Shown here: positions 1-64,000 of the stretch, piece after piece
Numbering within the stretch: the first letter of the stretch is position 1
Layout of the letters: each line of letters opens with the position of its first letter
Source: Urbifossiella limnaea
Lineage (GTDB): Bacteria > Planctomycetota > Planctomycetia > Gemmatales > Gemmataceae
Length of the DNA: 64,000 nt
Assembly: GCF_007747215.1 (NCBI RefSeq)
Contig: NZ_CP036273.1
Coordinates: 2,898,322 to 2,962,321 of the forward strand
Direction: 5' to 3'
The notes under the pieces: model-generated
What the model saw: only the letters and a program-made list of their open reading frames with translations
What the model was told of the DNA's origin: nothing
Databases searched by the model: none
Translations under genes and position numbers: made by a program

Positions 1-1
1 C

Positions 2-67
2 GAGCGGACGCTGTACCGCAACCTCCAGAAGTGGAAGAATGAGGGGAGCGGGGACGAGGCCGACTGA
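2..67 (+). CDS. C-terminal end of a Fis-type HTH regulator (partial)
   Basis: The first 66 bases are open in one frame and end in TGA at 65-67. The 21 residues begin ERTLYRNLQKW, which is the recognition-helix end of a Fis-type helix-turn-helix, as found at the C-terminus of NtrC-class sigma-54 activators and response regulators. The rest of the gene lies off the left edge, so no other domain can be assigned. A gap of about 80 bases without a visible terminator separates it from mutL. Confidence 0.6.
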   Translation, partial: ERTLYRNLQKWKNEGSGDEAD

Positions 68-148
68 CCGTCGGCGATACGGGTCAGTCGCACTGCCAGC
101 CGGCAACTGAGCTTCCGCCGCCCCCGGCCGCCGGCCGATAGTAGACGC

Positions 149-2044
149 ATGGCCCGCATCCAGCAACTTCCGCCGCACGTCGTCGCCAAGATCGCCGCCG
201 GCGAGGTCATCGAGCGGCCGTCGTCGGTCGTCAAGGAACTCGTCGAGAACTCCATCGACGCCGGCAGCACCCGCATCGACATCGACCTGGAGGTCGGCGG
301 CACGGAGCTCATCCGCGTCGCCGACGACGGCCACGGAATCGAGCCGGACGACCTGGCCCTCGCCTTCGCCCAGCACGCCACCAGCAAGCTAACGTCCGCC
401 GACGACCTGTTCGCCATCAGCTCCATGGGCTTCCGCGGTGAGGCGCTCGCGTCGATCGCCGGCGTCGGCAAGGTGACGCTCCAGTCGCGGCCGCCGGCGC
501 TCGCCAGCGGGTGTGAGGTGCGGTGCGACGGCGGCGACCTGTCGGCGGTGCGGCCGTGGAACGGGTCGCCGGGCACGCGGGTCGAGGTGCGGCACCTCTT
601 TTACAACGTGCCGGTGCGGAAGAAGTTTCTCAAGAGCGTCGCCACCGAGCTGGGCCACGTCTGCGAGACGGTGACGCGGCTGGCGCTCGGGAACCCCGGC
701 CTCCACCTCGTGCTGCGGCACAACGGCAAGCTCGTGTATGAGGTCCCCGCGACGGCCGGACTCGCGGACCGCATCGGCCTGTTCTTCGGCGCCGAGGTCC
801 GCGACACGCTGTACGAGATCGACAGCGGCCCGGGCCGGCAGCGGGTCGTCGGCTACGTCGCCGACCCGAAGTGCGACCGCGGCAACGCGAAACTGCAATA
901 CCTGTTCGTGAACGGCCGATGGTTCCGCGACCGTAGCCTGGCCCACGCGCTGCAAGAGAGCTATCGCGGGCTGCTGATGACGGGCCGGTACGCCGTCGGC
1001 TTCCTGTTCCTGACGGTGCCGCCGGACAGTGTGGACGTGAACGTCCATCCCACGAAGGCGGAGGTCCGCTTCCAGGAAAACTCGCTGGTCTACTCCCTGG
1101 TCCGCGCCACGGTGAAGGCCCGCTTGCTCCGCGAGAACCTCGTACCGTACCTGGCTGCTCCCGCCGGCGAAGCCGTGGGCGCCGGCCCGCGCTCCGAGGC
1201 GCCCGACACGCCGGCGCTGTTCTCGCCGCGGCAGGCGGTGTCGGACCGGACCGTCGCACCGTGGGAGATGCCGCCCGCGGCGTGGCGGGCAGAGCTCGTC
1301 GCGCCGCCCGAAGGGCGCGCGGCCGATCCGTTCGCGGGGCTCGTGCGCACGGCGGCAGCTGCGCCGCGGCTGCCCCTCGACGCGCCGGCCGGTGCCGAAA
1401 CCGTCCCGACGGCCGAACCCGCTCCGCCTCCCGCGGCCGGCGCCCCGGAACTCACGCCGTTCCCGCTGCCGCCGCCGGGCACCGCGCTGCAGGTTCACGA
1501 CTCGTACCTCGTGCTCGAAACGACCGACGGGATGCTCGTGATCGACCAGCACGCGCTGCACGAGCGGATCCTCTTCGAGCAGTTCCGCCGCCGCATCCGC
1601 GACGGCAAGCTCGAAGTGCAACGGCTCCTCATCCCGGAGCCGATCGACCTGCCGGCCGAGCAGGCGGCGCTCGTCCTCGAGGCGGCCGACACCCTCCGCG
1701 AACTCGGCCTCGACGTGTCCGACTTCGGCGGCAACACGGTGCTGCTGGCGAGCTACCCGACGCTCCTCGGCCGCCGGCCGCCGCACGAGATTTTCCAGGG
1801 CGTGGTCGATTACCTGCTCACGAGGGAGCGCCCGCCGACGCGAGACGCTCTGCTCCACGACCTGACGGCGACGATGGCCTGTAAGGCGGCGGTGAAGGCC
1901 GGCGACCGGCTGTCGCCGGAGGAGATTTCGTACCTGCTCCACCTCCGCGAGATGGCCGAGGACAGCCACCACTGCCCGCACGGCCGGCCGACGTCGCTCC
2001 GGTTCACCCGGCACGAACTCGACAAGCAGTTCGGCCGCGTCTGA
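149..2044 (+). CDS. mutL: DNA mismatch repair protein MutL
   Basis: MutL couples mismatch recognition by MutS to strand incision and excision. The N-terminal GHKL ATPase motifs are present: ELVENSIDAGST near residue 30, DDGHGI near 59 and GFRGEALASI near 93. A Pro/Ala-rich linker covers about residues 335-440. The C-terminal domain has DQHALHERILFE (about 466-477), ACKAAVKAGD (about 577) and CPHGRPT (about 608). These are the endonuclease and metal-site motifs of MutL proteins from bacteria without MutH, so this protein should nick DNA itself. Its length of 631 aa is normal. The ATG at 149 is the first start before the conserved IQQLPPHVVAKIAAGEV N-terminus. mutS lies about 6 kb away on the opposite strand. 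The methyltransferase starts 13 bases after the stop, which suggests co-transcription. Confidence 0.97.
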   Translation: MARIQQLPPHVVAKIAAGEVIERPSSVVKELVENSIDAGSTRIDIDLEVGGTELIRVADDGHGIEPDDLALAFAQHATSKLTSADDLFAISSMGFRGEALASIAGVGKVTLQSRPPALASGCEVRCDGGDLSAVRPWNGSPGTRVEVRHLFYNVPVRKKFLKSVATELGHVCETVTRLALGNPGLHLVLRHNGKLVYEVPATAGLADRIGLFFGAEVRDTLYEIDSGPGRQRVVGYVADPKCDRGNAKLQYLFVNGRWFRDRSLAHALQESYRGLLMTGRYAVGFLFLTVPPDSVDVNVHPTKAEVRFQENSLVYSLVRATVKARLLRENLVPYLAAPAGEAVGAGPRSEAPDTPALFSPRQAVSDRTVAPWEMPPAAWRAELVAPPEGRAADPFAGLVRTAAAAPRLPLDAPAGAETVPTAEPAPPPAAGAPELTPFPLPPPGTALQVHDSYLVLETTDGMLVIDQHALHERILFEQFRRRIRDGKLEVQRLLIPEPIDLPAEQAALVLEAADTLRELGLDVSDFGGNTVLLASYPTLLGRRPPHEIFQGVVDYLLTRERPPTRDALLHDLTATMACKAAVKAGDRLSPEEISYLLHLREMAEDSHHCPHGRPTSLRFTRHELDKQFGRV

Positions 2045-2056
2045 TAGCATGACCGC

Positions 2057-3256
2057 ATGAGTGACCCGCGTTCGATCGTCACCGCCGCCGTGCTCGGCCC
2101 CGGCTTCCGCCGGGGCACGTTCGCCGGCGTGGCCCGGGGCGAGAACCCGGCCGGCTGGGTCCGGGTGGTCGTGCGGCCGGTCGAACTCCGTGGGGGGCGC
2201 CAACTCCAGTTCGCGTACTACGACGCCCGCCAGTGTCGAACGCACAACGTCAGCCGCGGCGAGTCCGAAGCCCGACTCGATCAGCTGATGTCAGTCGGAT
2301 TCTCTGCCGTTCACCTCGACACAGACGCCGGCGGCACCGACATCCGCCTCTCGAAGAAAGGGAAGGTGCTCGTCGGTCGCACGGCGCCGGCTTCGGCCGC
2401 CAGCACGGCTCACAACCGCGAGAAGGACCTGCCACTCCCCGAGGGCCGCGCCGACCACCTGCTCGAAGCGATCGGCGTCATGACGCCCGACGGCCGCGTC
2501 CGGCCGACGATGCGGGCGAAGTTCACGCAGGTGAACGAGTTCCTCAAGCACCTCGACCACAAGCTCGACGACGCCGGCTTGCGCGGGCTCGGCCGGCCGG
2601 TCGAAATACTCGACTGCGGCTCCGGCTCCGGGCACCTCACGCTCGCGGCGCACCACTACCTCAACGACGTGCTCGGCATCCCCGCCCGCGTCACCGGCGT
2701 GGACGCCAACCCGCACGTTGTGCAAAAGTCGGCGGCTGCCGCGGACCGAATCGCAGCCGACGGGGCCGGCTTCGCCTGCGCCCGCATCGGCACGTTCGGC
2801 GGGCCCGCGGACGTCGTTCTCGCCCTGCACGCCTGCGACACCGCCACCGACGACGCACTCGCGCAGGCGGTCCGCTCCGAGGCCCGGTTGGTGCTGAGCG
2901 TACCGTGCTGCCATCAGGCGTTGAATCCCGTCGTGAAGTCGAACGGCCCCGCTACGGTACTTCGGCCCGTGCTGCGCCACGGCATCTTGCAGCAGCGCAC
3001 CGCCGACATCCTGACGGACGCCCTGCGGGCGCTCGCGCTGCGGATCATGGGCTACCGCACGGACGTGGTCGAGTTCGTGAGCCCCGAGCACACGGCCCGC
3101 AATCTGATGATCCGCGCCACCTCCGGCCTGCCCGTCGGTGACCCGACGTTCGTTGCCGAGTACCGCGAGCTGTGCCGCTTCTGGGGCGTGACGCCGTACC
3201 TCGAAACCGCCCTCGGCGACCCGTTCCGCCGCCTCGTCCGGGAGGAACCGACGTGA
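2057..3256 (+). CDS. SAM-dependent methyltransferase, Methyltransf_32-like
   Basis: A 399-residue protein with a class I methyltransferase core. Motif I is EILDCGSGSGHLTLAAHHYL at about residues 183-202, followed by VTGVDAN. Further on come LHACDTATDDAL (about 258) and VPCCHQ (about 281), a pairing typical of the Methyltransf_32 (PF13679) group. The first 130 residues form a separate N-terminal region of unknown role. The substrate cannot be read from the sequence; RNA or protein is possible. The gene follows mutL by 13 bases and its stop overlaps the GTG start of the hydrolase downstream, so the three probably share a transcript. Confidence 0.8.
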   Translation: MSDPRSIVTAAVLGPGFRRGTFAGVARGENPAGWVRVVVRPVELRGGRQLQFAYYDARQCRTHNVSRGESEARLDQLMSVGFSAVHLDTDAGGTDIRLSKKGKVLVGRTAPASAASTAHNREKDLPLPEGRADHLLEAIGVMTPDGRVRPTMRAKFTQVNEFLKHLDHKLDDAGLRGLGRPVEILDCGSGSGHLTLAAHHYLNDVLGIPARVTGVDANPHVVQKSAAAADRIAADGAGFACARIGTFGGPADVVLALHACDTATDDALAQAVRSEARLVLSVPCCHQALNPVVKSNGPATVLRPVLRHGILQQRTADILTDALRALALRIMGYRTDVVEFVSPEHTARNLMIRATSGLPVGDPTFVAEYRELCRFWGVTPYLETALGDPFRRLVREEPT

Positions 3257-4323
3257 TTCGTCTTGCCCCGCTCGCGCTGCTCGTGTTCGCCGCCGACCCC
3301 GCTCCGCGGCTGCCGCGCGAGAACCTGCTCCTCTACCGCGCCGCCGACGGCACCGCCGCCGAGGTGAAGACCGTCGCCGACTGGGAGAAGCGGCGGGCCG
3401 AGGTCGTCCGCGGGATGGAGTCGGTGATGGGGAAGTTCCCCGGTGCCGACCGGCGTGGGCCGCTCGACCTGAGGATCGAGTCGGAGACGGACGCGGGGAG
3501 CTACGTCCGCCGGCTCGTGACGTACAGCTCGACTCCCGGCGGCCGCGTGCCGGCGTGGCTGCTCGTGCCCAAGACTGCCCTCGACGGCAAGAAGAAGGCG
3601 CCCGCGGTGCTCGCGCTTCACCCGACGGACAACACCATCGGGCACGACGTGGTGGTCGGCCTCGGCGGCAAGGCGAACCGCGCCTACGCCGCCGAACTGG
3701 CCGAACGCGGATACGTCGTCCTCGCCCCGAGCTACCCGTTGTTGGCGAAATACCAGCCGGACCTGAAGGCGCTCGGCTTCGAGAGCGGCACCATGAAGGC
3801 CGTCTGGGACAACTCCCGCGGCCTCGATCTGCTCGAATCGCTCCCCTACGTCGAGGGGAAGAAGTTCGCCGCGATCGGCCACTCACTCGGCGGGCACAAC
3901 TCGGTGTACGCCGCCGTGTTCGACCCGCGGCTGGTCGCGGTCGTCAGCAGTTGCGGTCTCGACTCGTACTCCGACTACTACCGCGGCGACCCGAAGAACT
4001 GGGAGCCGGAGCGCGGGTGGTGCCAGACGCGGTACATGCGGAAGCTCGCCGACTACAAGGGCCGCCTCGCCGACATCCCGTTCGACTTCCACGAGATGGT
4101 CGGGGCGCTCGCCCCGCGGCACGTCCTGATCGTCGCCCCGACGCGAGACTCCAACTTCCGTGCCGACAGCGTGGACCGAATCGCCGCGGCGGCCCGCCCT
4201 GTGTTTCGTCTGTACGGCCACCCGGACCGGTTGCGGGTCGAGCACCCCGAGTGCGAGCACGACTTCCCGACCGACATGCGCGAGGCCGCCTACAAGCTGT
4301 TCGATTCGGTGCTGAAACCCTGA
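3253..4323 (+). CDS. Secreted alpha/beta hydrolase (esterase / dienelactone-hydrolase-like)
   Basis: A 356-residue hydrolase. The chosen GTG start overlaps the previous stop (GTGA) and has GGAGG a few bases upstream; a longer reading frame exists but would lie inside the methyltransferase. The N-terminus VIRLAPLALLVFAADPAP looks like a short signal peptide. The nucleophile elbow GHSLGG lies near residue 209. The probable acid is the Asp in APTRDSNF (about 299) and the probable His is in CEHDFP (about 336). The arrangement resembles planctomycete acetyl-xylan-esterase/dienelactone-hydrolase relatives that act on carbohydrate esters. The substrate is inferred only from the family. Confidence 0.8.
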   Translation: MIRLAPLALLVFAADPAPRLPRENLLLYRAADGTAAEVKTVADWEKRRAEVVRGMESVMGKFPGADRRGPLDLRIESETDAGSYVRRLVTYSSTPGGRVPAWLLVPKTALDGKKKAPAVLALHPTDNTIGHDVVVGLGGKANRAYAAELAERGYVVLAPSYPLLAKYQPDLKALGFESGTMKAVWDNSRGLDLLESLPYVEGKKFAAIGHSLGGHNSVYAAVFDPRLVAVVSSCGLDSYSDYYRGDPKNWEPERGWCQTRYMRKLADYKGRLADIPFDFHEMVGALAPRHVLIVAPTRDSNFRADSVDRIAAAARPVFRLYGHPDRLRVEHPECEHDFPTDMREAAYKLFDSVLKP

Positions 4324-4324
4324 C

Positions 4325-4359
4325 CGGCCCGCGATTTCCGCAGAATTCGGGCCGATTTT
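4325..4359 (+). terminator. Possible intrinsic terminator after the hydrolase
   Basis: CGGCCCG at 4325-4331 pairs with CGGGCCG at 4348-4354 and is followed by ATTTTC. The stem is 7 bp with a 16-nt loop and a short T run, so this is a modest terminator candidate. Confidence 0.4.
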
Positions 4360-4453
4360 CACCACAACTGACGGCCGGGAGCGAACAATAGAGTAAACGG
4401 AGGTGTCGAGACAGGGGCGGCCGGGTGGTCCGGCTACTTCCGGGAGGTTGCCC

Positions 4454-4651
4454 ATGACCCGCTATCTGACCGGACTGTTCGCCGACGCGCCGGCCGGGGG
4501 CTACACCTACACCGGCGGCGACCCGGCTCATACCACCGGCGACCCGATGATCGGCTGGCTGATCGTCGCCGGCGTGGTCGCGGTTGTCGTGTTCGTCGCC
4601 TGGGTGGTCGCCCGCGTCGGCGATCTCGACAGCGTGTCCGACAAGCCCTGA
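4454..4651 (+). CDS. Small single-pass membrane protein
   Basis: A 65-residue protein. The ATG at 4454 is preceded by GGGAGG at a good distance, so it is preferred over the upstream start at 4403. A Gly/Thr/Asp-rich N-terminal part precedes one strongly hydrophobic helix (WLIVAGVVAVVVFVAWVVA) and a short acidic tail. No family is recognised. It lies 9 bases upstream of the aminotransferase and may be co-transcribed with it. Confidence 0.65.
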   Translation: MTRYLTGLFADAPAGGYTYTGGDPAHTTGDPMIGWLIVAGVVAVVVFVAWVVARVGDLDSVSDKP

Positions 4652-4660
4652 GCCTGTTGC

Positions 4661-5779
4661 ATGATCCCCGAATCCTGGCTGGCGGAGCGCACCCGGCACA
4701 TCGAGCTGTCGGGCATCCGCAAGGTGTTCGAGCTCGGCAAGTCGCTGAAGAACCCCGTCAACCTCAGCATCGGTCAGCCGCACTTCCCGGTCCCGGAGCC
4801 GGTCCGGGAGGCGGCCAAGGCGGCCATCGACGCCGGCCACAACGGCTACACCGTGACGCAGGGTGTGGCCGAGTTGCGCGACCGCCTCGCCGCCGACGCC
4901 GCGGCCCGCTTCCCCGGCCAAGACCGCGACGTGCTCGTCACCAGCGGCACGAGCGGCGGGCTACTACTGGCGCTGATGGCAGTCGTGAACCCCGGCGACG
5001 AGGTCGTGACGCCCGACCCGTACTTCGTCGCCTACCCCCACATGATCACTCTCGCCGGCGGCCGCATGGTGCCGGTCCCGGGCTACCCCGACTTCGCGCT
5101 CGACCCCGACCGCATCGCCGCCGCGATCACGCCCCGGACGAAGGTGATTCTGCTGTCCACGCCGTCGAACCCGACCGGCGTTGTGGCGACACCGGAAGCG
5201 CTGAAGGCGGTCGCCGAACTGGCCCGCGAGCGCGGCGTTCTCCTGATCAGCGACGAGATTTACCGGGCATTCCACTACGACGGCCCGGCCCGCAGCCCGG
5301 CCGAGTGGGACGAGAACGTTCTGGTCGTGGAGGGCTTCGGCAAGACCTACGCGATGACCGGGTGGCGGCTCGGGTGGGCGCACGGCCCGACGCGGCTCCT
5401 GGCCGAGATGGCGAAGTTGCAGCAGTTCACCTACGTATGTGCCCCCAGCATGGCCCAGCACGCCGGGGTCGCGGCGCTCGACTACGACGTGACCGAACTC
5501 GTCGCCGACTACCGCCGCAAGCGCGACCGGCTGTGCGAGGCACTGCGCGGCCGCTACGAGCTCGCCGTCCCCGGCGGGGCGTTCTACCTGTTCCCGAAAG
5601 CTCCGTGGGGCACGGGAACGGAGTTCGTGTCGGAGGCGATCCGCAACAACTTGTTGGTCATCCCCGGCGGCACGTTCAGCGGCCGCGACACGCACTTCCG
5701 CATCTCCTACGCGGCGACCGACGAGACGCTGGACCGGGGGATCGAGATTCTGAATCGGCTGGGCGAACGGCCGGCGTGA
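4661..5779 (+). CDS. Class I/II pyridoxal-phosphate aminotransferase
   Basis: A 372-residue fold-type I aminotransferase of the aspartate-aminotransferase superfamily. Landmarks are SIGQPHFPVPEPV near the N-terminus, STPSNPTGVV (about residue 165), SDEIYRAFHYDG (about 203) and the PLP-lysine motif GFGKTYAMTGWRLGW (Lys about 228). The arginine that binds the substrate carboxylate is expected in THFRISYA near the C-terminus. The exact substrate cannot be determined. The last five residues (GERPA) and the TGA stop are encoded by the left arm of a long palindromic repeat, so the native C-terminus may have been replaced or extended by that repeat. Confidence 0.9.
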   Translation: MIPESWLAERTRHIELSGIRKVFELGKSLKNPVNLSIGQPHFPVPEPVREAAKAAIDAGHNGYTVTQGVAELRDRLAADAAARFPGQDRDVLVTSGTSGGLLLALMAVVNPGDEVVTPDPYFVAYPHMITLAGGRMVPVPGYPDFALDPDRIAAAITPRTKVILLSTPSNPTGVVATPEALKAVAELARERGVLLISDEIYRAFHYDGPARSPAEWDENVLVVEGFGKTYAMTGWRLGWAHGPTRLLAEMAKLQQFTYVCAPSMAQHAGVAALDYDVTELVADYRRKRDRLCEALRGRYELAVPGGAFYLFPKAPWGTGTEFVSEAIRNNLLVIPGGTFSGRDTHFRISYAATDETLDRGIEILNRLGERPA

Positions 5780-5843
5780 GCCGGCTGGTCGTTGGTACGG
5801 GTGCCTACCACCCCCACCAACCGGCTCACGCCGGCCGTTCGCC
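5762..5843. repeat. Palindromic repeat, GERPA-stop family, copy 1
   Basis: A 23-base arm at 5762-5784 is the exact reverse complement of 5821-5843. The arm begins GGCGAACGGCCGGCGTGAGC. The loop holds a further inner repeat (GGTA...TACC). The left arm contains the last codons and the stop of the aminotransferase. A second member of the same family lies at 20058-20142. In RNA this would be a strong hairpin that could end transcription or protect the 3' end. Confidence 0.85.
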
Positions 5844-5888
5844 AGTCCTCACCTTCCCCCGGACCGGCCGGCGGCTTATCGTGACGGC

Positions 5889-7838
5889 ATGGCCGCCGCC
5901 CCACCCAGTGCGTTTCTCGTCGCCCGCCGGGACGACGGGTTTGGGGACGTGTACCCGCTCCAGGACGGGACGCGCTACACCCTCGGCCGCGCCCCCACCA
6001 ACCGCGTCGTGCTCCGCGACGACCTGTGCAGCCGCGAGCACGCCGAGGTCTTCCCCGCCGAGGGCGGCTGGTTCGTCCGCGACCTCGGGAGCCTCAACGG
6101 CACCCACCTCAACGGCGAACAACTCCGCCGCGAGCAGCGGCTCACGGCCCGCGACGACCTTCGCGTCGGCCGCGTCGAGTTCGTGTTCATCGAAGACCTG
6201 ACGCAAATCCCGGACGTGCCGCAGCCGGCGGCGTCGCGGTCGTCGGACAAGTCCGACGGGATGGCGATCAAGAAGCGCCTCGGGCAGACCAAGTACCACC
6301 CGCCGATTCCCGCGCCGTCGGCCGCGCCGCCGACCGAGCCGGCCCGCACCGACAGCCGGGTGTCGCCGTCGCAGGCGCTGGCCATCCTGTACCGCCTCGC
6401 CCTCGACATGGCCGACGCCGCCACGCCCGCCGAACTCGGAGAGTTGGTCGTGGACGCCGCGTTCCGCGCCACGCCGGCCGAGGTGGGGGCGGTGCTGGCA
6501 CTCAAGGAAGGCCGCGAGTTCGAGCCGGTGGTGTACCGGCACCGCGGGGCCGGTCACCCGACGTACCACAAGGTGTCCAACTTCGTCAGCCACGAGGTGC
6601 TGGGCACGAAGCAGGCCATCCTGGCGGAGAACGTGGCCCTCGAGCGGGCGCTGAAGGACCGCGACAGCATCGCCGACCTGAAGGTGGCCAGCCTCATCTG
6701 CGCCCCGGTGATCGTCGAGGATCAACTCATCGGGCTGTTCCACCTCTACCGGGCGCACATCACGCACCCGCTGAACGCGGACGACCTGGAGTTCACGCTC
6801 GCCGTCGCCCGCCAACTCGGCACCGCGTGGCACCGGCTGCGGAAGCAGGCGACGCTGTCCGTCGAGGTGCGTAACCTCAAGGACCAGCTCCGCATCGAGA
6901 GCGAGATGGTCGGCGACAGCGCCGGCCTGGCGACGATCGAGTCGCAGGCGAGCCGGGTCGCTGCCACGAAAGCCACGGTGTTGATCCGCGGCGAGAGCGG
7001 CGTCGGCAAGGAACTGGTGGCGCGGGCGATCCACTCGCGCAGCCCCCGCAAGGACGCGCCGTTCGTGACGCTCAACTGCGCGGCCCTGACCGAGACCCTG
7101 TTGGAGAGCGAGCTGTTCGGCCACGAGAAGGGGGCGTTCACCGGCGCGACCGAGCGGATGATCGGCAAGTTCGAGGCGGCCGACACCGGCACCATCTTCC
7201 TGGACGAGATCGGCGAGATGGCACAGACCACGCAGGCGAAGTTCCTGCGCGTGCTGGAGGGGCAGGCGTTCGAGCGCGTCGGCGGCAACACGCCGATCCG
7301 GGTGGACGTGCGCGTCGTCGCGGCGACGAACCGGCCGCTCGAAGAAGCCGTGCGTGCGGGCACGTTCCGCCGCGACCTGTTCTTCCGGTTGCAGGTGGTG
7401 CAGCTGGACGTGCCGCCGCTGCGAGACCGGCCGGAGGACGTGCCGCCGATCGCCGACCACTTCCTCAAGCGGTTCGCCCGCGAGACCGGCCGCAAGATGC
7501 GCGGCTTCACCCCCGCCGCGGTGGACAAGCTCAAGGGCTACCGCTGGCCGGGGAACGTCCGTGAACTGCGGAACGTCGTGGAGCGCGCGGTGGCGCTGGG
7601 GACCGGCCCGGTCGTCGACGCGGTCGACATCTGGCTGAGCGAACTGGACGTCGGCGGCCCGGTGATCGGCTCGGCGCCGGGCGTGTACCGGCCGGAGACG
7701 ATCGACGACGTGGAGAAGCGGCACATCGAGGCGACGCTGAAGTACACCGACTGGAACAAGTCGCAGGCGGCGGCGATCCTCGGGATCGAGCGCTCGACGC
7801 TCGACCGGAAGATCAAGGGGTACAACCTGGCGCGCTGA
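5889..7838 (+). CDS. FHA-GAF-AAA+ sigma-54-dependent transcriptional activator
   Basis: A 649-residue enhancer-binding protein. Domains in order: FHA (about 25-90, with LGRAPTNRVVL, SREHAEV and LGSLNGTHLNG), a Pro-rich linker, a GAF sensor domain (about 160-320), an AAA+ sigma-54 domain (about 345-580) and a Fis-type HTH (NKSQAAAILGIERSTLDRKI, about 620-643). Walker A is GESGVGKE (about 368), the sigma-54-contacting loop GAFTGA is intact (about 416) and Walker B is TIFLDEIGE (about 436). The FHA domain implies control by a phospho-threonine partner, for example a Ser/Thr kinase. Target genes are unknown. It is convergent with mutS, with only 3 bases between them. Confidence 0.93.
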   Translation: MAAAPPSAFLVARRDDGFGDVYPLQDGTRYTLGRAPTNRVVLRDDLCSREHAEVFPAEGGWFVRDLGSLNGTHLNGEQLRREQRLTARDDLRVGRVEFVFIEDLTQIPDVPQPAASRSSDKSDGMAIKKRLGQTKYHPPIPAPSAAPPTEPARTDSRVSPSQALAILYRLALDMADAATPAELGELVVDAAFRATPAEVGAVLALKEGREFEPVVYRHRGAGHPTYHKVSNFVSHEVLGTKQAILAENVALERALKDRDSIADLKVASLICAPVIVEDQLIGLFHLYRAHITHPLNADDLEFTLAVARQLGTAWHRLRKQATLSVEVRNLKDQLRIESEMVGDSAGLATIESQASRVAATKATVLIRGESGVGKELVARAIHSRSPRKDAPFVTLNCAALTETLLESELFGHEKGAFTGATERMIGKFEAADTGTIFLDEIGEMAQTTQAKFLRVLEGQAFERVGGNTPIRVDVRVVAATNRPLEEAVRAGTFRRDLFFRLQVVQLDVPPLRDRPEDVPPIADHFLKRFARETGRKMRGFTPAAVDKLKGYRWPGNVRELRNVVERAVALGTGPVVDAVDIWLSELDVGGPVIGSAPGVYRPETIDDVEKRHIEATLKYTDWNKSQAAAILGIERSTLDRKIKGYNLAR

Positions 7839-7841
7839 GGC

Positions 7842-10406
7842 TCAGAACGGCGGCCCGTTCGGGTCGTCGAACAGGGTCGGCCCTGCGGGCTTTCGCTTCG
7901 GCGCTTCCGGCGGCGCGACCGGCGTCGGCGTCGGCTTCTTCCGCGTCGGTTTGGGTTCCGGCGGCTTTGGTGCCGGCGTCTCCACCGCCGGCGGCGGTGT
8001 TCCGACGGGCAGCTGGTGCCGCGCTTCCAGGGTGCCGAGTACCGACTCGGCGCGGGCCAGCACCGGTTCCGGAACGCCCGCCAGCCGGGCGACGTGGATG
8101 CCGTAGCTCTTGTCGGCGTTGCCCGGCCCGATCTTGTGCAGGAACACCACGTCCTTCTCGTGCTCCTGGACCGTCACGTTGTAGTTCCGCAGGTTCGGCA
8201 GCGTCGCCGCGAGCTGCGCGAGTTCGTGGTAGTGCGTGGCGAATAGCGCCCGACAGCCGACCGCCCCGTGCAGGTACTCGGTGATGGCCCACGCGAGCGA
8301 CACGCCGTCGTACGTGCTGGTGCCGCGGCCGATCTCGTCGAGGATGACCAGGCTGCGCCGGGTGGCGTTGTTCAGGATGTTCGCCGCCTCCGTCATTTCG
8401 ACCATGAACGTGCTCTGGCCGCGGCTCAGTTCGTCGCTGGCGCCGACGCGAGTAAAGATGCGGTCGGTCAGGCCGACGGTCGCGGCCTTCGCGGGGACGA
8501 AGCTGCCGACGTGGGCCATAAGTGTGAGCAGCGCCACCTGCCGGATGAACGTGCTCTTGCCGCTCATGTTCGGCCCGGTGATGAGCCAGAAGGTGCCGGC
8601 CTCGGGGCCGAACGCGGCGTCGTTCGGGACGAACGTGCCCGGCGGCAGGATCACGTCGAGGACCGGGTGGCGGCCGTCCTTGATGTCGAGGACGGGTTCG
8701 TCAACCAGCACCGGGCGGACGTAGTTGCGGGACGCGGCCAACTCCGCGAGAGCCGCAAGGAAGTCGGCCGCGGCGAGCACGTCGGCGGTGTTCAGGAGGC
8801 GGTGCGTCTGCGCGGCCACCTGCTCGCGGAGCTGGTTGAACAGCTGTAGCTCCAGCGCCTGGCTCTTCTCCTGCGCGGACAGCACCTTCTCCTCGTACTC
8901 CTTCAGCTGCGGCGTGATGTAGCGCTCGGCGTTCTTCAGCGTCTGCTTGCGGACGTAGTCGGCCGGCACGCGGCCGGCGTTGGCGTGCGTCACCTCGATG
9001 TAGTAGCCGTGGACCTCGTTGTACCCGACCTTCAGGCTCGTGATGTTCGTCCGCGTGATCTCCGCCGCCTGGTAGCGGGCGATCCACCCTTTGCCTTCGC
9101 TGGACAGCTTCCGCAGCTCGTCCAGGTCGGGGCTGTAGCCCTCCTTGATCACGTCGCCGTCCTTCGCGGACAAGGGCGGGTCAACCTTTAGGGCTCGGTC
9201 GAGGAGGTCGCGGAGGTCGGGACACAGTTCGAGCCGCTGCTCCAACGCCGCCAGCAGCGACGAGCGGCGGCCGGACAGCTTCGCCTTCACGGCGGGCAAC
9301 AGGCGGAGCGTGGCGGCGATCTTCGCCAGGTCCGGCGGCGTGGCGCGGGCCGTCGAGACGCGCGTGGCGAGGCGTTGAATGTCGGAGCAAGCGTCGAGCT
9401 GGTCGCGGAGCTGGCCGCGGAGGGCGTGGTCCTTCACCAGTTCCTCGACGGCGTCGAGCCGGGCCGTGATCGCGGCGCGGTCGGTGAGCGGGGCCAGCAG
9501 GCTGTCGTGGAGCATCCGCGCGCCCATCGGCGTGACGGTGCGGTCGAGCACGGACAGCAGCGAGCCGTCGCGCTGGGCGTCGCGCAGGGTGCGCGTCAGT
9601 TCCAGGCTGCGGCGCGTGACCTCGTCGAGCGTCAGGAGCGTGTCGGGCCGGTGCGGCTGGAGGCGGCGCAGGTGCGACAGGCTGGCCCGGAGCGTCTCCT
9701 GCAAGTAGACGACGATCGCGCCCGCGGCCGTGAGGCACGGCTGGTCGTCCTCGAAGCCGAAGCCGGAGAGCGTCGCCACCTGGAAGTGCGTCTTGAGCGC
9801 TTGCGTCGCGGTCGTCGGGTCAAACGTCCAGTCCGGCCGGGGCGACCGCGTCCGCGGCATGACGACGCTCGCCGCTTCCGTGATCGTGCCTGCCTGTCCA
9901 TCCGCGTAAAGCACCTCGGCGGCGTTGAGGCGCGCGAACTCGTCGGTCAGCCGCGCGGCGGGCACGTCGGCCGCGCCGAAGACGCCGGCGCTGAGGTCGA
10001 CCCACGCCACGCCGAACACGCTGCTTTTCGTGGCGAAAACGGCGACGAGGTGGTTCGGCGACTTCGGGTCGAGCAAGCCCTCCTCGGTGACGGTGCCCGG
10101 CGTGACGACGCGGTTCACCTCGCGGTGGATGATCTTCTTCTTCGGGTCCGGCTCCTCCATCTGCTCGCACACGGCGACGCGGTGGCCGGCCTTGATGAGC
10201 TGACCGAGGTAGTGCTCCAGGCGGTGCACCGGCACGCCCGCCATGGGCACGGTGCCGTCGCGCTTCGTGAGCGTGAGGCCGAGCACTTTGGAGCCCAACT
10301 CGGCGTCGTCCTCGAACAGTTCGTAGAAGTCGCCGTTGCGAAAAAGGACAAGCATTCCCGGGTGAAGCGCCTTCGCGTCGCGGTACTGTTGCAGCATCCG
10401 GCTCAT
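7842..10406 (-). CDS. mutS: DNA mismatch repair protein MutS
   Basis: An 854-residue MutS1. The mismatch-reading Phe-X-Glu motif is in GDFYELF, about 25 residues from the start. The connector and lever domains are followed by the ATPase: ITGPNMSGKST (Walker A, about 608), STFMVEMTEAANIL, LVILDEIGRGTST (Walker B) and ATHYHEL. A Pro/Lys-rich C-terminal tail ends in TLFDDPNGPPF. The frame stays open upstream to 10949, but the ATG at 10406 (MSRMLQQYRDAKALHPG) matches the usual MutS N-terminus. It is divergent from kamA. It works with the MutL at 149-2044; no MutH is seen, in line with a methyl-independent system. Confidence 0.97.
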   Translation of the reverse strand: MSRMLQQYRDAKALHPGMLVLFRNGDFYELFEDDAELGSKVLGLTLTKRDGTVPMAGVPVHRLEHYLGQLIKAGHRVAVCEQMEEPDPKKKIIHREVNRVVTPGTVTEEGLLDPKSPNHLVAVFATKSSVFGVAWVDLSAGVFGAADVPAARLTDEFARLNAAEVLYADGQAGTITEAASVVMPRTRSPRPDWTFDPTTATQALKTHFQVATLSGFGFEDDQPCLTAAGAIVVYLQETLRASLSHLRRLQPHRPDTLLTLDEVTRRSLELTRTLRDAQRDGSLLSVLDRTVTPMGARMLHDSLLAPLTDRAAITARLDAVEELVKDHALRGQLRDQLDACSDIQRLATRVSTARATPPDLAKIAATLRLLPAVKAKLSGRRSSLLAALEQRLELCPDLRDLLDRALKVDPPLSAKDGDVIKEGYSPDLDELRKLSSEGKGWIARYQAAEITRTNITSLKVGYNEVHGYYIEVTHANAGRVPADYVRKQTLKNAERYITPQLKEYEEKVLSAQEKSQALELQLFNQLREQVAAQTHRLLNTADVLAAADFLAALAELAASRNYVRPVLVDEPVLDIKDGRHPVLDVILPPGTFVPNDAAFGPEAGTFWLITGPNMSGKSTFIRQVALLTLMAHVGSFVPAKAATVGLTDRIFTRVGASDELSRGQSTFMVEMTEAANILNNATRRSLVILDEIGRGTSTYDGVSLAWAITEYLHGAVGCRALFATHYHELAQLAATLPNLRNYNVTVQEHEKDVVFLHKIGPGNADKSYGIHVARLAGVPEPVLARAESVLGTLEARHQLPVGTPPPAVETPAPKPPEPKPTRKKPTPTPVAPPEAPKRKPAGPTLFDDPNGPPF

Positions 10407-10560
10407 GGCGGTCCCGCGCGGCTCGTCGGTGTCGGAAAGAGAAGTGTATCGGCGCGCGCGGCGGCGCGGGATGCCGGGAGCTGAGGCCGAAGTGCGCCGT
10501 GTCGCGCCGGTGTTGCGGGAAAAAGTGGGAAATTCCGCGCGGCAACGGCGGACGCTCAAC

Positions 10561-10588
10561 TTGTTTTTCACACACCCCGCGTTACGAT
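10561..10588 (+). promoter_or_regulatory. Candidate sigma-70 promoter for kamA
   Basis: The roughly 300-base mutS/kamA divergent region contains TTGTTT (10561-10566), a 16-base spacer and TACGAT (10583-10588) in a locally AT-richer stretch. Nothing else in the region looks like a gene. The match to consensus is partial. Confidence 0.3.
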
Positions 10589-10704
10589 CTGTTCTTAAGG
10601 TGTACGTCGCGCTTCGCGCACTCAAGGCGTCGCCCCCCCGCAGTGCCGGTCGTCGTCGGATGACACCGGCCCGGGTTAAGAGGCCCGTGGAGGCGAAACC
10701 CGGC

Positions 10705-12123
10705 ATGGCCGAACCCGACACTCGCCCGAGCACGACGCCGGCCGCGAGCGGATTCGACGACGACGAGCCCCCGAGTCGGTCGCGGCGGCTCCCCGCGTGG
10801 CAGGACGTCCCGGACCACCTCTGGACCGACTGGCGGTGGCAGACGCAGAACTCGGTGCGCTCCGTTCGCCAGCTCCGCACCCTGCTCACCTTCTCCCCCG
10901 CCGAGCTCGAAGCGATCGGCCGGATCGAGAGCGAGTACAAGCTCGCCATCCCGCCGTACTACTTCTCGCTCATCGACCCGGACGACCCGTTCGACCCGAT
11001 CCGCCTCCAGAGCGTGCCGTCGCCCCTGGAAGCGCAGAACCAGTCGGGGTACGAGCTGGAAGACCCGCTCGAGGAGGACAAGGACTCGCCGGTGCCGGGC
11101 CTCACGCACCGGTACCCCGACCGGGCGCTGCTCATCACCACGCCCAACTGCTCGATGTACTGCCGGTACTGCACGCGCAAGCGCGCCACGCTCACCCGCG
11201 GCGGCTGGGAGGGGATCAGCGCTGACGACGAGCGGATGATCGACTACGTCCGCCGCACCGAGAGCATCCGCGACGTGATCGTCAGCGGTGGCGACCCGCT
11301 GACCCTGCCGGTCGGCAAGCTCCGCTATTACCTGGACAACCTGAAGGCCATCGACCACGTGGACGTGATCCGCATCGGCACCCGCGTGCCGGTCACGCTC
11401 CCGCAGCGGCTGTTCGACCAGGAACTCATCGACCTGCTGGCGTCGGCCGAGAAGGTGTACATCCAGACGCACTTCAACCACCCGCGCGAGATCACGCCGG
11501 AGTCGGCGCGCGTGGTGAAGGCGCTGCTGAAGGCCGGGATGCCGGTGAACAACCACTCGGTGCTGCTGAAGGGCGTGAACGACGACCTGGGCACGATGCG
11601 CGAGTTGCTCCGCGGCCTGCTGCGGATCAAGGTCCGGCCGTACTACCTGTTCCACTGCGACCCGGTGACCGGTGCCGGCCACTTCCGCACGAGCGTGTGG
11701 AAGGGGCTCGAGATCATGGAAGGCCTCCGCGGGCACATGAGCGGCATCGGCATCCCGACTTACGTGGTGGACAGCCCGCACGGCGGCGGCAAGATTCCGA
11801 TGATGCCGAACTACCTCGTGAGCATGGCCGACGATGCGGTCGTGCTGCGGAACTACGAGGGGATGCTGATCCGTTACCAGGCCGAGGACAAGCCAGGTTT
11901 GTCGCCGGCCGCCGGCCCGCGGACCCGCGGCGTGAGCGCGCTGCTCCAGGGCGACAAGACGCAGTTGATGCCCGAGGGGAACGAACGGATGGAGCGCCGC
12001 CGGAGGATGGAAGTGCTGGACCCCGGCTACGAGGCGGGCTGCGGCGGCGGCGACTCGGACGGGCCGCCGGGTGTTCTGCCGCTGCCGGTGATGAACGGCC
12101 GCCACGCGGCGTCGAACGGCTGA
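10705..12123 (+). CDS. kamA: KamA-family radical SAM aminomutase (lysine 2,3-aminomutase-like)
   Basis: A 472-residue radical SAM protein with PLP-binding features. The cluster motif is CSMYCRYC (Cys about 149, 153, 156) followed by TRKR. The KamA-specific block runs from VSGGDPLTL through GTRVPVTLPQRL to HFNHPREITPE. The PLP-lysine motif appears as PHGGGK (about 359) instead of the usual PGGGGK. HCDPVTGAGHFRT matches the clostridial enzyme region. Lysine 2,3-aminomutase makes beta-lysine, and relatives act on glutamate or on the lysine of EF-P. The Pro/Arg-rich N-terminus and a 60-residue C-terminal tail are longer than usual. ATG 10705 is chosen over 10660 and 10405 because of the GGAGG upstream and because the longer frames cross the mutS promoter region. 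Two ATP-grasp ligases follow. Confidence 0.85.
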   Translation: MAEPDTRPSTTPAASGFDDDEPPSRSRRLPAWQDVPDHLWTDWRWQTQNSVRSVRQLRTLLTFSPAELEAIGRIESEYKLAIPPYYFSLIDPDDPFDPIRLQSVPSPLEAQNQSGYELEDPLEEDKDSPVPGLTHRYPDRALLITTPNCSMYCRYCTRKRATLTRGGWEGISADDERMIDYVRRTESIRDVIVSGGDPLTLPVGKLRYYLDNLKAIDHVDVIRIGTRVPVTLPQRLFDQELIDLLASAEKVYIQTHFNHPREITPESARVVKALLKAGMPVNNHSVLLKGVNDDLGTMRELLRGLLRIKVRPYYLFHCDPVTGAGHFRTSVWKGLEIMEGLRGHMSGIGIPTYVVDSPHGGGKIPMMPNYLVSMADDAVVLRNYEGMLIRYQAEDKPGLSPAAGPRTRGVSALLQGDKTQLMPEGNERMERRRRMEVLDPGYEAGCGGGDSDGPPGVLPLPVMNGRHAASNG

Positions 12124-12143
12124 AGCCCGAATCGTGAAACCTG

Positions 12144-12177
12144 AAAAGCCCGGGGACAGCCGTCCCCGGGCTTTTTT
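12144..12177 (+). terminator. Strong intrinsic terminator after kamA
   Basis: GCCCGGGGAC at 12148-12157 pairs with GTCCCCGGGC at 12162-12171 around a 4-base loop. The stem is extended by AAAA and TTTTTT. This is a textbook Rho-independent terminator. It ends only about 13 bases before the ATG of the next gene, so it may also act as an attenuator for that gene. Confidence 0.9.
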
Positions 12178-12190
12178 GTCGGAGCCACCC

Positions 12191-13213
12191 ATGCGGATCG
12201 GCATCGCCTGCACGCTGAAGCCGGACGGCCCGCCACCGCCCGGCGCCAGTGACGACTGGGCCGAGGAGTTCGACTCGCCGGCCACCGTAGAGGCCGTCGC
12301 CGCCGTGCTGCGGTCACTGGGTCACGACGTCCGCTCGCTCGGCGACGGCCGGCCGTTCCTCGAAGCCGTGATGGCCGACCCGCCGGACCTGGTGTTCAAC
12401 TTCGCCGAGGGGCAGGGCGTGTCGCGGTCCCGCGAGGCCCGTGTGCCGGCGGTGTGCGAGATGCTCGGCGTCCCCGTCACCGGCTCCGACCCGCTCGCGC
12501 TCGCCGTCGCGCTCGACAAGGACATGACCCGCCGCCTCGTGGAAGCCGCCGGTCTGACAGTGCCGAAGGGATTCACACTCGCGCCGCCGCCGGGCGAGTA
12601 CGACGGCGAGTACGCCGAGTTCCCCGCGCTACTCGAAGCCGCCGGCCTGACGTGCCCGGTGATCGTGAAGCCCGCCCTGGAGGGCAGCAGCAAGGGCATC
12701 CGCCGCACGGCGCTGGTGCGGACGCCCGAGGAGTTCGGCCCCACGGTCGTGGCGCTGTGGCAGGAGTACCGCCAACCGGCGCTGGTCGAGGAGTTCATCG
12801 TCGGCGACGAGGTGACGGTCGGCATCGTGGGGAACGACCCGCCACAACCGCTGGGCGTGATGCGTGTGGTCCCGAAGGAGTCGTCGGCCGAGTTCGTGTA
12901 CAGCCTGGAAGTGAAGCGCGCCTGGGACGGCGTGGTGAGCTACGAGGCGCCGGCGAAGTTGCCGCGCGACGTGTACGCGGCGGTGGAGGCCGACGCGCTG
13001 GCGGCGTTCGCCGCGCTCGGCTGCCGGGACGTGGCGCGGGCCGACTTCCGCGTCCGCGACGGGGTGCCGTACTTCCTGGAGATCAACCCGCTGCCGGGGC
13101 TGAACCCCGACAGCGGTGACTTGTGCTACCTCGCCTACCGCATGGGCCACACCTACGCCGACCTGATCCGCCTGATCTTCGGCGCCGCAGCGACGCGCTG
13201 CGGGCTCGCCTGA
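12191..13213 (+). CDS. ATP-grasp ligase, D-Ala-D-Ala-ligase-like (first of two)
   Basis: A 340-residue ATP-grasp enzyme. ATG 12191 with GGAG at 12181-12184 is chosen because the longer frame would read through the terminator hairpin. The N-terminal part (MRIGIACTLKP, then LVFNFAEGQGVSRSREARVP) matches the D-Ala-D-Ala ligase N-domain. The grasp core has VIVKPALEGSSKGI (about residues 157-170), LVEEFIVGDEVTVGI and the metal/ATP segment FLEINPLPGLNPDSG (about 296-310). It resembles Ddl, but the divergent N-terminus and the kamA context suggest a different amino-acid or peptide substrate. Whether it serves peptidoglycan cannot be judged from sequence. Confidence 0.8.
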   Translation: MRIGIACTLKPDGPPPPGASDDWAEEFDSPATVEAVAAVLRSLGHDVRSLGDGRPFLEAVMADPPDLVFNFAEGQGVSRSREARVPAVCEMLGVPVTGSDPLALAVALDKDMTRRLVEAAGLTVPKGFTLAPPPGEYDGEYAEFPALLEAAGLTCPVIVKPALEGSSKGIRRTALVRTPEEFGPTVVALWQEYRQPALVEEFIVGDEVTVGIVGNDPPQPLGVMRVVPKESSAEFVYSLEVKRAWDGVVSYEAPAKLPRDVYAAVEADALAAFAALGCRDVARADFRVRDGVPYFLEINPLPGLNPDSGDLCYLAYRMGHTYADLIRLIFGAAATRCGLA

Positions 13214-13251
13214 GGCGTGGTAACATTGGTGGTTACCGCGGAGTCCACGAG

Positions 13252-13872
13252 ATGAGCGCGATCCCGAAGCGAAAGCTGACTGAGGCCGAGTACCTCGAAA
13301 TCGAGCGCGCCGCCGAGTTCAAGAGCGAGTTCTACGACGGCGTCATGTACCCGATGCAAGGCCCGGCGGGCGTCGTTGGCATGGCCGGCGCCACCTTTGA
13401 CCACAATAAGATCAAGGAGAACGTGGCCCGGGCCCTCGGCAACGCCCTGGAAAGCGGTCCGTGCGAGGCGCTGTCAAGTGACATGCGCGTGAAGGTGCGC
13501 GCCACCGGCCTCCACACGTACCCGGATGTTGTCGTCTACTGCGGCACGCCAGAGTTCCTCGACGACGAGAAGCGTGATACCCTGCTGAATCCCACGGTCA
13601 TCGTCGAGGTCCTGTCCGAATCGACGGAGAAGTACGACCGGACGACGAAGATGATGCACTACCGGCGCATTCCGTCGCTCCGCGAGTACGTCATGATCTC
13701 CCAAGAGCAGACGCACGCAGAGCGGTACGTCCGGCAGACGAGCGGGCGGTGGTTGCTGATCGAGTACGATGACCCGGCTGGTGCGCTCGACCTGGAGTGC
13801 ATCTCCGTCGAGATACCCCTCGCGGCGATCTACCGCGGCGTCCGACTGCCCGAGAACCCGCCGTTGCGCTGA
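13252..13872 (+). CDS. Uma2-family putative endonuclease (DUF820)
   Basis: A 206-residue protein of the Uma2/DUF820 family, which has a PD-(D/E)XK nuclease-like fold. Typical features are the N-terminal LTEAEYLEIERAAEFKSEFYDG, then HNKIKENVARALGNAL, the acidic site YPDVVVYCGTP (Asp about 90) and VIVEVLSESTEKYDRTTK (Glu about 118), followed by YRRIPSLREYVMI. The biological role of the family is unsettled. It is abundant in cyanobacteria and planctomycetes and often appears as single-gene insertions. Here it interrupts the two ATP-grasp genes. A small inverted repeat (TAACATTGGTGGTTA) lies just upstream. Confidence 0.85.
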   Translation: MSAIPKRKLTEAEYLEIERAAEFKSEFYDGVMYPMQGPAGVVGMAGATFDHNKIKENVARALGNALESGPCEALSSDMRVKVRATGLHTYPDVVVYCGTPEFLDDEKRDTLLNPTVIVEVLSESTEKYDRTTKMMHYRRIPSLREYVMISQEQTHAERYVRQTSGRWLLIEYDDPAGALDLECISVEIPLAAIYRGVRLPENPPLR

Positions 13873-14013
13873 GCCGCGGTCCGCTCGTAACGGCTGTGCG
13901 GCCGCGTCGCGCCGTCCGCCGCGCGGATTCGCCGACGCCGCATTCCGCACACCCCCTGCGGCCGCAATAAAGTGTGGATGTTGAAGCAGGCCCGCCGGAG
14001 CCGCCGTCGTCCG

Positions 14014-15081
14014 ATGCCCCCCCGCGTGCTGGTGCTGTACAACGAGCCGGTCCTGCCCGCGTCCCACCCGGACGCCGGGGCCGAGCACGACATCCTCGAC
14101 ACCGTCGCCGACACGTTCAAGATCATCCAGGCGGCCGGGTTCGACGCCCGCAAGCTCGGCATCAACCACGACCCCCGGCCGCTCCTCGACGAAGTCCGCG
14201 ACCACCGTCCGGACGCCGTGTTCAACCTGTTTGAGGGCATCCCCACCCAGCCGGGGACGGAAGTGTCGGTCGCGGCGCTGCTGGAATGGTTGAACCTGCC
14301 GTTCACCGGCTGCCCGTCGCCGTGCCTGTCCGTCGGCCGCGACAAGGTGCGGAGCAAGCACCTCCTCGCCGCCGCCGGGCTGCCGACCGCCCCGTACCTT
14401 GTCGTCCCGGAAGGCGGTCCCATCCCCCGGTGGCGTCGGGGCTGGCCGGCCATCGTTAAGCCTGCGGCCCAGGACGCCAGCGTCGGCATCGACCAGGGGA
14501 GCGTCGTCAACACCCAGGCCGAACTGGCGGCACGGGTCGAGTACGTCCGCAAGACCTACGGCGGGGACTGCCTCGTCGAGGCGTTCGTGTTCGGCCGCGA
14601 GTTGCACGTGAACGTCATTGAGGTCGCCGGCGCCCGGGTGCCCGAGGTGCTGCCGCTGGCCGAGATCGAATTCCACGACCGCCGCCCGGGCAAGTGGCCG
14701 GTGTACACGTTCACCGCCAAGTGGGACATGGAGAGCGACGAGTACAAGAACGCGCCGCTGAAGGCGCCCGTGTACATCGACGAGCCGCTGTTCAAGGAGG
14801 TGGAACGAATCGCGGTGCGCGCGTTCCGCCTCTTCGAGTGCCGCGACTACGCCCGGCTCGACGTGCGGCTGACGGCCGAGGGGAAGTTCGCCGTTCTGGA
14901 GATGAACCCGAACCCGTACCTGAACAGCCTGGCGCTGGTGAACGGCCTGATGGCCACGAACCGCACGCACGAGTGGGTCGTCACGAATATGGCGCTCGCC
15001 GCCCTGGCCCGCGGCGGCACCCGCCCGGCCGCGGGCGAAGTCGACGTCCCCGTCGGCGTGGTTACCGGAGTGGAGACGTGA
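14014..15081 (+). CDS. ATP-grasp ligase, D-Ala-D-Ala-ligase-like (second of two)
   Basis: A 355-residue ATP-grasp enzyme related to the first but clearly distinct. ATG 14014 (MPPRVLVLYNEP) has GGAG upstream; GTG 13972 and ATG 13978 are alternatives. The N-domain carries AVFNLFEGIPTQPGTEVS. The grasp core carries AIVKPAAQDASVGIDQGSVV (about residues 145-164), CLVEAFVFGRELHVNVIE, and DYARLDVRLTAEGKFAVLEM followed by NPNPYLN (about 280-306). A 20-residue insertion around PGKWPVYTFTAKWDMESDEY is unlike standard Ddl. Its stop overlaps the GTG of the next gene, so the two are translationally coupled. The substrate is unknown. Confidence 0.8.
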   Translation: MPPRVLVLYNEPVLPASHPDAGAEHDILDTVADTFKIIQAAGFDARKLGINHDPRPLLDEVRDHRPDAVFNLFEGIPTQPGTEVSVAALLEWLNLPFTGCPSPCLSVGRDKVRSKHLLAAAGLPTAPYLVVPEGGPIPRWRRGWPAIVKPAAQDASVGIDQGSVVNTQAELAARVEYVRKTYGGDCLVEAFVFGRELHVNVIEVAGARVPEVLPLAEIEFHDRRPGKWPVYTFTAKWDMESDEYKNAPLKAPVYIDEPLFKEVERIAVRAFRLFECRDYARLDVRLTAEGKFAVLEMNPNPYLNSLALVNGLMATNRTHEWVVTNMALAALARGGTRPAAGEVDVPVGVVTGVET

Positions 15082-15590
15082 TCGCGCTCGAAGTCGTCAA
15101 CGCCGACACCGCCACCTTCGACTGCAGCTTCGGCCGCGGCTGCGAGGGCGTCTGCTGCCGTAACGGCCGGCCGAGCGTGGACGCCGACGAGGCCGCGCGC
15201 ATCACGGCCCTCTTGCCGCGGGTGCTGCCGCTGCTCCGCCCCGAGGCGCGGGCGGTGGTCGAGGCCGACGGGTTCCTGAGCAACCGCAAGAAGCTCGGAC
15301 AGCCGATGGTCCGCGTGGCGGCCGGGTGGTGTGTGTTGTTCAACGGCGGCTGCACCCTTCACGGCATCGGCGCCGCGGACGGCGACCCGCTGATGTACAA
15401 GCCGAGCCAGTGCGCGCTGTTCCCGCTGGAGAAGGGCGACGCCGGGTGGTACGTCCGGCAGTGGGGCTACGAGGGCGAGCAGTGGACGACGCTGTTCTGC
15501 CTCAACCCGGCGAACACGGCCCGGCCGGCCGTCGAGGCGCTGGAGGGCGAGTTGGCCCTCGCCGCGAAGCTCGACGGCGTTCCGGGCTAA
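15078..15590 (+). CDS. Cys-cluster (YkgJ/DUF3109-like) metal-binding protein
   Basis: A 170-residue protein with cysteines arranged as C-X6-C-X3-CC near the N-terminus (CSFGRGCEGVCC), then CVLFNGGC, QCALFPL and LFCLNP. This pattern is typical of YkgJ/DUF3109 proteins, which are thought to bind zinc or an iron-sulfur cluster. The GTG at 15078 overlaps the upstream stop (GTGA). Coupling to the ATP-grasp ligase implies a role in the same process, perhaps as a maturation or modification factor. That role is inference. Confidence 0.7.
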   Translation: MIALEVVNADTATFDCSFGRGCEGVCCRNGRPSVDADEAARITALLPRVLPLLRPEARAVVEADGFLSNRKKLGQPMVRVAAGWCVLFNGGCTLHGIGAADGDPLMYKPSQCALFPLEKGDAGWYVRQWGYEGEQWTTLFCLNPANTARPAVEALEGELALAAKLDGVPG

Positions 15591-15607
15591 TTCGGCCGCG
15601 GCGCCCC

Positions 15608-15636
15608 TTGACAGGTTGGGGCGGTCCTAGAATGAT
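15608..15636 (+). promoter_or_regulatory. Candidate sigma-70 promoter for the STAS/HATPase pair
   Basis: TTGACA at 15608-15613 matches the -35 consensus exactly. A 17-base spacer leads to AATGAT at 15631-15636 (four of six to the -10). It lies between the Cys-cluster gene and the STAS gene and would give a leader of about 80 bases. Confidence 0.5.
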
Positions 15637-15720
15637 GCCTTGGAATCCCTTGTGCGGACTCGCGCGGTGGCGGTCGTGGTTCGTCGCGACCGGCCGAGCA
15701 CGTCCCCCCGGAGGTCTGAG

Positions 15721-16086
15721 ATGACAGGCTCAGGTGGCCGTCGGCGGCGGCTCGAAGTCGAGGACATGGGGGACATCGCGGTCGTCAACTTCGTCGACAA
15801 GAAGATCCTCGACGAGCAGAACATCCAGATGATCGGCGACGACCTGTTCCGGCTCGTGGACGAACTCGGCCGGAAGAAGGTGCTGCTCAACTTCCAAAAC
15901 GTCGAGTTCATGTCCAGCGCCGCGCTCGGCAAGCTCATCACCCTCCACCGCAAGTTGCAGGGCGCCGGCGGCAAGCTGGTGCTGTGCAAGATCGCCAAGG
16001 ACATCCTGGACGTGTTCCGCATCACCAAGCTCGACAAGATCCTGGTGATCGTGGCGGACGAGCAGGCCGGGCTCCAGGCGTTCTGA
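15721..16086 (+). CDS. STAS-domain anti-anti-sigma factor
   Basis: A 121-residue single-domain STAS protein of the SpoIIAA/RsbV class. ATG 15721 has GGAGG upstream. The region LLNFQNVEFMSSAALGKLI holds the serine pair where SpoIIAA-type proteins are phosphorylated (about residues 66-67). Such proteins bind and sequester an anti-sigma kinase when unphosphorylated. The ATPase kinase gene follows 16 bases later, so the two form a partner-switch pair. The sigma factor they control is not adjacent. Confidence 0.88.
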   Translation: MTGSGGRRRRLEVEDMGDIAVVNFVDKKILDEQNIQMIGDDLFRLVDELGRKKVLLNFQNVEFMSSAALGKLITLHRKLQGAGGKLVLCKIAKDILDVFRITKLDKILVIVADEQAGLQAF

Positions 16087-16102
16087 CCCCCCGGGTGCTC
16101 CG

Positions 16103-16549
16103 ATGACCGGTGCGGCGCCTCCCGGCGGGTACGACACCGAGTACGAGTTCTTCAGCGACCTGGGGGAGGTTCGTCTCCTCCAGGACCGCCTGGAGTCCGC
16201 CCTCGCCACCGCCGGGTGGGGCGAGTCGGAGCAGTTCGCCATCAAGCTCGCCGTCGAGGAGGCCGCCGTCAACGCGGTCAAGCACGGCAACCAGTACGAC
16301 CCCGACAAGCGCGTCCGCATCGGCTACACCATTACCCCGAAGCGGTTCGAGATCCGCATCGAGGACGACGGCCCCGGCTTCAACCCGGCCGACGTGCCCG
16401 ACCCGACGGACGTGGTCAACATCGAGCGGCCGTGCGGCCGCGGGCTGCTGCTGATCAACGGCTTCATGGACGAGGTCCGCTACCACGGCCGCGGCAACGT
16501 GGTGACGATGAGCAAGGTGAAAGACGCCGAGCCGCCCGCCGACAGCTGA
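16103..16549 (+). CDS. HATPase_c_2 serine kinase / anti-sigma factor (RsbW-like)
   Basis: A 148-residue GHKL ATPase of the RsbW/SpoIIAB type. The N box is [12 protein letters not shown] (about residues 53-64), the G1 box EDDGPGF (about 91) and the G2 box [14 protein letters not shown] (about 113). The family phosphorylates its STAS partner and binds a sigma factor. The STAS gene lies immediately upstream. The Gfo/Idh gene starts 50 bases downstream and may be transcribed separately. Confidence 0.88.
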
Positions 16550-16599
16550 CGCCGCGACACTTCCGCCGGTTCCGTCTTCACCCTCCCCCGGAGCCCGTC

Positions 16600-17919
16600 A
16601 TGCGCCGCCGCACCTTTCTGGCATCCGCCGCCGGTACCCTCGCCGCGCCGATGGTACTCTCCGCCCGCCAGCCGAACGAGCGGCTCAACGTCGCCGTCAT
16701 CGGCTGCGGCGGCCGCGGCGCCGCGAACCTGGCGGGAGTCGCCGCCGAGAACGTCGTCGCCCTGTGCGACGTGAACCGCGCTGCGATCGGGGCCGCCGCG
16801 AGCCGCTTCCCCCGCGCCGCCCACTACGCCGACTTCCGCCGCCTGTTCGACGAGCGCGAGCGCGCCTTCGACGCCGTCGTGGTGAGCACCTGCGAGCACA
16901 CGCACGCCCACGCCACGCTGCGGGCGCTGCGGGCCGGCAAGCACGTCTACTGCGAGAAGCCGCTGACGCACAACGTCTGGGAAGCCCGCCTCATCCGCAC
17001 CGAGGCGGCCAAGACGAAGCTGGCGACGCAGATGGGGACGCAGATTCACGCCACCGACAACTACCGCCGCGTGGTCGAGTTGGTGAAGGCCGGGGCCATC
17101 GGCGGCGTGACCGAGGCGCACGTCTGGGTCGGCCGCGCGTGGGGCTTGCAGTCGGCCGAGGACGCGAAGAAGAACGGCGACATCGTTCACGCCACCGACC
17201 GGCCGACGGAGGACGTGCGGCCGCCGGCCGACCTGGACTGGGACTTGTGGCTCGGCGGCGCCCCCGCGCGGCCGTTCAACCCGGTGTACGTGCCGGGGCC
17301 GAAGTGGTACCGCTGGTGGGCGTTCGGCAACGGCACCATGTCCGACCTCGGCAGCCACTGGAACGACCTGCCGTTCTGGGCGCTCGACCTGAAGGCGCCG
17401 ACCAGCATCGAGGCGAGCGGCCCGCTGCCGCCGCACCCGGAGATCGCCCCGGCGTCGATGCAGGCGACGTACCGCTTCCCCGCCCGCGGCTCGATGCCCG
17501 CGGTGACGATGACGTGGTACCAGGGGGCGAACAAGCCGCCGGCGTGGACGGCCCGGACGATCCCGCAGTGGGGCAGCGGCGTCCTGTTCGTCGGCTCGCG
17601 CGGGATGCTACTCGCCGACTACTCGCGGCACCTGCTGCTGCCCGAGAACCAGTTCGCCGACTTCGCCCGCCCGCTGCCGTCGATCCCGAAGTCGCTCGGG
17701 CACTACACCGAGTGGATTCACGCGGCCAAGACCGGCGCCCCGACCACGTGCAACTTCGAGTACGCCGGCTGGCTGACGGAGGCGAACCACCTCGGCAACG
17801 TGGCCTACCGCGTCGGCAAGAAGCTCGACTGGGACGCCGCGGCGATGAGGGCGACGAACGCCCCCGAGGCGGACGCGCTGATCCGCCGCGAGTACCGCCG
17901 CGGGTGGGAACTGGCTTGA
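16600..17919 (+). CDS. Gfo/Idh/MocA-family oxidoreductase, Tat-exported
   Basis: A 439-residue NAD(P)-dependent oxidoreductase. It opens with [20 protein letters not shown], which resembles a Tat signal. The Rossmann motif AVIGCGGRG follows, then [20 protein letters not shown] and the family-typical CEKPL (about 118). The C-terminal domain includes [14 protein letters not shown]. Exported members in planctomycetes are numerous and probably act on sugars or polyols, but this substrate is unknown. ATG 16600 is chosen because it begins the signal sequence. Confidence 0.88.
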
Positions 17920-17929
17920 GGGTCGCCGC

Positions 17930-18781
17930 GTGTTCACCGAATCGCTCGTGCCCGTCGGCGACCTGCGGCTGAACGTGGCGACCGGGCCGCGGAACGGCCC
18001 GCCGCTGTGGCTCGTCCACGGCCTCATCCGCCGCTGGCAGGACTTCGGCCCGATCCTCCCCGACCTCGCCGCCCGCTGGACCGTCCGCGCGCCCGACCAC
18101 CGCGGCCACGGCCGGTCTGACCGGGCCGCGTCGTACCTCGTCACCGATTACCTCGGCGACATCGCGGCACTCGTCCAGGACGAGAGCGAGCCGGCGGTGA
18201 TCGTCGGTCACTCGCTCGGGGCGCTGGTCGCGCTGGGGGTCGCGGCCGCGCGCCCGGACAAGGTGCGGGCCGTCGTGCTGCTCGACCCGCCGGGAACGAC
18301 GTTCGTCTCGCACATCGCGGAAACCCCGTACGCGGCCGTCTGGGCCGGGATACGCGCGCTCGCCGGCCGCGGCTCGTCGGTCGCCGAACTCGCCCGGCGC
18401 CTCGGCGCCCTCCGCGTGCCGGACGCCACGCGGCCGGGGCAGACCACCACCTACGGTAGCACCCGCGACGCGGCGACCGTCCGGTTCGTCGCCCGGTGCG
18501 TCGCCGACATCGACCCGGCGACCCTCAACCCAGCAGTCGAAGGCGGCTGGCTCGAAGGCTTCGATCTGGCGCCGCAACTCGGCCGTGTCCGCTGCCCGGT
18601 GCTGCTCCTCGTCGGCGATCCGAAGGCCGGCGGGATGCTGCCGCCGGCCGACGCCGACCCGCTCGCCGCGGCGCTGACCGACTGCACGCGCGTTGATCTC
18701 CAGGGCGTCGGCCACCTGCCGCACACGCAAGACCCCGCGGCGACGTTGAAGCTGCTCCACGCCTTCCTCGACTCGCTCTGA
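17930..18781 (+). CDS. Alpha/beta hydrolase
   Basis: A 283-residue canonical alpha/beta hydrolase. LWLVHGLIRRW forms the oxyanion region, APDHRGHGRSD follows, and the nucleophile elbow is VGHSLGALVAL (Ser about 92). The acid is probably in LLLVGDPKAGG (about residues 222-232) and the catalytic His in GVGHLPHTQDP (about 260-270). The GTG start at 17930 lies 10 bases after the oxidoreductase stop, so the two likely share an operon with the amidohydrolase. Substrate unknown. Confidence 0.82.
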   Translation: MFTESLVPVGDLRLNVATGPRNGPPLWLVHGLIRRWQDFGPILPDLAARWTVRAPDHRGHGRSDRAASYLVTDYLGDIAALVQDESEPAVIVGHSLGALVALGVAAARPDKVRAVVLLDPPGTTFVSHIAETPYAAVWAGIRALAGRGSSVAELARRLGALRVPDATRPGQTTTYGSTRDAATVRFVARCVADIDPATLNPAVEGGWLEGFDLAPQLGRVRCPVLLLVGDPKAGGMLPPADADPLAAALTDCTRVDLQGVGHLPHTQDPAATLKLLHAFLDSL

Positions 18782-18799
18782 CCCGGCGGACTCTCTCCC

Positions 18800-20077
18800 A
18801 TGAAGCTCGCCCCCGGCACCACAGTCGTCACCAACGGCACGCTGCTCGACGGAAACGGCGGCCCGCCCGTCCCAAACGCGACCGTGATCGTGACCGACGG
18901 CCGCGTTGCCTACGCCGGCCCGGCCCGCGGGGCGCCGCCGGTCGAGCCGACGGCCCGGCGCATCGACGCGGCCGGCGGGACGATCATGCCGGGGCTCGTG
19001 GAGGCGCACTTCCACCCGACGTACTTCAACGTCGCGGCGCTCGAAGACCTCGACATCAAGTACCCGGTCGAGTACGTGACGCTGCTGGCCGCCGCGAACG
19101 CGAAGCTGGCGCTCGAGTGCGGCTACACCGCGGCCCGCAGCGGCGGCAGCCTGTTCAACATCGACGTGTGGCTGAAGAAGGCGATCGAGAACGACCTGTG
19201 CCCCGGCCCGCGGCTGGCGGCGAGCGGGCGGGAGATTTGCGGCGTCGGCGGGCTGATGGACTGGAACCCCGACTACCGAAAGATCGGCATGGAGGGGCTG
19301 GTGCTGCTGGTGAACGGCCCCGACGAGGCGCGGGCGGCGGTGCGGAAGCTGGTGAAGGACGGCGTGGAGTGGGTGAAGACGTACCCCACCGGCGACGCCG
19401 CGGCCCCGGACACGAACGACCACCACACCCTCTGCATGACGTTCGAGGAGATGCACGCGGTGGTGGCGACGGCCCACAACCACAGCCTGAAGGTGACCGG
19501 TCACTGCCGGGCGAACGCAGGGATCAAGAACGCCCTGCGCGCCGGCTACGACGCGATCGAGCACGGCACGTTCATGGACGCGGAGGCGCTCGACCTGCTG
19601 CTGGCGCGGGACGTGCCGTGTGTGCCGGCGCTGTACTTCGAGTGGGCGAGCGTGGAGCGCGGCCCCGAGTTCGGGCTGCCGCCGCGGGTGATCGACGGCC
19701 ACAAGGAGACACTGGAGGCCGGGGCCGAGAGCGCCCGCATGATCCTGAAGGCCGGTGGCCGGCTCGGCATGGGCGGCGACTACGGTTTCGCGTGGAACCC
19801 GCACGGCGACTACGCCCGCGAGCTGACGTTCTTCGTGAATTACGTGGGCCTGTCGCCGCTGGAGGTGCTGACGTGCGCGACGCGCACCGGGGCGGAAATC
19901 CTGGGCCGCGCCGCCGAGCTCGGCACCGTCGAGGCGGGGATGCTGGCCGACCTGCTGGTCGTGGACGGCGACGTGCTGGCGGACATCTCGCTGCTGGAGG
20001 ACCGAAGCCGGTTCGTCGCCGTGATGCAGGGCGGGGCGGTGAAGGCGGGAAAAGTTGCCGGCGAGCGGCCCGCGTGA
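18800..20077 (+). CDS. Amidohydrolase-family protein (imidazolonepropionase/prolidase-like)
   Basis: A 425-residue metal-dependent hydrolase. The metal-ligand series is visible: EAHFHPTYF (H-x-H, about 67-75), a Lys in WVKTYPTGD (about 194), His in TGHCRANAG (about 235), His in IEHGTFMD (about 255) and Asp in MGGDYGFAW (about 326). The N-terminal beta-sandwich starts GTTVVTNGTLLDGNGGPPV. Such enzymes hydrolyse dipeptides, lactams or other cyclic amides. The final GERPA and the stop codon are encoded by the left arm of a palindromic repeat. The gene follows the alpha/beta hydrolase by 18 bases. Confidence 0.85.
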   Translation: MKLAPGTTVVTNGTLLDGNGGPPVPNATVIVTDGRVAYAGPARGAPPVEPTARRIDAAGGTIMPGLVEAHFHPTYFNVAALEDLDIKYPVEYVTLLAAANAKLALECGYTAARSGGSLFNIDVWLKKAIENDLCPGPRLAASGREICGVGGLMDWNPDYRKIGMEGLVLLVNGPDEARAAVRKLVKDGVEWVKTYPTGDAAAPDTNDHHTLCMTFEEMHAVVATAHNHSLKVTGHCRANAGIKNALRAGYDAIEHGTFMDAEALDLLLARDVPCVPALYFEWASVERGPEFGLPPRVIDGHKETLEAGAESARMILKAGGRLGMGGDYGFAWNPHGDYARELTFFVNYVGLSPLEVLTCATRTGAEILGRAAELGTVEAGMLADLLVVDGDVLADISLLEDRSRFVAVMQGGAVKAGKVAGERPA

Positions 20078-20142
20078 GCGGGCTGTTGGTCGGCGTATCA
20101 GTGGCGCGAGCCAACAGCCCGCTCACGCGGGCCGCTCGCCGG
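20058..20142. repeat. Palindromic repeat, GERPA-stop family, copy 2
   Basis: A perfect 32-base inverted repeat: 20058-20089 against 20111-20142. The arms carry GGCGAGCGGCCCGCGTGAGC, homologous to the copy at 5762. The left arm encodes the last residues and stop of the amidohydrolase. The right arm ends 3 bases before the convergent DUF1080 stop, so the hairpin can serve both genes as a terminator. Confidence 0.9.
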
Positions 20143-20145
20143 CGC

Positions 20146-20772
20146 TCACTTCGCCTTCAGCTCCTCGATGCGGACGTCCTTGTACGACACCCGCGCCTTG
20201 GCCCCGCCGTGGATTTGCAGGCCGATCACACCCGTCCGCTCGACCTTCTCGTCCGCCTCGGTGTAGTCCACGGTCTTCGTGCCGTTCAGCCACAGCTGGA
20301 CGCGCGGCCCCTCGCAGCGGATCGTGTACTCGTTCCAGTCGCCGTGCTTGACGAGGCCGGCGAGCAGCTTCTCGTCCGGCTTCGCCAGAATCTTGTTCCG
20401 CCGCGACTCGTCGTACAGCGCCCCCCAGTACTGCTGCCCGGCGTCGGCCTGGTAGCCGCTCACCTCGTGGTGGTTCGGGATGCGCTTCGTGCGGAACTGC
20501 ACGCCGGCGTTGACGCGCTCCTTGTCGCCCTCCAGCTTGAAGCGGACCTTCAACTCGAAGTCGCCGTAGGTCTTGGTGGTGCAGAGGAACTCGTTTCGCG
20601 GCACGGTAGCGTCGAGCGACCCGGCGGTGATGACGCCGTCCGCGACCTTCCACGTCTTCGCCGTGTCGCCCTCCCACCCGGCGAACGTCTTGCCGTCGAA
20701 CAGCGACGCCGGCTCGGCCGCGAGCAGCGTGGTGGTTACCGACGAGAGAAAGAGCGCCAGTACCGTTCGCAT
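20146..20772 (-). CDS. Secreted DUF1080 protein (3-keto-disaccharide hydrolase-like)
   Basis: A 208-residue protein with a signal peptide (MRTVLALFLSSVTTTLLAAEP) and one DUF1080 domain (PF06439), a concanavalin-like fold. Diagnostic segments are SLFDGKTFAGWEGD, ELKVRFKLEGDKERVNAGVQ, SGYQADAGQQYWGALYDE, DWNEYTIRCEGPRVQLWLNG and TGVIGLQIHGGAKARVSYKD. Members of this family hydrolyse 3-keto-glycosides, working after Gfo/Idh-type oxidation. The nearby Gfo/Idh enzyme fits that scheme, but the two are convergent and not in one operon. A second DUF1080 gene is at 30558. Confidence 0.85.
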   Translation of the reverse strand: MRTVLALFLSSVTTTLLAAEPASLFDGKTFAGWEGDTAKTWKVADGVITAGSLDATVPRNEFLCTTKTYGDFELKVRFKLEGDKERVNAGVQFRTKRIPNHHEVSGYQADAGQQYWGALYDESRRNKILAKPDEKLLAGLVKHGDWNEYTIRCEGPRVQLWLNGTKTVDYTEADEKVERTGVIGLQIHGGAKARVSYKDVRIEELKAK

Positions 20773-20849
20773 GGCCGAGACCTCGGGAGGGAGAAAGTGC
20801 TTCAAGTTATAGTGACTCCGACACCCGGTCCGGATCACCGGGTTGGGGC

Positions 20850-20880
20850 TTGACAGTAACTATGACACAGAGTAGTGTCA
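20850..20880 (+). promoter_or_regulatory. Promoter with overlapping palindromic operator for arsR/csp
   Basis: TTGACA at 20850-20855 is a perfect -35 box. With a 17-base spacer the -10 position falls on TAGTGT (20873-20878). TGACAC (20863-20868) and GTGTCA (20875-20880) form a perfect 6+6 inverted repeat with a 6-base centre covering the spacer and -10. That is the position expected for autorepression by the ArsR-type protein encoded next. Confidence 0.65.
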
Positions 20881-20901
20881 CAGTGTCAGGAGGGTTTAGG
20901 T

Positions 20902-21324
20902 GTGGCTCCACGTCCGGCGAACGCGTCCCCCGAACCGTGCCCGGAGAAGGCGTCTCTCCGGGTGCGGCCGCTCATGTCCTACGACCAGGCGAGTCAGGTC
21001 GAGACACTGTTCGAGGTGCTGGCGAACGATTCTCGGTTGCGGCTCCTACACGAAATCGCCCGCCGGGATGAGGTGTGCGTCACCGACCTGGCGGCGGCGT
21101 TGGACATGAAGTCGCAAGCGGTTTCGAACCAACTCGCACGGTTGCAGGACAAGGGAATAGTGGCGTCCCGCCGGCAGGGTAACAACGCCTACTACCGGAT
21201 CGTCGACAACTGCGTGCTGATCCTCCTGGAGCGTGGGTTGTGTCTCGTCGAGGAAACCGACAGGCGGGGGCGGAACCCCGCTCGGCCCCCGAATCCTAAC
21301 CGTCCTGCAAGGGGAACAAGATGA
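20902..21324 (+). CDS. ArsR/SmtB-family metal-sensing repressor
   Basis: A 140-residue winged-helix repressor. GTG 20902 is chosen because GGAGGG lies at 20889-20894; a start at 20875 would sit inside the operator. The core runs from FEVLANDSRLRLLHEIARRD through DEVCVTDLAAALDMKSQAVS and NQLARLQDKGIVASRRQGNN. One Cys in EVCVTDL is at the position of the alpha-3 metal site, and two more lie in the C-terminal helix (DNCVLILLERGLCLVEE). The sensed metal is likely Cu(I) or a similar soft metal, judging from the coupled Cys-rich protein. An operator-like palindrome precedes the gene. The stop overlaps the next start (ATGA). Confidence 0.85.
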   Translation: MAPRPANASPEPCPEKASLRVRPLMSYDQASQVETLFEVLANDSRLRLLHEIARRDEVCVTDLAAALDMKSQAVSNQLARLQDKGIVASRRQGNNAYYRIVDNCVLILLERGLCLVEETDRRGRNPARPPNPNRPARGTR

Positions 21325-21740
21325 TCCGTGCGTTGTTCGTGGGCCTGGTTGCGGCGGTGCTGGTCGCCAACGCGGGCTCTCCCGTGGCGAGCGCCCAGGA
21401 AGGCAAGAAGGCGGACCGCTGCTGCATCGAGTGTCAGGCGTGTGAGAAGTCGTGTCTCGGGTGCGCCGCCGACTGCCTCAACGAGCTGGCGGGCGGCAAG
21501 GCGGACCGGAAGGACTGCATCAAGCTGTGTCAGGACTGCGCGGACGTCTGCGGCGCGTGCGCCCGGATCGCGGCCCGCGGCGGGCCGCTGGAAGCCACCA
21601 TCAGCGCCGCCTGCGCGGAAGCGTGTGAGCGGTGCGCCAGCGAGTGCGCCAAGCATCGGGACGACCGGACGTGTCTGGCGTGCGCGGAGCAGTGCCGGCG
21701 GTGCGCGGCGGAGTGCCGGGCGCAGGGTCGGAAGAAGTGA
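21321..21740 (+). CDS. Cys-rich four-helix-bundle copper-storage protein (Csp/DUF326-like)
   Basis: A 139-residue secreted protein with 21 cysteines. A signal peptide (IRALFVGLVAAVLVANAGSPVASAQ) is followed by helices with repeated CxxxC and CxxC spacing, for example RCCIECQACEKSCLGCAADC and CIKLCQDCADVCGAC. This is the pattern of Csp proteins, whose bundle interior binds many Cu(I) ions through thiolates. The export signal suggests an extracytoplasmic copper buffer. It overlaps the arsR stop by 4 bases and has AAGGGGAA upstream, so both are made from one message under metal control. Confidence 0.88.
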   Translation: MIRALFVGLVAAVLVANAGSPVASAQEGKKADRCCIECQACEKSCLGCAADCLNELAGGKADRKDCIKLCQDCADVCGACARIAARGGPLEATISAACAEACERCASECAKHRDDRTCLACAEQCRRCAAECRAQGRKK

Positions 21741-21746
21741 GCGGGC

Positions 21747-21783
21747 GGGCTCGCCCGAAGGAGCGAGTACTTCGGTCGAGCCC
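21747..21783. terminator. Hairpin between csp and the convergent PPC gene
   Basis: GGGCTCGCCCGAAG (21747-21760) pairs with CTTCGGTCGAGCCC (21770-21783) with one mismatch and a 9-base loop. It lies between two convergent stop codons. There is no T tract, so it may be a stability element as well as a terminator. Confidence 0.5.
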
Positions 21784-21814
21784 GTCATCCGCTACCGTCG
21801 TGCGGGCAGGTGGG

Positions 21815-23911
21815 TCACTTCTTCCCCGGTGCCGCCGTCACCACGACGGTCACCGGCCGGCTCGGCGTCGTCACCAGGGTGTTCGGGCGCGTCGCGGCCT
21901 TCGCGTCCTTACTGAACGGCACCTGGGCCTGGCACTGCAGCGCGAACGTGTACTCGCCCGGCCGCGTGTTCGCCGGCACCTCCACCGTCACCGTCGCGTC
22001 CGCCTTCCCCTCGGGGATCGACGCGGTCGTCACCCGCACCGCGTTCGGCACCGATAGGCCGGTCAGGTTCACCGCGGCCTTGAAGTCAGCCTGGTGGCGC
22101 TGGCACGTCAGCTTCAGGTCGGCCTTCCTACCGGCCTCGATCGTGAGGCGCTCGGTCGCCGGCACCACCGCGAACGGGGCGGCGTCGGCCACGGCCACGA
22201 CCAGCTCGCGCGTCGGCCGGCTGCTGTTCAGGTCGGTGCTGTTCCACACGCGGGTGTAGGGGCGCACCTCGCGCACGAGCGGCTCGTCGCCGCGCTTCGC
22301 GGTCGCGGTCAGGCGGATCGGCCCCACGAAGTCGGGGGCGTCGGGGTCGGCCCACAGCACCACCACGGCGCGGTCGCCGCCCGTCACCGCCGTCGGCGCC
22401 GCGTGCAGCCCCTTCGGCAGCCCCTCGGCCGTGACCGTGAACGGCCCGGCAAAACCGTCCTTGTTGTGGACGATCAGGTCGAGGTAGGCGGTACCCCCCT
22501 TGCGGACAGTCGTGCCGCCGGGGCCGGGGTTCTGGTGGTGGATCACCGCCGGGTAGAAGTCGGGCACCGGCTTGCGGACCGTCAGCACGTACTGGTAGCG
22601 CGGGCCGCCGCGGCGGTAGCGGTCCTGCACCAGCACGCGGTACTTCTGCTTCGCGGTCAGGTTCACGACGCCCGACGGGTCGCGGAGGTGGCCGTCGAAG
22701 GCGTTGGCGCGGATGCCGAAGTCGTCCAGCTCGCTGACGCGGTTGTCTTTCTCGTCGAGCACGACCAGGTACGGGTCGGCCCGGCCGGCGATCCGCTCGC
22801 AGTACACCTCGAAGCTGTACGGGCCGCTCTCCGTCGGCTCGATCGCAAACCAGTCGGCGTCGCGCACCTTGTCGAACCGGCCGCTCACGACCGCCGGCAG
22901 CGCCAGCTTCTGAGGCGCCTTCGGGTCGTCGTTCGGCTCCTGTTCCACTGACACCGCGGTGTCAGTCACAAGTAGCGGCACGCCGCGGTGCTGGAGGCCT
23001 GTGAGCGTACACGTCGCCGCGGTCGGCAGCACGCTGTGGGCCGTCGGGTGCTCGGTGAAGCGGAACAGGCCGCGGTTAAAAATGTCGCGGAGCGGATCGG
23101 CCGTCTCCGGGATCACGTCGAGCGGTAGGTCGTTAAGGACGAGCCCGGACGCCTTGCCGCGGAGGTTGCGGCCGAACACCGACACGAGCGACGGCTGCCC
23201 GACCTTCACCGCCCGCGGGAACAGGTTCTCGACGTGGGGCCGGTCGGACACGACGAGCCGGTACGGGTGCCCGCCGCGGAACGACAGGTCGTTCAGGCTC
23301 ACGAGGTAGTCGCCATCCGCCGGCGCGACGAACTCGACGAGCGGGTCGCGGCCAAAATAGTCGCCGTTGGACGCGACCGGCCGGCCGTCCACGGCGGACA
23401 CGGTGAGCGTGGCGTCGAGCTGCGAGTCGAGGCGCTGGGCGAAGCACTCGACGACGACGCGTTGGCCCTTCCGCACGGCCACGCGGAACACGTCCTCGCG
23501 CCCCTGGTCGGACGTGCCGTTCACGGCCGCGTTCACCGGCACCGCCTGCGCCTGCGCGGGTTCGTCGTTCGGCTCCTTCTCGGCCAGCTCCGTCAGCCCG
23601 TCGGACACGGCGAACAGACGCGGGTTGCTGACGCCGTAGCGGCCGACGAGCCGGGCGTCGTAGGTCGCGGCCGGGACGTTCGCCGCGACCGTGACCTTGA
23701 ATTTTCGGTCCTTCAAGTGCTCGGCGGTGATACCGGCGTGGTCGAAGATCAGCTTCGTCGCGTCCTCCAGATCGGCGCCGATCGCCTCGACTTCGACGGT
23801 CGAGCCGGGCGAGCCGCCGAGCGGGGTGAGGCGGTCGAACCGCGGCGACGGCAGTTCGGCCCGCGCGGCGGTGACGGCAACGAGAAGCGCGAGCAGGGCG
23901 GCGGGGCGCAT
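21815..23911 (-). CDS. Secreted multi-domain protein with PPC-like domains
   Basis: A 698-residue exported protein (signal MRPAALLALLVAVTAARA). It begins with an IPT/Ig-like segment (LTPLGGSPGSTVEVEAIGAD). Two bacterial pre-peptidase C-terminal (PPC)-like domains follow, each opened by an E(K/Q)EPNDEP/EPNDDP motif and containing EDVFRVAVRKGQRVVVECFA or DADWFAIEPTESGPYSFEVY. The C-terminal third is beta-rich and includes a stretch resembling planctomycete NPCBM- or Ig-like domains. No catalytic motif is visible, so a structural or binding role outside the cell is likely. It follows the HIT gene by 5 bases in the same direction. Confidence 0.75.
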   Translation of the reverse strand: MRPAALLALLVAVTAARAELPSPRFDRLTPLGGSPGSTVEVEAIGADLEDATKLIFDHAGITAEHLKDRKFKVTVAANVPAATYDARLVGRYGVSNPRLFAVSDGLTELAEKEPNDEPAQAQAVPVNAAVNGTSDQGREDVFRVAVRKGQRVVVECFAQRLDSQLDATLTVSAVDGRPVASNGDYFGRDPLVEFVAPADGDYLVSLNDLSFRGGHPYRLVVSDRPHVENLFPRAVKVGQPSLVSVFGRNLRGKASGLVLNDLPLDVIPETADPLRDIFNRGLFRFTEHPTAHSVLPTAATCTLTGLQHRGVPLLVTDTAVSVEQEPNDDPKAPQKLALPAVVSGRFDKVRDADWFAIEPTESGPYSFEVYCERIAGRADPYLVVLDEKDNRVSELDDFGIRANAFDGHLRDPSGVVNLTAKQKYRVLVQDRYRRGGPRYQYVLTVRKPVPDFYPAVIHHQNPGPGGTTVRKGGTAYLDLIVHNKDGFAGPFTVTAEGLPKGLHAAPTAVTGGDRAVVVLWADPDAPDFVGPIRLTATAKRGDEPLVREVRPYTRVWNSTDLNSSRPTRELVVAVADAAPFAVVPATERLTIEAGRKADLKLTCQRHQADFKAAVNLTGLSVPNAVRVTTASIPEGKADATVTVEVPANTRPGEYTFALQCQAQVPFSKDAKAATRPNTLVTTPSRPVTVVVTAAPGKK

Positions 23912-23916
23912 GGCGG

Positions 23917-24411
23917 TTACCGGGCGGCGAGGTCGGCGGCGAGGAGGTCGTACAGGGCGTCGAGGGACTGCACGATGACCTTCGTATCGCCGACGACGGG
24001 CATGAAGTTGGTGTCGCCGTTCCAGCGCGGCACGACGTGCCAGTGAAGGTGCCCCGGCAGCCCGGCCCCGGCGGCGGCGCCGAGGTTGAGGCCGACGTTA
24101 AAGCCGTCCGGCGTCATCCGGCGTTCGAGGATGCCGAGCATGTCGCGGAGTACGCGCTGGAGGTCGAGGAGTTCGGCGTCGTCGAGGTCGGCGGGGCGGC
24201 CGCGGTGGCGTTTCGGGGCGATTAGCAGGTGGCCGTTGTTGTACGGGAAGCGGTTGAGCACCACGACCGACAGCTCGGAGCGGTGAACCAGGAGGTTGTC
24301 GCGGTCGGCCGTCTCGGCCACGCCGCGGCAGATGAAACACCCGTCGTCCTTCGGCTTCTCCTTGGGGGCCGCCACGTAGGACAGCCGCCACGGCGCCCAG
24401 AGCTGATCCAC
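23917..24411 (-). CDS. HIT-family nucleotide hydrolase/transferase
   Basis: A 164-residue histidine-triad protein. GTG 24411 is chosen because GGAGG lies 6 bases upstream on this strand and the protein then begins VDQLWAPWRLSYV, a common N-terminus for the Ap4A-phosphorylase-like branch. CFICRGVAE gives a CxxC metal pair, RFPYNNGHLLIAPKRH is the substrate strand, and HLHWHVVPRWNGD is the HIT motif. Likely activity is hydrolysis or phosphorolysis of dinucleoside polyphosphates. It lies between the phospholipase-D gene and the PPC gene in one operon. Confidence 0.88.
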   Translation of the reverse strand: MDQLWAPWRLSYVAAPKEKPKDDGCFICRGVAETADRDNLLVHRSELSVVVLNRFPYNNGHLLIAPKRHRGRPADLDDAELLDLQRVLRDMLGILERRMTPDGFNVGLNLGAAAGAGLPGHLHWHVVPRWNGDTNFMPVVGDTKVIVQSLDALYDLLAADLAAR

Positions 24412-24446
24412 GTCGGTCCTCCGGTCGGTCGCGTCAGGATACGTTG

Positions 24447-25916
24447 TCACAGAATCGGCGACAGCAGCCGGGCGGCGTTCTCGGCCAGCCGTGCGGCCGC
24501 GGGGCGTGCCGCGAACACCTCGGGGTCGATCCGCACCGACCACTCCAGGTCGTTTAGGAACTCCGCCTCCAGCTCGGCGACCACCTTCGCGTCGTAGATC
24601 AGGGCGTTCGCCTCGTAGTTCAGCAGCAGGCTGCGGTTGTCCAGGTTCGCGCTGCCGACGGACGCCCACTCGCCGTCCACGAGCAGGTACTTGCTGTGCA
24701 TCATGCCGCGGGCGTACTGGTACACCTTCACGCCGGCGGCGAGCAACTCGGGCCAGTAGTACCGGGCCGCGAGAAACGCGACCCAGTGGTCGGGCCGAAA
24801 CAGGCACAGCAGCCGCACGTCCACCCCGGCCCGGCCGGCGAGCACGAGGGCGTCGCGGACGCCCGCGTCGGGGACGTAGTACGGGCTGGCAATCCACACC
24901 CGCTTCCGCCCGCGGAGGATGCCGGCGAAGTACGACTCGCGGACCGCCTTGTGCTCCGCGTCCGGGCCGGAATGGACGATCTGGACGAGGCTCGTCCCCG
25001 GGTGCGGGAGGTGCACCGGGTAGTACGCCGGGCCGCGGGCGGCCTCCTCGGTGGCGAAGTGCCAGTCCTCCAGGAACACCCGCTGCAGCGACTCCACGGC
25101 CGGCCCTTCGACGCGTAGATGGGTGTCGCGCCAGTGGCCGAACTGCGGCACCTTGCCGACGTACTCGTCGCCGATGTTCAGCCCGCCGGTGAAGCCGACG
25201 CGGCCGTCCACGACCAGGATTTTCCGGTGGTTCCGCAGGTTCACGCGGAACCGGTACACCGGGTTGAGCAGCGGCAGGAAGCCGCTCACCTTTCCGCCCG
25301 CGGCGACGATCGCCTTGAACAGCCGCTGGCTGGTCGAGTGCGAGCCGACGGAGTCGTACAGGAATCGCACCTCGACGCCCCGCCGCGCGGCCAGCGTGAG
25401 AGCGGCGACGAACCGCCGACCGGACTCGTCGGGGCGGAAGATGAAGAACTCGATGTGGACGTGGTGCTTCGCCTCGGCGATGGCCGCGAGCATGGCGGCG
25501 TAGGCCGTCTCGCCGAGGTGGTACAGCTCGACGCGGTTCCCCGCCGTAACGGGGAAGCCCTCCGGGTGGTGGGCCAACTTGGCCAGCACTTCCCAGCGGC
25601 GCGGCACGGCGCGCGGTCCAGGTGCGCCTTCGCCGGTCTTCGCCTCGGCCGGCACGTCGGCTGCCAGCGATAGGTACTTCTTTCGCCGGTGCTGCTTCCG
25701 CCGGATCGGCCGGCTGATCGTCTGGTAGCCGAAGACGAAGAACATCAGCGGCCCGACGAGCGGCAGCAGGATCACCGCCAAGCTCCAGGCGATGGCCGAC
25801 ATCGGCTCGCGCTTCAGGTGCAGGACCGACAACAGCGTGCCGACGGTGACGACGACTTCGAGGAGAAACAGCCAGCCGGCGACGTCCTGCCAGAACTGGT
25901 CGAGGAATGCGGTCAC
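24447..25916 (-). CDS. Cardiolipin synthase-like phospholipase D protein
   Basis: A 489-residue bacterial cardiolipin synthase type. Two N-terminal membrane helices (LFLEVVVTVGTLLSVLHL and AWSLAVILLPLVGPLMFFVF) precede two PLD domains. The HKD motifs are NHRKILVVDGRVGFTGGLN (about residues 229-247) and MHSKYLLVDGEWASVGSANL (about 407-426). It should condense two phosphatidylglycerols, or a related pair, at the inner membrane. The GTG at 25916 is the first start in frame, with AGGGAAG upstream. The HIT gene starts 36 bases downstream. Confidence 0.88.
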   Translation of the reverse strand: MTAFLDQFWQDVAGWLFLLEVVVTVGTLLSVLHLKREPMSAIAWSLAVILLPLVGPLMFFVFGYQTISRPIRRKQHRRKKYLSLAADVPAEAKTGEGAPGPRAVPRRWEVLAKLAHHPEGFPVTAGNRVELYHLGETAYAAMLAAIAEAKHHVHIEFFIFRPDESGRRFVAALTLAARRGVEVRFLYDSVGSHSTSQRLFKAIVAAGGKVSGFLPLLNPVYRFRVNLRNHRKILVVDGRVGFTGGLNIGDEYVGKVPQFGHWRDTHLRVEGPAVESLQRVFLEDWHFATEEAARGPAYYPVHLPHPGTSLVQIVHSGPDAEHKAVRESYFAGILRGRKRVWIASPYYVPDAGVRDALVLAGRAGVDVRLLCLFRPDHWVAFLAARYYWPELLAAGVKVYQYARGMMHSKYLLVDGEWASVGSANLDNRSLLLNYEANALIYDAKVVAELEAEFLNDLEWSVRIDPEVFAARPAAARLAENAARLLSPIL

Positions 25917-25988
25917 GCGGCTTCCCTACAGAATCGAGGCGGTGGTGTGATTCTACCGTAAAACACCCTGCACCCCAGGAGTGCCCGC

Positions 25989-26984
25989 GTGAATGCCGTC
26001 GTGTTCGACCGAACCGGACCCCCCGCCGAGGTGTTGGAGCTGCGCGAGGTGCCGGCCGCGGAGCCGCGCCGCGGCGAGGTGCTGGTGCGGATGCTCGCCA
26101 GCCCCGTCAACCCGTCCGACCTCATGTACGTCGAGGGGAAGTACGGGCTGAAGCCGACCCTCCCGGCGACGCCGGGGTTCGAGGGCGTCGGCGTCGTGGA
26201 ATCGAACGGCGGCGGCGTCCTCGGCTGGCTGCGGAAGGGGAAGCGGGTGGCGGTCATCAACGACCGCGTCGGCAACTGGGCCGAGTACACCGTCACCCGC
26301 GCCCGGCAGGTCATCCCGGTGCCCGACGACCTGCCGGACGAGCAGGCCGCGACGTTCTTCGTCAACCCGGCCACGGCCGTCGCCATGACCCGCGACGTGC
26401 TGAAGGTGCCGGCCAGCGAGTGGCTGTTGCAAACGGCCGCGGGGAGCAACCTGGGCCAGATGGTGATCCGCCTCGGCAAGCGCGCCGGCTTCCGCACGCT
26501 GAACGTCGTCCGCCGCCGCGAACAGGCCGCCGAGCTGACGGCGCTCGGCGCCGACGCCGTGATCGTAGAGGGCGACGGTCCGATCGAGGAGCAGGTGCGA
26601 GCGGCGGTGCCCGGGGGCGTGCGTTACGCCATCGACCCCGTCGGCGGCGCGACCGGCACCGCGGCGATCGCCTCACTCGCGCCGGGCGGGCGCGTCCTGC
26701 TGTTCGGGTCGCTTTCGGACGAAGTGGTGAGCGTTCACCCGCGGCGCATCCTGAGCGGCGACGTGCGCGTCGAAGGCTTCTGGCTCGGCAGCTGGGCGAA
26801 GTCGCAGCCGGTGCTGCGGATGCTGCGGCTGTTCCGCGAGGTCGGCGAACTCATCCGCGACGGCACGCTGACCAGCCCGATCGCCGCGACGTACCCTCTG
26901 GCGAAGGTGCGCGAGGCGGTGACGCACGCCGCCGCGGCGGGGAAGGGCGGCAAGGTGCTGCTGCGGATCGGGGAGCGGAATTAG
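25989..26984 (+). CDS. Zinc-independent MDR reductase (enoyl-CoA/quinone reductase-like)
   Basis: A 331-residue medium-chain dehydrogenase/reductase. SPVNPSDLMYVEGKYG, FEGVGVVESNG and FFVNPATAVAMTRDVL resemble mitochondrial-type trans-2-enoyl-CoA reductases (MECR) and quinone reductases. The nucleotide site is LQTAAGSNLGQMVIRLGKRA (about residues 140-160), followed by NVVRRREQAAEL. Zinc ligands of alcohol dehydrogenases are not seen. GTG 25989 has AGGAG upstream. The gene ends one base before a long palindrome at 26985. Confidence 0.82.
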   Translation: MNAVVFDRTGPPAEVLELREVPAAEPRRGEVLVRMLASPVNPSDLMYVEGKYGLKPTLPATPGFEGVGVVESNGGGVLGWLRKGKRVAVINDRVGNWAEYTVTRARQVIPVPDDLPDEQAATFFVNPATAVAMTRDVLKVPASEWLLQTAAGSNLGQMVIRLGKRAGFRTLNVVRRREQAAELTALGADAVIVEGDGPIEEQVRAAVPGGVRYAIDPVGGATGTAAIASLAPGGRVLLFGSLSDEVVSVHPRRILSGDVRVEGFWLGSWAKSQPVLRMLRLFREVGELIRDGTLTSPIAATYPLAKVREAVTHAAAAGKGGKVLLRIGERN

Positions 26985-27035
26985 GTTTGCCGCAAGCGGC
27001 TTCGCACCACGGTGCGAAGCCGCTTGCGGCAAAAC
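26985..27035. repeat. Palindromic repeat, GCCGCwwGCGGC family, copy 1
   Basis: The arm at 26985-27008 pairs with 27011-27035 around a 2-base centre. Each arm contains the inner palindrome GCCGCAAGCGGC followed by TTCGCACC. It starts directly after the MDR gene's stop codon. Related copies are at 30433 and 53623. Confidence 0.85.
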
Positions 27036-27079
27036 CGAGGAATCCCCCGAACCTCCCCCCGCCCGTCGCGTCCCTTTTT

Positions 27080-27175
27080 GCGAACGCACCGGGTCGCCGC
27101 ACCCAACGCGGGTGGCCTACAAACACGTTCCATTAAACGGAAGTGGTCGCCGGTTCGACTCCGGCCCCCCCGACT
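27080..27175 (+). ncRNA. yrlA: Bacterial Y RNA (YrlA-like), 5' part, split by IS66
   Basis: This half carries, in order: the outer stem strand (27080-27102), GGGT (27110-27113), TACAAA (27118-27123), a hairpin CAC-g-TTCC/GGAAGTG (27124-27145), a T arm with canonical loop TTCGACT between GCCGG and CCGGC (27149-27165) and an acceptor strand CCCCCCG (27166-27172). Every pairing partner lies in the other half beyond the insertion sequence. Having the T arm before the D arm, with the ends joined to a long stem, is the permuted tRNA mimic known from bacterial YrlA RNAs. The Ro60-type gene downstream supports this. Confidence 0.75.
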
Positions 27176-28638
27176 GTACTTGTTTAGCGCCCCCGCTGGC
27201 ACGCAGGGGGAGCTGATCGCGGCCCGATTTCCTACCCTGCCGTCATGGACGAGCCCGCGTGTCCCGGCTGCCGGGAACTCCTCCAACGCGTCGCCGCTCT
27301 CGAAGCCCGGGTCGCCGAGCTGACCCGGAAGCTCGAGGACGCACTCCGCGCGGGCAAGCGGCAGGCCGCCCCGTTCCGCAAAGGTCCGCCCAAGCCCGAC
27401 CCGAAGACGCCCGGCCGCAAGTCGGGCGCCGCCCACGGTACCCACGGCCACCGGCCCCCGCCGCCGCCCGACCAGATCGCCGAGTGCCACGACGCCCACC
27501 TCCCCGACGCCTGCCCGCACTGCCCGGGCCGCATCGTCGAGACCGGCACCGCCGACCAGTTCCAGACCGACATCCCACGCCGCCCGCTCGTGCGGAAGTT
27601 CCGCATCCACGTCGGTCACTGCGACACGTGCGGCAAGCGGACCCAGGGCCGGCACCCGCTCCAGACGTCCGACGCCCTCGGCGCGGCCGCCAGCCAGGTC
27701 GGCCCCGACGCCCAGGCCGCGGCCGCGACCTTGCACACCCGGATGGGGCTGTCGCACGGCAAGGTGGCCGCCGTCTTCGACGCCCTGTTCGGCATCACGC
27801 TCACCCGCGGGGCCAGCGCCCAGATCAACCTCCGGGCGGCGACGCGACTCGAACCGGACTACCACCTCATCCTCGGTGAGGTGCGGACGTCCGAGCAGAT
27901 CGCGGCCGACGAGACGGGGTGGCGGATCGGGGGGCACCCCGCCTGGCTCCACGCCTGGGTCGGTGACCGGGCCACCGCGTACGCCATCGACTCCCAGCGC
28001 AGTGCGGCCGTCCTGGAGCGGGTCATCGGCGTGGACTGGTCGGGCATCCTGAGCCACGACGGTTTCGCCTCGTACGACCGGTTCGAGGGCGCGATCCATC
28101 AGCAGTGCGTGGCCCACGTGCTGCGGCGCGCCCGCGACCTGCTGGCGACGGCCACCCGGGGAGCCGTGCGGTTCCCGCGGCAGGTGATCGCGTTGCTCAC
28201 GGAGGCGATCCACTGGCGGAACGGGTACGCGCCCGGGGCGTGGACGTCGGACCAGTTGGAGGAGCACCGGGAGGGGTTCGACGACCGGTTGCGGCGGCTG
28301 GTGCTCCGGCCGCGTGCGGTCCCGGCGCACGCCACGCTGGCGCGGCACCTGTGGCGTCACTTCGAGCAGTGGTTCGGGTTCGTGTTCGACCCGCGGGTCG
28401 AGCCGACGAACTGGGCGGCCGAGCAGGCGATCCGGCCGGCGGTGGTGAACCGGAAGGTGTGGGGCGGGAACCGAACGGCGGCTGGCGCGTGGGCGCAGGG
28501 GGTGCTGATGTCAGTACTGGAGACGTGCCGGCGACGGGGTCATGCGGTCGTGGACTACATCAGCCAGACGCTCCGCGCGGCCGGCAACGGGCTGGTCCCG
28601 CGACCGGTGCTACTGCCGACGGGCTAATCAAGTACGGC
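27176..28638 (+). mobile_element. IS66-family insertion sequence, single-gene form
   Basis: The element is about 1.46 kb. Its left end GTACTTGTTTAGCGCCC (27176-27192) is the inverted match of GGGCTAATCAAGTAC (28621-28635), which also contains the transposase stop. The flanks repeat CCCCGACT (27168-27175 and 28639-28646), the 8-bp duplication size expected for IS66. The right boundary is uncertain by about 3 bases because of a C run. Only a tnpC-type transposase is present; the small tnpA and tnpB genes of classical IS66 are absent. Confidence 0.8.
27245..28627 (+). CDS. IS66-family transposase (TnpC)
   Basis: A 460-residue intact transposase. Domains in order: an N-terminal leucine-rich coiled coil (LLQRVAALEARVAELTRKLE), a Lys/Pro-rich linker, a zinc-binding region with CPHCPG and CDTCGK (about residues 92-135), and a DDE nuclease core. 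Candidate catalytic residues are the Asp in AADETGWRIGG (about 222), the Asp in LSHDGFASYD (about 272) and the Glu in PTNWAAEQAIRP (about 391). No frameshift is seen, so it may still be active. It is transcribed in the same direction as the interrupted Y RNA and the downstream rsr gene. Confidence 0.93.
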   Translation: MDEPACPGCRELLQRVAALEARVAELTRKLEDALRAGKRQAAPFRKGPPKPDPKTPGRKSGAAHGTHGHRPPPPPDQIAECHDAHLPDACPHCPGRIVETGTADQFQTDIPRRPLVRKFRIHVGHCDTCGKRTQGRHPLQTSDALGAAASQVGPDAQAAAATLHTRMGLSHGKVAAVFDALFGITLTRGASAQINLRAATRLEPDYHLILGEVRTSEQIAADETGWRIGGHPAWLHAWVGDRATAYAIDSQRSAAVLERVIGVDWSGILSHDGFASYDRFEGAIHQQCVAHVLRRARDLLATATRGAVRFPRQVIALLTEAIHWRNGYAPGAWTSDQLEEHREGFDDRLRRLVLRPRAVPAHATLARHLWRHFEQWFGFVFDPRVEPTNWAAEQAIRPAVVNRKVWGGNRTAAGAWAQGVLMSVLETCRRRGHAVVDYISQTLRAAGNGLVPRPVLLPTG

Positions 28639-28726
28639 CCCCGACTCACCGGGGGGTAGCTCAGTGGTAGAGCACTTTGTGTAACCCAAAGCCGGCCGGA
28701 CTCGTGCGGCGGCCCGGGGCGTTCGC
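28639..28726 (+). ncRNA. yrlA: Bacterial Y RNA (YrlA-like), 3' part, split by IS66
   Basis: After the target-site duplicate come the acceptor strand CGGGGGG (28650-28656), TA, and a D arm GCTC-AGTGGTA-GAGC (28659-28673). TTTGTG (28676-28681) and ACCC (28684-28687) pair with TACAAA and GGGT of the 5' part. The outer stem strand at 28704-28726 pairs with 27080-27102 over 23 positions, with one A-G mismatch and one G-T wobble. Joining the parts without the IS gives a 7-bp acceptor stem capped by ACTCAC. The rsr gene starts about 180 bases downstream. Confidence 0.75.
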
Positions 28727-28904
28727 CGCTATCATCGAGCCAACCCGTACCCGACGGCGGAAGCGTACACACATATTTCGGTGCCGAAGAGGCCACACGG
28801 GGTCGCGCCCCGGCCGAACACCAGTCGTGAAGACCGCTTCCCGAACTTGTACGGGTTCCATTCCACGGCCGCCGCGGGCGGCCGCTTTCGTTGGAGGTCC
28901 GCCC

Positions 28905-30419
28905 ATGACGACGACCGTGCAGAACGAGCAGGACCTGCGGCTGGCGATGCTCAACAGCCTCCTCACCTGCCCGCACCGGAACCTCGGCCTCGTCCACCCG
29001 CTGCACGCCGACCTGGCGGCGACGGACCCGCGGTTCTACGTCCGCCTCGCCGCCTGGTACGCCGACCACGGCGACGTGCGCGACCACCACGAGATGTTCG
29101 TCGTCACGCTGGTGCTGAGCGGCTTCCCGGGCCACCGCGGGGTCGGCCTGGCGCTGCTCCGGCAGCTGCCGGCGTACCAGCTCGGCCGCGTCGTGGACTT
29201 CATCCACGGCTGGAAGGAGGAGGTGACCGTCGAGGTGGTCGCGCCGAAGAAGGAGCGGGTGCGGATGACCGCCGACGGCGGCCTCGGCCGGAACGTGCCG
29301 CGGTCGGTGCGGACGGAGGTCACGCGGTACCTCCGCGAGCGCGAGGCCGACGACCGGTGGTTCGACAGCACCGCCCTCACCGCCCGCAAGGCGCTGAAGC
29401 GGCTGTACGCCCTGCTGCACGTCAAGCCCGGCCCGCGGGCGCAGGCCGTGCTGTTCGACGACCGGCCGCCCGAGGGGTCGAAGCTGGCCGGGCTCAAGGC
29501 CCTCGCCGGCGCCGACTCGCCCGACCTGGCGGCCCGGCTCATCGCCCAGCACGACGTGCCGTTCCGCGTCGCCGTCGGGCTGGTGAAGGCGATGACCCCG
29601 CCGGTGCTGAAGGCGCTCGTGGGCCGGATGACGCCGCAGGAGGTCATCAACAACCTCGACATGCTCAGCCGCCGCGGGGCGTTCGACGAGCCGGCCGTGA
29701 AGGCGCTCGTCGAGGCCCGGCTGGAGCAGGCCAAGACGGTCGGCCGCGTCAGCGCGTTCAAGGCCGAGAAGGCCCGCGACGCGGCCGGCGTGTCGGCCGA
29801 CGTGAAGGCCCGGCTCGACGCCGTGGCCGACGCCCGCGTGAAGGCGCGGGGGCGGATCACGCGGCCGACGGCGCTGCTCATCGACAAGTCGGGGTCGATG
29901 TCGCAGGCGATCGAGGTCGGCAAGCGGCTCGGGGCGCTGCTCGCGGCCGTGGCCGACCGGGAGCTGTACGCCTACGCCTTCGACACCATCGCCTACCCGG
30001 TCGAGGCCGCGGGGCCGGACCTGGCGGCGTGGGAGACGGCGCTGGCGGGCATCACCGCCGGCGGCGGCACGTCGGTGGGCGCGGCTGTCGAGGTGCTGCG
30101 GCGGAAGCGGCAGTACGTCGAGCAGCTGGTGGTCGTGACCGACGAGGGAGAGAACACCGCCCCCCTGTTCGTGCCGGAACTCCTGAAGTACCGGGACGAG
30201 TTGAAGGTCGAGCCGGCGGTCTGCTTCGTCAAGGTGACGGGCGCGACGGCGGAGCTGGAGGCGGCGTGCCGCAAGGCCGGGGTCGCGGCCGACGCCTACC
30301 AGTTCGACGGCGACTACTACGCGCTGCCGAACCTGGTGCCGCTGCTCGCCCGGCCGAGCAAGCGGGAGCTGCTCCAGGAAATCCTGGAGTACCCGCTGCC
30401 CGAGCGGCGGGCGGGCTAA
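28905..30419 (+). CDS. rsr: TROVE/vWA-domain protein, Ro60 (Rsr) ortholog
   Basis: A 504-residue protein; ATG 28905 has GGAGG at 28892-28896. Residues 1-310 are helical and repeat-rich, consistent with a TROVE ring; RMTPQEVINNLDMLSRRGAF (about 245) resembles the conserved Ro60 segment. The C-terminal vWA domain has the MIDAS residues in DKSGSMS (about 327-333), GGGTSVG (about 386) and VTDEGE (about 411). Ro60 proteins bind Y RNAs and misfolded RNAs and, in bacteria, assist exonucleases such as PNPase. A Y RNA gene lies directly upstream, split by an IS. The 180-base leader contains a GC-rich hairpin (GGCCGCCGCGGGCGGCC). A more general vWA/HEAT function cannot be excluded from the protein alone. 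Confidence 0.78.
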   Translation: MTTTVQNEQDLRLAMLNSLLTCPHRNLGLVHPLHADLAATDPRFYVRLAAWYADHGDVRDHHEMFVVTLVLSGFPGHRGVGLALLRQLPAYQLGRVVDFIHGWKEEVTVEVVAPKKERVRMTADGGLGRNVPRSVRTEVTRYLREREADDRWFDSTALTARKALKRLYALLHVKPGPRAQAVLFDDRPPEGSKLAGLKALAGADSPDLAARLIAQHDVPFRVAVGLVKAMTPPVLKALVGRMTPQEVINNLDMLSRRGAFDEPAVKALVEARLEQAKTVGRVSAFKAEKARDAAGVSADVKARLDAVADARVKARGRITRPTALLIDKSGSMSQAIEVGKRLGALLAAVADRELYAYAFDTIAYPVEAAGPDLAAWETALAGITAGGGTSVGAAVEVLRRKRQYVEQLVVVTDEGENTAPLFVPELLKYRDELKVEPAVCFVKVTGATAELEAACRKAGVAADAYQFDGDYYALPNLVPLLARPSKRELLQEILEYPLPERRAG

Positions 30420-30432
30420 CTCAGGTCGTTGA

Positions 30433-30482
30433 GTTGCCGCTAGCGGCTTCGCGCTGCCCCGCGCGAAGCCGCTAGCGGCAAC
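30433..30482. repeat. Palindromic repeat, GCCGCwwGCGGC family, copy 2
   Basis: A perfect 22-base inverted repeat, 30433-30454 with 30461-30482, containing GCCGCTAGCGGC and TTCGCGC in each arm. It lies 13 bases after the rsr stop and probably ends that transcript. Confidence 0.85.
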
Positions 30483-30557
30483 GTCGCTTTTCGCGGGCGC
30501 GTCGTGTAGCATTTCGTTGCGTCGGTCCCACCCCGCTCACTCCTCTCGGAGCCCCTC

Positions 30558-31265
30558 ATGCGTTTCCTCCTGCTCGTCCCCGCCGTCCTGGTCGCGTCGC
30601 TCGCGCCGGCCGCGGACCCCACCCCCGTCAAGCTCTTCAACGGCAAGGACCTCACCGGCTGGAAGGCGAAAAATCCCGCCAAGAACCAGTGGCAGGCGTG
30701 CGCCGCGTCGTGGAACGAGAAGGACCCCGGCAAGCTCGTCGGCGGTATCGACAACTCGCCCGACGGCTCGGGGAAGGTGCTGGCCGCGATCAGCGGCGGC
30801 GGGTCGGACCTGTACACCGAGGCGAAGTTCGGCGACTGCCTGTTGGAGGTCGAGTTCATGCTGCCGAAGGGGTCGAACTCCGGCATCTACGTGATGGGCG
30901 AGTATGAGGTGCAGGTGCTGGACAGTTACGGCAAGCCGGCCGACAAGCTCGGCATGGGCGACCTCGGGGCGCTGTACAGCGCCGCCGCCCCGAAGGTGAA
31001 CGCGGCCAAGAAGCCGGGCGAGTGGCAGAAGTTCGAAATCATCTTCCAGGCGCCGAAGTTCGAGAACGGGAAGAAGACCACGAACGCCAAGTTCCGGTCG
31101 GTCGTGCTCAACGGCACGACACTCCACAAGGACGTGGAGATGAAGGGTGCAACGCCCGGCGGCCTGACCGGGAAGGAAGCGCCGGAAGGCCCGCTGATGC
31201 TCCAGGGTGACCACGGGCCGGTGGCCTACCGGAACCTCAAGGTGACCCGGGTCGAGATCAAGTAA
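30558..31265 (+). CDS. Secreted DUF1080 protein
   Basis: A 235-residue exported protein (signal MRFLLLVPAVLVASLAPAA) with a single DUF1080 domain. Typical pieces are KLFNGKDLTGWKAKNP, YTEAKFGDCLLEVEFMLPKG, SNSGIYVMGEYEVQVLDSYG, GEWQKFEIIFQAPKF and GPLMLQGDHGPVAYRNLKVT. The family adopts a lectin-like beta sandwich and includes 3-keto-glycoside hydrolases. It differs from the DUF1080 gene at 20146 in having a longer central loop (AAPKVNAAKKPGEW). It appears monocistronic, with a repeat hairpin upstream and a convergent gene 5 bases downstream. Confidence 0.88.
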   Translation: MRFLLLVPAVLVASLAPAADPTPVKLFNGKDLTGWKAKNPAKNQWQACAASWNEKDPGKLVGGIDNSPDGSGKVLAAISGGGSDLYTEAKFGDCLLEVEFMLPKGSNSGIYVMGEYEVQVLDSYGKPADKLGMGDLGALYSAAAPKVNAAKKPGEWQKFEIIFQAPKFENGKKTTNAKFRSVVLNGTTLHKDVEMKGATPGGLTGKEAPEGPLMLQGDHGPVAYRNLKVTRVEIK

Positions 31266-31270
31266 CGCGG

Positions 31271-33634
31271 TCAGCCGACGAACACGCCGGCCAGCCCGGG
31301 GAAGGCGTCGAACCCGAACGCCGCCGCGCCGCCGATGTACGCGGTGACGCGGCTGCCGGTGCCGTCGCCGACCACCACGTCGGCGCGGCCGTCGCCGTTC
31401 AGGTCTCGCGCGGCGACGCGCACCCCGCCGCGGTCGGCGGGATCGCCCGCGAAGAAGTTGGCGAGCTCGCGCGAGCCGCCGGCTTTCCCTGCGAGTAGGT
31501 CGGCCCCACGGAGCACCAGAACCCGCGGGGCGCCGCCGGGGCCGCCGCCGCCGATCAGGTCCGCGAACCCGTCCCCGTCCACGTCGCCGGCCGCGACGAA
31601 CGCCCCGTTCCGCAGCGCAGGCTCGAAGAGGAAGAAGTCGTCGGCCAGCTTGGTGCGCCCGCCGCCGATCGAGCGGCCGTCGAACAGCGCGACCCGCGGC
31701 CCGCCGCCGAACCCGGCCGAAACCACGAGATCGGCCGCGCCGTCGCCGGTCAGGTCGCCGAGCGCCGCGCGGGCGCCGCCGCGGAAGGCCGGGTCGTCGA
31801 TCCCGAAGAAGTCCGCGACCTTTCCGAAGCCGGTGCCCGCGTACACCTGCACCCGCGGGCCGCCGCCCTCGTCGGGCGTCACCACCAGATCGGCGACGCC
31901 GTCGCCGTCCAGGTCGCCGGCCGCGACGTACACGCCGCCGGTGAACGCCGGCTCGAACGGGGCCGTGTCGAACAACACCGCCTGTGTCACGCCATCGAGC
32001 ACGACCACGCGCGTCGGTCCGCCGGGTCCAGTACCCGCGACCACATCGGCGACCCCGTCGCGGTTGAAATCCGCTGCGGCCGTCCGCACGCCGCCGACGA
32101 AGCCGCTGCTAAACGGCGTCGCCGTGAAGCGCGGCGAGCCGTCCGGGTTGTAGAGCCGTACCGACCCGCCGCCGCGGTCGTTTCCGACGGCGAACTCGTT
32201 CGGCGACACACGCGGGTACACCGGCGGGCTGGCCGGCGGCGGTGGGCTGGCCGGTGGCGGTGGGCTGGCCGGCGGCGGTGGGCTCGCCGGTGGCGGACTC
32301 GCTGGCGGCGGGCTGGCCGGTGGCGGGCTCGACGGGGAACCGTAAGTGAACCGGCCGGCGGTCGTGACCGGCGACACGCCGTAGCCGAACACCGGGTTCT
32401 TGATGTTCTGCGGCACCCCGGGCATGTCCGCGCCGGACTTCACGGTCACGTTCACGCTGCCGGAGCCGGCCGGCACCACGACCCGTAGTTGGCTCTCGCT
32501 CAGGATCGTCACGTTCGTCGCAGGCGTGGGGCCGAAGTACACCGCCAGATGGCCCGCGGCGCCGCCGTAGTTCAGGCCGTTGATCGTGATCGTGTCGCCG
32601 GCCGCGGCGGTCGCCGCGCTCAGACCGGTCACCTGCGGCGTCAGGTCGATCAACTCGAAGTCGGCGAAGCGAAGACTCTTCAGGCCGTAGGTCGTGTGCT
32701 GAATGTCGTCGTCGTCGAAGGTGAGGGCGAAGCCGTTGTTGGCGTCCACGGAGTAGCTGGCGCCGGAGAAGAAGAAGTTGCTGCCGTTGTCGGCGAGAAT
32801 CAGGCCGTAGTCCTTCATCGCCTGGGCGATCACCCGCGACTGCGGGTTGAGCTGCGACAGGTCCACCCCCGCCTTCAGCCGGAAGCGGGCGCCCATCGGC
32901 GGCATCGTGGTTGCGTTCGTGTTCCCCGGGTTCGCGGTGTGCGACGCCGGGTAGATGAACTGGTTCAGCACCTTGCTGTTCTGCAGCGTGAAGCGGATGG
33001 CGTGGGTGATGACGCCCTGGCCGCCCTGCGACACGGGGAGCGCTTCGTCCGGCCGCACGAGGCCCGGCAGTATCGGCAGCCCGGCGGCGTCGGCCGAGGT
33101 CCACGTCAGCGGGCGGAAGGTGTTGCCCGATGTGTCCCACACCGACTGCTGGTCGGCGTGCCAGAGGCCGTCGGGGTTCTCGCTCGGGCGCGACGCCCGG
33201 AAGAACTCGTAGGCCCGGTTGTTGTCGATGTCGAAGATCAAGAGGTGCGAGTCGCCGCGGGCGTCGACGCCCACCCGCGGGCCGTTCTGGTAGTCGCCCT
33301 CCAGCACGACCGTCGCGGGCATCGGAACCGCGACGATGTCGCTCTCGCCGGCGTAGGCGTCGATCACGACGTTCACCCGCGGCGCGGAGTTGCCGCGGAC
33401 CACGTTGTAAGGGATCCCGTACAGGTCGTTCGGGCCGCGGCTGCTCTCGCCGAAGTCGGGGTGGATGCGGCCGTTCCCCGCGGCCGTGAGCGCGGTCATG
33501 ACCGCCGCCGAGTTGGCGGCGACGGGCGCGCCGGTGATTCGTTGGTTCCACGGGTTGTCGGCCGGGAACAGGGTGGTGCCCAGCAGGCTGGGGAGGTCGC
33601 GGGGTTCGAGCGGGAGGGCGGTGAGGCGCCGCAT
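31271..33634 (-). CDS. Large surface protein with IPT and FG-GAP/VCBS repeats
   Basis: A 787-residue protein. The N-terminus MRRLTALPLEPRDLPSLLG carries an L-E-x-R-x-L/P-S motif seen at the start of many planctomycete surface proteins. Residues about 20-330 form a globular domain with no recognised family. An IPT/TIG domain follows (VTGLSAATAAAGDTITINGL, about 345-430). A Pro-rich linker of repeated SPPPAS units covers about 435-475. The C-terminal part has at least five FG-GAP-like repeats with D-x-D/N-x-DG calcium loops, for example DFNRDGVADVVAG and DLDGDGVADLVV. These suggest a beta-propeller and an adhesive or matrix role. Confidence 0.78.
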   Translation of the reverse strand: MRRLTALPLEPRDLPSLLGTTLFPADNPWNQRITGAPVAANSAAVMTALTAAGNGRIHPDFGESSRGPNDLYGIPYNVVRGNSAPRVNVVIDAYAGESDIVAVPMPATVVLEGDYQNGPRVGVDARGDSHLLIFDIDNNRAYEFFRASRPSENPDGLWHADQQSVWDTSGNTFRPLTWTSADAAGLPILPGLVRPDEALPVSQGGQGVITHAIRFTLQNSKVLNQFIYPASHTANPGNTNATTMPPMGARFRLKAGVDLSQLNPQSRVIAQAMKDYGLILADNGSNFFFSGASYSVDANNGFALTFDDDDIQHTTYGLKSLRFADFELIDLTPQVTGLSAATAAAGDTITINGLNYGGAAGHLAVYFGPTPATNVTILSESQLRVVVPAGSGSVNVTVKSGADMPGVPQNIKNPVFGYGVSPVTTAGRFTYGSPSSPPPASPPPASPPPASPPPPASPPPPASPPPPASPPVYPRVSPNEFAVGNDRGGGSVRLYNPDGSPRFTATPFSSGFVGGVRTAAADFNRDGVADVVAGTGPGGPTRVVVLDGVTQAVLFDTAPFEPAFTGGVYVAAGDLDGDGVADLVVTPDEGGGPRVQVYAGTGFGKVADFFGIDDPAFRGGARAALGDLTGDGAADLVVSAGFGGGPRVALFDGRSIGGGRTKLADDFFLFEPALRNGAFVAAGDVDGDGFADLIGGGGPGGAPRVLVLRGADLLAGKAGGSRELANFFAGDPADRGGVRVAARDLNGDGRADVVVGDGTGSRVTAYIGGAAAFGFDAFPGLAGVFVG
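32218..32336 (-). repeat. In-frame tandem repeat encoding SPPPAS units
   Basis: The stretch is built of near-identical 15- to 21-base GC-rich units that encode repeated SPPPAS or SPPPPAS motifs of the surface protein. It forms a flexible linker between the IPT and FG-GAP parts and is a likely site of length variation by slippage. Confidence 0.75.
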
Positions 33635-33752
33635 GTATCATCCCTCGGCCGCACGGTGGCGTGCGGGTTGTGGGCCGGGACGACCGCGGGCGAAGGGGGG
33701 CGGGTCGACGCGAAACGATAGGGCGGGGAGCGGAGTTGTCAAATCGGACGGG

Positions 33753-35087
33753 TCAAGCGGAGGGGCCGGGGCCGTTGCGGTCCTTCCAACTCGGGCGGAA
33801 CGACTCTTCCTTGTTGCGCGCCTTGTGGAACGCCTCGGCCAGGAACAGCAGCGCCTTGCACCGGGCCTTGAACGCCTCGCCGTCGCCCTTGGCCTTCGCG
33901 GCCTCGGCCGCGGCCGCGAGCTTCTGGTGCCCGCCCCAGTCGGCCGACACGCCCTGCGCCCGCATCGCCTGCTCGAGCGCGACTTCGAGCTGGGCGAACT
34001 TGTCGCCCACGTCCGCGCTCACGGGGCAGGGCGTCGTCTTGTACACGTGCAGTTCCCGCGGCCCCTCGTCCTCGGGCGGCGGCGGCTCCTCCTCCGGCTG
34101 GTCCTTCATCAACTGCCCGATCAGGCCGGCGATGCCGGCGAGGATCACCGCGGCGGCGAGTACGAACAGGATGCTCGCCCCGGGGATCTCGCTGACGTGC
34201 ATGGCCAGCGCCAGGCCCGCGAGGAGCCCGCCGCCGCCGAGCGCGGTGAACGGCAGCGGCACCCGCCGGTTCCACGCCTTCAGGCACCGCGCCAGCACCC
34301 CGGTGCCCGGCCGGCCGCCGGCGGCCTCGGACCCGCCGCCGACGCGCACGATCATCACCGTGATGTTGTCCGGCCCGCCGCGCAGGTTCGCCAGGTGCAC
34401 CAGCAGCTTCGCCGCGTCCTCCGGCAGCAGCGCCGTCGCCACCGCCCCCACCTCGTCGGGCGTCACGACGCCGGTGAGGCCGTCCGAGCAGAGGAGGAAC
34501 ACGTCGCCGGGCTGGACCGGGTGCGGCCCCTCCACGTCCACCTCGACCTCGGGGTCGGGGCCGAGGGAGCGGATGATGACGTTCTTCTTGAAGTCGCCGA
34601 GTTCGTCCGGGTCCACGCCCTGCCGGCGGGCGATTTCCCACACCCACGAGTGGTCGAACGTCAACTGCTCCGCCTTGCCGTCGCGAAAGCGGTAGGCCCG
34701 GCTGTCGCCGACGTGGCCGACCCACGCCCCCTCCGGCCGCAGGAACAGCGCCACGGCCGTGGTGCCGAGGCCGCGGAACTCGGGGTTCTCCTGGCCGATG
34801 GAGTAGATGCCGTGGTTGGCTTCGGTGAACGCCCGGCGGATGGCCGCGGCCGCCCCGTCGCGGGCGTGCTTGTTGTAAATCTGCGGGATGTCGCGGACGG
34901 CCTTGAAGCTCGCCTTCTCGCCGACGGCGTGGCCGCCCATGCCGTCGGCGACGACGAACACGTGGCCGTGGTCGCGCCACGCCGCCTCGTCGGCCGCGGG
35001 GACCGGCAGGCAGGCGTCTTGGTTGTGGCTCCGCTTCACACCGACGTCGGTGAGCGCGGCGTACCGGACGGGTTCAAATGCCGCCAA
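33753..35087 (-). CDS. PP2C-family protein phosphatase with C-terminal membrane anchor
   Basis: A 444-residue protein. Metal-site motifs of PP2C/Stp phosphatases are present: KRSHNQDA (about residue 15), VVADGMGGHAVGE (about 45), WVGHVGDSRAYRF, LCSDGLTG (about 195) and PDNITVMIVRVG (about 240). Two adjacent hydrophobic segments (about 290-345; ALGGGGLLAGLALAMHV and ILFVLAAAVILAGIAGLIGQ) anchor it to the membrane. A soluble C-terminal helix-rich tail follows. No ATG lies near the conserved start; TTG 35087 with GAGGG upstream is preferred over the longer frame from 35171. It should reverse Ser/Thr kinase signalling, possibly including signals read by FHA proteins. Confidence 0.87.
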   Translation of the reverse strand: MAAFEPVRYAALTDVGVKRSHNQDACLPVPAADEAAWRDHGHVFVVADGMGGHAVGEKASFKAVRDIPQIYNKHARDGAAAAIRRAFTEANHGIYSIGQENPEFRGLGTTAVALFLRPEGAWVGHVGDSRAYRFRDGKAEQLTFDHSWVWEIARRQGVDPDELGDFKKNVIIRSLGPDPEVEVDVEGPHPVQPGDVFLLCSDGLTGVVTPDEVGAVATALLPEDAAKLLVHLANLRGGPDNITVMIVRVGGGSEAAGGRPGTGVLARCLKAWNRRVPLPFTALGGGGLLAGLALAMHVSEIPGASILFVLAAAVILAGIAGLIGQLMKDQPEEEPPPPEDEGPRELHVYKTTPCPVSADVGDKFAQLEVALEQAMRAQGVSADWGGHQKLAAAAEAAKAKGDGEAFKARCKALLFLAEAFHKARNKEESFRPSWKDRNGPGPSA

Positions 35088-35241
35088 CGGACGACCCTCG
35101 GGAGAGCTCGTGCCCCCAGTGTAGCCGGGAGGGGGGCCGACCCGCCAGCCCGCGGTTCCGGTTGACCCCACCCCGACCCGCGGGTATGGCCGCGGCGTGT
35201 TCTCATTCTAGCACCAAACCGCCGGGGGCGGGGGGAACCGG

Positions 35242-35799
35242 ATGTCCGGTCGGGCCGGTCGGATACTCGCGGTCGCGGTGGTCGGGCTGGCCCTGGCCGG
35301 GTGCGGCCACGTCAACCGCCGCTTCGTTGTCGAGTCGAACGTCCCGAACGCCCAGGTGTACATCGACAACAAGTACCAGGGCGCGGCGCCGGCCCACGCG
35401 CCGTTCGACTATTACGGCTACTACACGGTGCGCCTCGTCCACCCCGACCACGAGACGCTCACGAAGCGCGTCCACGTCGTCGCCCCGTGGTACGCCTACC
35501 CGCCGTTCGACTTCCTGGCCGACGTGCTGTGGCCGTTCGGCATCGAAGACGTGCGGCGGTACTACTTCGAGATGACGCCGATCCGCCGGCCCGACCCGGG
35601 CGAACTGATCCAGAGCGCCGACGGCTTGCGGATGCGGGGCATCAACCTGCCCCGCGCCGAAGACCCGGCCCCGGACGACCCCGGCCCGCGGACGTTGACC
35701 GCCCCGATGGAGTTGCCGCCCGCCGCGGTCGCGCCGCCCGCCGCGGTCGCGCCGCCGGCACCCGGGCCGGTGGTGCCGCGCCTCACGCCAGCGCCTTGA
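35242..35799 (+). CDS. PEGA-domain lipoprotein
   Basis: A 185-residue protein with a lipobox signal (AVAVVGLALAGCG; modified Cys about 21). It is followed by a PEGA-like beta domain: VVESNVPNAQVYIDNKYQGA and a Tyr-rich repeat around DYYGYYTVRLVHPDHETLTK. The C-terminus is a Pro/Ala-rich tail with PPAAVA repeats. PEGA proteins are usually surface components that bind cell-wall or S-layer parts. It is divergent from the phosphatase. Its last 17 bases overlap the 3' end of the MlaE gene on the other strand. Confidence 0.8.
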   Translation: MSGRAGRILAVAVVGLALAGCGHVNRRFVVESNVPNAQVYIDNKYQGAAPAHAPFDYYGYYTVRLVHPDHETLTKRVHVVAPWYAYPPFDFLADVLWPFGIEDVRRYYFEMTPIRRPDPGELIQSADGLRMRGINLPRAEDPAPDDPGPRTLTAPMELPPAAVAPPAAVAPPAPGPVVPRLTPAP

Positions 35800-36544
35800 T
35801 CGCCCCCACCAACAACACGTCGGCCGCCAGCACGAGCAGCGAACACACCACGACCGCGTCGGTCGCCGCCCGGCCGACGCCCTCCGAGCCCTCGCGGGCG
35901 GTCAGCCCCACGAAACAGCCCGCGACGCCCACGACGAGCCCGAACGCAAGCGTCTTCAGCCCCGCCGGCAGCACGTCCGCCAGGTACAACTCGCGCACCG
36001 CCGCCGTCTCGTAGCGGAGCGGCGTCGTCTGCCCCGCCACCACCTCGGCGACGAACCCGCTCCCCATCGCCACCGTCGCGATCAACACGTGCAGGACCGG
36101 CACCGCCAGGACCGCGGCGAGCACCCGCGGGCCGATGAGCCGCGCGAGCGGCGACACGCCGAGGAGCCGCAGCGCGTCGAGCTGCTCGCCGACCTTCATC
36201 GACGCGAGTTCGGCCCCGAGGCTGGCCCCGGTGCGCGCCGCGGCGATCAGCCCAGCACCGACGGGGGCGAGTTCGAGCAGCACCGCCGCGGCGAGGAAGG
36301 TGGGCAGGTACTCGACCGCACCCGGCGCGGCGCGGGCGAGCACGTCGCGGGTGTGAAGCCAGATTACGACGCCGATGGCGAGCCCGGCGACGCCGGCGAG
36401 GGGGAGCGCGCCGACGACCATGCCGTGGAACGGGCGCACCCACAGGTGATACCGCGGCAGCGCGAGAAGCGCTGCGGCCGACGCACGCGCGCCGAACGCG
36501 GCAAGTCGGCCGACCCAGGCGAGGGCATCGATTGGCGAAGACAT
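35783..36544 (-). CDS. MlaE/YrbE-family ABC transporter permease
   Basis: A 253-residue membrane protein with about six hydrophobic segments. The permease signature runs FLAAAVLLELAPVGAGLIAA, then RTGASLGAELASMKVGEQLD and ALRLLGVSP, the MlaE EF-hand-like coupling region. MlaE works with an ATPase and an MCE protein to move phospholipids between membranes. Neither partner lies next to it here, so it is an orphan permease gene. ATG 36544 is the only good start. Confidence 0.88.
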   Translation of the reverse strand: MSSPIDALAWVGRLAAFGARASAAALLALPRYHLWVRPFHGMVVGALPLAGVAGLAIGVVIWLHTRDVLARAAPGAVEYLPTFLAAAVLLELAPVGAGLIAAARTGASLGAELASMKVGEQLDALRLLGVSPLARLIGPRVLAAVLAVPVLHVLIATVAMGSGFVAEVVAGQTTPLRYETAAVRELYLADVLPAGLKTLAFGLVVGVAGCFVGLTAREGSEGVGRAATDAVVVCSLLVLAADVLLVGAIKALA

Positions 36545-36583
36545 GAAAACATGATACGCGAGGCGGGCCGACCGCCCCTCGCG

Positions 36584-36973
36584 TCAGCAGCCGACGAGTT
36601 CCGCCTCTTCCACACCCGCCCCCGCGCGCCGCTCGCGCTCCTCGTGGCAGGCTTCCAGCAGCCCCTGGCGCAGCTCGTAGTCGCCGACGCCGCTCCGGTC
36701 CCAGGCGAGGATGAGCGTCGACGTGGCGGGATTGAGGCGGGCGACGCGGCACAGCCACATCACCCCGGCCTCGTGCTCGAAGTGGGCCGTGCGCGGGTGA
36801 TTCCAGGCGATCTGCGTCGCCAGGCAGCCCATCGGAACGGCCCGGGTGAACGCCCCGTGGATCAAAAGGGGGCTCGACTTTTCCAGCAGGTCGATGAGGC
36901 GGCCTAGTCCTGCGGCGGTCGTGTACGGCAGCCAGCTGCGGCGGAACTCGGCGACGGCGTCGGTCGGCGGCAT
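36584..36973 (-). CDS. Conserved-looking protein of unknown function (129 aa)
   Basis: ATG 36973 is chosen because GGGGAG lies upstream on this strand; the frame stays open to 37144 but with Arg/Pro-rich, non-protein-like content. The sequence (AVAEFRRSWLPYTTAAGLGR through AGVMWLCRVARLNPATSTLI to LAWDRSGVGDYELRQGLLEA) looks like a compact alpha/beta domain ending in an acidic tail. No family is recognised. It is codirectional with the MlaE gene, 39 bases upstream of it, and may be co-transcribed. Confidence 0.6.
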   Translation of the reverse strand: MPPTDAVAEFRRSWLPYTTAAGLGRLIDLLEKSSPLLIHGAFTRAVPMGCLATQIAWNHPRTAHFEHEAGVMWLCRVARLNPATSTLILAWDRSGVGDYELRQGLLEACHEERERRAGAGVEEAELVGC

Positions 36974-37504
36974 GGCGACGCTCCCCCTGCGGCCGGGCCG
37001 CAACGGACGACGAGACAACGACTTACGCAACGAATACGCGGTCGATCGGGGCCACTGCGATGGGACCGGGTGCCGGCCGGGGTGGGGATAAGTCCACCCT
37101 CGGAGGGTCACCGGCGACGGGCGGCCGAGGTCGAACCCGGGCATCTTAGAGGGGGGTCAAAGGGGGTGTCAAGGACGGCGGACGAGCCCCCCGACCCCCC
37201 GTGCGGAGATGCGCGCGCGGCCCCCGCCGGACCCCCCGCCGGGGTAAGCAGTTGCGCCGGACGGGGGTGGCGGAAGGAATTCCAAAAAAAGTTTCGGCGG
37301 GCTCGATGCTCAAAAACACGACTAGAAGCGTCGCAAATGTCGTGTTGGTGCTCGTATCTGAATTGCCGGTGTCACCGTCTGCGCGTTCCGCACGGGAATT
37401 CCCGCGGAAAACTCGTTTCGCCCGGCCGGTGCCGCGGCGCCGGTCGTGACAGTGTGGTGTCACTGGTCGTGACACCACACTGTCACTTTGGTGACAATCG
37501 ACTG
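36974..37504. other. 530-base gene-poor region before ilvC
   Basis: No convincing gene is present. The segment at about 37260-37380 is the most AT-rich part (for example AAAAAAAGTTTC and CAAAAACACGACTAGAAGCG), unlike the surrounding genes. It is followed by the palindrome at 37446-37486. The left part probably holds the promoter of the minus-strand gene ending at 36584. A short 82-codon reading frame at 37201-37449 lacks a ribosome site and has shadow-like composition. Confidence 0.6.
37446..37486. terminator. Perfect 18-bp palindrome downstream of ilvC
   Basis: GTGACAGTGTGGTGTCAC (37446-37463) and its exact reverse complement (37469-37486) flank a 5-base loop. Each arm is itself an imperfect palindrome of GTGACA and TGTCAC. 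It lies 19 bases beyond the ilvC stop and is probably its terminator. The GTGACA/TGTCAC half-sites also resemble the operator at 20863. Confidence 0.65.
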
Positions 37505-38557
37505 TCACTGGCCCTGCCGCTCGGGCCGCAGCGCCCGCACCTGCGCGCCGGCCTGCCACATCTCCGACTCGGCGATGGCCTTCAACTCCTTCTCCAACCC
37601 CGCGCGGTAGTCCGGCTTGCTGTTCGCCTCCAGCGTCCGCCGCGCCTCCTCGCCGCTGGCGACCGACTGGTACAGCTTCTCGAACACCGGCTTGCTCGCG
37701 TCGCGGAACGGGCCGAACCAGTCGAGCGCGCCGCGCTGCGCGGTCGTGCTGCAGTTGGCGTACATCCAGTCCATCCCCTTCTCGCCGATCAGCGGGTAGA
37801 GGCTCTGCGTCGCCTCCTCGACCGTCTCGTTGAACGCCTCGCTCGGGCTGTGCCCGTTGGCCCGCAGCACCTCGTACTGGGCCAGCCACAGCCCGTAGAT
37901 GGCGCCCATCAGCACGCCGCGCTCGCCGGTCAGGTCGCTCACGACTTCCTTCTTGAAGTCCGTCTCGAACAGGTAGCCCGAGCCGATGGCGACGCCGAGG
38001 GCCAGCACCCGGTCGCGGGCCTTCCCCGTCGCGTCCTGGAACACGGCGAAGCTGCTGTTGATGCCGCGGCCTTCGAGGAACAGCCGGCGGACGGTCGTGC
38101 CCGAGCCCTTCGGCGCGCACAGGATCACGTCGATGTCGGCCGGGGGGACGACGCCGGTCTGGTCCTTGAAGACGATCGAGAAGCCGTGCGAGAAGTAGAG
38201 CGCCTTCCCCTTCGTGAGGTGCGGCTTGATCTTCGGCCACATGTCCTTCTGGCCGGCGTCGCTCAGCAGGTACTGGACGACGGTCCCCTTCGCGGCCGCC
38301 TCCTCGGGGTCGAACAGCGTCTCGCCCGGCTTCCAGCCGTCTTCGATGCACAGGTCGTAGGCCTTGCCGCCCTTCCGCTGACCGACGATCACCTTGACGC
38401 CGTTGTCGCGCATGTTGAGCGACTGGCCGCGGCCCTGGACGCCGTACCCGAGCACGGCGACGGTCTCGCCGCCGAGGATGGCCTTGATCTTCTCCGGCGG
38501 GTAGTCCGCCCGCTCGACGCACTGCTCGACCGTGTCGCCGATCCGAATTTCCTTCAT
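37505..38557 (-). CDS. ilvC: Ketol-acid reductoisomerase
   Basis: A 350-residue enzyme of branched-chain amino acid synthesis that converts acetolactate to dihydroxyisovalerate with NADPH. The nucleotide motif is VAVLGYGVQGRGQSLNMRDN (about residues 33-52). The KARI domain shows KGSGTTVRRLFLEGRGI, DLTGERGVLMGAIYGLWLAQ, EEATQSLYPLIGEKGMDWMY and CSTTAQRGALDW. RIGDTVEQCVERADYPPEKI opens the protein. It is divergent from a MarR regulator, and the promoter region is shared with that gene's operator. Confidence 0.95.
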   Translation of the reverse strand: MKEIRIGDTVEQCVERADYPPEKIKAILGGETVAVLGYGVQGRGQSLNMRDNGVKVIVGQRKGGKAYDLCIEDGWKPGETLFDPEEAAAKGTVVQYLLSDAGQKDMWPKIKPHLTKGKALYFSHGFSIVFKDQTGVVPPADIDVILCAPKGSGTTVRRLFLEGRGINSSFAVFQDATGKARDRVLALGVAIGSGYLFETDFKKEVVSDLTGERGVLMGAIYGLWLAQYEVLRANGHSPSEAFNETVEEATQSLYPLIGEKGMDWMYANCSTTAQRGALDWFGPFRDASKPVFEKLYQSVASGEEARRTLEANSKPDYRAGLEKELKAIAESEMWQAGAQVRALRPERQGQ

Positions 38558-38593
38558 CGCCGCCTCGCGGGTTGGGGGTGGGTGCCCGGGGTG

Positions 38594-38640
38594 AGCCTAT
38601 CGGCGATTTCTCTCGCCGTCAAGAATCTTGACATCAAGAT
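38594..38640. promoter_or_regulatory. marR/ilvC intergenic operator and ilvC promoter
   Basis: ATCTTGA-CA-TCAAGAT (38625-38640) is a perfect 7+7 inverted repeat of the MarR operator kind. CAAGA-A-TCTTG (38620-38630) is a second palindrome overlapping it. On the minus strand, TTGACG (38622-38617), a 17-base spacer and TAGGCT (38599-38594) form a plausible ilvC promoter whose -35 overlaps the second palindrome. Confidence 0.6.
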
Positions 38641-38662
38641 ATCTCCGAATACCCTCAGAATC

Positions 38663-39157
38663 ATGAGCGACGCCGACGTGATCGACCGGATGATGGCGGC
38701 GTGGAAGAGCGTCCGGCCGGACCTGGACCCGTCCCCGCTGGGGCTCGTCGGGCGGGTGATCGTGTTGGCCCAACACCTGGAGAAGAGCGTCGAGGAGGCG
38801 CTGGAGAAGCACCACCTCACGCTCGGCCAGTTCGACATCCTGGCGACGCTGCGGCGGAACGGGCCGAAGGGCGGGCTGACGCCGACGCAGTTGCTGGAGA
38901 GCGTGATGCTGTCGTCCGGCGGGATGACGGCCCGGCTCGACTCGCTCTGCCGCGACGGGCTGATCTACCGCAAGACCGACCCGAAGGACCGCCGCAAGGT
39001 GGTAGTCGAGTTGACCGCGAAGGGCCGCCGCACGATCGACGCCGCGACGCGGACGCGGTTCGCGGAGGCCGCCGAGTCGCAGCCGCCGTTCAAGCCGGAC
39101 GAGCGGGCCGAGTTGGAGGAAACACTACGTCGGTGGCTGGCACAGGTGGCGGGGTAG
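38663..39157 (+). CDS. MarR-family transcriptional regulator
   Basis: A 164-residue winged-helix dimeric regulator. LEKHHLTLGQFDILATLRR leads into the HTH (GLTPTQLLESVMLSSGGMTA, about residues 75-95), and the wing is KTDPKDRRKVVVELTAKGRR. Flanking N- and C-terminal helices provide the dimer interface. The ligand is unknown. The palindrome 23 bases upstream suggests autoregulation. ATG 38663 is the start nearest the family N-terminus; a very long open frame upstream is a GC shadow. Confidence 0.9.
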   Translation: MSDADVIDRMMAAWKSVRPDLDPSPLGLVGRVIVLAQHLEKSVEEALEKHHLTLGQFDILATLRRNGPKGGLTPTQLLESVMLSSGGMTARLDSLCRDGLIYRKTDPKDRRKVVVELTAKGRRTIDAATRTRFAEAAESQPPFKPDERAELEETLRRWLAQVAG

Positions 39158-39163
39158 CGCCGC

Positions 39164-39252
39164 GAATGACCGATACCGATAACCCACGAATGACCAAGGT
39201 AGACCGGCGGTTTCTTGCTTGGTTATTGGTGGGTCATCGGTATCGGTCATTC
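39164..39252. repeat. Long inverted repeat between marR and the LSm-like gene
   Basis: Arms 39164-39197 and 39219-39252 are 34 bases each with three mismatches, and contain GAATGACCGATACCGATAAC and the reiterated unit GAATGACC. They lie between convergent stop codons. Their composition is lower in GC than the genes around them. It belongs to a different family from the other palindromes. Confidence 0.85.
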
Positions 39253-39258
39253 CTCCGG

Positions 39259-39522
39259 TCAGGCGTCCACCACGTCCGTGATCCGCGCGATGGCCACCAC
39301 CTCGGCCCGGCGCACGAGCACCTTCTTGCGGTTCCGCTTGATGCCGGTCGCCACCGACTCGGCGACGTAGTTCTCGCGCGTCGTATCCGTGTCGCGCAGG
39401 TCGTGGATGTCGGCGTTGCGGAGCTCGATGAAGTGGTCGTCGAACCGGGCGAGCTTCCCGAGGCAGACGAACATGCTGCTCATGTCGAGGACTACGCGCT
39501 CGTTCAGGTACTCGTCGAGCAT
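39259..39522 (-). CDS. LSm/Sm-like small protein (87 aa)
   Basis: ATG 39522 gives MLDEYLNERVVLDM followed by FVCLGKLARFDDHFIELRNA, DIHDLRDTDTTRENYV, KRNRKKVLVRRAEVVAIARI and TDVVDA. The pattern of strands (V-V-L-D, then a G-x-L strand, an F-I-E-L strand, and a final V-x-V/I-x-R-I-x-D-V) resembles the Sm fold of Hfq/LSm RNA-binding proteins. This is a fold-level guess from the strand pattern; no characterised family is matched. It is convergent with marR across a long hairpin and divergent from the glycosyltransferase. Confidence 0.6.
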   Translation of the reverse strand: MLDEYLNERVVLDMSSMFVCLGKLARFDDHFIELRNADIHDLRDTDTTRENYVAESVATGIKRNRKKVLVRRAEVVAIARITDVVDA

Positions 39523-39636
39523 CGCCCCGCTCCGGTGGCTCGAAAACCGCTCTCGCCCCGCCCGCCCAGGTAGTGTATACCCCGCCGTCGGCCGCACGAC
39601 GCGGCCCGGGTGCTCCCACGGACGGGGGGGAACGGC

Positions 39637-41106
39637 GTGAGCGGTCGCGGGTTCGGGTGGCTCCTCGCCGGACTGGTGCCGGTGTACCTCGTGCTGGCCG
39701 CGGTCGTGCCGCCGGCCGACGACGAGCTGTACTACTGGTGTTGGTCCGAGAGCCTCCAGTGGAGCTACTACGACCACCCGCCGATGACCGCGTACCTCAT
39801 CCGCGCGGCCACGGCCGTGTTCGGCGACACCCTGTTCGCCATCCGCCTCCCGGCCGTCCTGTCCACGCTCACCGTGCTGGGCGTCGTCGGCTACCTGACG
39901 CGGCCGCGGAGCCTGTTGCCGCTGGTCGTGTGTACGCCGCTGTTCACACTCGGCGCCGTGCTGGTGACGCCGGACACGCCGCTGCTCATGTTCTGGGCGC
40001 TGTACCTGTTGTGGCTCGTCAAGACGCACGAGAAGCTGGAATTGGAAGGCGTGCCGTGGTGGCAGTGGTGCCTCGGCGGCGTCGCACTCGGCTGCGGCAT
40101 CCTCGGCAAGTACACCACCGGCCTGGCCGTGATGGGCGGCTTCCTCACCTTCGCCGTCGCGGTGCCCTGGCGGCGCTGGGTCGTGGGCTACGCGGGGCAT
40201 CTGGCCGTCGCGTTCGTGGTGACGCTGCCGATCCTGATCCACAACATCCGCCACGACTTCGCGCCGTTGCTGTACCAGTGGAAGCACTCGATGAGCAGCC
40301 CGGAGCCGGGCGTGATGCCGTTTCTGGGCTTCGTCGGCATCCAACTGCTGCTGTTCGGGACGATCCCGTTCGTTGTTTTCGGCTGGGCGGTGCTGAACCG
40401 CCGGTTCGTCCTCGCCGACCCGCGGCTGCGGGCGTGTGCGGGGCTGTTCGCGTTCCCGTTCGCGTTCTTCCTGTTCAAGGCGACCCGCGGCCCGCTCGAA
40501 GGGAACTGGGCGCTCGCGTGCTACATCGCCGTCTGGCCGCTCGCCGCGGTGTGGTACGACCGGCTGCGCGAGGGCGGGTTCTGGAAGCGCGTCACCCCGC
40601 TCGGCTTTAGCATCCCGGCGGTTGCCGTACTGCTGTTGGCCGTGCACCTGGTGCGGCCGCTGCCGCTGCTGTCGCCGCAGGCCGACCGCGTGACCCGGCA
40701 GCGGTCGAAGATGGAGCTCGCCCGGTCGCTTGCCGAAACGCTTCGCGGCAAGGACGAGCCCGTGTTCGTCGCCAGCTACCAGTGGGCGGCGCTGCTCCGG
40801 TTCCACGGCGTGGACGCCCACCAGATCGACGGCATCACCCGGCCCAGCCACTTCACGCAGACGCCGGAGCGGCTGGCGGGGCGGGAGCGGGTGCTGGTGT
40901 TCGCCGACGAGCCGATCCCGGCCGAGATGACCCGCGGGTTCGACCCGCCGCGGGGCGTGCGCGTGTTCCCGCTCGTGGTCCGCGGCGAGCTCGTGGGCGG
41001 GTACTGGTTGTTGGAATACTGCCGGTCGGGGGGTGTGCGCGGGCCGGACGGGGGCACGACTGCGGCGGCGCGCCTTGACCCACCCGGGGGGGACTTGCCA
41101 CGATAG
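39637..41106 (+). CDS. ArnT/PMT-type GT-C glycosyltransferase
   Basis: A 489-residue multi-spanning membrane protein with about ten to eleven hydrophobic segments. The first loop has PPADDELYYWCWSESLQWSY followed by YDHPPMTAYLIRAA; the acidic pair and Y-D-H-P-P motif are typical of family 39/83 dolichyl- or undecaprenyl-phosphate sugar transferases such as ArnT. It would transfer a sugar from a lipid carrier to a lipid or protein acceptor outside the membrane. GTG 39637 follows a G-rich stretch that can serve as the ribosome site. Confidence 0.85.
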   Translation: MSGRGFGWLLAGLVPVYLVLAAVVPPADDELYYWCWSESLQWSYYDHPPMTAYLIRAATAVFGDTLFAIRLPAVLSTLTVLGVVGYLTRPRSLLPLVVCTPLFTLGAVLVTPDTPLLMFWALYLLWLVKTHEKLELEGVPWWQWCLGGVALGCGILGKYTTGLAVMGGFLTFAVAVPWRRWVVGYAGHLAVAFVVTLPILIHNIRHDFAPLLYQWKHSMSSPEPGVMPFLGFVGIQLLLFGTIPFVVFGWAVLNRRFVLADPRLRACAGLFAFPFAFFLFKATRGPLEGNWALACYIAVWPLAAVWYDRLREGGFWKRVTPLGFSIPAVAVLLLAVHLVRPLPLLSPQADRVTRQRSKMELARSLAETLRGKDEPVFVASYQWAALLRFHGVDAHQIDGITRPSHFTQTPERLAGRERVLVFADEPIPAEMTRGFDPPRGVRVFPLVVRGELVGGYWLLEYCRSGGVRGPDGGTTAAARLDPPGGDLPR

Positions 41107-41155
41107 CCGGATAAGGGCCGCCCCCCGGCCCGAGCGACTCGCCGCCCTGGACCCG

Positions 41156-42415
41156 ATGCGCCGCCGACCCTCCAAGCTCGTGACCCTACCCGAGCACGTC
41201 ATCGCCACCCCCGCCCGACTGGCGGCCGCCACGGCCCACCTCTCGGCCGCCCCGATCATCGGGTTCGACACCGAGTTCGTCGGCGAGGACTCGTACCGGC
41301 CCGAGCTGTGCCTCGTGCAGGTGTCGTCGTCGCAGGCGCTGTTCGTGATCGACCCGTTCGCCTGCGGCCCGCTCGACGCCTTCTGGGAGGTCATGACCGA
41401 CCCCGCGAAGGTGATCGTCGTTCATGCCGGGCGGGAAGACCTGCGCATCTGCAACTTCGCGGCCGGGAAGGCGCCGGCGAAGGTGTACGACGTGCAGGTC
41501 GCCGCCGGCCTCGCCGGGCTGAGCTGGCCCATCGGCTACGCCGGGCTCGTGTCCGAACTCCTCGGCCACCGCATGAACAAGGGCGAGACGCTGACCGACT
41601 GGCGCCGCCGCCCGCTGGCCGCCGCCCAGCTGCGGTACGCCTTCGACGACGTGCGCTTCCTCCTGCCGGCGCACAAGAAGCTGACCGACCGGCTAACCCG
41701 CGACCAGCGGCTGGAGTGGGCCGAGGAGGAGTTCGTCACGTTCACCGACAAGGCGGTCGCCGACGACGTGACGGCCGAGCGGTGGCGGCGCGTGAAGGGG
41801 ACCGGCGGGTTCGACCCGCGCGGCCTCGCGGCGGTGCGCGAGCTCCACGCCTGGCGCGACGGCTTCGCCCACCGGGTGAACCGCCCGGCCCGGATGCTCA
41901 TGCGAGACGACGTGCTGGCCGAGATCGCCCGCCGGCTGCCGAAGTCGCTCGACGACCTGCAAAACCTCCGCGGCCTGCCGCGCGGCGAGCAGGACGCCAT
42001 CCTCTCGGCCGTGTCGCGGGCGCGGGCGCTGGCCGCCGACGAGCTGCCGGGCGTGGAGCCGAAGGAGAGCGATTCGCCGCAGATCACGCTCATGGCGAAC
42101 CTCCTCGGCGTCGTGCTCACGGACCTGTGCTCGCGGATGAAGCTGGCGTCGAACCTGGTGGCCACCACGTCCGACCTGAAGGCCGTGGCCCGCTCCCGCG
42201 CCTGCGGCGGCGAGCTGCCCGACGTGCAGTTGACGCGGGGCTGGCGCGGCCGGCACATCCTTCCGGAACTGCTCGCGGTGCTGGACGGCCATCACGCGCT
42301 GCGGGTGGTAAAGCCCACGTCGCTGGCACCGCTCGCGTACCTGCCCGTGTCCGAGCCGTTGCCCGCGGCGGACGCCACGCTTGCCGACGGACCCGAGGAA
42401 TCGGCCGAAACCTGA
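41156..42415 (+). CDS. rnd: Ribonuclease D-like 3'-5' exonuclease
   Basis: A 419-residue protein. The DEDD exonuclease domain starts at IGFDTEFVGEDSYRPELCLV (Exo I, about residues 34-53), continues with VIVVHAGREDLRIC (Exo II) and ends with LRYAFDDVRFLLPAHKKL (Exo III, about 162-179). An HRDC domain follows (REL, HAWRD, VLAEIARRLPKSLDDLQNLR). RNase D trims the 3' ends of tRNA and other small RNAs. The frame is open from 41033, but ATG 41156 begins the family-like N-terminus. A second HRDC-like region is possible at the C-terminus. Confidence 0.88.
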   Translation: MRRRPSKLVTLPEHVIATPARLAAATAHLSAAPIIGFDTEFVGEDSYRPELCLVQVSSSQALFVIDPFACGPLDAFWEVMTDPAKVIVVHAGREDLRICNFAAGKAPAKVYDVQVAAGLAGLSWPIGYAGLVSELLGHRMNKGETLTDWRRRPLAAAQLRYAFDDVRFLLPAHKKLTDRLTRDQRLEWAEEEFVTFTDKAVADDVTAERWRRVKGTGGFDPRGLAAVRELHAWRDGFAHRVNRPARMLMRDDVLAEIARRLPKSLDDLQNLRGLPRGEQDAILSAVSRARALAADELPGVEPKESDSPQITLMANLLGVVLTDLCSRMKLASNLVATTSDLKAVARSRACGGELPDVQLTRGWRGRHILPELLAVLDGHHALRVVKPTSLAPLAYLPVSEPLPAADATLADGPEESAET

Positions 42416-42472
42416 CCGCTCGATTCGGCGCGGCGTGTCCTACACTTCCCGGCCCGCTCCGCCGAGGAAGTC

Positions 42473-43096
42473 ATGGCCCGCGCCACCGTTCGCCGCTCCG
42501 ACGCACACGACCTGCCGCCCGTCTGCTGCGTCTGCGGTGAGGGCGCGACCTGCACCCGTACCGAGACCTTCCGCCGCAGCGCCGGCTGGGTGTCGTGGTC
42601 GCTGCTCCTGTGCGGCCTGCCGTGGCTCGCGCCCGACCTGTTTCCCCGCACGCGCGCCGGCAGCCTGGCCAACGTCGCCTGTGCCCTGCCGTTCCTGTAC
42701 GGCGTCGTGTTCGCCCGCCGGTCGATCGACCTGGCGCTGCCGGTGTGCGACCGCCACCGCCGCCGCAGCAAGCGGGCGTGGGTGGCGCTCGGAATCGGGC
42801 TGCTGGCGGCGCTCGCCACCGGCTTCGGCTCCGAGTTCGTCGGCAAGCAGCGCGCCACGGATCTGTACCTGATCGCGTTCCTTGTCGGGCTGGCGAGCGT
42901 CGTGCTGGCGGTCGCGCTCGTCGACGACCGGGTGCGGGCGGCGACCATCGACGAGCGCTCAATCACGCTGGACCGCGTGAGCGACGCCTTCGCCGCGGCC
43001 GTCGAGGGTGGCGGGCCGCGGCGCGAGCGCGAGCGCGAGCCGGCGGCGGACGGCGGCGGGATGAATTTGGCGACGGCCCGCTACTACCGCGGCTGA
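42473..43096 (+). CDS. Membrane protein with N-terminal Cys pairs
   Basis: A 207-residue protein. LPPVCCVCGEGATC near the N-terminus and VCDRHRRR later could form a small zinc site. Three or more hydrophobic segments follow (WSLLLCGLPWLA, VACALPFLYGVVF, WVALGIGLLAALATGF and LYLIAFLVGLASVVLAVALV). The C-terminal region is soluble and Arg/Glu-rich. Function unknown. The ATG at 42473 is preceded by GAGGAAG. It is codirectional with the zinc-ribbon gene downstream. Confidence 0.65.
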   Translation: MARATVRRSDAHDLPPVCCVCGEGATCTRTETFRRSAGWVSWSLLLCGLPWLAPDLFPRTRAGSLANVACALPFLYGVVFARRSIDLALPVCDRHRRRSKRAWVALGIGLLAALATGFGSEFVGKQRATDLYLIAFLVGLASVVLAVALVDDRVRAATIDERSITLDRVSDAFAAAVEGGGPRREREREPAADGGGMNLATARYYRG

Positions 43097-43137
43097 ACCG
43101 GCCGGCCGTATAACGGACGGGACGACCGGGAGGCCGC

Positions 43138-44508
43138 ATGTCGACCGCGCTCAAGTGCCCGAACCCGAGCTGCCCGTACCTCTTCGACCCCACCCAGGTG
43201 CCGCCCGGGTCGCTGCTGACGTGCCCGCGGTGCGGCATGCGCTTCACCCTCGGCCCGCCGCCCCCCCCCGCCTACCCGTCAGCATACCCGCCGCCGCAAC
43301 CCCCGCCGGCCCCGCTCCCGCCCCCCGAACCCGCCGCTCAGCCCGCCGCGCGGCCCGCCGCGCGGGCGGTGCCTCCGAGCCCGGTGAGCACCGGGAACAC
43401 GCTGCTCCTCGTCGTCGTCGGCGTGGCGATGCTGATGGGCGTCGGCCTGATGGTGTACTTCCGCATCAACCCGCTGCGGACCGGCGGCCCGACCGCGTCG
43501 CCCGGCGAGATGCGCGAGCGGAACCTCACGTTCGACCCGCCCGGCGCCCCGTGGGTGCAGGACGACGACGTGCGGGTGAAGCTCGGGGCGCCGTTCTTCC
43601 TCGCCTACCGGCGCGAGAACCCGGAGGCGTTCATGGCCTTCGCCGCCCGCGACTACGACACCCGTAACCCGCGGCCGAGCGAGCTGCGCGACGGCCTCCT
43701 CCGGCCGCTCAACACGCTCTTCGACGAGCTGACGACGAACAAGGTCGAGAACGGCAAGTGGCTCGGCGAGCCGGCGGTGGGGTTCGAGTTCCGCGGCCTC
43801 GGCAAGAAGAGTGGTCAGACGTGGGTTGGCGAGTCCCACGCCGTCTCGGCGAAGGGGTTCGCGTACTGGTCGATCTGCTGGACCGGCGAGGGCGACTCGG
43901 CGGCCGCGTTCCCGGAGTTCGACGCCGTCCGGGGCCGGTTCCGGCTGCTGACCGCCCGCGACAAGTGGACGCCGAAGGAGGGGACGACGCGGCCGTTCGG
44001 CGGGCACAAGTACGACTTCCAGGTGCTCGACGGCGAGGGGATCTGGAACGAGCCGCCGGACGGGAAGGCGGAGGACTTCGACCCGGCCGGCAACCTGTAC
44101 CTGCGGGCGAAGGAGAAGCGGAAGGGCCGCGACTTCCCGCTGGAGGCCGAGTTGCTGGTGCTGGTGCTGCCGCCGGCCGGCGACGACCCGCTGGCCCAGG
44201 GGGTGAAGCACGTCCAGGAGGCGCGGCGGGCCGAGGTGGAGAAGACGCCCGGGGTGAAGCTGGTGTTCACGCCGCGGACCGGCGAGCCGGAGGGCGACCC
44301 GGCCAACCCGATCGACGAGACGGCCCCGGTGGCGCGGTTCGAGGAGAAGGCCGTGGGGGCGCGCGGGGCGAACCGGCTGCGGGTGGTGTCGGCCCGGCGG
44401 ATGGGCGAGAAGGTGGTGGTGGTGACGGCGTGGTGCGCCTGGGAAGACCGCCTCGTCTTCGAGGACCGGCTGAAGCAGATCGCCGGCTCGTTGCGGGAAG
44501 GGCCGTAA
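43138..44508 (+). CDS. Zinc-ribbon membrane-anchored protein (MJ0042-type)
   Basis: A 456-residue protein. It starts with a zinc ribbon, CPNPSCPYLF ... CPRCGMRFTLG (residues about 6-42), of the kind called MJ0042. A long Pro-rich linker and one transmembrane helix (TLLLVVVGVAMLMGVGLMVYF, about 87-107) follow. The C-terminal 340 residues form an extracytoplasmic domain of unknown type (LTFDPPGAPWVQDDDVRVKL at its start). This architecture is common in planctomycetes and its role is unknown. GGGAGG precedes the ATG. Confidence 0.75.
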   Translation: MSTALKCPNPSCPYLFDPTQVPPGSLLTCPRCGMRFTLGPPPPPAYPSAYPPPQPPPAPLPPPEPAAQPAARPAARAVPPSPVSTGNTLLLVVVGVAMLMGVGLMVYFRINPLRTGGPTASPGEMRERNLTFDPPGAPWVQDDDVRVKLGAPFFLAYRRENPEAFMAFAARDYDTRNPRPSELRDGLLRPLNTLFDELTTNKVENGKWLGEPAVGFEFRGLGKKSGQTWVGESHAVSAKGFAYWSICWTGEGDSAAAFPEFDAVRGRFRLLTARDKWTPKEGTTRPFGGHKYDFQVLDGEGIWNEPPDGKAEDFDPAGNLYLRAKEKRKGRDFPLEAELLVLVLPPAGDDPLAQGVKHVQEARRAEVEKTPGVKLVFTPRTGEPEGDPANPIDETAPVARFEEKAVGARGANRLRVVSARRMGEKVVVVTAWCAWEDRLVFEDRLKQIAGSLREGP

Positions 44509-44512
44509 ATCC

Positions 44513-44577
44513 AAGCTCACGCGGAGCCGCAGAGAGACCCAGGCATCTCGGTTCTCTCTGCGGCTCTGCGTGAGCTT
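44513..44577. repeat. Inverted repeat between convergent genes at 44.5 kb
   Basis: The arm at 44513-44538 (AAGCTCACGCGGAGCCGCAG...) pairs with 44551-44577, with about two mismatches or gaps. It lies between the zinc-ribbon gene's stop and the convergent small membrane protein's stop and probably terminates both. Confidence 0.85.
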
Positions 44578-44580
44578 GCT

Positions 44581-44889
44581 TCATCTCTCGCGCTCGGCGT
44601 CCGGCGGGCGGAGGAAGTCGAGCTCGGGGTTCGGCACGTAGGGTTCGTCGTCGCCGCGGCGGGCCAGGGGGTTCGGCCGCGGGCGTACCGAAACCACGTG
44701 CCGGGTCGCCCACCAGCGGACGAGGTTGTACGCCGCGAACGCCAGCGCCAGCATCCCGGTCATCGACCCGCCGAGGCCGCCGATCTGGCCGCGGGCCTTC
44801 TCCGGCAGCACCGCCTCCGGGGCCAGCAGCGCCGTAGCCACGCCGAGCCACAGGGCCATCAGTATCAGGCTGTAGTGTCGCCGAAACAT
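44581..44889 (-). CDS. Small membrane protein (102 aa), unknown
   Basis: ATG 44889 with GGGGGAGG upstream gives a 102-residue protein. Two hydrophobic helices (LILMALWLGVATALLAP and MTGMLALAFAAYNLVRWW) are joined by a short loop. A charged Pro/Arg/Glu tail follows (NPLARRGDDEPYVPNPELDF). No family is recognised. It lies 23 bases after the DUF486 gene and is probably the last gene of that operon. Confidence 0.65.
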   Translation of the reverse strand: MFRRHYSLILMALWLGVATALLAPEAVLPEKARGQIGGLGGSMTGMLALAFAAYNLVRWWATRHVVSVRPRPNPLARRGDDEPYVPNPELDFLRPPDAERER

Positions 44890-44912
44890 CGCGCCTCCCC
44901 CCTGCCGGCATC

Positions 44913-45248
44913 TTACGTGCGCACCAGCGCCACCGCCGCCACGATCAGGGCGAACGCCGCCGCCGTCCGCCACGTCGGCACCTCGCCGAGGTAGAAGAAC
45001 GCGAACACGACGAACACGCTGACGGAGATCGCCTCCTGAATCACCTTCAGCTGCGTGGCGGTGAGGTGGCCGTAGCCGAGGCGGTTGGCCGGCACCTGGA
45101 GGGCGTACTCGGGGAGGGCGATGACCCAGCTAACGAGGCCGACCCAGTACCAGGCGGCGTCGCGGTGCTTGAGGTGGCCGTACCACGCGACCGTCATGAA
45201 GGCGTTCGACCCGACCAGGAGGAGGACCACGGCGGCGATCGGGTTCAT
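44913..45248 (-). CDS. DMT-superfamily membrane protein (DUF486)
   Basis: A 111-residue protein with four transmembrane helices. The signature SNAFMTVAWYGHLKHRDAAW, SWVIALPEYALQVPANRLGY and TATQLKVIQEAISVSVFVVF is characteristic of DUF486 (PF04342), small relatives of drug/metabolite transporters. The substrate is unknown. ATG 45248 is used; the longer frame continues through the TPR gene and is a shadow. It follows the TPR peptidase gene by 23 bases. Confidence 0.88.
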   Translation of the reverse strand: MNPIAAVVLLLVGSNAFMTVAWYGHLKHRDAAWYWVGLVSWVIALPEYALQVPANRLGYGHLTATQLKVIQEAISVSVFVVFAFFYLGEVPTWRTAAAFALIVAAVALVRT

Positions 45249-45271
45249 CAACGGTCCTCGCGTGTCAAACG

Positions 45272-47911
45272 TCACTCGTACCGCCGGGCGATGCGGTCGG
45301 CCTCGGCGTCCTTCTTCTGCGCCCGCAGGGCCGCCAGTAGCAACGTCCGTGCCTCCTCGTGGGCCAGGTCGAGCCGCAGCGCCTCGCGGGCCGCGCGCTC
45401 GGCCGCGCCCGCGTTCCCGCCGTCGAGCCGCAGCCGGGCCAGCCGCAGGCGGGCCGGCAGGTCGTCCGGGTCGCGGGCGGTCATCTCCGCGAGGACATCG
45501 GCAAGCGGGTCGGCCTTCTTGAGCACGGTGTACAACCGGGCCAGTTCCGGCAGCCAGTCCGGCCCTTCGGACGCTGCCTTTCGGCCGCGTTCGAACACGA
45601 CCGCGGCGGCGTCGTACTCCTTCGCCGCAGTCAGCGCCCGGCCCAGCGCCAGCAGCACGCGGGCGTCGTCGGGGTTCTCCTTCGCCGCGGTCTCCAGCAC
45701 GGCCCGACCGGCGGCCGCGTCCAGCATTCGCGCCTTGAGGACGGACCCCAGCGGGTGACCCGGCTCGGCAGCGAGCGCCGCGTCGATCAGCCGTCTGGCG
45801 TCGGCGGCCTTGTTGCGGCGGACGTACTCGCCGGCGAGCCGCGCCATCAGGTCCGGGTCGTCGGGCCGGTCCTTCTGAGCCGCTTCGAGCTCGGCGAAGG
45901 TCAGCGCCTTCTCGCGCCGCGCGCCCTTCCCGCGGACCACCTCGGTGACAAAGGCGCGATACCCCGCCTCGAACGTCCCCTGCTCGACGCCGGTTGCCGC
46001 CTTCAGCGCCGCGGTCGTGGAGGCGCCGCCGCGGTAGGCGTCGAGCAGTTTCCCGACGGCGGGCTGGCCGTGCGTCCTGGTCAGGTACTCGACGTAGAGC
46101 AGGCTTTGCAGGTACGCGAGCGGCCAGTCGTCGGGCGTGCGTGGGCGGACGAACCCGAGCGTGATCGTGTCCAGGTCGAACAGTTTCGCCGCCGCGTGCC
46201 GCTCGCGCAGGACCGCCATCCACTCCGGCGGTCGCTCGCCGCCCTCGCTGCGGACGGCGAGCCCCTCGGTGAGCCAGTGCGGCACGCGGTAGTCGGTCTG
46301 GAGCAGGTTGAAGGCGTGCGTGAGTTCGTGCCGCACGACGCGCGACCAGTTCAGCTTGTCGGCGGACGGCGACGGGAAGGCGACGACGCGGCCGGTACAC
46401 GCCCCCGCCGCCACGTCGGGCAGCCCCGGCAGCGCGATCGTGCGGCCGCTGAACATCTCGCGGCTGCTGAACACCTCGACCACCACCTTCCCGTCGAACG
46501 AGAACCCGTAGTCCGTGGCGAACCCGGCGTGCACGTCTTCCAGGTACTCGGCCAGGAACGGGGCCAGCAGCTTGTCCGCCTTCGGGTCGAAGCGGACGAC
46601 GTAGTGCGGCGTCTCGACCGTCTGGTACGTTTCGAGGTGCTTCAGGACGAGCCGTGAGTTCGACACGCGGACGTTGAACGGGTCGGCCTTGAATGCGGCG
46701 TCGAGAACGACCTTCGCTTCCGGCTCGCGGCCGGTGCGGAGGAGCAGCATCCCGAGCCCGGCCTTCGCCGCGGGCAACTGGGGCCGCAACTCGGCGGCCT
46801 TGCGGAAGAACGTCTCCGCCTGCCCGTACTGCTTGCGGGCGTCGAGCACGCCGGCGAGGTCGTGGTAGAACGCGGCCGGCCTGGCGTCGAAGCCTTCGAC
46901 TTCCTTCACGAGGGCGTCGAAGGCGGAGGCGTCGTTCGCCAGCCGGGCCAGCCCCGCGAGGCGGGCGAGCGTCGCCTCGTCGCGCGGGTTCACCTGCTTC
47001 GCCGCCAGCAAGTGCCGGCGGGCGGTGAGCGTGTCGCCGCCGGCGAGGAACACGTCGGCCTTCAGGCGCAGCGCCGCGGGGTGGCGCGGGTTCACCTTCA
47101 GCGCGGCGTCGGCGAGGCGGTCGGCGACGGTCAGGTCGAGTGCGTCGAGCGCGGCTTCCCCCTTGGCGGCGAGGGCGTCCGCGGCCCGCGGGTTGATCTT
47201 CAGCGCGGCGTCGAACGCCTCCAGCGCCTGGGCGCGGTTGTGCTTCTCCAGCAGCAACGAACCCGCGAGGTACTCCGCCTCCCAGCAGTCGGGGGCGTGC
47301 TTCTTGGCGTCCTTGTACACCTCGTTGAGCACGAACTGGAACTGCTGCGGCCGGTTGTTCCACGTCGCGTTCTCGACGCCGGCCTGTCCGACGATCAGCA
47401 GCGTGTCGGGGTCGGTGATCGGCCGGTCGGCGTTCTCGGCGTCGGAGTAGTGGCGGACGAACCACTTCACCTCGGCGTCGGCCGCGGGCAGGTCGCCCTT
47501 ATCGCGCAGCAGCCGGGCCTTGACCCACCGGGCGAGGACGTGGTCGGGCTGCTTCGCCAGTGCCGCCGCGGCGTCGGCGAGGGCGTCGTCCCATTTCCCG
47601 AGCGAGTAGAGGAGGTCGGCGCGGGCGGCGAGCAGGTCGGGGTGGCCGGCGGATGCTTTCAGCGCGGCGTCGAGAACGTCGCGGGCCTTCGTGGCTTCGC
47701 CCTCGGCGCGCCAGGCGCGGGCGGTGCCGATGGCCGCGGCGGGGGCGTGCTCCTTAGCGGCGGCGGCGAAGCCGGCGCGGGCCTCCTCGTAGTTGCCGCG
47801 GCGGAGGCGCTGCCGCGGCTCGGCGAGCGGGTCGCCCGTCGGCGGCTGCGCGGACGTGCCGAGGGCGACGACCACGGCGGCGGTGACGGCGGCGAACACG
47901 GCGCGGCGCAT
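45272..47911 (-). CDS. TPR-repeat protein with gluzincin peptidase-like (MA) domain
   Basis: An 879-residue exported protein (signal MRRAVFAAVTAAVVVALG). Many TPR units flank the central part, with repeated helix pairs such as ALEAFDAALKINPRAADALA. Around residues 430-650 lies a peptidase-MA-like domain with VVRHELTHAFNLL (HExxH-type motif, about 524-536) and HWLTEGLAVRSEG, whose Glu is the likely third zinc ligand. TPRs resume to the C-terminus. It may cleave or bind secreted proteins; the active-site residues are intact. ATG 47911 starts the signal peptide. Confidence 0.82.
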   Translation of the reverse strand: MRRAVFAAVTAAVVVALGTSAQPPTGDPLAEPRQRLRRGNYEEARAGFAAAAKEHAPAAAIGTARAWRAEGEATKARDVLDAALKASAGHPDLLAARADLLYSLGKWDDALADAAAALAKQPDHVLARWVKARLLRDKGDLPAADAEVKWFVRHYSDAENADRPITDPDTLLIVGQAGVENATWNNRPQQFQFVLNEVYKDAKKHAPDCWEAEYLAGSLLLEKHNRAQALEAFDAALKINPRAADALAAKGEAALDALDLTVADRLADAALKVNPRHPAALRLKADVFLAGGDTLTARRHLLAAKQVNPRDEATLARLAGLARLANDASAFDALVKEVEGFDARPAAFYHDLAGVLDARKQYGQAETFFRKAAELRPQLPAAKAGLGMLLLRTGREPEAKVVLDAAFKADPFNVRVSNSRLVLKHLETYQTVETPHYVVRFDPKADKLLAPFLAEYLEDVHAGFATDYGFSFDGKVVVEVFSSREMFSGRTIALPGLPDVAAGACTGRVVAFPSPSADKLNWSRVVRHELTHAFNLLQTDYRVPHWLTEGLAVRSEGGERPPEWMAVLRERHAAAKLFDLDTITLGFVRPRTPDDWPLAYLQSLLYVEYLTRTHGQPAVGKLLDAYRGGASTTAALKAATGVEQGTFEAGYRAFVTEVVRGKGARREKALTFAELEAAQKDRPDDPDLMARLAGEYVRRNKAADARRLIDAALAAEPGHPLGSVLKARMLDAAAGRAVLETAAKENPDDARVLLALGRALTAAKEYDAAAVVFERGRKAASEGPDWLPELARLYTVLKKADPLADVLAEMTARDPDDLPARLRLARLRLDGGNAGAAERAAREALRLDLAHEEARTLLLAALRAQKKDAEADRIARRYE

Positions 47912-48021
47912 GACGAACCCCCGGGCGGCGAACACCACCCTATCGGGCCGGTGAAATGCGAGCAAGCGGGCGGCGTCGTGCTGATAATGGCTCCGGGATC
48001 GATTCCCGTCGCAGGTGCCCC

Positions 48022-48273
48022 ATGTCCCGCGTCCGCGCGCTGTTCGCCACCACCGTCGTCCCCGAACGATCGACGCCTCGGTTGATCCGCGGCGTGCTCA
48101 CCGGCATCGGCGTGTTCACGTTCCTGTTCGGCGTGTTCGGCCTGCAATTCCTCGCCCCCACGCGCGTCGAGATGGTCCTCGCACTGCTCCTGCTCGCCAC
48201 CTTCGCCGTGGCGTCGGCCGCGCTCGGGCAGTTGGTCGTGATTGCCGACCACCTCGAACGCCGGGGCGGTTAG
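48022..48273 (+). CDS. Small two-helix membrane protein (83 aa)
   Basis: ATG 48022 gives an 83-residue protein with two hydrophobic helices (GVLTGIGVFTFLFGVFGLQF and MVLALLLLATFAVASAALGQ) and an Arg-rich N-terminus. It lies 47 bases upstream of the DUF1549 gene in the same direction. No family is recognised. An unusually good hydrophobic pattern supports it as a real gene. Confidence 0.6.
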   Translation: MSRVRALFATTVVPERSTPRLIRGVLTGIGVFTFLFGVFGLQFLAPTRVEMVLALLLLATFAVASAALGQLVVIADHLERRGG

Positions 48274-48320
48274 AATCGGGGTCGCGTCCCGTCCTCCCCT
48301 CAGTCCGCGAGGGCCGAAGC

Positions 48321-49910
48321 ATGTCGATCCGGGCCTGGGCGCTCGCCGCCCTCATGATCGCCGCCCCCGCCCGCGCCGCCGACCCGGCGACGGACCTCGC
48401 CGCCGTCATCGACAAGCACCTCGCCGCCGACTGGGCCGCCCGCGGCGTCGTCCCCGCCGCCCCCGCCGACGACGCCGAGTTCTGCCGCCGCGTGTACCTC
48501 GACGTGATCGGCCGCACCCCGCGGGTCGCCGAGACGCTCGACTTTCTCGACGACAAGGCGCCCGACAAGCGCACGAAGCTCGTAGACCGGCTCCTCGGCA
48601 CGGCCCCGCACGCGGCGCACTTCGCCGCCGTGACGCGGGCCGCGTGGCTGCCGCAGTCCGTCGCCGGGGCGAACTTCGCCGGCTTCGGCTTCCAGCTCGA
48701 GACGTGGCTCCGCAAGCAGTACCGCGACAACGTCCCCGCCGACCGCACCGTCCGGGCGCTGCTCGAAGTGCCGTACCAGGTGCAGGTGACCGGCCAGGTC
48801 GGCAACACCTTCCGGTTCGTCCAGCCGGTCGGGAACGACCCGGACCACCGGACCATCGTCGGCTTCTACCAGGCGAACGAGGCGAAGGCCGAGAACGCGG
48901 CGGCGGCGGTGAGCCGGCTGTTCGTCGGCGTGAAGCTGGAGTGCGCCCAGTGCCACGACCACCCGTTCGCCCCGTACACGAAGGAGCAGTTCTGGGAGTT
49001 CGCGGCCTTCTTCGCTGATCTGAACCGCGTTCCCACCGCCGACGCGCCGCCCGGCCCGCAGGGGACCAGGAACCGCATCCAGCTGCCGAACTCGTCGCAG
49101 GTCGTGGTCGCCAGATTCTTCGACGGCACCTCGCCCGAGTGGAACGAGGTGACGAGCCCGCGGCAGGAGCTGGCGGCGTGGCTGACGAGCCGGCAGAACC
49201 CGTACTTCGCCCGCAACCTCGCCAACCGCATGTGGGCGCACTTCTTCGGCGTCGGCATCACCGACCCCGTGGACGAGCCCGGCGACGCCAACCCGCCGAG
49301 CCACCCCGAACTGCTGGACGCGCTCGGCAAGGCGTTCGCCGCCGGCGGGTTCGACAACCGGCTGCTCGTCCGCGCCATCACCCGCACGAAGGCGTACCAG
49401 CTGAGCAGCCGGATGAGCCACCCGACGCAGGCCGACGCCCGCCGCTTCGCCCGCATGAGCGTCCGCGGGCTGACGCCGGCCCAGCTGTTCGACAGCCTCG
49501 TCAGCGCCACCGGCTACCGCGAGTCGGCCCAGCAGCGGGCCAACACCTTCGCCGGGTTCGTGCAGCCGGGCAACCCGCGCAGCCTGTTCCTGAACCGCTT
49601 CACCAGCACCGACCGGCCCACCGAGGCGGGCACGACCATCCTGCAAGCCCTGATGCTGATGAACGGCCAGTTCCTCGACGCGCAAACGGCCCCCGACACG
49701 GCCGAGTTGCTCGGCGCCGTCGCCGACATCCCCGGGTGGGACACGAAGCGCCGCGTCGAGACGCTGTTCCTGGCCGCGCTCGCCCGCCGGCCGACGGCCG
49801 ACGAACTGGAGCGGTTCAGCAGCCACGTCGAGCGCGGCGACCGGCGCAAAGGGCTGGGCGACGTGTTCTGGGTACTGCTGAACAGCCCCGAGTTCCTGTT
49901 CAACCACTGA
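48321..49910 (+). CDS. Exported DUF1549/DUF1553 protein
   Basis: A 529-residue planctomycete-type protein. A signal peptide (SIRAWALAALMIAAPARAA) precedes DUF1549 (EFCRRVYLDVIGRTPRVAET, ECAQCHDHPFAPYTKEQFWE) and DUF1553 (FARNLANRMWAHFFGVGITD, PVDEPGDANPPSHPELLD, QLFDSLVSATGY, LFLNRF). The CAQCH motif could bind a c-type heme, but it is a fixed element of DUF1549. Unlike many relatives it lacks an N-terminal PSCyt1 cytochrome domain, so it is a short version. The DUF1501 gene follows 8 bases later. The pair is thought to act in the periplasm, but the function is unknown. Confidence 0.9.
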   Translation: MSIRAWALAALMIAAPARAADPATDLAAVIDKHLAADWAARGVVPAAPADDAEFCRRVYLDVIGRTPRVAETLDFLDDKAPDKRTKLVDRLLGTAPHAAHFAAVTRAAWLPQSVAGANFAGFGFQLETWLRKQYRDNVPADRTVRALLEVPYQVQVTGQVGNTFRFVQPVGNDPDHRTIVGFYQANEAKAENAAAAVSRLFVGVKLECAQCHDHPFAPYTKEQFWEFAAFFADLNRVPTADAPPGPQGTRNRIQLPNSSQVVVARFFDGTSPEWNEVTSPRQELAAWLTSRQNPYFARNLANRMWAHFFGVGITDPVDEPGDANPPSHPELLDALGKAFAAGGFDNRLLVRAITRTKAYQLSSRMSHPTQADARRFARMSVRGLTPAQLFDSLVSATGYRESAQQRANTFAGFVQPGNPRSLFLNRFTSTDRPTEAGTTILQALMLMNGQFLDAQTAPDTAELLGAVADIPGWDTKRRVETLFLAALARRPTADELERFSSHVERGDRRKGLGDVFWVLLNSPEFLFNH

Positions 49911-49918
49911 GGCCCGCC

Positions 49919-51205
49919 ATGACCCTGTCGCGTCGGCAACTCCTGACCGCCGCCGCCGGCGTCTCGGTGTCGGGTTGGCTGGGCCGGCTGGCCGCGGCCG
50001 ACGCCAAGCCGCGGCGCTCGGTCGTCCTGCTGTGGATGGCCGGCGGCCCCGCCACCATCGACCTGTTCGACCTGAAGCCCGGCCACGACAACGGCGGCCC
50101 CTTCCGCCCCGTGGACACCACCGCCCCCGGCCTCCGCATCGGCGAGCACCTGCCGAACCTCGCCTACCACGGCCACCGCCTCGCCGTCCTCCGCGGCATG
50201 AGCACCCGCGAGGGCGACCACGGCCGCGGCACCTACCTCATGCGGACCGGCGTCGTCCCCAGCGCCGCCGGCATCCAGTACCCGACGGTCGGGTCGCTGT
50301 TGTCGAAGGAACTCGGCGACCCGGCCGGCGAGCTGCCGAACTTCGTCAGCATCGCCCCACAGCGGTTCTTCAGCCAGGAGGCGTACAGCCCCGGCTTCCT
50401 CGGGCCGCAGCACGCGCCGCTGATCGTCGGCGACGGCCAGTTCGGCCCGAACGTGCCCGACATCGACGCCGTCCTCCGGGTCGCCGACCTGGCCCGCCCG
50501 CGCACCGTCGCCGAGGACGCCGCCGCGACACGCCTCGATCTGCTCCGCGGCGTTCACGACGACTTTGCGGCGACACACCCCGGCGGGGTCACGCGGGCGC
50601 ACGCCGCCGCCTACGACCGCGCCGTCCGGCTCATGCGCTCGGCCGGCGGCAAGGTGTTCGACCTGACGGAGGAGAAGGCCAACGTCCGCGACGCTTACGG
50701 CCGCAACCTGTTCGGTCAGGGGTGCCTGCTGGCCCGCCGGCTGGTGGAGCGCGGCGTTCCGTTCGTGGAAGTGACGCTCGGCGGCTGGGACACGCACTCG
50801 AACAACTTCGACCAGGTCCGCGCCCTGTGCGGCACGCTGGACCGCGCGTGGGCGCAGCTGATGACCGAGCTGACGGAGCGCGGCCTGATCGACCGCACCA
50901 CGGTCGTGTTCGCCGGCGAGTTCGGCCGCACGCCGAAGATCAACCAACAGCGCGGCCGCGACCACTTCTCGACGGCGTGGTCCACCGTGGTCGCGGGCGG
51001 CGGCGTGAAGGGCGGGCAGGCCGTCGGCCGCACAAGCGCCGACGGCGTGACCGTGACGGACCGGCCGGTGTCGGCCGCCGACTTCCTGGCGACACTGTGC
51101 CGAATCGTGGGCGTGGACCCGGAGAAGCCGAACATGTCCAACGTCGGCCGGCCGATCCCCATCGCCGACCGCGGGGCGAACCCGGTGACGGAGGTCGTCG
51201 CGTGA
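49919..51205 (+). CDS. Exported DUF1501 protein (sulfatase-fold)
   Basis: A 428-residue protein with an N-terminal Tat-like segment (LSRRQLLTAAAGVSVSGW). It belongs to DUF1501, related to the alkaline-phosphatase/sulfatase fold. Characteristic pieces are SVVLLWMAGGPATIDLFDLK, GEHLPNLAYHGHRLAVLRGM, STREGDHGRGTYLMRTG, EVTLGGWDTHSNNFDQVRAL, TVVFAGEFGRTPKINQQRGR and DHFSTAWSTVVAGGGVKGGQ. These Asp/His clusters could bind metal. It is coupled on both sides: 8 bases after the DUF1549 gene, and its stop overlaps the EF-hand gene's start. Confidence 0.9.
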   Translation: MTLSRRQLLTAAAGVSVSGWLGRLAAADAKPRRSVVLLWMAGGPATIDLFDLKPGHDNGGPFRPVDTTAPGLRIGEHLPNLAYHGHRLAVLRGMSTREGDHGRGTYLMRTGVVPSAAGIQYPTVGSLLSKELGDPAGELPNFVSIAPQRFFSQEAYSPGFLGPQHAPLIVGDGQFGPNVPDIDAVLRVADLARPRTVAEDAAATRLDLLRGVHDDFAATHPGGVTRAHAAAYDRAVRLMRSAGGKVFDLTEEKANVRDAYGRNLFGQGCLLARRLVERGVPFVEVTLGGWDTHSNNFDQVRALCGTLDRAWAQLMTELTERGLIDRTTVVFAGEFGRTPKINQQRGRDHFSTAWSTVVAGGGVKGGQAVGRTSADGVTVTDRPVSAADFLATLCRIVGVDPEKPNMSNVGRPIPIADRGANPVTEVVA

Positions 51206-52845
51206 TCCGCCTCCTGCTCGTGGCCGCCGCGCTGGGCGGTAGCGCCGCCGTCGCCTTCCCGCCGCGGCCGACGCCGAGCGCCACGCCCGCGCCGCCGCCG
51301 ATGCCGACGCCGGCCGACCGGTACGACCTGGTCGTGCTCGGCGCGCAGCGGCCGATCCGGGTCGCCGTCCACGTGCATTACCAGGGGCAGCCGCTCGGCG
51401 TGCGCTGGGCCGAGAGCCTGAAGGCCGTGTTCGGCGCGTTCGACCGCGACCACAACGGCTCGCTTGACGCCGTCGAACTGAAGCGGATGTTCTCCGACAC
51501 GTCCGCCGCGGGGCTCCTCCAGAACGGCTTCTACTCGCCGTTCCCGAACGACCTGCCGACCCTCGCCTGGGTGGACGCCGGCGGTGACGGCCGGGTGTCG
51601 TTCGCCGAGTTCGCCGGCTACTACCGGCAGGCCGCGGCCGCGGCCTCGCAGGCGTTCCCGCCGCTGCCCGAGAACCCGCAGAACGCCGCCGCCACCGAGG
51701 GGCTGTTCGCCCTGCTCGACGCCGACAAGGACGGCAAACTCACCCGCGCCGAGGTCGCCGCCGCCGAGCGCCTGGTCGTGTCCCGCGACGCCGACGAGGA
51801 CGAGTGCCTGAGCCTGACCGAGGTCGTCGGCCCGACCGCGTTCGTGGTCCGGCCGGCGGGCGCCGCACCCGCGCCGCGCCAGGTCGTGCCACCGGTCACG
51901 GTGGCCCGGAAGGGTGGGGCGGCGGACGTGGTGAAGGAACACGTCCGCACGAAGTACGACTGGGCGGCGCTCGGCCGGCCGGCCGCGACGTGGTGGACCG
52001 ACCCGGCCGACGCGGACGTGACGCTGTCGTTCGCGCCGGCCGCGGCCGACTGCGTGGCCCGCGTCACCACCGATCCGAAAGCGCTGGCCGCCCGCGGGTT
52101 CACGGTGTCGCAGACGGAGCCGCGGCGGCTGGTGCTGCGGCACGGGCAGCAGGCCGTCGAGTTGTCCGCGGTCGTGGGGGCGGCGAACGCGGCCACCCGG
52201 GGCGGCGTGCAGCGGACGCAGTTCCTGACCATGTTCGACGCGGCCGCAGCCGGCAAGCGGTTCGTCACCGACGCCGACCTGGGCGGCGCGAACGCCCCGC
52301 GCTTCCAGCTGCTCCGCGTCCTGTTCGACCCGGCCGACGCCGACGCCGACGGCAAGCTGACCCGTGCGGAGCTCGACGCGCACCTTTCCGTCTTCGAAAC
52401 GTTCGCAGCCGCGGCCGTGGCCCTGACGCCCGCCGTGCAGACGCCGACCCTCTTCCAGCTGCTCGACGACAACCGTGACGGCCGGCTGTCGGTGCGGGAG
52501 CTGCGCACGGCGTGGGACCGGCTGGCGGTGCTGGAGCCGTCGGAGAGCGGGCGGGTGGACGCGATCACGAAGGCGGCGATACGGCCGACGGCGATGCTGA
52601 GGCTGAGCCGGCCGGCGGAGCGGTTCGCGGGGTTCCAGTCGCCGGACGCGGGGCAGGGGGCGGTGCGGCCGCCGCAGGCCGGCCCGGTGTGGTTCCGCAA
52701 GATGGACCGCAACGCCGACGGCGACGTGTCGCGGGCCGAGTTCGTCGGCACGCGGGCCGAGTTCGACGCGACGGACTCGGACCGCGACGGGCTGATCTCG
52801 CTAGCGGAGGCGACGGCGTTCGACGCCGCGGCGCGGAAGGAGTGA
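51202..52845 (+). CDS. Exported EF-hand protein with eight calcium loops
   Basis: A 547-residue protein. The GTG start overlaps the upstream stop (GTGA). After a signal peptide come eight EF-hand loops, at about residues 80, 124, 173, 196, 378, 421, 502 and 524. Examples are DRDHNGSLDAVEL, DADKDGKLTRAEV, DDNRDGRLSVREL and DSDRDGLISLAEA. A central region (about 225-360) has no EF-hand. The fourth loop (DADEDECLSLTEV) has replaced the usual glycine and may bind weakly. Operon position suggests it works with the DUF1549 and DUF1501 proteins. Confidence 0.88.
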   Translation: MIRLLLVAAALGGSAAVAFPPRPTPSATPAPPPMPTPADRYDLVVLGAQRPIRVAVHVHYQGQPLGVRWAESLKAVFGAFDRDHNGSLDAVELKRMFSDTSAAGLLQNGFYSPFPNDLPTLAWVDAGGDGRVSFAEFAGYYRQAAAAASQAFPPLPENPQNAAATEGLFALLDADKDGKLTRAEVAAAERLVVSRDADEDECLSLTEVVGPTAFVVRPAGAAPAPRQVVPPVTVARKGGAADVVKEHVRTKYDWAALGRPAATWWTDPADADVTLSFAPAAADCVARVTTDPKALAARGFTVSQTEPRRLVLRHGQQAVELSAVVGAANAATRGGVQRTQFLTMFDAAAAGKRFVTDADLGGANAPRFQLLRVLFDPADADADGKLTRAELDAHLSVFETFAAAAVALTPAVQTPTLFQLLDDNRDGRLSVRELRTAWDRLAVLEPSESGRVDAITKAAIRPTAMLRLSRPAERFAGFQSPDAGQGAVRPPQAGPVWFRKMDRNADGDVSRAEFVGTRAEFDATDSDRDGLISLAEATAFDAAARKE

Positions 52846-52860
52846 CGCCACTCGCGGCGG

Positions 52861-53214
52861 TCAGGTAAGTTCCGCGGCGTGCATCTTGCGCAGTTCCACA
52901 TCGCGGTACCGCCCCCGGATGATGAACGCGAACGGCACCGACAGCGCCACCAGCAGCCCACCCGCGAGCGTCGGCCCGTACCACACGGGGTACGGCTGAT
53001 CGGCCGCGAGCGCGACCAGGCCGAAGCCCAGCAACAATACGCCCACCACGGCCCCGACGCCGAGCAGCCCGAATACGAACGCCTGTCCCTTCCCCTTCGG
53101 CACGAGCCGGCTGCCGGCCGTGCCGAGGGCCGCGCCCCACAGCCCGACGACACCACCACCGATGCCCCCCGCCCAAGTCATCACCACAGGATCGACCCAC
53201 GGTTCCGCGGCCAT
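52861..53214 (-). CDS. Small membrane protein paired with DUF2089
   Basis: A 117-residue protein with three hydrophobic segments (TWAGGIGGGVVGLWGAALG, FVFGLLGVGAVVGVLLLGF and LAGGLLVALSVPFAFIIRG) and a charged C-terminus (YRDVELRKMHAAEL). The start overlaps the DUF2089 stop (TGATG), with a GGGGGG ribosome site upstream. Function unknown; coupling to a DNA-binding-like protein suggests a membrane partner or sensor. Confidence 0.7.
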   Translation of the reverse strand: MAAEPWVDPVVMTWAGGIGGGVVGLWGAALGTAGSRLVPKGKGQAFVFGLLGVGAVVGVLLLGFGLVALAADQPYPVWYGPTLAGGLLVALSVPFAFIIRGRYRDVELRKMHAAELT

Positions 53215-53522
53215 CACCCGCCCCCCCTGGTTAAGCTCGCCCGGTGAGCGGCGAGCAACTGCCGGCCGACGCCGGCGTCGATGACCCCCTCCGCCACCAG
53301 CACCCGCACCTTCCGCTCCAGCGGGTCGGCGCCGCGGGCCGCCTCCGCCGCCTTCACCCGGGCGATGAGCCGGTCGAGGCGAACCCGGATGGTGGGGTAC
53401 GACACCCCGTACCCCTCCGCGAGCTCCTTCAGCGACCCGGACGCGAGCACGACCCGGCGGACGAACTCGCGGTCCTCGTCGCCCAGCTCGGCGAACCACA
53501 CGGGGACGCCCCCGGACTCCAT
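53214..53522 (-). CDS. DUF2089-type HTH protein
   Basis: A 102-residue protein. ATG 53522 starts MESGGVPVWFAELGDEDREF; the frame continues upstream through AT-rich promoter DNA, which is not coding. The core FVRRVVLASGSLKELAEGYG followed by VSYPTIRVRLDRLIARVKA is a helix-turn-helix as in DUF2089 proteins. The usual N-terminal zinc ribbon of DUF2089 is absent. It is first in a two-gene unit with a membrane protein and has a good promoter. Confidence 0.8.
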   Translation of the reverse strand: MESGGVPVWFAELGDEDREFVRRVVLASGSLKELAEGYGVSYPTIRVRLDRLIARVKAAEAARGADPLERKVRVLVAEGVIDAGVGRQLLAAHRASLTRGGG

Positions 53523-53564
53523 TCGGCCGACTCCAACTTGCGAAAAGCGAAAGGCGATGTGCGG

Positions 53565-53593
53565 ATTATTGATATGGGAGAATCGAAAGTCAA
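53565..53593 (-). promoter_or_regulatory. Sigma-70-like promoter for the DUF2089 gene
   Basis: On the minus strand, TTGACT (53593-53588) is followed by a 17-base spacer and AATAAT (53570-53565). The segment is strikingly AT-rich compared with neighbouring genes and would start transcription about 35 bases before the ATG. Confidence 0.6.
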
Positions 53594-53622
53594 GGTGAAG
53601 AAAACGAAAACGATTGCGCGTC

Positions 53623-53682
53623 GGGTTTCGCCGCTTGCGGCGTAGCGGGGCGTGCCCCGCTACGCCGCAAGCGGCGAAACCC
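53623..53682. repeat. Palindromic repeat, GCCGCwwGCGGC family, copy 3
   Basis: A perfect 29-base inverted repeat, 53623-53651 against 53654-53682, with a 2-base centre. Each arm holds GCCGCTTGCGGC (or its complement) plus TAGCGGGGC. Unlike the other copies it lies between divergent genes, upstream of rlmN and behind the DUF2089 promoter. Confidence 0.85.
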
Positions 53683-53722
53683 CAAACAAGCCCAATTCTC
53701 ATCTCGCGCGTACAATCCCCAC

Positions 53723-54847
53723 ATGTCCGCACCCCTGCCGCTCGCCGTACCGTCCCGCCCGCCCGGCCTCCTCGACACGCCGGCCGACGACTTCCGCGAC
53801 TGGCTCGCCGAGCGGAACCAGCCGCCGATGCGCGCCGCCCAGATTCGCAAGCAGTTGTTTGCCAACCGGGCCGAGTCGTTCGACGCCATGACCGACCTGC
53901 CGCTTGCCCTCCGCGGGGAACTGGCCGCGTCGTTCAGCCCGTTCTCGACCCGCGTCGAGAAGCACCTGAAGGCCGGCGACGACACGCACAAGCTCGTGCT
54001 GCGGCTCGCCGACGACCGCATGATCGAGTGCGTGCTGATCCAGGACGAGGGCCGGGCCACCGCGTGCGTCAGCACGCAGGTCGGCTGCGGCATGGGCTGC
54101 GTGTTCTGCGCCAGCGGCATCAACGGCGTCGTCCGCAACCTCACCGTCGGCGAGATCCTCGAACAGCTGCTGCGGCTCCGCAACCTGACCCGCCGCGAGG
54201 ACGACGGCGGCCGGCCCGACCTGCCGACGCGCCTGTCGCACATCGTGGTCATGGGCATGGGCGAGCCGCTGGCGAACCTCGACAACCTCCTCGAAGCGCT
54301 GGAGGTGGCCGGCGACCCGAAGGGGCTGGGCATCGGGGCGCGGCACGTCACCATCTCCACGGTCGGCCTGCCGGCGAAGATCAAGCGGCTCGCGGAGGCG
54401 GGCAAGCAGTACAGCCTGGCGGTGTCGCTGCACGCCCCGAACGACGCGCTCCGCACCCGCATCGTGCCGACCAACGACAAGACGGGCATCCGCGCCATCC
54501 TGGAAGCGGCCGACGAGTTCTTCGACAAGACCGGCCGGCAGGTGACCTACGAGTACGTCGTGCTCGGCGGCCTGAACGACCGGGCCGACCACGCCCGCGA
54601 GCTCGCCCGGCTGCTGACCGGCCGGAAGGCGCACGTCAACCTCATCCCGTGGAACGACGTGGACGGCCTGCCTTACCGCCGCCCGAAGGACGGCGACCTG
54701 ACCAACTTCATCGACACCCTCCGCCGCTCGGGCGTGAGCGTGAAGGTCCGCAAGCGGAAGGGCTCGGAGATCGACGCCGCGTGCGGCCAGCTACGCCGAC
54801 AGGCCGAGGCGGCCGCAACCGGTGTGGCCCCAGCAGGTTCCGCGTGA
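53723..54847 (+). CDS. rlmN: Dual-specificity rRNA/tRNA adenine-C2 methyltransferase RlmN
   Basis: A 374-residue radical SAM enzyme that methylates A2503 of 23S rRNA and A37 of some tRNAs. The cluster motif CGMGCVFC gives Cys 122, 126 and 129. ACVSTQVGC lies before it, with MGMGEPLANL, ISTVGLPAKI, SLHAPND and NLIPWNDVDGLPYRRP after. The second catalytic Cys is in IDAACGQLR near residue 353. Its length is typical. It stands alone between a palindrome and the ECF sigma gene. Confidence 0.95.
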   Translation: MSAPLPLAVPSRPPGLLDTPADDFRDWLAERNQPPMRAAQIRKQLFANRAESFDAMTDLPLALRGELAASFSPFSTRVEKHLKAGDDTHKLVLRLADDRMIECVLIQDEGRATACVSTQVGCGMGCVFCASGINGVVRNLTVGEILEQLLRLRNLTRREDDGGRPDLPTRLSHIVVMGMGEPLANLDNLLEALEVAGDPKGLGIGARHVTISTVGLPAKIKRLAEAGKQYSLAVSLHAPNDALRTRIVPTNDKTGIRAILEAADEFFDKTGRQVTYEYVVLGGLNDRADHARELARLLTGRKAHVNLIPWNDVDGLPYRRPKDGDLTNFIDTLRRSGVSVKVRKRKGSEIDAACGQLRRQAEAAATGVAPAGSA

Positions 54848-54896
54848 GACTCGTAGAGTGACTCGCACGAACCGACTTTTTTATGAGTTGGTGACA

Positions 54897-54929
54897 TGTT
54901 TCCGGGGATCGACCCCCCTCGGCCGGAAA
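54897..54929. other. Hairpin in the rlmN-sigma intergenic region
   Basis: The 194-base gap between rlmN and the sigma gene contains GTTTCCGG and CCGGAAAC as an 8-bp inverted repeat with a 17-base loop, preceded by a TTTTTT run at about 54880. It may be the rlmN terminator region or part of the sigma leader. No further gene is seen. Confidence 0.45.
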
Positions 54930-55041
54930 CAATGATCCGGGCCCGAATGAGGATTCGCGGCGTCGGCTGTCGCGTTCGGTATTTGGTTGCTACACTCGCG
55001 GAAGGGCCGCACCGGCCCCCCCGATCCCACCCCGCGGCCCC

Positions 55042-55695
55042 ATGTCCATCGGCCAGACCAGCACGCTGATGGCCCTCCGCGACCCGGACATCCGGCTCAT
55101 GCTCCGGGTCCGGGACGACGACGCCGCCGCGTTCGCCGAACTGGTGGAGCGCTTCCAGCACCGCCTCGTCGGCGTCATGCACCACCTGGTCGGCAGCGCC
55201 GACGAGGCCGAGGATTTGGCGCAGGAGGTGTTCCTGCGGGTGTACCGCACCCGCAAGAAGTACCGGCCGCGGGCCAAGTTCAGCACGTGGCTGTTCACCA
55301 TCGCCAACAACCTGGCGCTGAACGCCCTGCGCGACCGCCGGCGGCGCCCGGCCGTGCCGCTGGAGTTGCAGCAGAGCGGCGGCGACGTGCCCACGACGAA
55401 CAACGCCCCCGCCCAGACCCGCGACGCGCCGCCGGCCCACAGCCTCCAGCAGCAGGAGCTGGCGGCCGTGATCCGCGAGGCGCTCGACGGCCTGAACGAG
55501 CGGCAGCGGGTGGCGATCGTGCTGAACAAGTTCGAGGACATGGGCTACGCCGACATCGCCGAGGTGATGGGACTGAGCACGAAGGCGGTGAAGTCGCTGT
55601 TGAGCCGCGCCCGGGTGAAGCTGCGCGAGGCGCTGCAGGGGTATATCTACATGGATGGCGACGCCCCGCCGCCGGACGACGGCCCGGAGGAGTGA
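55042..55695 (+). CDS. ECF-type RNA polymerase sigma factor
   Basis: A 217-residue sigma-70-family factor. Region 2 shows AFAELVERFQHRLVGVMHHL, EDLAQEVFLRVYRTRKKY and KFSTWLFTIANNLALNALRD (about residues 30-95). Region 4 is LNERQRVAIVLNKFEDMGYA then DIAEVMGLSTKAVKSLLSRA (about 155-195). The long Ala/Pro/Asn linker is normal for planctomycete factors. The next gene starts 5 bases after the stop and encodes a putative membrane anti-sigma protein, the usual arrangement. Confidence 0.93.
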   Translation: MSIGQTSTLMALRDPDIRLMLRVRDDDAAAFAELVERFQHRLVGVMHHLVGSADEAEDLAQEVFLRVYRTRKKYRPRAKFSTWLFTIANNLALNALRDRRRRPAVPLELQQSGGDVPTTNNAPAQTRDAPPAHSLQQQELAAVIREALDGLNERQRVAIVLNKFEDMGYADIAEVMGLSTKAVKSLLSRARVKLREALQGYIYMDGDAPPPDDGPEE

Positions 55696-55700
55696 CGCCG

Positions 55701-57404
55701 ATGGCCGACGGGTTGACGGAACCGCCGGACGACGCCCCCGACCACACCGAGGTCGAGCTGGTGGCGTACCTCGACGGCGAACTCGACGCCGCGGCGGCGC
55801 GGCGGGTGGAGGCGCGGATCGCGGCCGACCCGAAGCTGCGGGCGCGGGCCGAGGCGCTGAAGCGCTCCTACGACCTGCTCGACTTCCTGCCGAAACCCGA
55901 GCCCTCGGCGGCGTTCACGAGCCGCACCCTCGACAGGCTGCCGGCGGTGAAGTCATCGCCGGCGGCGCCGCCGGTGCAGCCGACCGAGCCGGTGCCGGTC
56001 GCGCACCCGTCGGGGACGGGGACGCCGATCCTGACGCCGGTACCGCCGCCGCGCACGGGCACGTGGGCGCTGGTGCTGGTGCTGCTGATCGGCGTGTCGC
56101 TCGGCGTCGGTTACCTGGGCACGGCCGCGGCACGGACGTACCTTTTCCCGCCGCCCGCACCCCTCGACGTGACGGCCGACACGCTGCCGCTGGCCGACTA
56201 CCGCGTGGTGGAGCGGCTCGCACTCTACGCCCCCGCCGACGACCTGGAGTTCGTCGAGAGGCTGGCCGCACACGACCGCTTCGGCGACGACGTGGGGCTT
56301 CAGTCGGCTGCGCCGGTCGAGCCAGACAAGCCGGACGGAAAGGAGCTCGACGCACTGGTGAGAGCGTTCCGCGAGCTGCCCCCAGACCGTCAGGACAAGC
56401 TGCGGCAGCTGGATCATCAGTTGCACGACCTGCCCGACGCCCGCCGCGACACGCTGCTACGGGTGCTGGAGGTGTACGCGGCGTGGCTCCAGCGCCTCCC
56501 CGACGCCGACCGCAAGAAAATCCTCGCCGCACCGTCCCCCGGAGACCGGCTGGAGGCGATCGACGACACCCGCAGCACGCAGTGGGTGGCCGGCCTCCCG
56601 GCGGCGCAGCGGCAGAAACTCAAGACGATGCCGCCCGTCGAGCGCGGGGAGACGATCGTGAAGTGGAAGGCGGAGGAGGACACGAACCGCGACCGCTGGA
56701 ACACGGCCCGCTTCCACCACGAGTTCGTCCGTTCCGGCCGCCAGCCGTGGCCGTTCACCGACGAAACGCTGAAGAAGCAAGTGCTGGACTTCGCCCAATC
56801 GGCTTACCACCCCGGCGACCCGAAGAAGAACCGCCTGCTGCCCGCGGACCGGACGAGGTTCACCGAGGCGCTGGAGCGCGGGGAGAAGGGCGGCGAGTGG
56901 GCGTGGCTCGGCAAGACGGTCTACGACATCTCCCGCAACCCGCGTTACGAGACGTACCCCGAGGCCGGCCCGAACGGGAAGATGACCACCGACTTCGCCG
57001 ACCTGCCGCCGCTGCTCCGCGACGTGATGACGAAGCGGATCGTGAACAAGGCCGGGGCGGAGGTCGTCGGCCGGTGGCCCGACTTCGCCCTGGAGGTGAA
57101 CCGCGGGATGTCGAAGTCCAAGTTCGCGGGGAAGGAGTTTCACCTCGGCCCGGCCCGGCCCGGCGAATTCCGGCCGGAGGTTGAACAGTTCCTGCCGGCG
57201 CTACAGAAGATGGTTACGCCGGCGGAGTGGGCCGGGCTCGCGGAGAAGGCGGGGCGGTGGCCCGAGTACCCGGCCGAGCTGCTGCGGCTGGCGCGGGCGC
57301 ACGACCTGAGCGTACCCGGGGCGATGCCGCCGGGGCCGCCGAGCCAGTGGGAGAAGACGTACAGCCTGCCGCCGCGCCCGGTGCCGCGGCCGGGGAGCGA
57401 GTGA
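55701..57404 (+). CDS. Membrane anti-sigma-like protein with long C-terminal region
   Basis: A 567-residue protein with GGAGG upstream. Its N-terminus (EVELVAYLDGELDAAAARRV, EARIAADPKLRARAEALKRS) matches anti-sigma zinc-finger-like helices, though the usual H-x3-C-x2-C motif is absent. A Pro-rich linker and one transmembrane helix (ALVLVLLIGVSLGVGYLGTA, about residues 117-137) follow. The extracytoplasmic part of 430 residues contains repeated Asp/Arg/Leu-rich helices (ELPPDRQDKLRQLDHQLHDL) resembling DUF3106. It is far longer than standard anti-sigma factors. Pairing with the ECF gene supports the role; the C-terminal function is unknown. Confidence 0.75.
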   Translation: MADGLTEPPDDAPDHTEVELVAYLDGELDAAAARRVEARIAADPKLRARAEALKRSYDLLDFLPKPEPSAAFTSRTLDRLPAVKSSPAAPPVQPTEPVPVAHPSGTGTPILTPVPPPRTGTWALVLVLLIGVSLGVGYLGTAAARTYLFPPPAPLDVTADTLPLADYRVVERLALYAPADDLEFVERLAAHDRFGDDVGLQSAAPVEPDKPDGKELDALVRAFRELPPDRQDKLRQLDHQLHDLPDARRDTLLRVLEVYAAWLQRLPDADRKKILAAPSPGDRLEAIDDTRSTQWVAGLPAAQRQKLKTMPPVERGETIVKWKAEEDTNRDRWNTARFHHEFVRSGRQPWPFTDETLKKQVLDFAQSAYHPGDPKKNRLLPADRTRFTEALERGEKGGEWAWLGKTVYDISRNPRYETYPEAGPNGKMTTDFADLPPLLRDVMTKRIVNKAGAEVVGRWPDFALEVNRGMSKSKFAGKEFHLGPARPGEFRPEVEQFLPALQKMVTPAEWAGLAEKAGRWPEYPAELLRLARAHDLSVPGAMPPGPPSQWEKTYSLPPRPVPRPGSE

Positions 57405-57406
57405 CC

Positions 57407-57961
57407 ATGAACCTGGACCAGTTGTACCCGTACCTCGTGCCGGGCTTGTTGAACCCGGACTGGGAGCCGGCGTGCGTACCCGTCGGGCACGGCGTGTGGG
57501 TGCAGCTGTTCGAGGACACCACGAGCGCGAACGGCATCGTTCACGCGGCCGTGTCGCCGGACCAGCTCGCCTCCGCTGGACTGAGCGCGGGCGACGCCCA
57601 CGAGCAGGCGCTGGCGAACCTCGTCCGCTTCGCCGACGACTCGCCCGACTTGTCGATCCAGATGCTCGGTGAGGTCGGCGACCCGGTTCATTTCCTGCTG
57701 TACTGCGACCACCCGCGGGCGGCGGCGTGCCTGTTGCTGCCCGACCTCTACGAGCAGGCTTGCGACCTGCTGAAGACCAGTGAGGTGTGCGCGGTTGTGC
57801 CGCAGCGCGAGTCGCTGGTGGTGCTGCCGAAGCGCGACCGGGCGTACCGCGAGATGATGGTGGCGAAGCTGCGCGAGCTGGAAGCCGACGCCCGGCGGCC
57901 GATCAGTTTCGGGCTGTTCGAGCTGACCGCGGACGGGGTGAGTGAGTTCCACGAGGCGTGA
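57407..57961 (+). CDS. Protein of unknown function, DUF1444-like
   Basis: A 184-residue soluble protein starting MNLDQLYPYLVPGLLNPDWE. The ATG lies 2 bases after the previous stop. Segments such as SIQMLGEVGDPVHFLLYCDH and VPQRESLVVLPKRDRAYREM loosely resemble DUF1444 (YtpQ-like) proteins, but the match is weak. It has no signal or membrane segment. It is probably co-transcribed with the sigma/anti-sigma pair. Confidence 0.5.
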   Translation: MNLDQLYPYLVPGLLNPDWEPACVPVGHGVWVQLFEDTTSANGIVHAAVSPDQLASAGLSAGDAHEQALANLVRFADDSPDLSIQMLGEVGDPVHFLLYCDHPRAAACLLLPDLYEQACDLLKTSEVCAVVPQRESLVVLPKRDRAYREMMVAKLRELEADARRPISFGLFELTADGVSEFHEA

Positions 57962-57964
57962 CGC

Positions 57965-59089
57965 TCACGTCTCGAACTCCCACAGCCGGCACGGTATCTT
58001 GCCGTTGAAGAAGGGCGTACTCCCCCGCACCGGGAGCCCCACTTCGCCCGCCAAGTTGTCGTTCCCGCTGAACACGAACACCCGCCAGCCGCGCCAGTGG
58101 GTGCCGAACACGTCCCCCAGCGTGCGGTACAGCCCCACCAACTCGGCCTCCTCACCGATCCGCTCGCCGTAGGGCGGGTTGCACGCCAACACCCCCGGTG
58201 GCCCGTCCGGCGGGCGCGCGTCGCGCACGTCCAAGCGGTCGAATCGCAGTAGATTGCCGACTCCCGCCGCGTGGGCGTTCCCGCGCGCGAACTCGATCGC
58301 GTCGGCCCGCCCGTCGCTGCCGACGATCGGCGCCGACAGGTGCGGCCGGACGCCGAGTCGGGCGTCCTCCCGTACGGCAGCCCACAGTCCGCGGTCGAAG
58401 TCGGGCCACCCCTGGAAGCCGAACCACTTCCGCAACAGCCCCGGCGGCCGGTCCAGCGCCAGCCAACTCCCCTCGATGCAGAACGTGCCGGAGCCGCACA
58501 GTGGGTCCACGAGGGGCGTCGCCGGGTCCCAGCCGGCGTGGAGCAGCAACCCGGCGGCGAGTGCCTCGTTGAGCGGCGCCCGCGTCTGCACGGGTCGGTA
58601 GCCGCGCTTGTGCAGCGAGTCCCAACTCGCGTCCAGGCTGAGCGTCGCGTGGTTGCGATAGACGTGCAGGTTGAGGCCGACCATCGGCCGCTCGGTGTCC
58701 ACGCTCGGCCGGCGGCCGACGCGGTCGCGGAACTGATCGCAGATGGCGTCCTTCACCCTGCGGCTGGCGTACTGCGAGTGCGTGATCGCCGAGTCGCGGA
58801 CGTTGCAGTCCACCGCGAGGGTGTGGTCCGGCGACATGAATTCGAACCAGTCGATCGACCGGACGGCGTCGTACAACTCGTCGGTCGAGCGGACGGGGCC
58901 GCCGAACACCGGCCGGAGGATTCGCACGGCCGTCCGCAGCCACAGGCTGGCGCGGTAGAGGAGGGCGGTGTCGCCGCGGGTCCAGACGCCGCCGCGGCCG
59001 AGCTCCACGTCGGCCCCGCCGAGGGCGACCAGCTCGCCGGCCAGGAGCGGCTCCAGCCCGCGGGCGCACGTCACGAAGTATGCGACCAC
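57965..59089 (-). CDS. RlmL-type 23S rRNA guanine-N2 methyltransferase (THUMP domain)
   Basis: A 374-residue protein. The N-terminal ferredoxin-like/THUMP region (AYFVTCARGLEPLLAGELVA, SIDWFEFMSPDHTLAVDCNV and KDAICDQFRDRVGRRPSVDT) is followed by a methyltransferase core. DPLCGSGTFCIEGSWLALD is motif I, SDGRADAIEFARGNAHAAG follows, and the catalytic NPPYGERIGEE is near residue 305. This matches the N-terminal half of E. coli RlmKL; the RlmK half is missing, as in many bacteria. GTG 59089 is the start. It lies one base after the upstream gene's stop. Confidence 0.88.
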   Translation of the reverse strand: MVAYFVTCARGLEPLLAGELVALGGADVELGRGGVWTRGDTALLYRASLWLRTAVRILRPVFGGPVRSTDELYDAVRSIDWFEFMSPDHTLAVDCNVRDSAITHSQYASRRVKDAICDQFRDRVGRRPSVDTERPMVGLNLHVYRNHATLSLDASWDSLHKRGYRPVQTRAPLNEALAAGLLLHAGWDPATPLVDPLCGSGTFCIEGSWLALDRPPGLLRKWFGFQGWPDFDRGLWAAVREDARLGVRPHLSAPIVGSDGRADAIEFARGNAHAAGVGNLLRFDRLDVRDARPPDGPPGVLACNPPYGERIGEEAELVGLYRTLGDVFGTHWRGWRVFVFSGNDNLAGEVGLPVRGSTPFFNGKIPCRLWEFET

Positions 59090-59090
59090 G

Positions 59091-59537
59091 CTACCCCCGG
59101 GCCAGGACGTAGATCGTCCCGACGAGCACGCACGCGGCCACGATGCCGAGCATGATGAGCCGCTGGGTGAACCACACCTCGATCCCCTTGCCGAACTTGA
59201 TCCCCATCACCGCGGCGTGGAGCCCGGCCGAGATCGCCAGGTCGAGCGGCATGTACAGGAACTTGGCGACGAACCACGCCTCCCATCTCGGGATGGCGAT
59301 CATCCGGGTGCCCTCGTGGACGACCGTTTCCAGGACAGCAAAGGCGACCACGTCGGCGACGTAGTTGATGAGCATGATCCCGGACGCCGCCAGGACCGAC
59401 GGCTTGGGCAACCCGCACAGCGTGCACGACAGCCGGAAGATGTACGTCAGCAGGAACAGCACGACCGGCAGGAGCAGGAGCGTGAAGACGCAGCAGACGA
59501 ACAGGACGGCGCCGACGTTGCCGCCGTTACCATTCAC
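59091..59537 (-). CDS. Multi-spanning membrane protein (148 aa)
   Basis: A 148-residue protein with four hydrophobic segments (AVLFVCCVFTLLLLPVVLFL, VLAASGIMLINYVADVVAFA, LDLAISAGLHAAVMGI and LIMLGIVAACVLVGTIYVLA). LSCTLCGLPKPS contains a CxxC-like pair. No family is recognised. It overlaps no gene, and its stop touches the methyltransferase start, so they are likely one operon. Confidence 0.68.
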   Translation of the reverse strand: MNGNGGNVGAVLFVCCVFTLLLLPVVLFLLTYIFRLSCTLCGLPKPSVLAASGIMLINYVADVVAFAVLETVVHEGTRMIAIPRWEAWFVAKFLYMPLDLAISAGLHAAVMGIKFGKGIEVWFTQRLIMLGIVAACVLVGTIYVLARG

Positions 59538-59567
59538 CGCTCAACCTCGGAGTCAGGGGTAGGAAGC

Positions 59568-60812
59568 TCACGCCTCGGCCGGGGCGGGGAACTGCCGGCA
59601 CAACTCGCGGACGGCGCCGCGGACGCGCTCCAGCACCGCGGCGTCCTCGGGGGCCGCCAGCACCTCGACGATCCACGCGGCCACGCGCTTCATCTCGGCC
59701 TCGGCCATGCCGCGCGTCGTCAGGGCCGGGGTGCCGATGCGAACGCCGGACGGGTCCAGCGGCTTCCGCGGGTCGAACGGGATCATGTTCTTGTTGACCG
59801 TGATACCGGCCCGGTCGAGGGCGTGTTCGGCCACCTTCCCCGGCACCCCCTGCTTGCCGAACACGTCCACCAGGATCAGGTGGTTGTCGGTACCGCCGCT
59901 CACGAGCGTGTAGCCGGCGCGGGTCAGCTCCTCGGCCAGCACTTTTGCGTTCGCCACCACCTGTCTCTGGTAGCGAACAAAGTCCGGCTGGAGCGCTTCC
60001 TTGAAGGCGACGGCCTTCGCGGCGACGACGTGCATGAGCGGCCCGCCCTGCACGCCGGGGAACACGGCCGAGTCGATCGCCTTGGCGTACTCCTCGCGGC
60101 ACAGGATGATGCCGGCACGGGGGCCGCGCAAGGTCTTGTGCGTGGTGCTGGTGACGAACGCGGCGTGCGGCACCGGGTCGGGGTGGACCTTGGCAGCCAC
60201 CAGCCCGGCGATGTGGGCCATGTCCACCATCAGCAGCGCGCCGACCTCAGCGCAGATGTCAGCGAACTTGGCGAAGTCGAACTCGCGCGGGTAGGCGCTG
60301 GCACCGGCGATGACGAGCTTCGGCTTGTGCTCGCGGGCCTGCGCGGCGACCTGGTCGAAGTCGATGCGGTGGTCCGTCGGGCGGACGCCGTAGGAGGCGA
60401 CCTTGAAGTACTTGCCCGAGAAGTTCAGCCGCATCCCGTGGGTGAGGTGGCCGCCGTGCGCCAGGTCGAGGCCCAGGATGGTGTCGCCGGGCTGGAGCGT
60501 GGCCAGGAACACGGCCATGTTCGCCTGCGCGCCGGAGTGCGGCTGCACGTTGACGTGCGCGGCGCCGAACAACCGCTTGGCGCGGTCGATGGCTACACGT
60601 TCCACTTCGTCGACGAACTCGCAGCCGCCGTAGTAACGGCGGCCGGGGTAGCCCTCGGCGTACTTGTTCGTGAGGCACGAACCCTGCGCGGCCATCACCG
60701 CGGGGCTGGTGTAGTTCTCGCTGGCGATCATCTCCAGGCCGTCCTGCTGCCGGCGGCGCTCGCTGCGGACCGCGGCGAAAACCTCGGGGTCGGCCTGTTC
60801 CAAAATGTCCAT
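59568..60812 (-). CDS. glyA: Serine hydroxymethyltransferase
   Basis: A 414-residue PLP enzyme linking serine, glycine and methylene-tetrahydrofolate. Typical blocks are [80 protein letters not shown] and [17 protein letters not shown] (PLP-Lys about 226). The C-terminus ends RQFPAPAEA. Length and motifs are fully standard. It follows the HAD gene by 42 bases and precedes the membrane protein. Confidence 0.97.
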
Positions 60813-60854
60813 CAGGGGCTCCGGGGCGGCAATCCCTTCTTTGTATCGCCCCGG

Positions 60855-61463
60855 TCAGCTGAACTGAACCCCCGCCGCCCGCAACTTTTCGGGCAGCGTC
60901 CCGTCCGGCTGGTAGACCAGCCCCTCCCACCCGAACCGCCGCGCCGCCTCGACGTTCACCGGCAGGTCGTCGATGAACAGGCATTCACCGGGCTCGGCGT
61001 TGGCGTACTGGTGGGCGTAGGCGAAGAACGCCGGGTCCGGCTTGCGAGCGGCGGCGTGGTGCGAGGCCACGAGGTGGTCGAACGGGGTCAACTCCGCGGC
61101 GTAGTCGGCGGTGAAGCGGAGGAAGTGCGCCTCGTTCGTGTTCGAGCCGAGCAGCACGCGGTAGTTCGCCCTCAGTTTCGGGACGAGTGCGATGACCTCG
61201 GGGTTGGGCCAGAAGATGTCGGTGTACGCGGCGAGGAACTCGACGGGTGTGCAGGTAAGCTTGGCGTTCAGGATGGCTTCGCGGACGAACTCGGTGGTGC
61301 TGAGAAGGCCGCGCTCGTAGTCGTCGGCGATGGGGTCGCCGTAGACGCGGAGCGCGAGTTCGACCGCCGGCAGGGCGGTGTACGCGGCCAGTTTCGCGAC
61401 GGAGCGGCCGTGGTCGAAGAAGGCCACGACGTTGCCGAAGTCGAAGACGATGGTGCGGATCAT
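60855..61463 (-). CDS. HAD-superfamily phosphatase (YihX-like)
   Basis: A 202-residue hydrolase. ATG 61463 gives MIRTIVFDFGNVVAFFD, with the nucleophile Asp in FDFGNV. The cap follows (KLAAYTALPAVELALRVYGD). Motif II is in LLGSNTNEAHFLRF, and motifs III/IV are KPDPAFFAYA and LFIDDLPVNVEAARRFGWEG. This resembles glucose-1-phosphatase YihX and related FMN- or sugar-phosphate phosphatases. The substrate is not decided. A 46-base perfect hairpin lies immediately upstream. Confidence 0.88.
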   Translation of the reverse strand: MIRTIVFDFGNVVAFFDHGRSVAKLAAYTALPAVELALRVYGDPIADDYERGLLSTTEFVREAILNAKLTCTPVEFLAAYTDIFWPNPEVIALVPKLRANYRVLLGSNTNEAHFLRFTADYAAELTPFDHLVASHHAAARKPDPAFFAYAHQYANAEPGECLFIDDLPVNVEAARRFGWEGLVYQPDGTLPEKLRAAGVQFS

Positions 61464-61482
61464 GACAGTTACCAGATCAGAG

Positions 61483-61605
61483 TTAACCACAGAGTCACAG
61501 AGGGCACAGAGAGAAAACAGAAAACCGAGTGAGACGATGTTTTCAAACCATCCTCTGTCTCGGTTTTCTGTTTTCTCTCTGTGCCCTCTGTGACTCTGTG
61601 GTTAA
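61483..61605. repeat. Perfect 46-base inverted repeat between HAD and WD40 genes
   Basis: Arms 61483-61528 and 61560-61605 are exact reverse complements and contain TTAACCACAGAGTCACAGAG and GGCACAGAGAGAAAACAG. The loop of about 31 bases is unlike the genes around. Composition is clearly lower in GC than the window average. ACCACAGAG-type repeats of this sort are widespread and dispersed in environmental genomes. It separates two codirectional minus-strand genes. Confidence 0.92.
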
Positions 61606-61617
61606 TCCATTTCGCTT

Positions 61618-63999
61618 CTACTTCCCCGGCGCCTTCAGGATAAGCGCTTCGACCGCCGACTCGGCCCGCGACTTGGGGCCGCAGCCGATCACGATGCGGG
61701 TGCCGTCCGGCGTCACCGCTAACGCGTGGATCGGCCCCACGTCGCGCTCCGCGCCGGCGACGCGCTTGCCGTCGGCGACCGACCACGCGGCCAAATACCC
61801 CTTGTACCGCGGGGCCGGGCCGGCCGTGATGAGCAACTTCTCGTCGGTCGAGAACCGCACGGCGTGGACCCAGCCCGGGTGGCTGGCCGGCGGCTCGCCG
61901 GGGAACGGGCTCTTCAGGTCGGGGTTGGCGAATTCGCGGACCGGGTTGCCGCTCGCCACGTCCCACAGCTTCACGGTGCGGTCGCTGGACGCGCTCGCCA
62001 GCAGCTTGCCGTCCTTCGTGAACACCGCGCTGAACACTTGATCGCGGTGGCCGACCGGCCCCTTCGGCGGTTCGAGCTTGTCGCCCGGCTTCGGCTCCGG
62101 GGCGGCCTTGAACTCGCGCACGAGGGTGCCGCCGGCCGCGTCCCACAGCTTCAGCGAGCGGTCGAAGCTGGCCGTCAGCACCTGCTTGCTCCCGGGCGCC
62201 CACACGACCGCGTAAATCGGCTGCGGCTCGTTCGCCGGCGCCGGCTTGATGTGGGCCTTCACCTCCTTCGACAGCGCCGCCTTCTCCACGTCGAACAGCC
62301 GGAGCGAGCCGTCGTGGCAGCCGGTGGCGATCACCTTGCCCGTCTCGTCGAAGGCGACGGCGTCCACGAGGTTGGGGTGCGGCAACGTCTTCGCCGGGGC
62401 GTTGCCGGCGATCTTGAAGCGGCGGGCAAGCTTGTCGTCGGCGGCAGTGAGGAACGACCCGTCGGCAAGGAACGCGGGGCCGACCGCGGCCGCCGGGTGC
62501 GGGTAGCTCTGGAGTGCGCGCCCGAACTCCGGCGGCGTGGGCATGCCGGGAGTGACGGTCACGTTCCACGCCGCAGCCGCCTTCGAGTTCAGCACGCCGA
62601 CCAGCGCCGGGGCGGTCGGATGGAAGGCCAGCCCGGTCGCCGGTGCGCCGGCGGCGATACTTCCGACCTGCTTGCCGTCGGCGATCGTGAACACCTTCAC
62701 CGAGCCGTCCGCGGCCGACACCGCGAGCCGCTGGCCGTCCTTCGTGAACGCCGCCGCGATGGCCTCGGCTCCCACGTCGAACGCCTTCTCCTTCGTGCCG
62801 TTGCCGGTGTTCCAGCTCGTCACCTCCTTGCCGGGGCCGACCGCGATCACGCGCTCGCCCTGCGGCGACAGCGCAATCCCGGCCACCTTCCCGGTGCCGA
62901 CCACGATGACGCGCTGGACGGTGATGGGACTGATGCCGACGGTCTTGTCCGCACTCGCGGTGACGGCGATTGGCGCGGCCTGCGACAGGAACGCCCCACG
63001 CACCGGCCCGGCGTGCGGGAACGCCTGATGGATCACGCCCGTCGTCGCGTCGGCGAGCACTGCCAGGTTATCGGCGCGGCCGAGCAGCAGGCGCGACTTG
63101 TCGGCGCTGAAAGATAGCGACAGCACGTCAGCCGGCTGGGCGATCTTGGCGAGTTCCTTACCGTCGGCGAGGTTCCAGGAAATCACGTCCTTCCCGACAG
63201 CGGCAGCAAGAGTCTGGGTGTCCTTGCTCAGCGCCAGCGCCGTCGGCACGTTCGGCAGCGGGCCGATCTCGCGGAGTGCCTTGTCGGCCTTCGCGGTGTC
63301 CCAAACGCGGACGAGCTTGTCGGCGCCGGCCGTCACCAGATAGCCGTTCGTGGGGTGAAAAAACGCCGCGGTTAGCTTGCCGGTGTGGGCCTTGATGGCG
63401 AACTTCGTCGCCTTGTCGGCCGGCTGTTTGGGGTCGATCGGCAGTGCCCAGCCCTTCGCCAAGCCGTCCGCGCCGGCCGTCAGGAACACCGGCTGCGACG
63501 GGTGGAAGCCCACGGCCGTCACGCCGCCCGCGGCCGCGGCGGGCACCTCGGCCTTCACCTTCCCCTGGCGGTCCCACATGACGACGGAGCCGTCGGCGAG
63601 CCCGGCCGCAAGTGTCTGCTGGTCGGGCGATAGGGCCAGCGCTTCGATCGAGGCTTTCGTCGGGCCGTAGCTTCCGGCGGGGGTGCCGTTGGCGACGGCG
63701 AACAGCGTGGCTGTTTTGTCCGCGGAGGCGACCACGGCCGTGGCGCCGTCCGTTGACGTGACGAGGTGCGTCAGCGCATCCTTCGCGGCCGGGGGCGCCT
63801 TCGGGGTCGGCGGCGGCGGGGCCTGCCACACGCGCAGCAGGCCGTCGGCACTGGCCGTGTACGGGAGCGCGTTACCGGCGTTCACCGCGAGGCCGGTCAG
63901 ATCGGCGGTGCCGGTGTGGTACGCGGCTACGGCCTTCCCGTCTTTCGGCGTCCAGAAGCGGACCGTCTTGTCGGCCCCGGCCGAGACCAGGAAGCCGTT
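61618..63999 (-). CDS. WD40-repeat protein (5' end off the right edge)
   Basis: The open frame runs through the right end of the window; an internal Met at 63885 is not the true start. At least 794 residues are visible, made of many WD40 repeats, each with GH/TA...D...W/F-like blocks. Examples are TASADGLLRVWQ, LVTAGADKLVRVWDTAKADK and LLASASSDRTVKLWDVASGN. The repeats are long and include Gly/Ala-rich ones (DGQRLAVSAADGSVKVFTIA). It should form one or two beta-propellers for protein binding. Planctomycete relatives often carry a cytochrome-like or kinase domain at the missing N-terminus, which cannot be seen here. Confidence 0.85.
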   Translation of the reverse strand, partial: NGFLVSAGADKTVRFWTPKDGKAVAAYHTGTADLTGLAVNAGNALPYTASADGLLRVWQAPPPPTPKAPPAAKDALTHLVTSTDGATAVVASADKTATLFAVANGTPAGSYGPTKASIEALALSPDQQTLAAGLADGSVVMWDRQGKVKAEVPAAAAGGVTAVGFHPSQPVFLTAGADGLAKGWALPIDPKQPADKATKFAIKAHTGKLTAAFFHPTNGYLVTAGADKLVRVWDTAKADKALREIGPLPNVPTALALSKDTQTLAAAVGKDVISWNLADGKELAKIAQPADVLSLSFSADKSRLLLGRADNLAVLADATTGVIHQAFPHAGPVRGAFLSQAAPIAVTASADKTVGISPITVQRVIVVGTGKVAGIALSPQGERVIAVGPGKEVTSWNTGNGTKEKAFDVGAEAIAAAFTKDGQRLAVSAADGSVKVFTIADGKQVGSIAAGAPATGLAFHPTAPALVGVLNSKAAAAWNVTVTPGMPTPPEFGRALQSYPHPAAAVGPAFLADGSFLTAADDKLARRFKIAGNAPAKTLPHPNLVDAVAFDETGKVIATGCHDGSLRLFDVEKAALSKEVKAHIKPAPANEPQPIYAVVWAPGSKQVLTASFDRSLKLWDAAGGTLVREFKAAPEPKPGDKLEPPKGPVGHRDQVFSAVFTKDGKLLASASSDRTVKLWDVASGNPVREFANPDLKSPFPGEPPASHPGWVHAVRFSTDEKLLITAGPAPRYKGYLAAWSVADGKRVAGAERDVGPIHALAVTPDGTRIVIGCGPKSRAESAVEALILKAPGK

Positions 64000-64000
64000 G

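Follow-up and report, generated by a model that had tools for sequence, protein, structure and literature searches.

A KamA-family aminomutase gene linked to two D-Ala-D-Ala ligase-like ATP-grasp genes in Urbifossiella limnaea and other bacteria: a possible pathway to a beta-lysine-containing amide

The chromosome of Urbifossiella limnaea (contig NZ_CP036273.1) carries, within an analysed stretch of 64,000 nucleotides (the window), genes for a KamA-family aminomutase, two Ddl-like ATP-grasp ligases (Lig1 and Lig2) and a Cys-cluster protein. There is, in our estimate, an even chance that this gene set is a biosynthetic pathway for an amide or small peptide containing beta-lysine. KamA, Lig1 and Lig2 co-occur in nearly all Gemmatales, and contigs labelled as Desulfobacterota, Bacteroidota, Acidobacteriota, WOR-3 or other Planctomycetota carry the same three genes as a tight operon. 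The initial annotation described an aminomutase, two ligases of the D-Ala-D-Ala type and a Cys-cluster protein coupled to the second; all five ORFs of the locus are confirmed, each matching its family in Pfam or NCBIfam profiles (Table 1). The block is larger than was then proposed, as the operon in other phyla usually contains a GNAT acetyltransferase too, and sometimes a deacetylase or another Cys-cluster protein.

Table 1. Features of the KamA/ligase locus (positions in the window)
Feature	Position	Strand	Basis
KamA-family lysine 2,3-aminomutase (radical SAM, PLP), 472 aa	10705..12123	+	Pfam and NCBIfam
KamA N-terminal acidic tail motif DDDEPPS	10756..10776	+	motif count
Terminator-like hairpin between KamA and Lig1	12148..12177	+	fold and inverted repeat
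Lig1, Ddl-like ATP-grasp ligase, 340 aa from ATG	12191..13213	+	PF07478
Uma2-family ORF between Lig1 and Lig2	13252..13872	+	PF05685
Lig2, second Ddl-like ATP-grasp ligase, 355 aa	14014..15081	+	PF07478
Cys-cluster protein, DUF3109	15078..15590	+	PF11307

The start of Lig1 is placed at the ATG at 12191, where the conserved N-terminus of the family begins; the GTG at 12134 is an unlikely start because the hairpin separates it from this ATG. The hairpin has a perfect stem of 10-12 bp, a loop of AGCC and six T residues, and is the stronger of two such perfect inverted repeats in the window; positions 12124-12191 fold at -35 kcal/mol (z -4.8). Its core is absent from the corresponding loci of the other genomes compared. 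The Uma2-family ORF, which starts at the ATG at 13252, is not a member of the system, because in the nearest relative (G001, of the same genus) Lig1 and Lig2 are only about 200 bp apart with no Uma2 gene between them. The GTG start of the Cys-cluster gene (15078) overlaps the stop codon of Lig2 (15079-15081). An Rfam search of positions 10000-16700 gave no match.

KamA contains Radical_SAM and LAM_C domains (Pfam) and exceeds the cut-off of TIGR00238. The closest equivalog model is that of lysine 2,3-aminomutase/AblA (TIGR03820), against which it scores 457 bits, below the cut-off of 525.4 bits; it is placed in the KamA family, and not as AblA itself, because the former cut-off is reached and the latter is missed. 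It is 48% identical to the lysine 2,3-aminomutase (LAM) of C. subterminale (2a5h). LAM is recognized by the CxxxCxxC cluster motif, R134 and K337 for PLP, and D293 and D330 for lysine, all of which KamA retains. In LAM numbering C125, C129, C132, R134, D293, D330 and K337 are invariant in 33/33 KamA of the near relatives and in 67/67 KamA of the distant operons. These residues make KamA most likely a lysine-type 2,3-aminomutase with predicted activity on lysine, in keeping with the beta-amino-acid producer first suggested. Glutamate, named at that stage as another candidate substrate, was rejected because both lysine-binding Asp residues are invariant. In Gemmatales the enzyme is near-universal, single-copy and 70-85% identical. 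The AU test of monophyly of the Gemmatales and distant-operon KamA gave p = 0.125.

An acidic, [DE]-rich tail with the motif EPP[GS] is present in 32/33 KamA of the Gemmatales set (including G052 and G058) and in 60/67 KamA of the distant operons, against 1.9 expected by shuffling. The motif occurs in 7 of the 651 other ORFs from the same loci and in 0/14 reference aminomutases. The conserved tail probably docks a partner.

Lig1 and Lig2 match PF07478 (E = 7e-29 and 6e-24, respectively), and both miss all Ddl equivalog cut-offs by a wide margin. In the tree, Lig1 clusters with Lig1 of the distant operons (SH-aLRT 96) and Lig2 with its counterparts there (SH-aLRT 98), each away from the peptidoglycan Ddl, as expected if neither is an ordinary Ddl; these joint clades indicate that the Gemmatales and distant-operon proteins are orthologous for each ligase. 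The model of Lig1 built with AlphaFold2 has a pLDDT of 91, and its nearest folds in the PDB are Ddl. Like the Ddl/Van ligases, both proteins share the fold and the catalytic core of the ATP-grasp enzymes, retaining K97, K144, E187, K215, R255, D257, E270 and N272 (DdlB numbering) with one conservative E270D exception; the invariance of the ATP-grasp residues argues for ligase chemistry. Unlike those ligases, they form separate clades and carry fixed changes at H63, E68, Y216 and S281-L282. The position of H63 is occupied by E in every member of either family, and that of Y216 mostly by R/E or W. In Lig2, Y216 is W in 97/97 sequences, S150 is A or C/G, and S281-L282 is replaced by A-G or gaps. 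Both are therefore read from their residues as active-looking ATP-grasp ligases of a non-Ddl kind.

That one of them serves as the peptidoglycan D-Ala-D-Ala ligase of a Ddl-less organism has a very slim chance of being correct. No other Ddl was found in this genome, and chemical evidence of peptidoglycan has been reported for Gemmata obscuriglobus (PMC4432640). However, the D-Ala positions are changed, the Lig1/Lig2 pair stands alongside a canonical Ddl in G058, and neither Ddl nor MurF was found above cut-off in Gemmatales, for which loss of murA, C, D, F and G has been published (PMC12283558). Identity as a peptidoglycan Ddl was rejected on the tree, the residues and the missing MurF, and the cell-wall role suggested earlier is strongly disfavoured in this genome by the same gene losses.

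In Ddl, S281-L282 bind the second amino acid by its carboxylate; their loss in Lig2 suggests that the acceptor of this enzyme may lack a free carboxylate. This, and a weak match of one Lig2 (L173) to the TTL family, is consistent with ligases that put beta-lysine on a protein or the envelope, Lig1 building the unit and Lig2 attaching it to a macromolecular amine, as a replacement for EpmA or as an enzyme of the RimK/TTL type. Such a role is unlikely, given that the operons contain no conserved candidate target protein and that EF-P is an improbable target. The EpmA-EpmB system is similar in that a KamA-family enzyme makes beta-lysine, which is then joined in an amide linkage; it differs in that the joining enzyme is a tRNA-synthetase paralogue and not an ATP-grasp protein. 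KamA is only 32% identical to EpmB and scores 225 bits against the EpmB cut-off of 369 bits, no EpmA was found above cut-off in this genome (the best match reads as LysRS), and the EF-P encoded here has Asn at the position of Lys34 (PGNW). Modification of EF-P in this genome is thus strongly disfavoured.

KamA and Lig1 lie within 500 bp of each other in 32/39 Gemmatales genomes, many of which are drafts with broken contigs. This synteny is beyond chance, and the conservation of the block in relatives, which the initial annotation left as a check, is borne out. All 41 genomes that carry Lig1 also have KamA, whereas the 13 relatives of the class outside Gemmatales that lack Lig1 have no KamA of the LAM type. 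That the genes are chance neighbours with separate functions would agree with the hairpin between KamA and Lig1 and with genome G006, in which KamA, Lig1 and Lig2 occur at three distant places. The reading is largely refuted, and scarcely credible, in view of the perfect co-occurrence of KamA and Lig1 among the relatives searched, the overlapping genes and order kept in many phyla, and fusions of Lig2 with GNAT. The hairpin argues against a single KamA-Lig1 transcript in this strain and, together with the scattered genes of G006, means that coexpression is not assured.

The Cys-cluster protein belongs to a known Pfam family (DUF3109), and its eight Cys residues are invariant across ten relatives. 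Of the 25 Gemmatales genomes carrying both, 12 have it no more than 800 bp from Lig2, and in 4 of these 12 the two are together although Lig2 is away from Lig1. The AlphaFold2 model is poor (pLDDT 68). A weak profile match (hhalign 75%) connects it to a CxxCxxCC protein of the distant operons. It is probably a metal-handling accessory.

In the distant operons KamA is 5' of Lig1 in 63/69 cases (median gap 16 bp) and Lig2 follows 3' in 52/71 (median gap -1 bp). A GNAT acetyltransferase is usual, a CxxCxxCC protein or a deacetylase is sometimes present, and GNAT and/or deacetylase occur in 48/60. The block in the window contains no GNAT; unlinked relatives, putative orthologues by profile match, are encoded elsewhere in the genome (G000:C1:4115272 and C1:1856164), and a GNAT relative is found in 38/41 genomes with Lig1. 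Lig2-GNAT fusions in two Gemmatales genera (G010 and G017) tie the acetyltransferase to the system. A response regulator and an FAD oxidoreductase recur beside GNAT in some Gemmatales genomes and give no clue to a pathway. The deacetylase of the operons, a histone-deacetylase homologue of 580 aa, is not claimed for Gemmatales: a search of the relatives gave only general members of the family, 300-400 aa long, and none of them adjoins the block.

The GNAT and the similarity of KamA to AblA would also suit lysine fermentation or ordinary synthesis of the osmolyte N-epsilon-acetyl-beta-lysine by AblA/AblB, in which case the ligases would have nothing to do with it. The two systems share the cofactor and lysine residues of the aminomutase and an associated GNAT. 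The present one adds two ATP-grasp ligases and the Cys-cluster protein, its KamA falls below the AblA cut-off and carries a tail motif that AblA lacks, and its GNAT has RimI as best NCBIfam model and matches no AblB model. With the ligases and KamA also co-occurring in many phyla, this explanation is improbable.

That the genes make a specialised natural product, for instance a siderophore or an antibiotic-like beta-lysine peptide, is suggested by the patchy distribution across Planctomycetota (34/195 genomes) and by a Thioflavicoccus plasmid, in which KamA and one ligase, closer to Lig1/Lig2 than to Ddl, lie within a diaminopropionate/diaminobutyrate cluster. It is rather unlikely, considering the near-universal, single-copy and well-conserved KamA of Gemmatales and the absence of any recurring exporter, NRPS or receptor beside the operons. 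The plasmid is a separate case with the same KamA and ligase logic, and it also speaks for the preferred reading given next.

In the preferred reading, a pathway to a beta-lysine-containing amide, KamA would convert L-lysine to beta-lysine by shifting the amino group from C2 to C3 with the help of SAM, PLP and a [4Fe-4S] cluster, as its invariant residues suggest. Lig1 would form an acyl phosphate with ATP and then a first amide bond in which beta-lysine takes part, and Lig2 would make a second; the use of beta-lysine, the order of the ligases and their partners are proposed from gene linkage and the changed substrate residues. GNAT, whose gene in relatives adjoins that of Lig2 or is fused with it, probably adds an acetyl group to a free amine of the product. 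This product, assumed to be the same in Gemmatales and the distant lineages, is most likely soluble and cytoplasmic, for example a solute, a protectant or a molecule resembling a cofactor. More tentatively, we regard as possible an undescribed cross-phylum pathway of primary metabolism leading to an acetylated di- or tripeptide of beta-lysine or a cofactor-like amide, in which the EPP tail recruits the ligases for direct hand-over of beta-lysine. A likeness is found in the synthesis of N-acetylglutaminylglutamine amide (NAGGN), an acetylated dipeptide solute made by a hydrolase together with a GNAT and an ATP-grasp ligase, the last two being sometimes one protein. That gene set consists of the fused acetyltransferase/ligase, an amidotransferase and an M42 peptidase; it differs in having no aminomutase, one ligase and an asparagine-synthetase-like amidotransferase.

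No description of the present gene set was found in open-licence PMC papers; it may have been noted in the survey of ATP-grasp amidoligases that Iyer, Aravind and colleagues published in 2009. To our knowledge, few roles of beta-lysine are known in bacteria, namely lysine fermentation, the acetyl-beta-lysine osmolyte, modification of EF-P and some antibiotics. Plasmid relatives of the ligases are annotated as D-Ala-D-Ala ligase, and annotation pipelines may give Lig1 and Lig2 the same name, which would falsely imply a peptidoglycan step in bacteria reported to lack most of the precursor genes. The genus Gemmata includes culturable species. If correct, the pathway would be a further route of beta-lysine, probably to a common unnamed metabolite, near-universal in Gemmatales and present in several other phyla.

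The genome that holds the window is a single contig of 7.8 Mb and is 97% complete. Its relatedness and gene content suggest Gemmataceae; the name Gemmatales is used here for two families, f1 and f2. The block comprises the genes for a KamA-family aminomutase, two Ddl-like ATP-grasp ligases (Lig1 and Lig2) and a DUF3109 Cys-cluster protein. In G001, the closest relative and a member of the same genus, about 200 bp separate Lig1 and Lig2 without a Uma2 gene in between; the Uma2 gene is thus not a member of the block, and was either inserted here or lost in G001. Homologues of the STAS-domain and HATPase_c_2 (anti-sigma-type) proteins encoded downstream also follow the block in two relatives (G002, G025) and lie near KamA in a third with a dispersed block (G006). 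In several Gemmatales loci (L128, L129, L144) a relative of the FHA-GAF sigma-54 activator adjoins Lig2 or Lig1.

Coordinates of the block and neighbouring features in the window
Feature	Position	Strand	Remark
FHA-GAF sigma-54 activator	5889-7838		
KamA	10705-12123	+	
Hairpin	12148-12177		
Lig1	ATG 12191, stop 13213	+	
Uma2 gene	13252-13872	+	
Lig2	14014-15081	+	
Cys-cluster protein	15078-15590	+	GTG overlaps Lig2 stop
STAS-domain and HATPase_c_2 proteins	15640-16549		downstream of block

The best solved relative of KamA is the lysine 2,3-aminomutase (LAM) of Clostridium subterminale (2a5h, E 6e-126). The window protein was aligned with 32 further Planctomycetota KamA and 67 from distant operons, which are KamA-Lig1-Lig2 gene sets outside Gemmatales. 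The three cluster cysteines, R134, D293, D330 and K337 (C. subterminale numbering) are all invariant; Escherichia coli EpmB, in the same alignment, has Glu at position 330. D293 and D330 are the lysine-binding aspartates of LAM. With the AblA model KamA reaches 457 bits, below the cut-off of 525, and it stays far under the cut-offs of the EpmB, arginine and glutamate aminomutase models. By the invariant cofactor and lysine residues and these scores, it is a lysine-type KamA, with lysine aminomutase as its predicted activity. A role in EF-P modification was rejected: the genome's sole strong match to the EpmA model falls short of the cut-off and looks like a lysyl-tRNA synthetase, and EF-P has PGNW where PGK(G) would bear Lys34, a residue present in 97% of EF-P from organisms having EpmA and EpmB (PMC2821294).

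N-terminal to the catalytic domain, KamA carries a tail with an acidic run followed by EPP and G or S (DDDEPPS in the window). The motif occurs in 32 of the 33 KamA of the Gemmatales set (which includes G052 and G058) and in 60 of 67 distant-operon KamA, where shuffling of the tails predicts 1.9. Among 651 other proteins encoded at the same loci 7 have it, and 14 reference aminomutases all lack it. Monophyly of the Gemmatales and distant KamA gave an AU p of 0.125, so that either relation is compatible with the tree. One guess is that the EPP tail is a docking site; another is ribosome pausing at the PP pair.

Lig1 and Lig2 contain the Ddl fold-family domain, yet fall under every Ddl equivalog cut-off. 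The structure model of Lig1 (pLDDT 91) has Ddl as its closest solved folds. In a tree of 117 proteins, Gemmatales and distant-operon Lig1 form one group (support 96), their Lig2 form another that also takes in a third paralogue from Gemmatales (support 98), and Ddl proteins form a separate group (support 100). The ATP-grasp residues are retained across Lig1 and Lig2 with one exception, E270D (DdlB numbering), and the third paralogue departs from some of them. The D-Ala position H63 is Glu in all 211 Lig1 and Lig2 proteins, Y216 is Trp in all Lig2 and mostly Arg or Glu in Lig1, and S281-L282 is altered. Since the ATP-grasp residues are kept and the D-Ala positions changed in a fixed way, Lig1 and Lig2 should be working ligases with substrates other than D-Ala. 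The third Lig2-like clade, GL3 (L134, L152-L156), was found in genomes of one Gemmatales family (f2), G008 and G029; the ATP-binding K144 is Gln in 6/6, and E180 is also Gln.

A peptidoglycan role was rejected. No Gemmatales genome has a canonical Ddl above cut-off, and MurF is also absent there. Canonical Ddl is present in six other class relatives, including G058, which additionally carries the Lig1-Lig2 pair. Gemmatales are reported to have lost murA, murC, murD, murF and murG (PMC12283558); the glycan-strand sugars reported for Gemmata obscuriglobus (PMC4432640) conflict with this. Proteins of 850-990 aa with ATP-grasp and Mur-ligase model matches, possibly cyanophycin-synthetase-like, occur in some Gemmataceae (G022:C74, G023:C949, G026:C148, G013:C1:2873367); none was seen in the window's genome.

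Among 59 genomes searched, that of the window included, Lig1 was found in 41, all with a LAM-type KamA. The G029 copy (L121:8256-9719) is broken by in-frame stops beside two intact ligases, through decay or assembly error. Outside Gemmatales, the 13 relatives of the class that lack Lig1 carry EpmB-like KamA only, or none. KamA and Lig1 lie within 500 bp in 32 of 39 Gemmatales genomes and all three genes together in 19, counts depressed by contig ends. The Cys protein adjoins Lig2 in 12 of the 25 Gemmatales genomes having it, four of these with Lig2 away from Lig1.

When 84,980 species genomes were scanned with the Lig1 alignment, at least 575 relatives were found. By record title, the best 80 of these loci belong to Planctomycetota, Desulfobacterota/Deltaproteobacteria, Bacteroidota, Acidobacteriota, WOR-3, Sumerlaeota and further groups. 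As many loci are metagenome bins, an individual label may be mistaken, but the breadth of the spread holds. Lig1 was present in 34 of 195 evenly sampled Planctomycetota genomes (28 of 143 genera). In the distant loci KamA lies upstream of Lig1 in 63/69, Lig2 downstream in 52/71 (median gap -1 bp), and a GNAT or histone-deacetylase-domain protein is present in 48/60. Distant operons (L225:1293-3047, L234:4774-7032) encode proteins of about 580 aa with a histone-deacetylase domain and a 260-residue N-terminus of no assigned domain; such a protein is fused to GNAT once. A CxxCxxCC protein occurs in 13 distant loci, mostly between KamA and Lig1. Profile comparison gives a weak match between this protein and the DUF3109 protein of the window (hhalign probability 75%), on which both may be accessories of one kind.

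A linked GNAT is usually absent from Gemmatales blocks. Of the 41 genomes with Lig1, 38 contain a relative found by the distant-GNAT profile (E ~1e-27 to 1e-39; 1e-69 or lower in G052 and G058), and the window's genome has two. Weaker matches (1e-22 to 1e-29) occur in 4 of the 13 class relatives that lack Lig1. The C-terminus of Lig2 is fused to GNAT in G017 and G010. This co-occurrence and the fusions support an acetylation step in the pathway, with the unlinked copies as putative orthologues by profile match.

Between KamA and Lig1 lies a hairpin with a perfect stem and six T after it (-35 kcal/mol, z -4.8), with A-runs upstream of the palindrome and T-runs downstream. It was not listed by an automated terminator scan of the window and had no match in the fetched loci of other genomes. 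This terminator-like hairpin is strain-specific, and KamA and Lig1 may be transcribed apart in this strain.

On a plasmid of Thioflavicoccus mobilis (L251:4956-10437), KamA independently occurs beside a single related ATP-grasp ligase; with neighbouring genes for ornithine cyclodeaminase, SbnA (diaminopropionate) and diaminobutyrate aminotransferase, the locus is possibly a small-molecule cluster. No description of the KamA-Lig1-Lig2 gene set was found in the open-licence literature, the only kind searched; each enzyme class is already known, and within that scope the combination is new. By sequence, the genes linked in many phyla encode a lysine-type aminomutase and two non-Ddl ligases that are catalytically complete. 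In the proposed pathway KamA would convert lysine to beta-lysine, the ligases would form two amide bonds, and an acetylation step would also take part.
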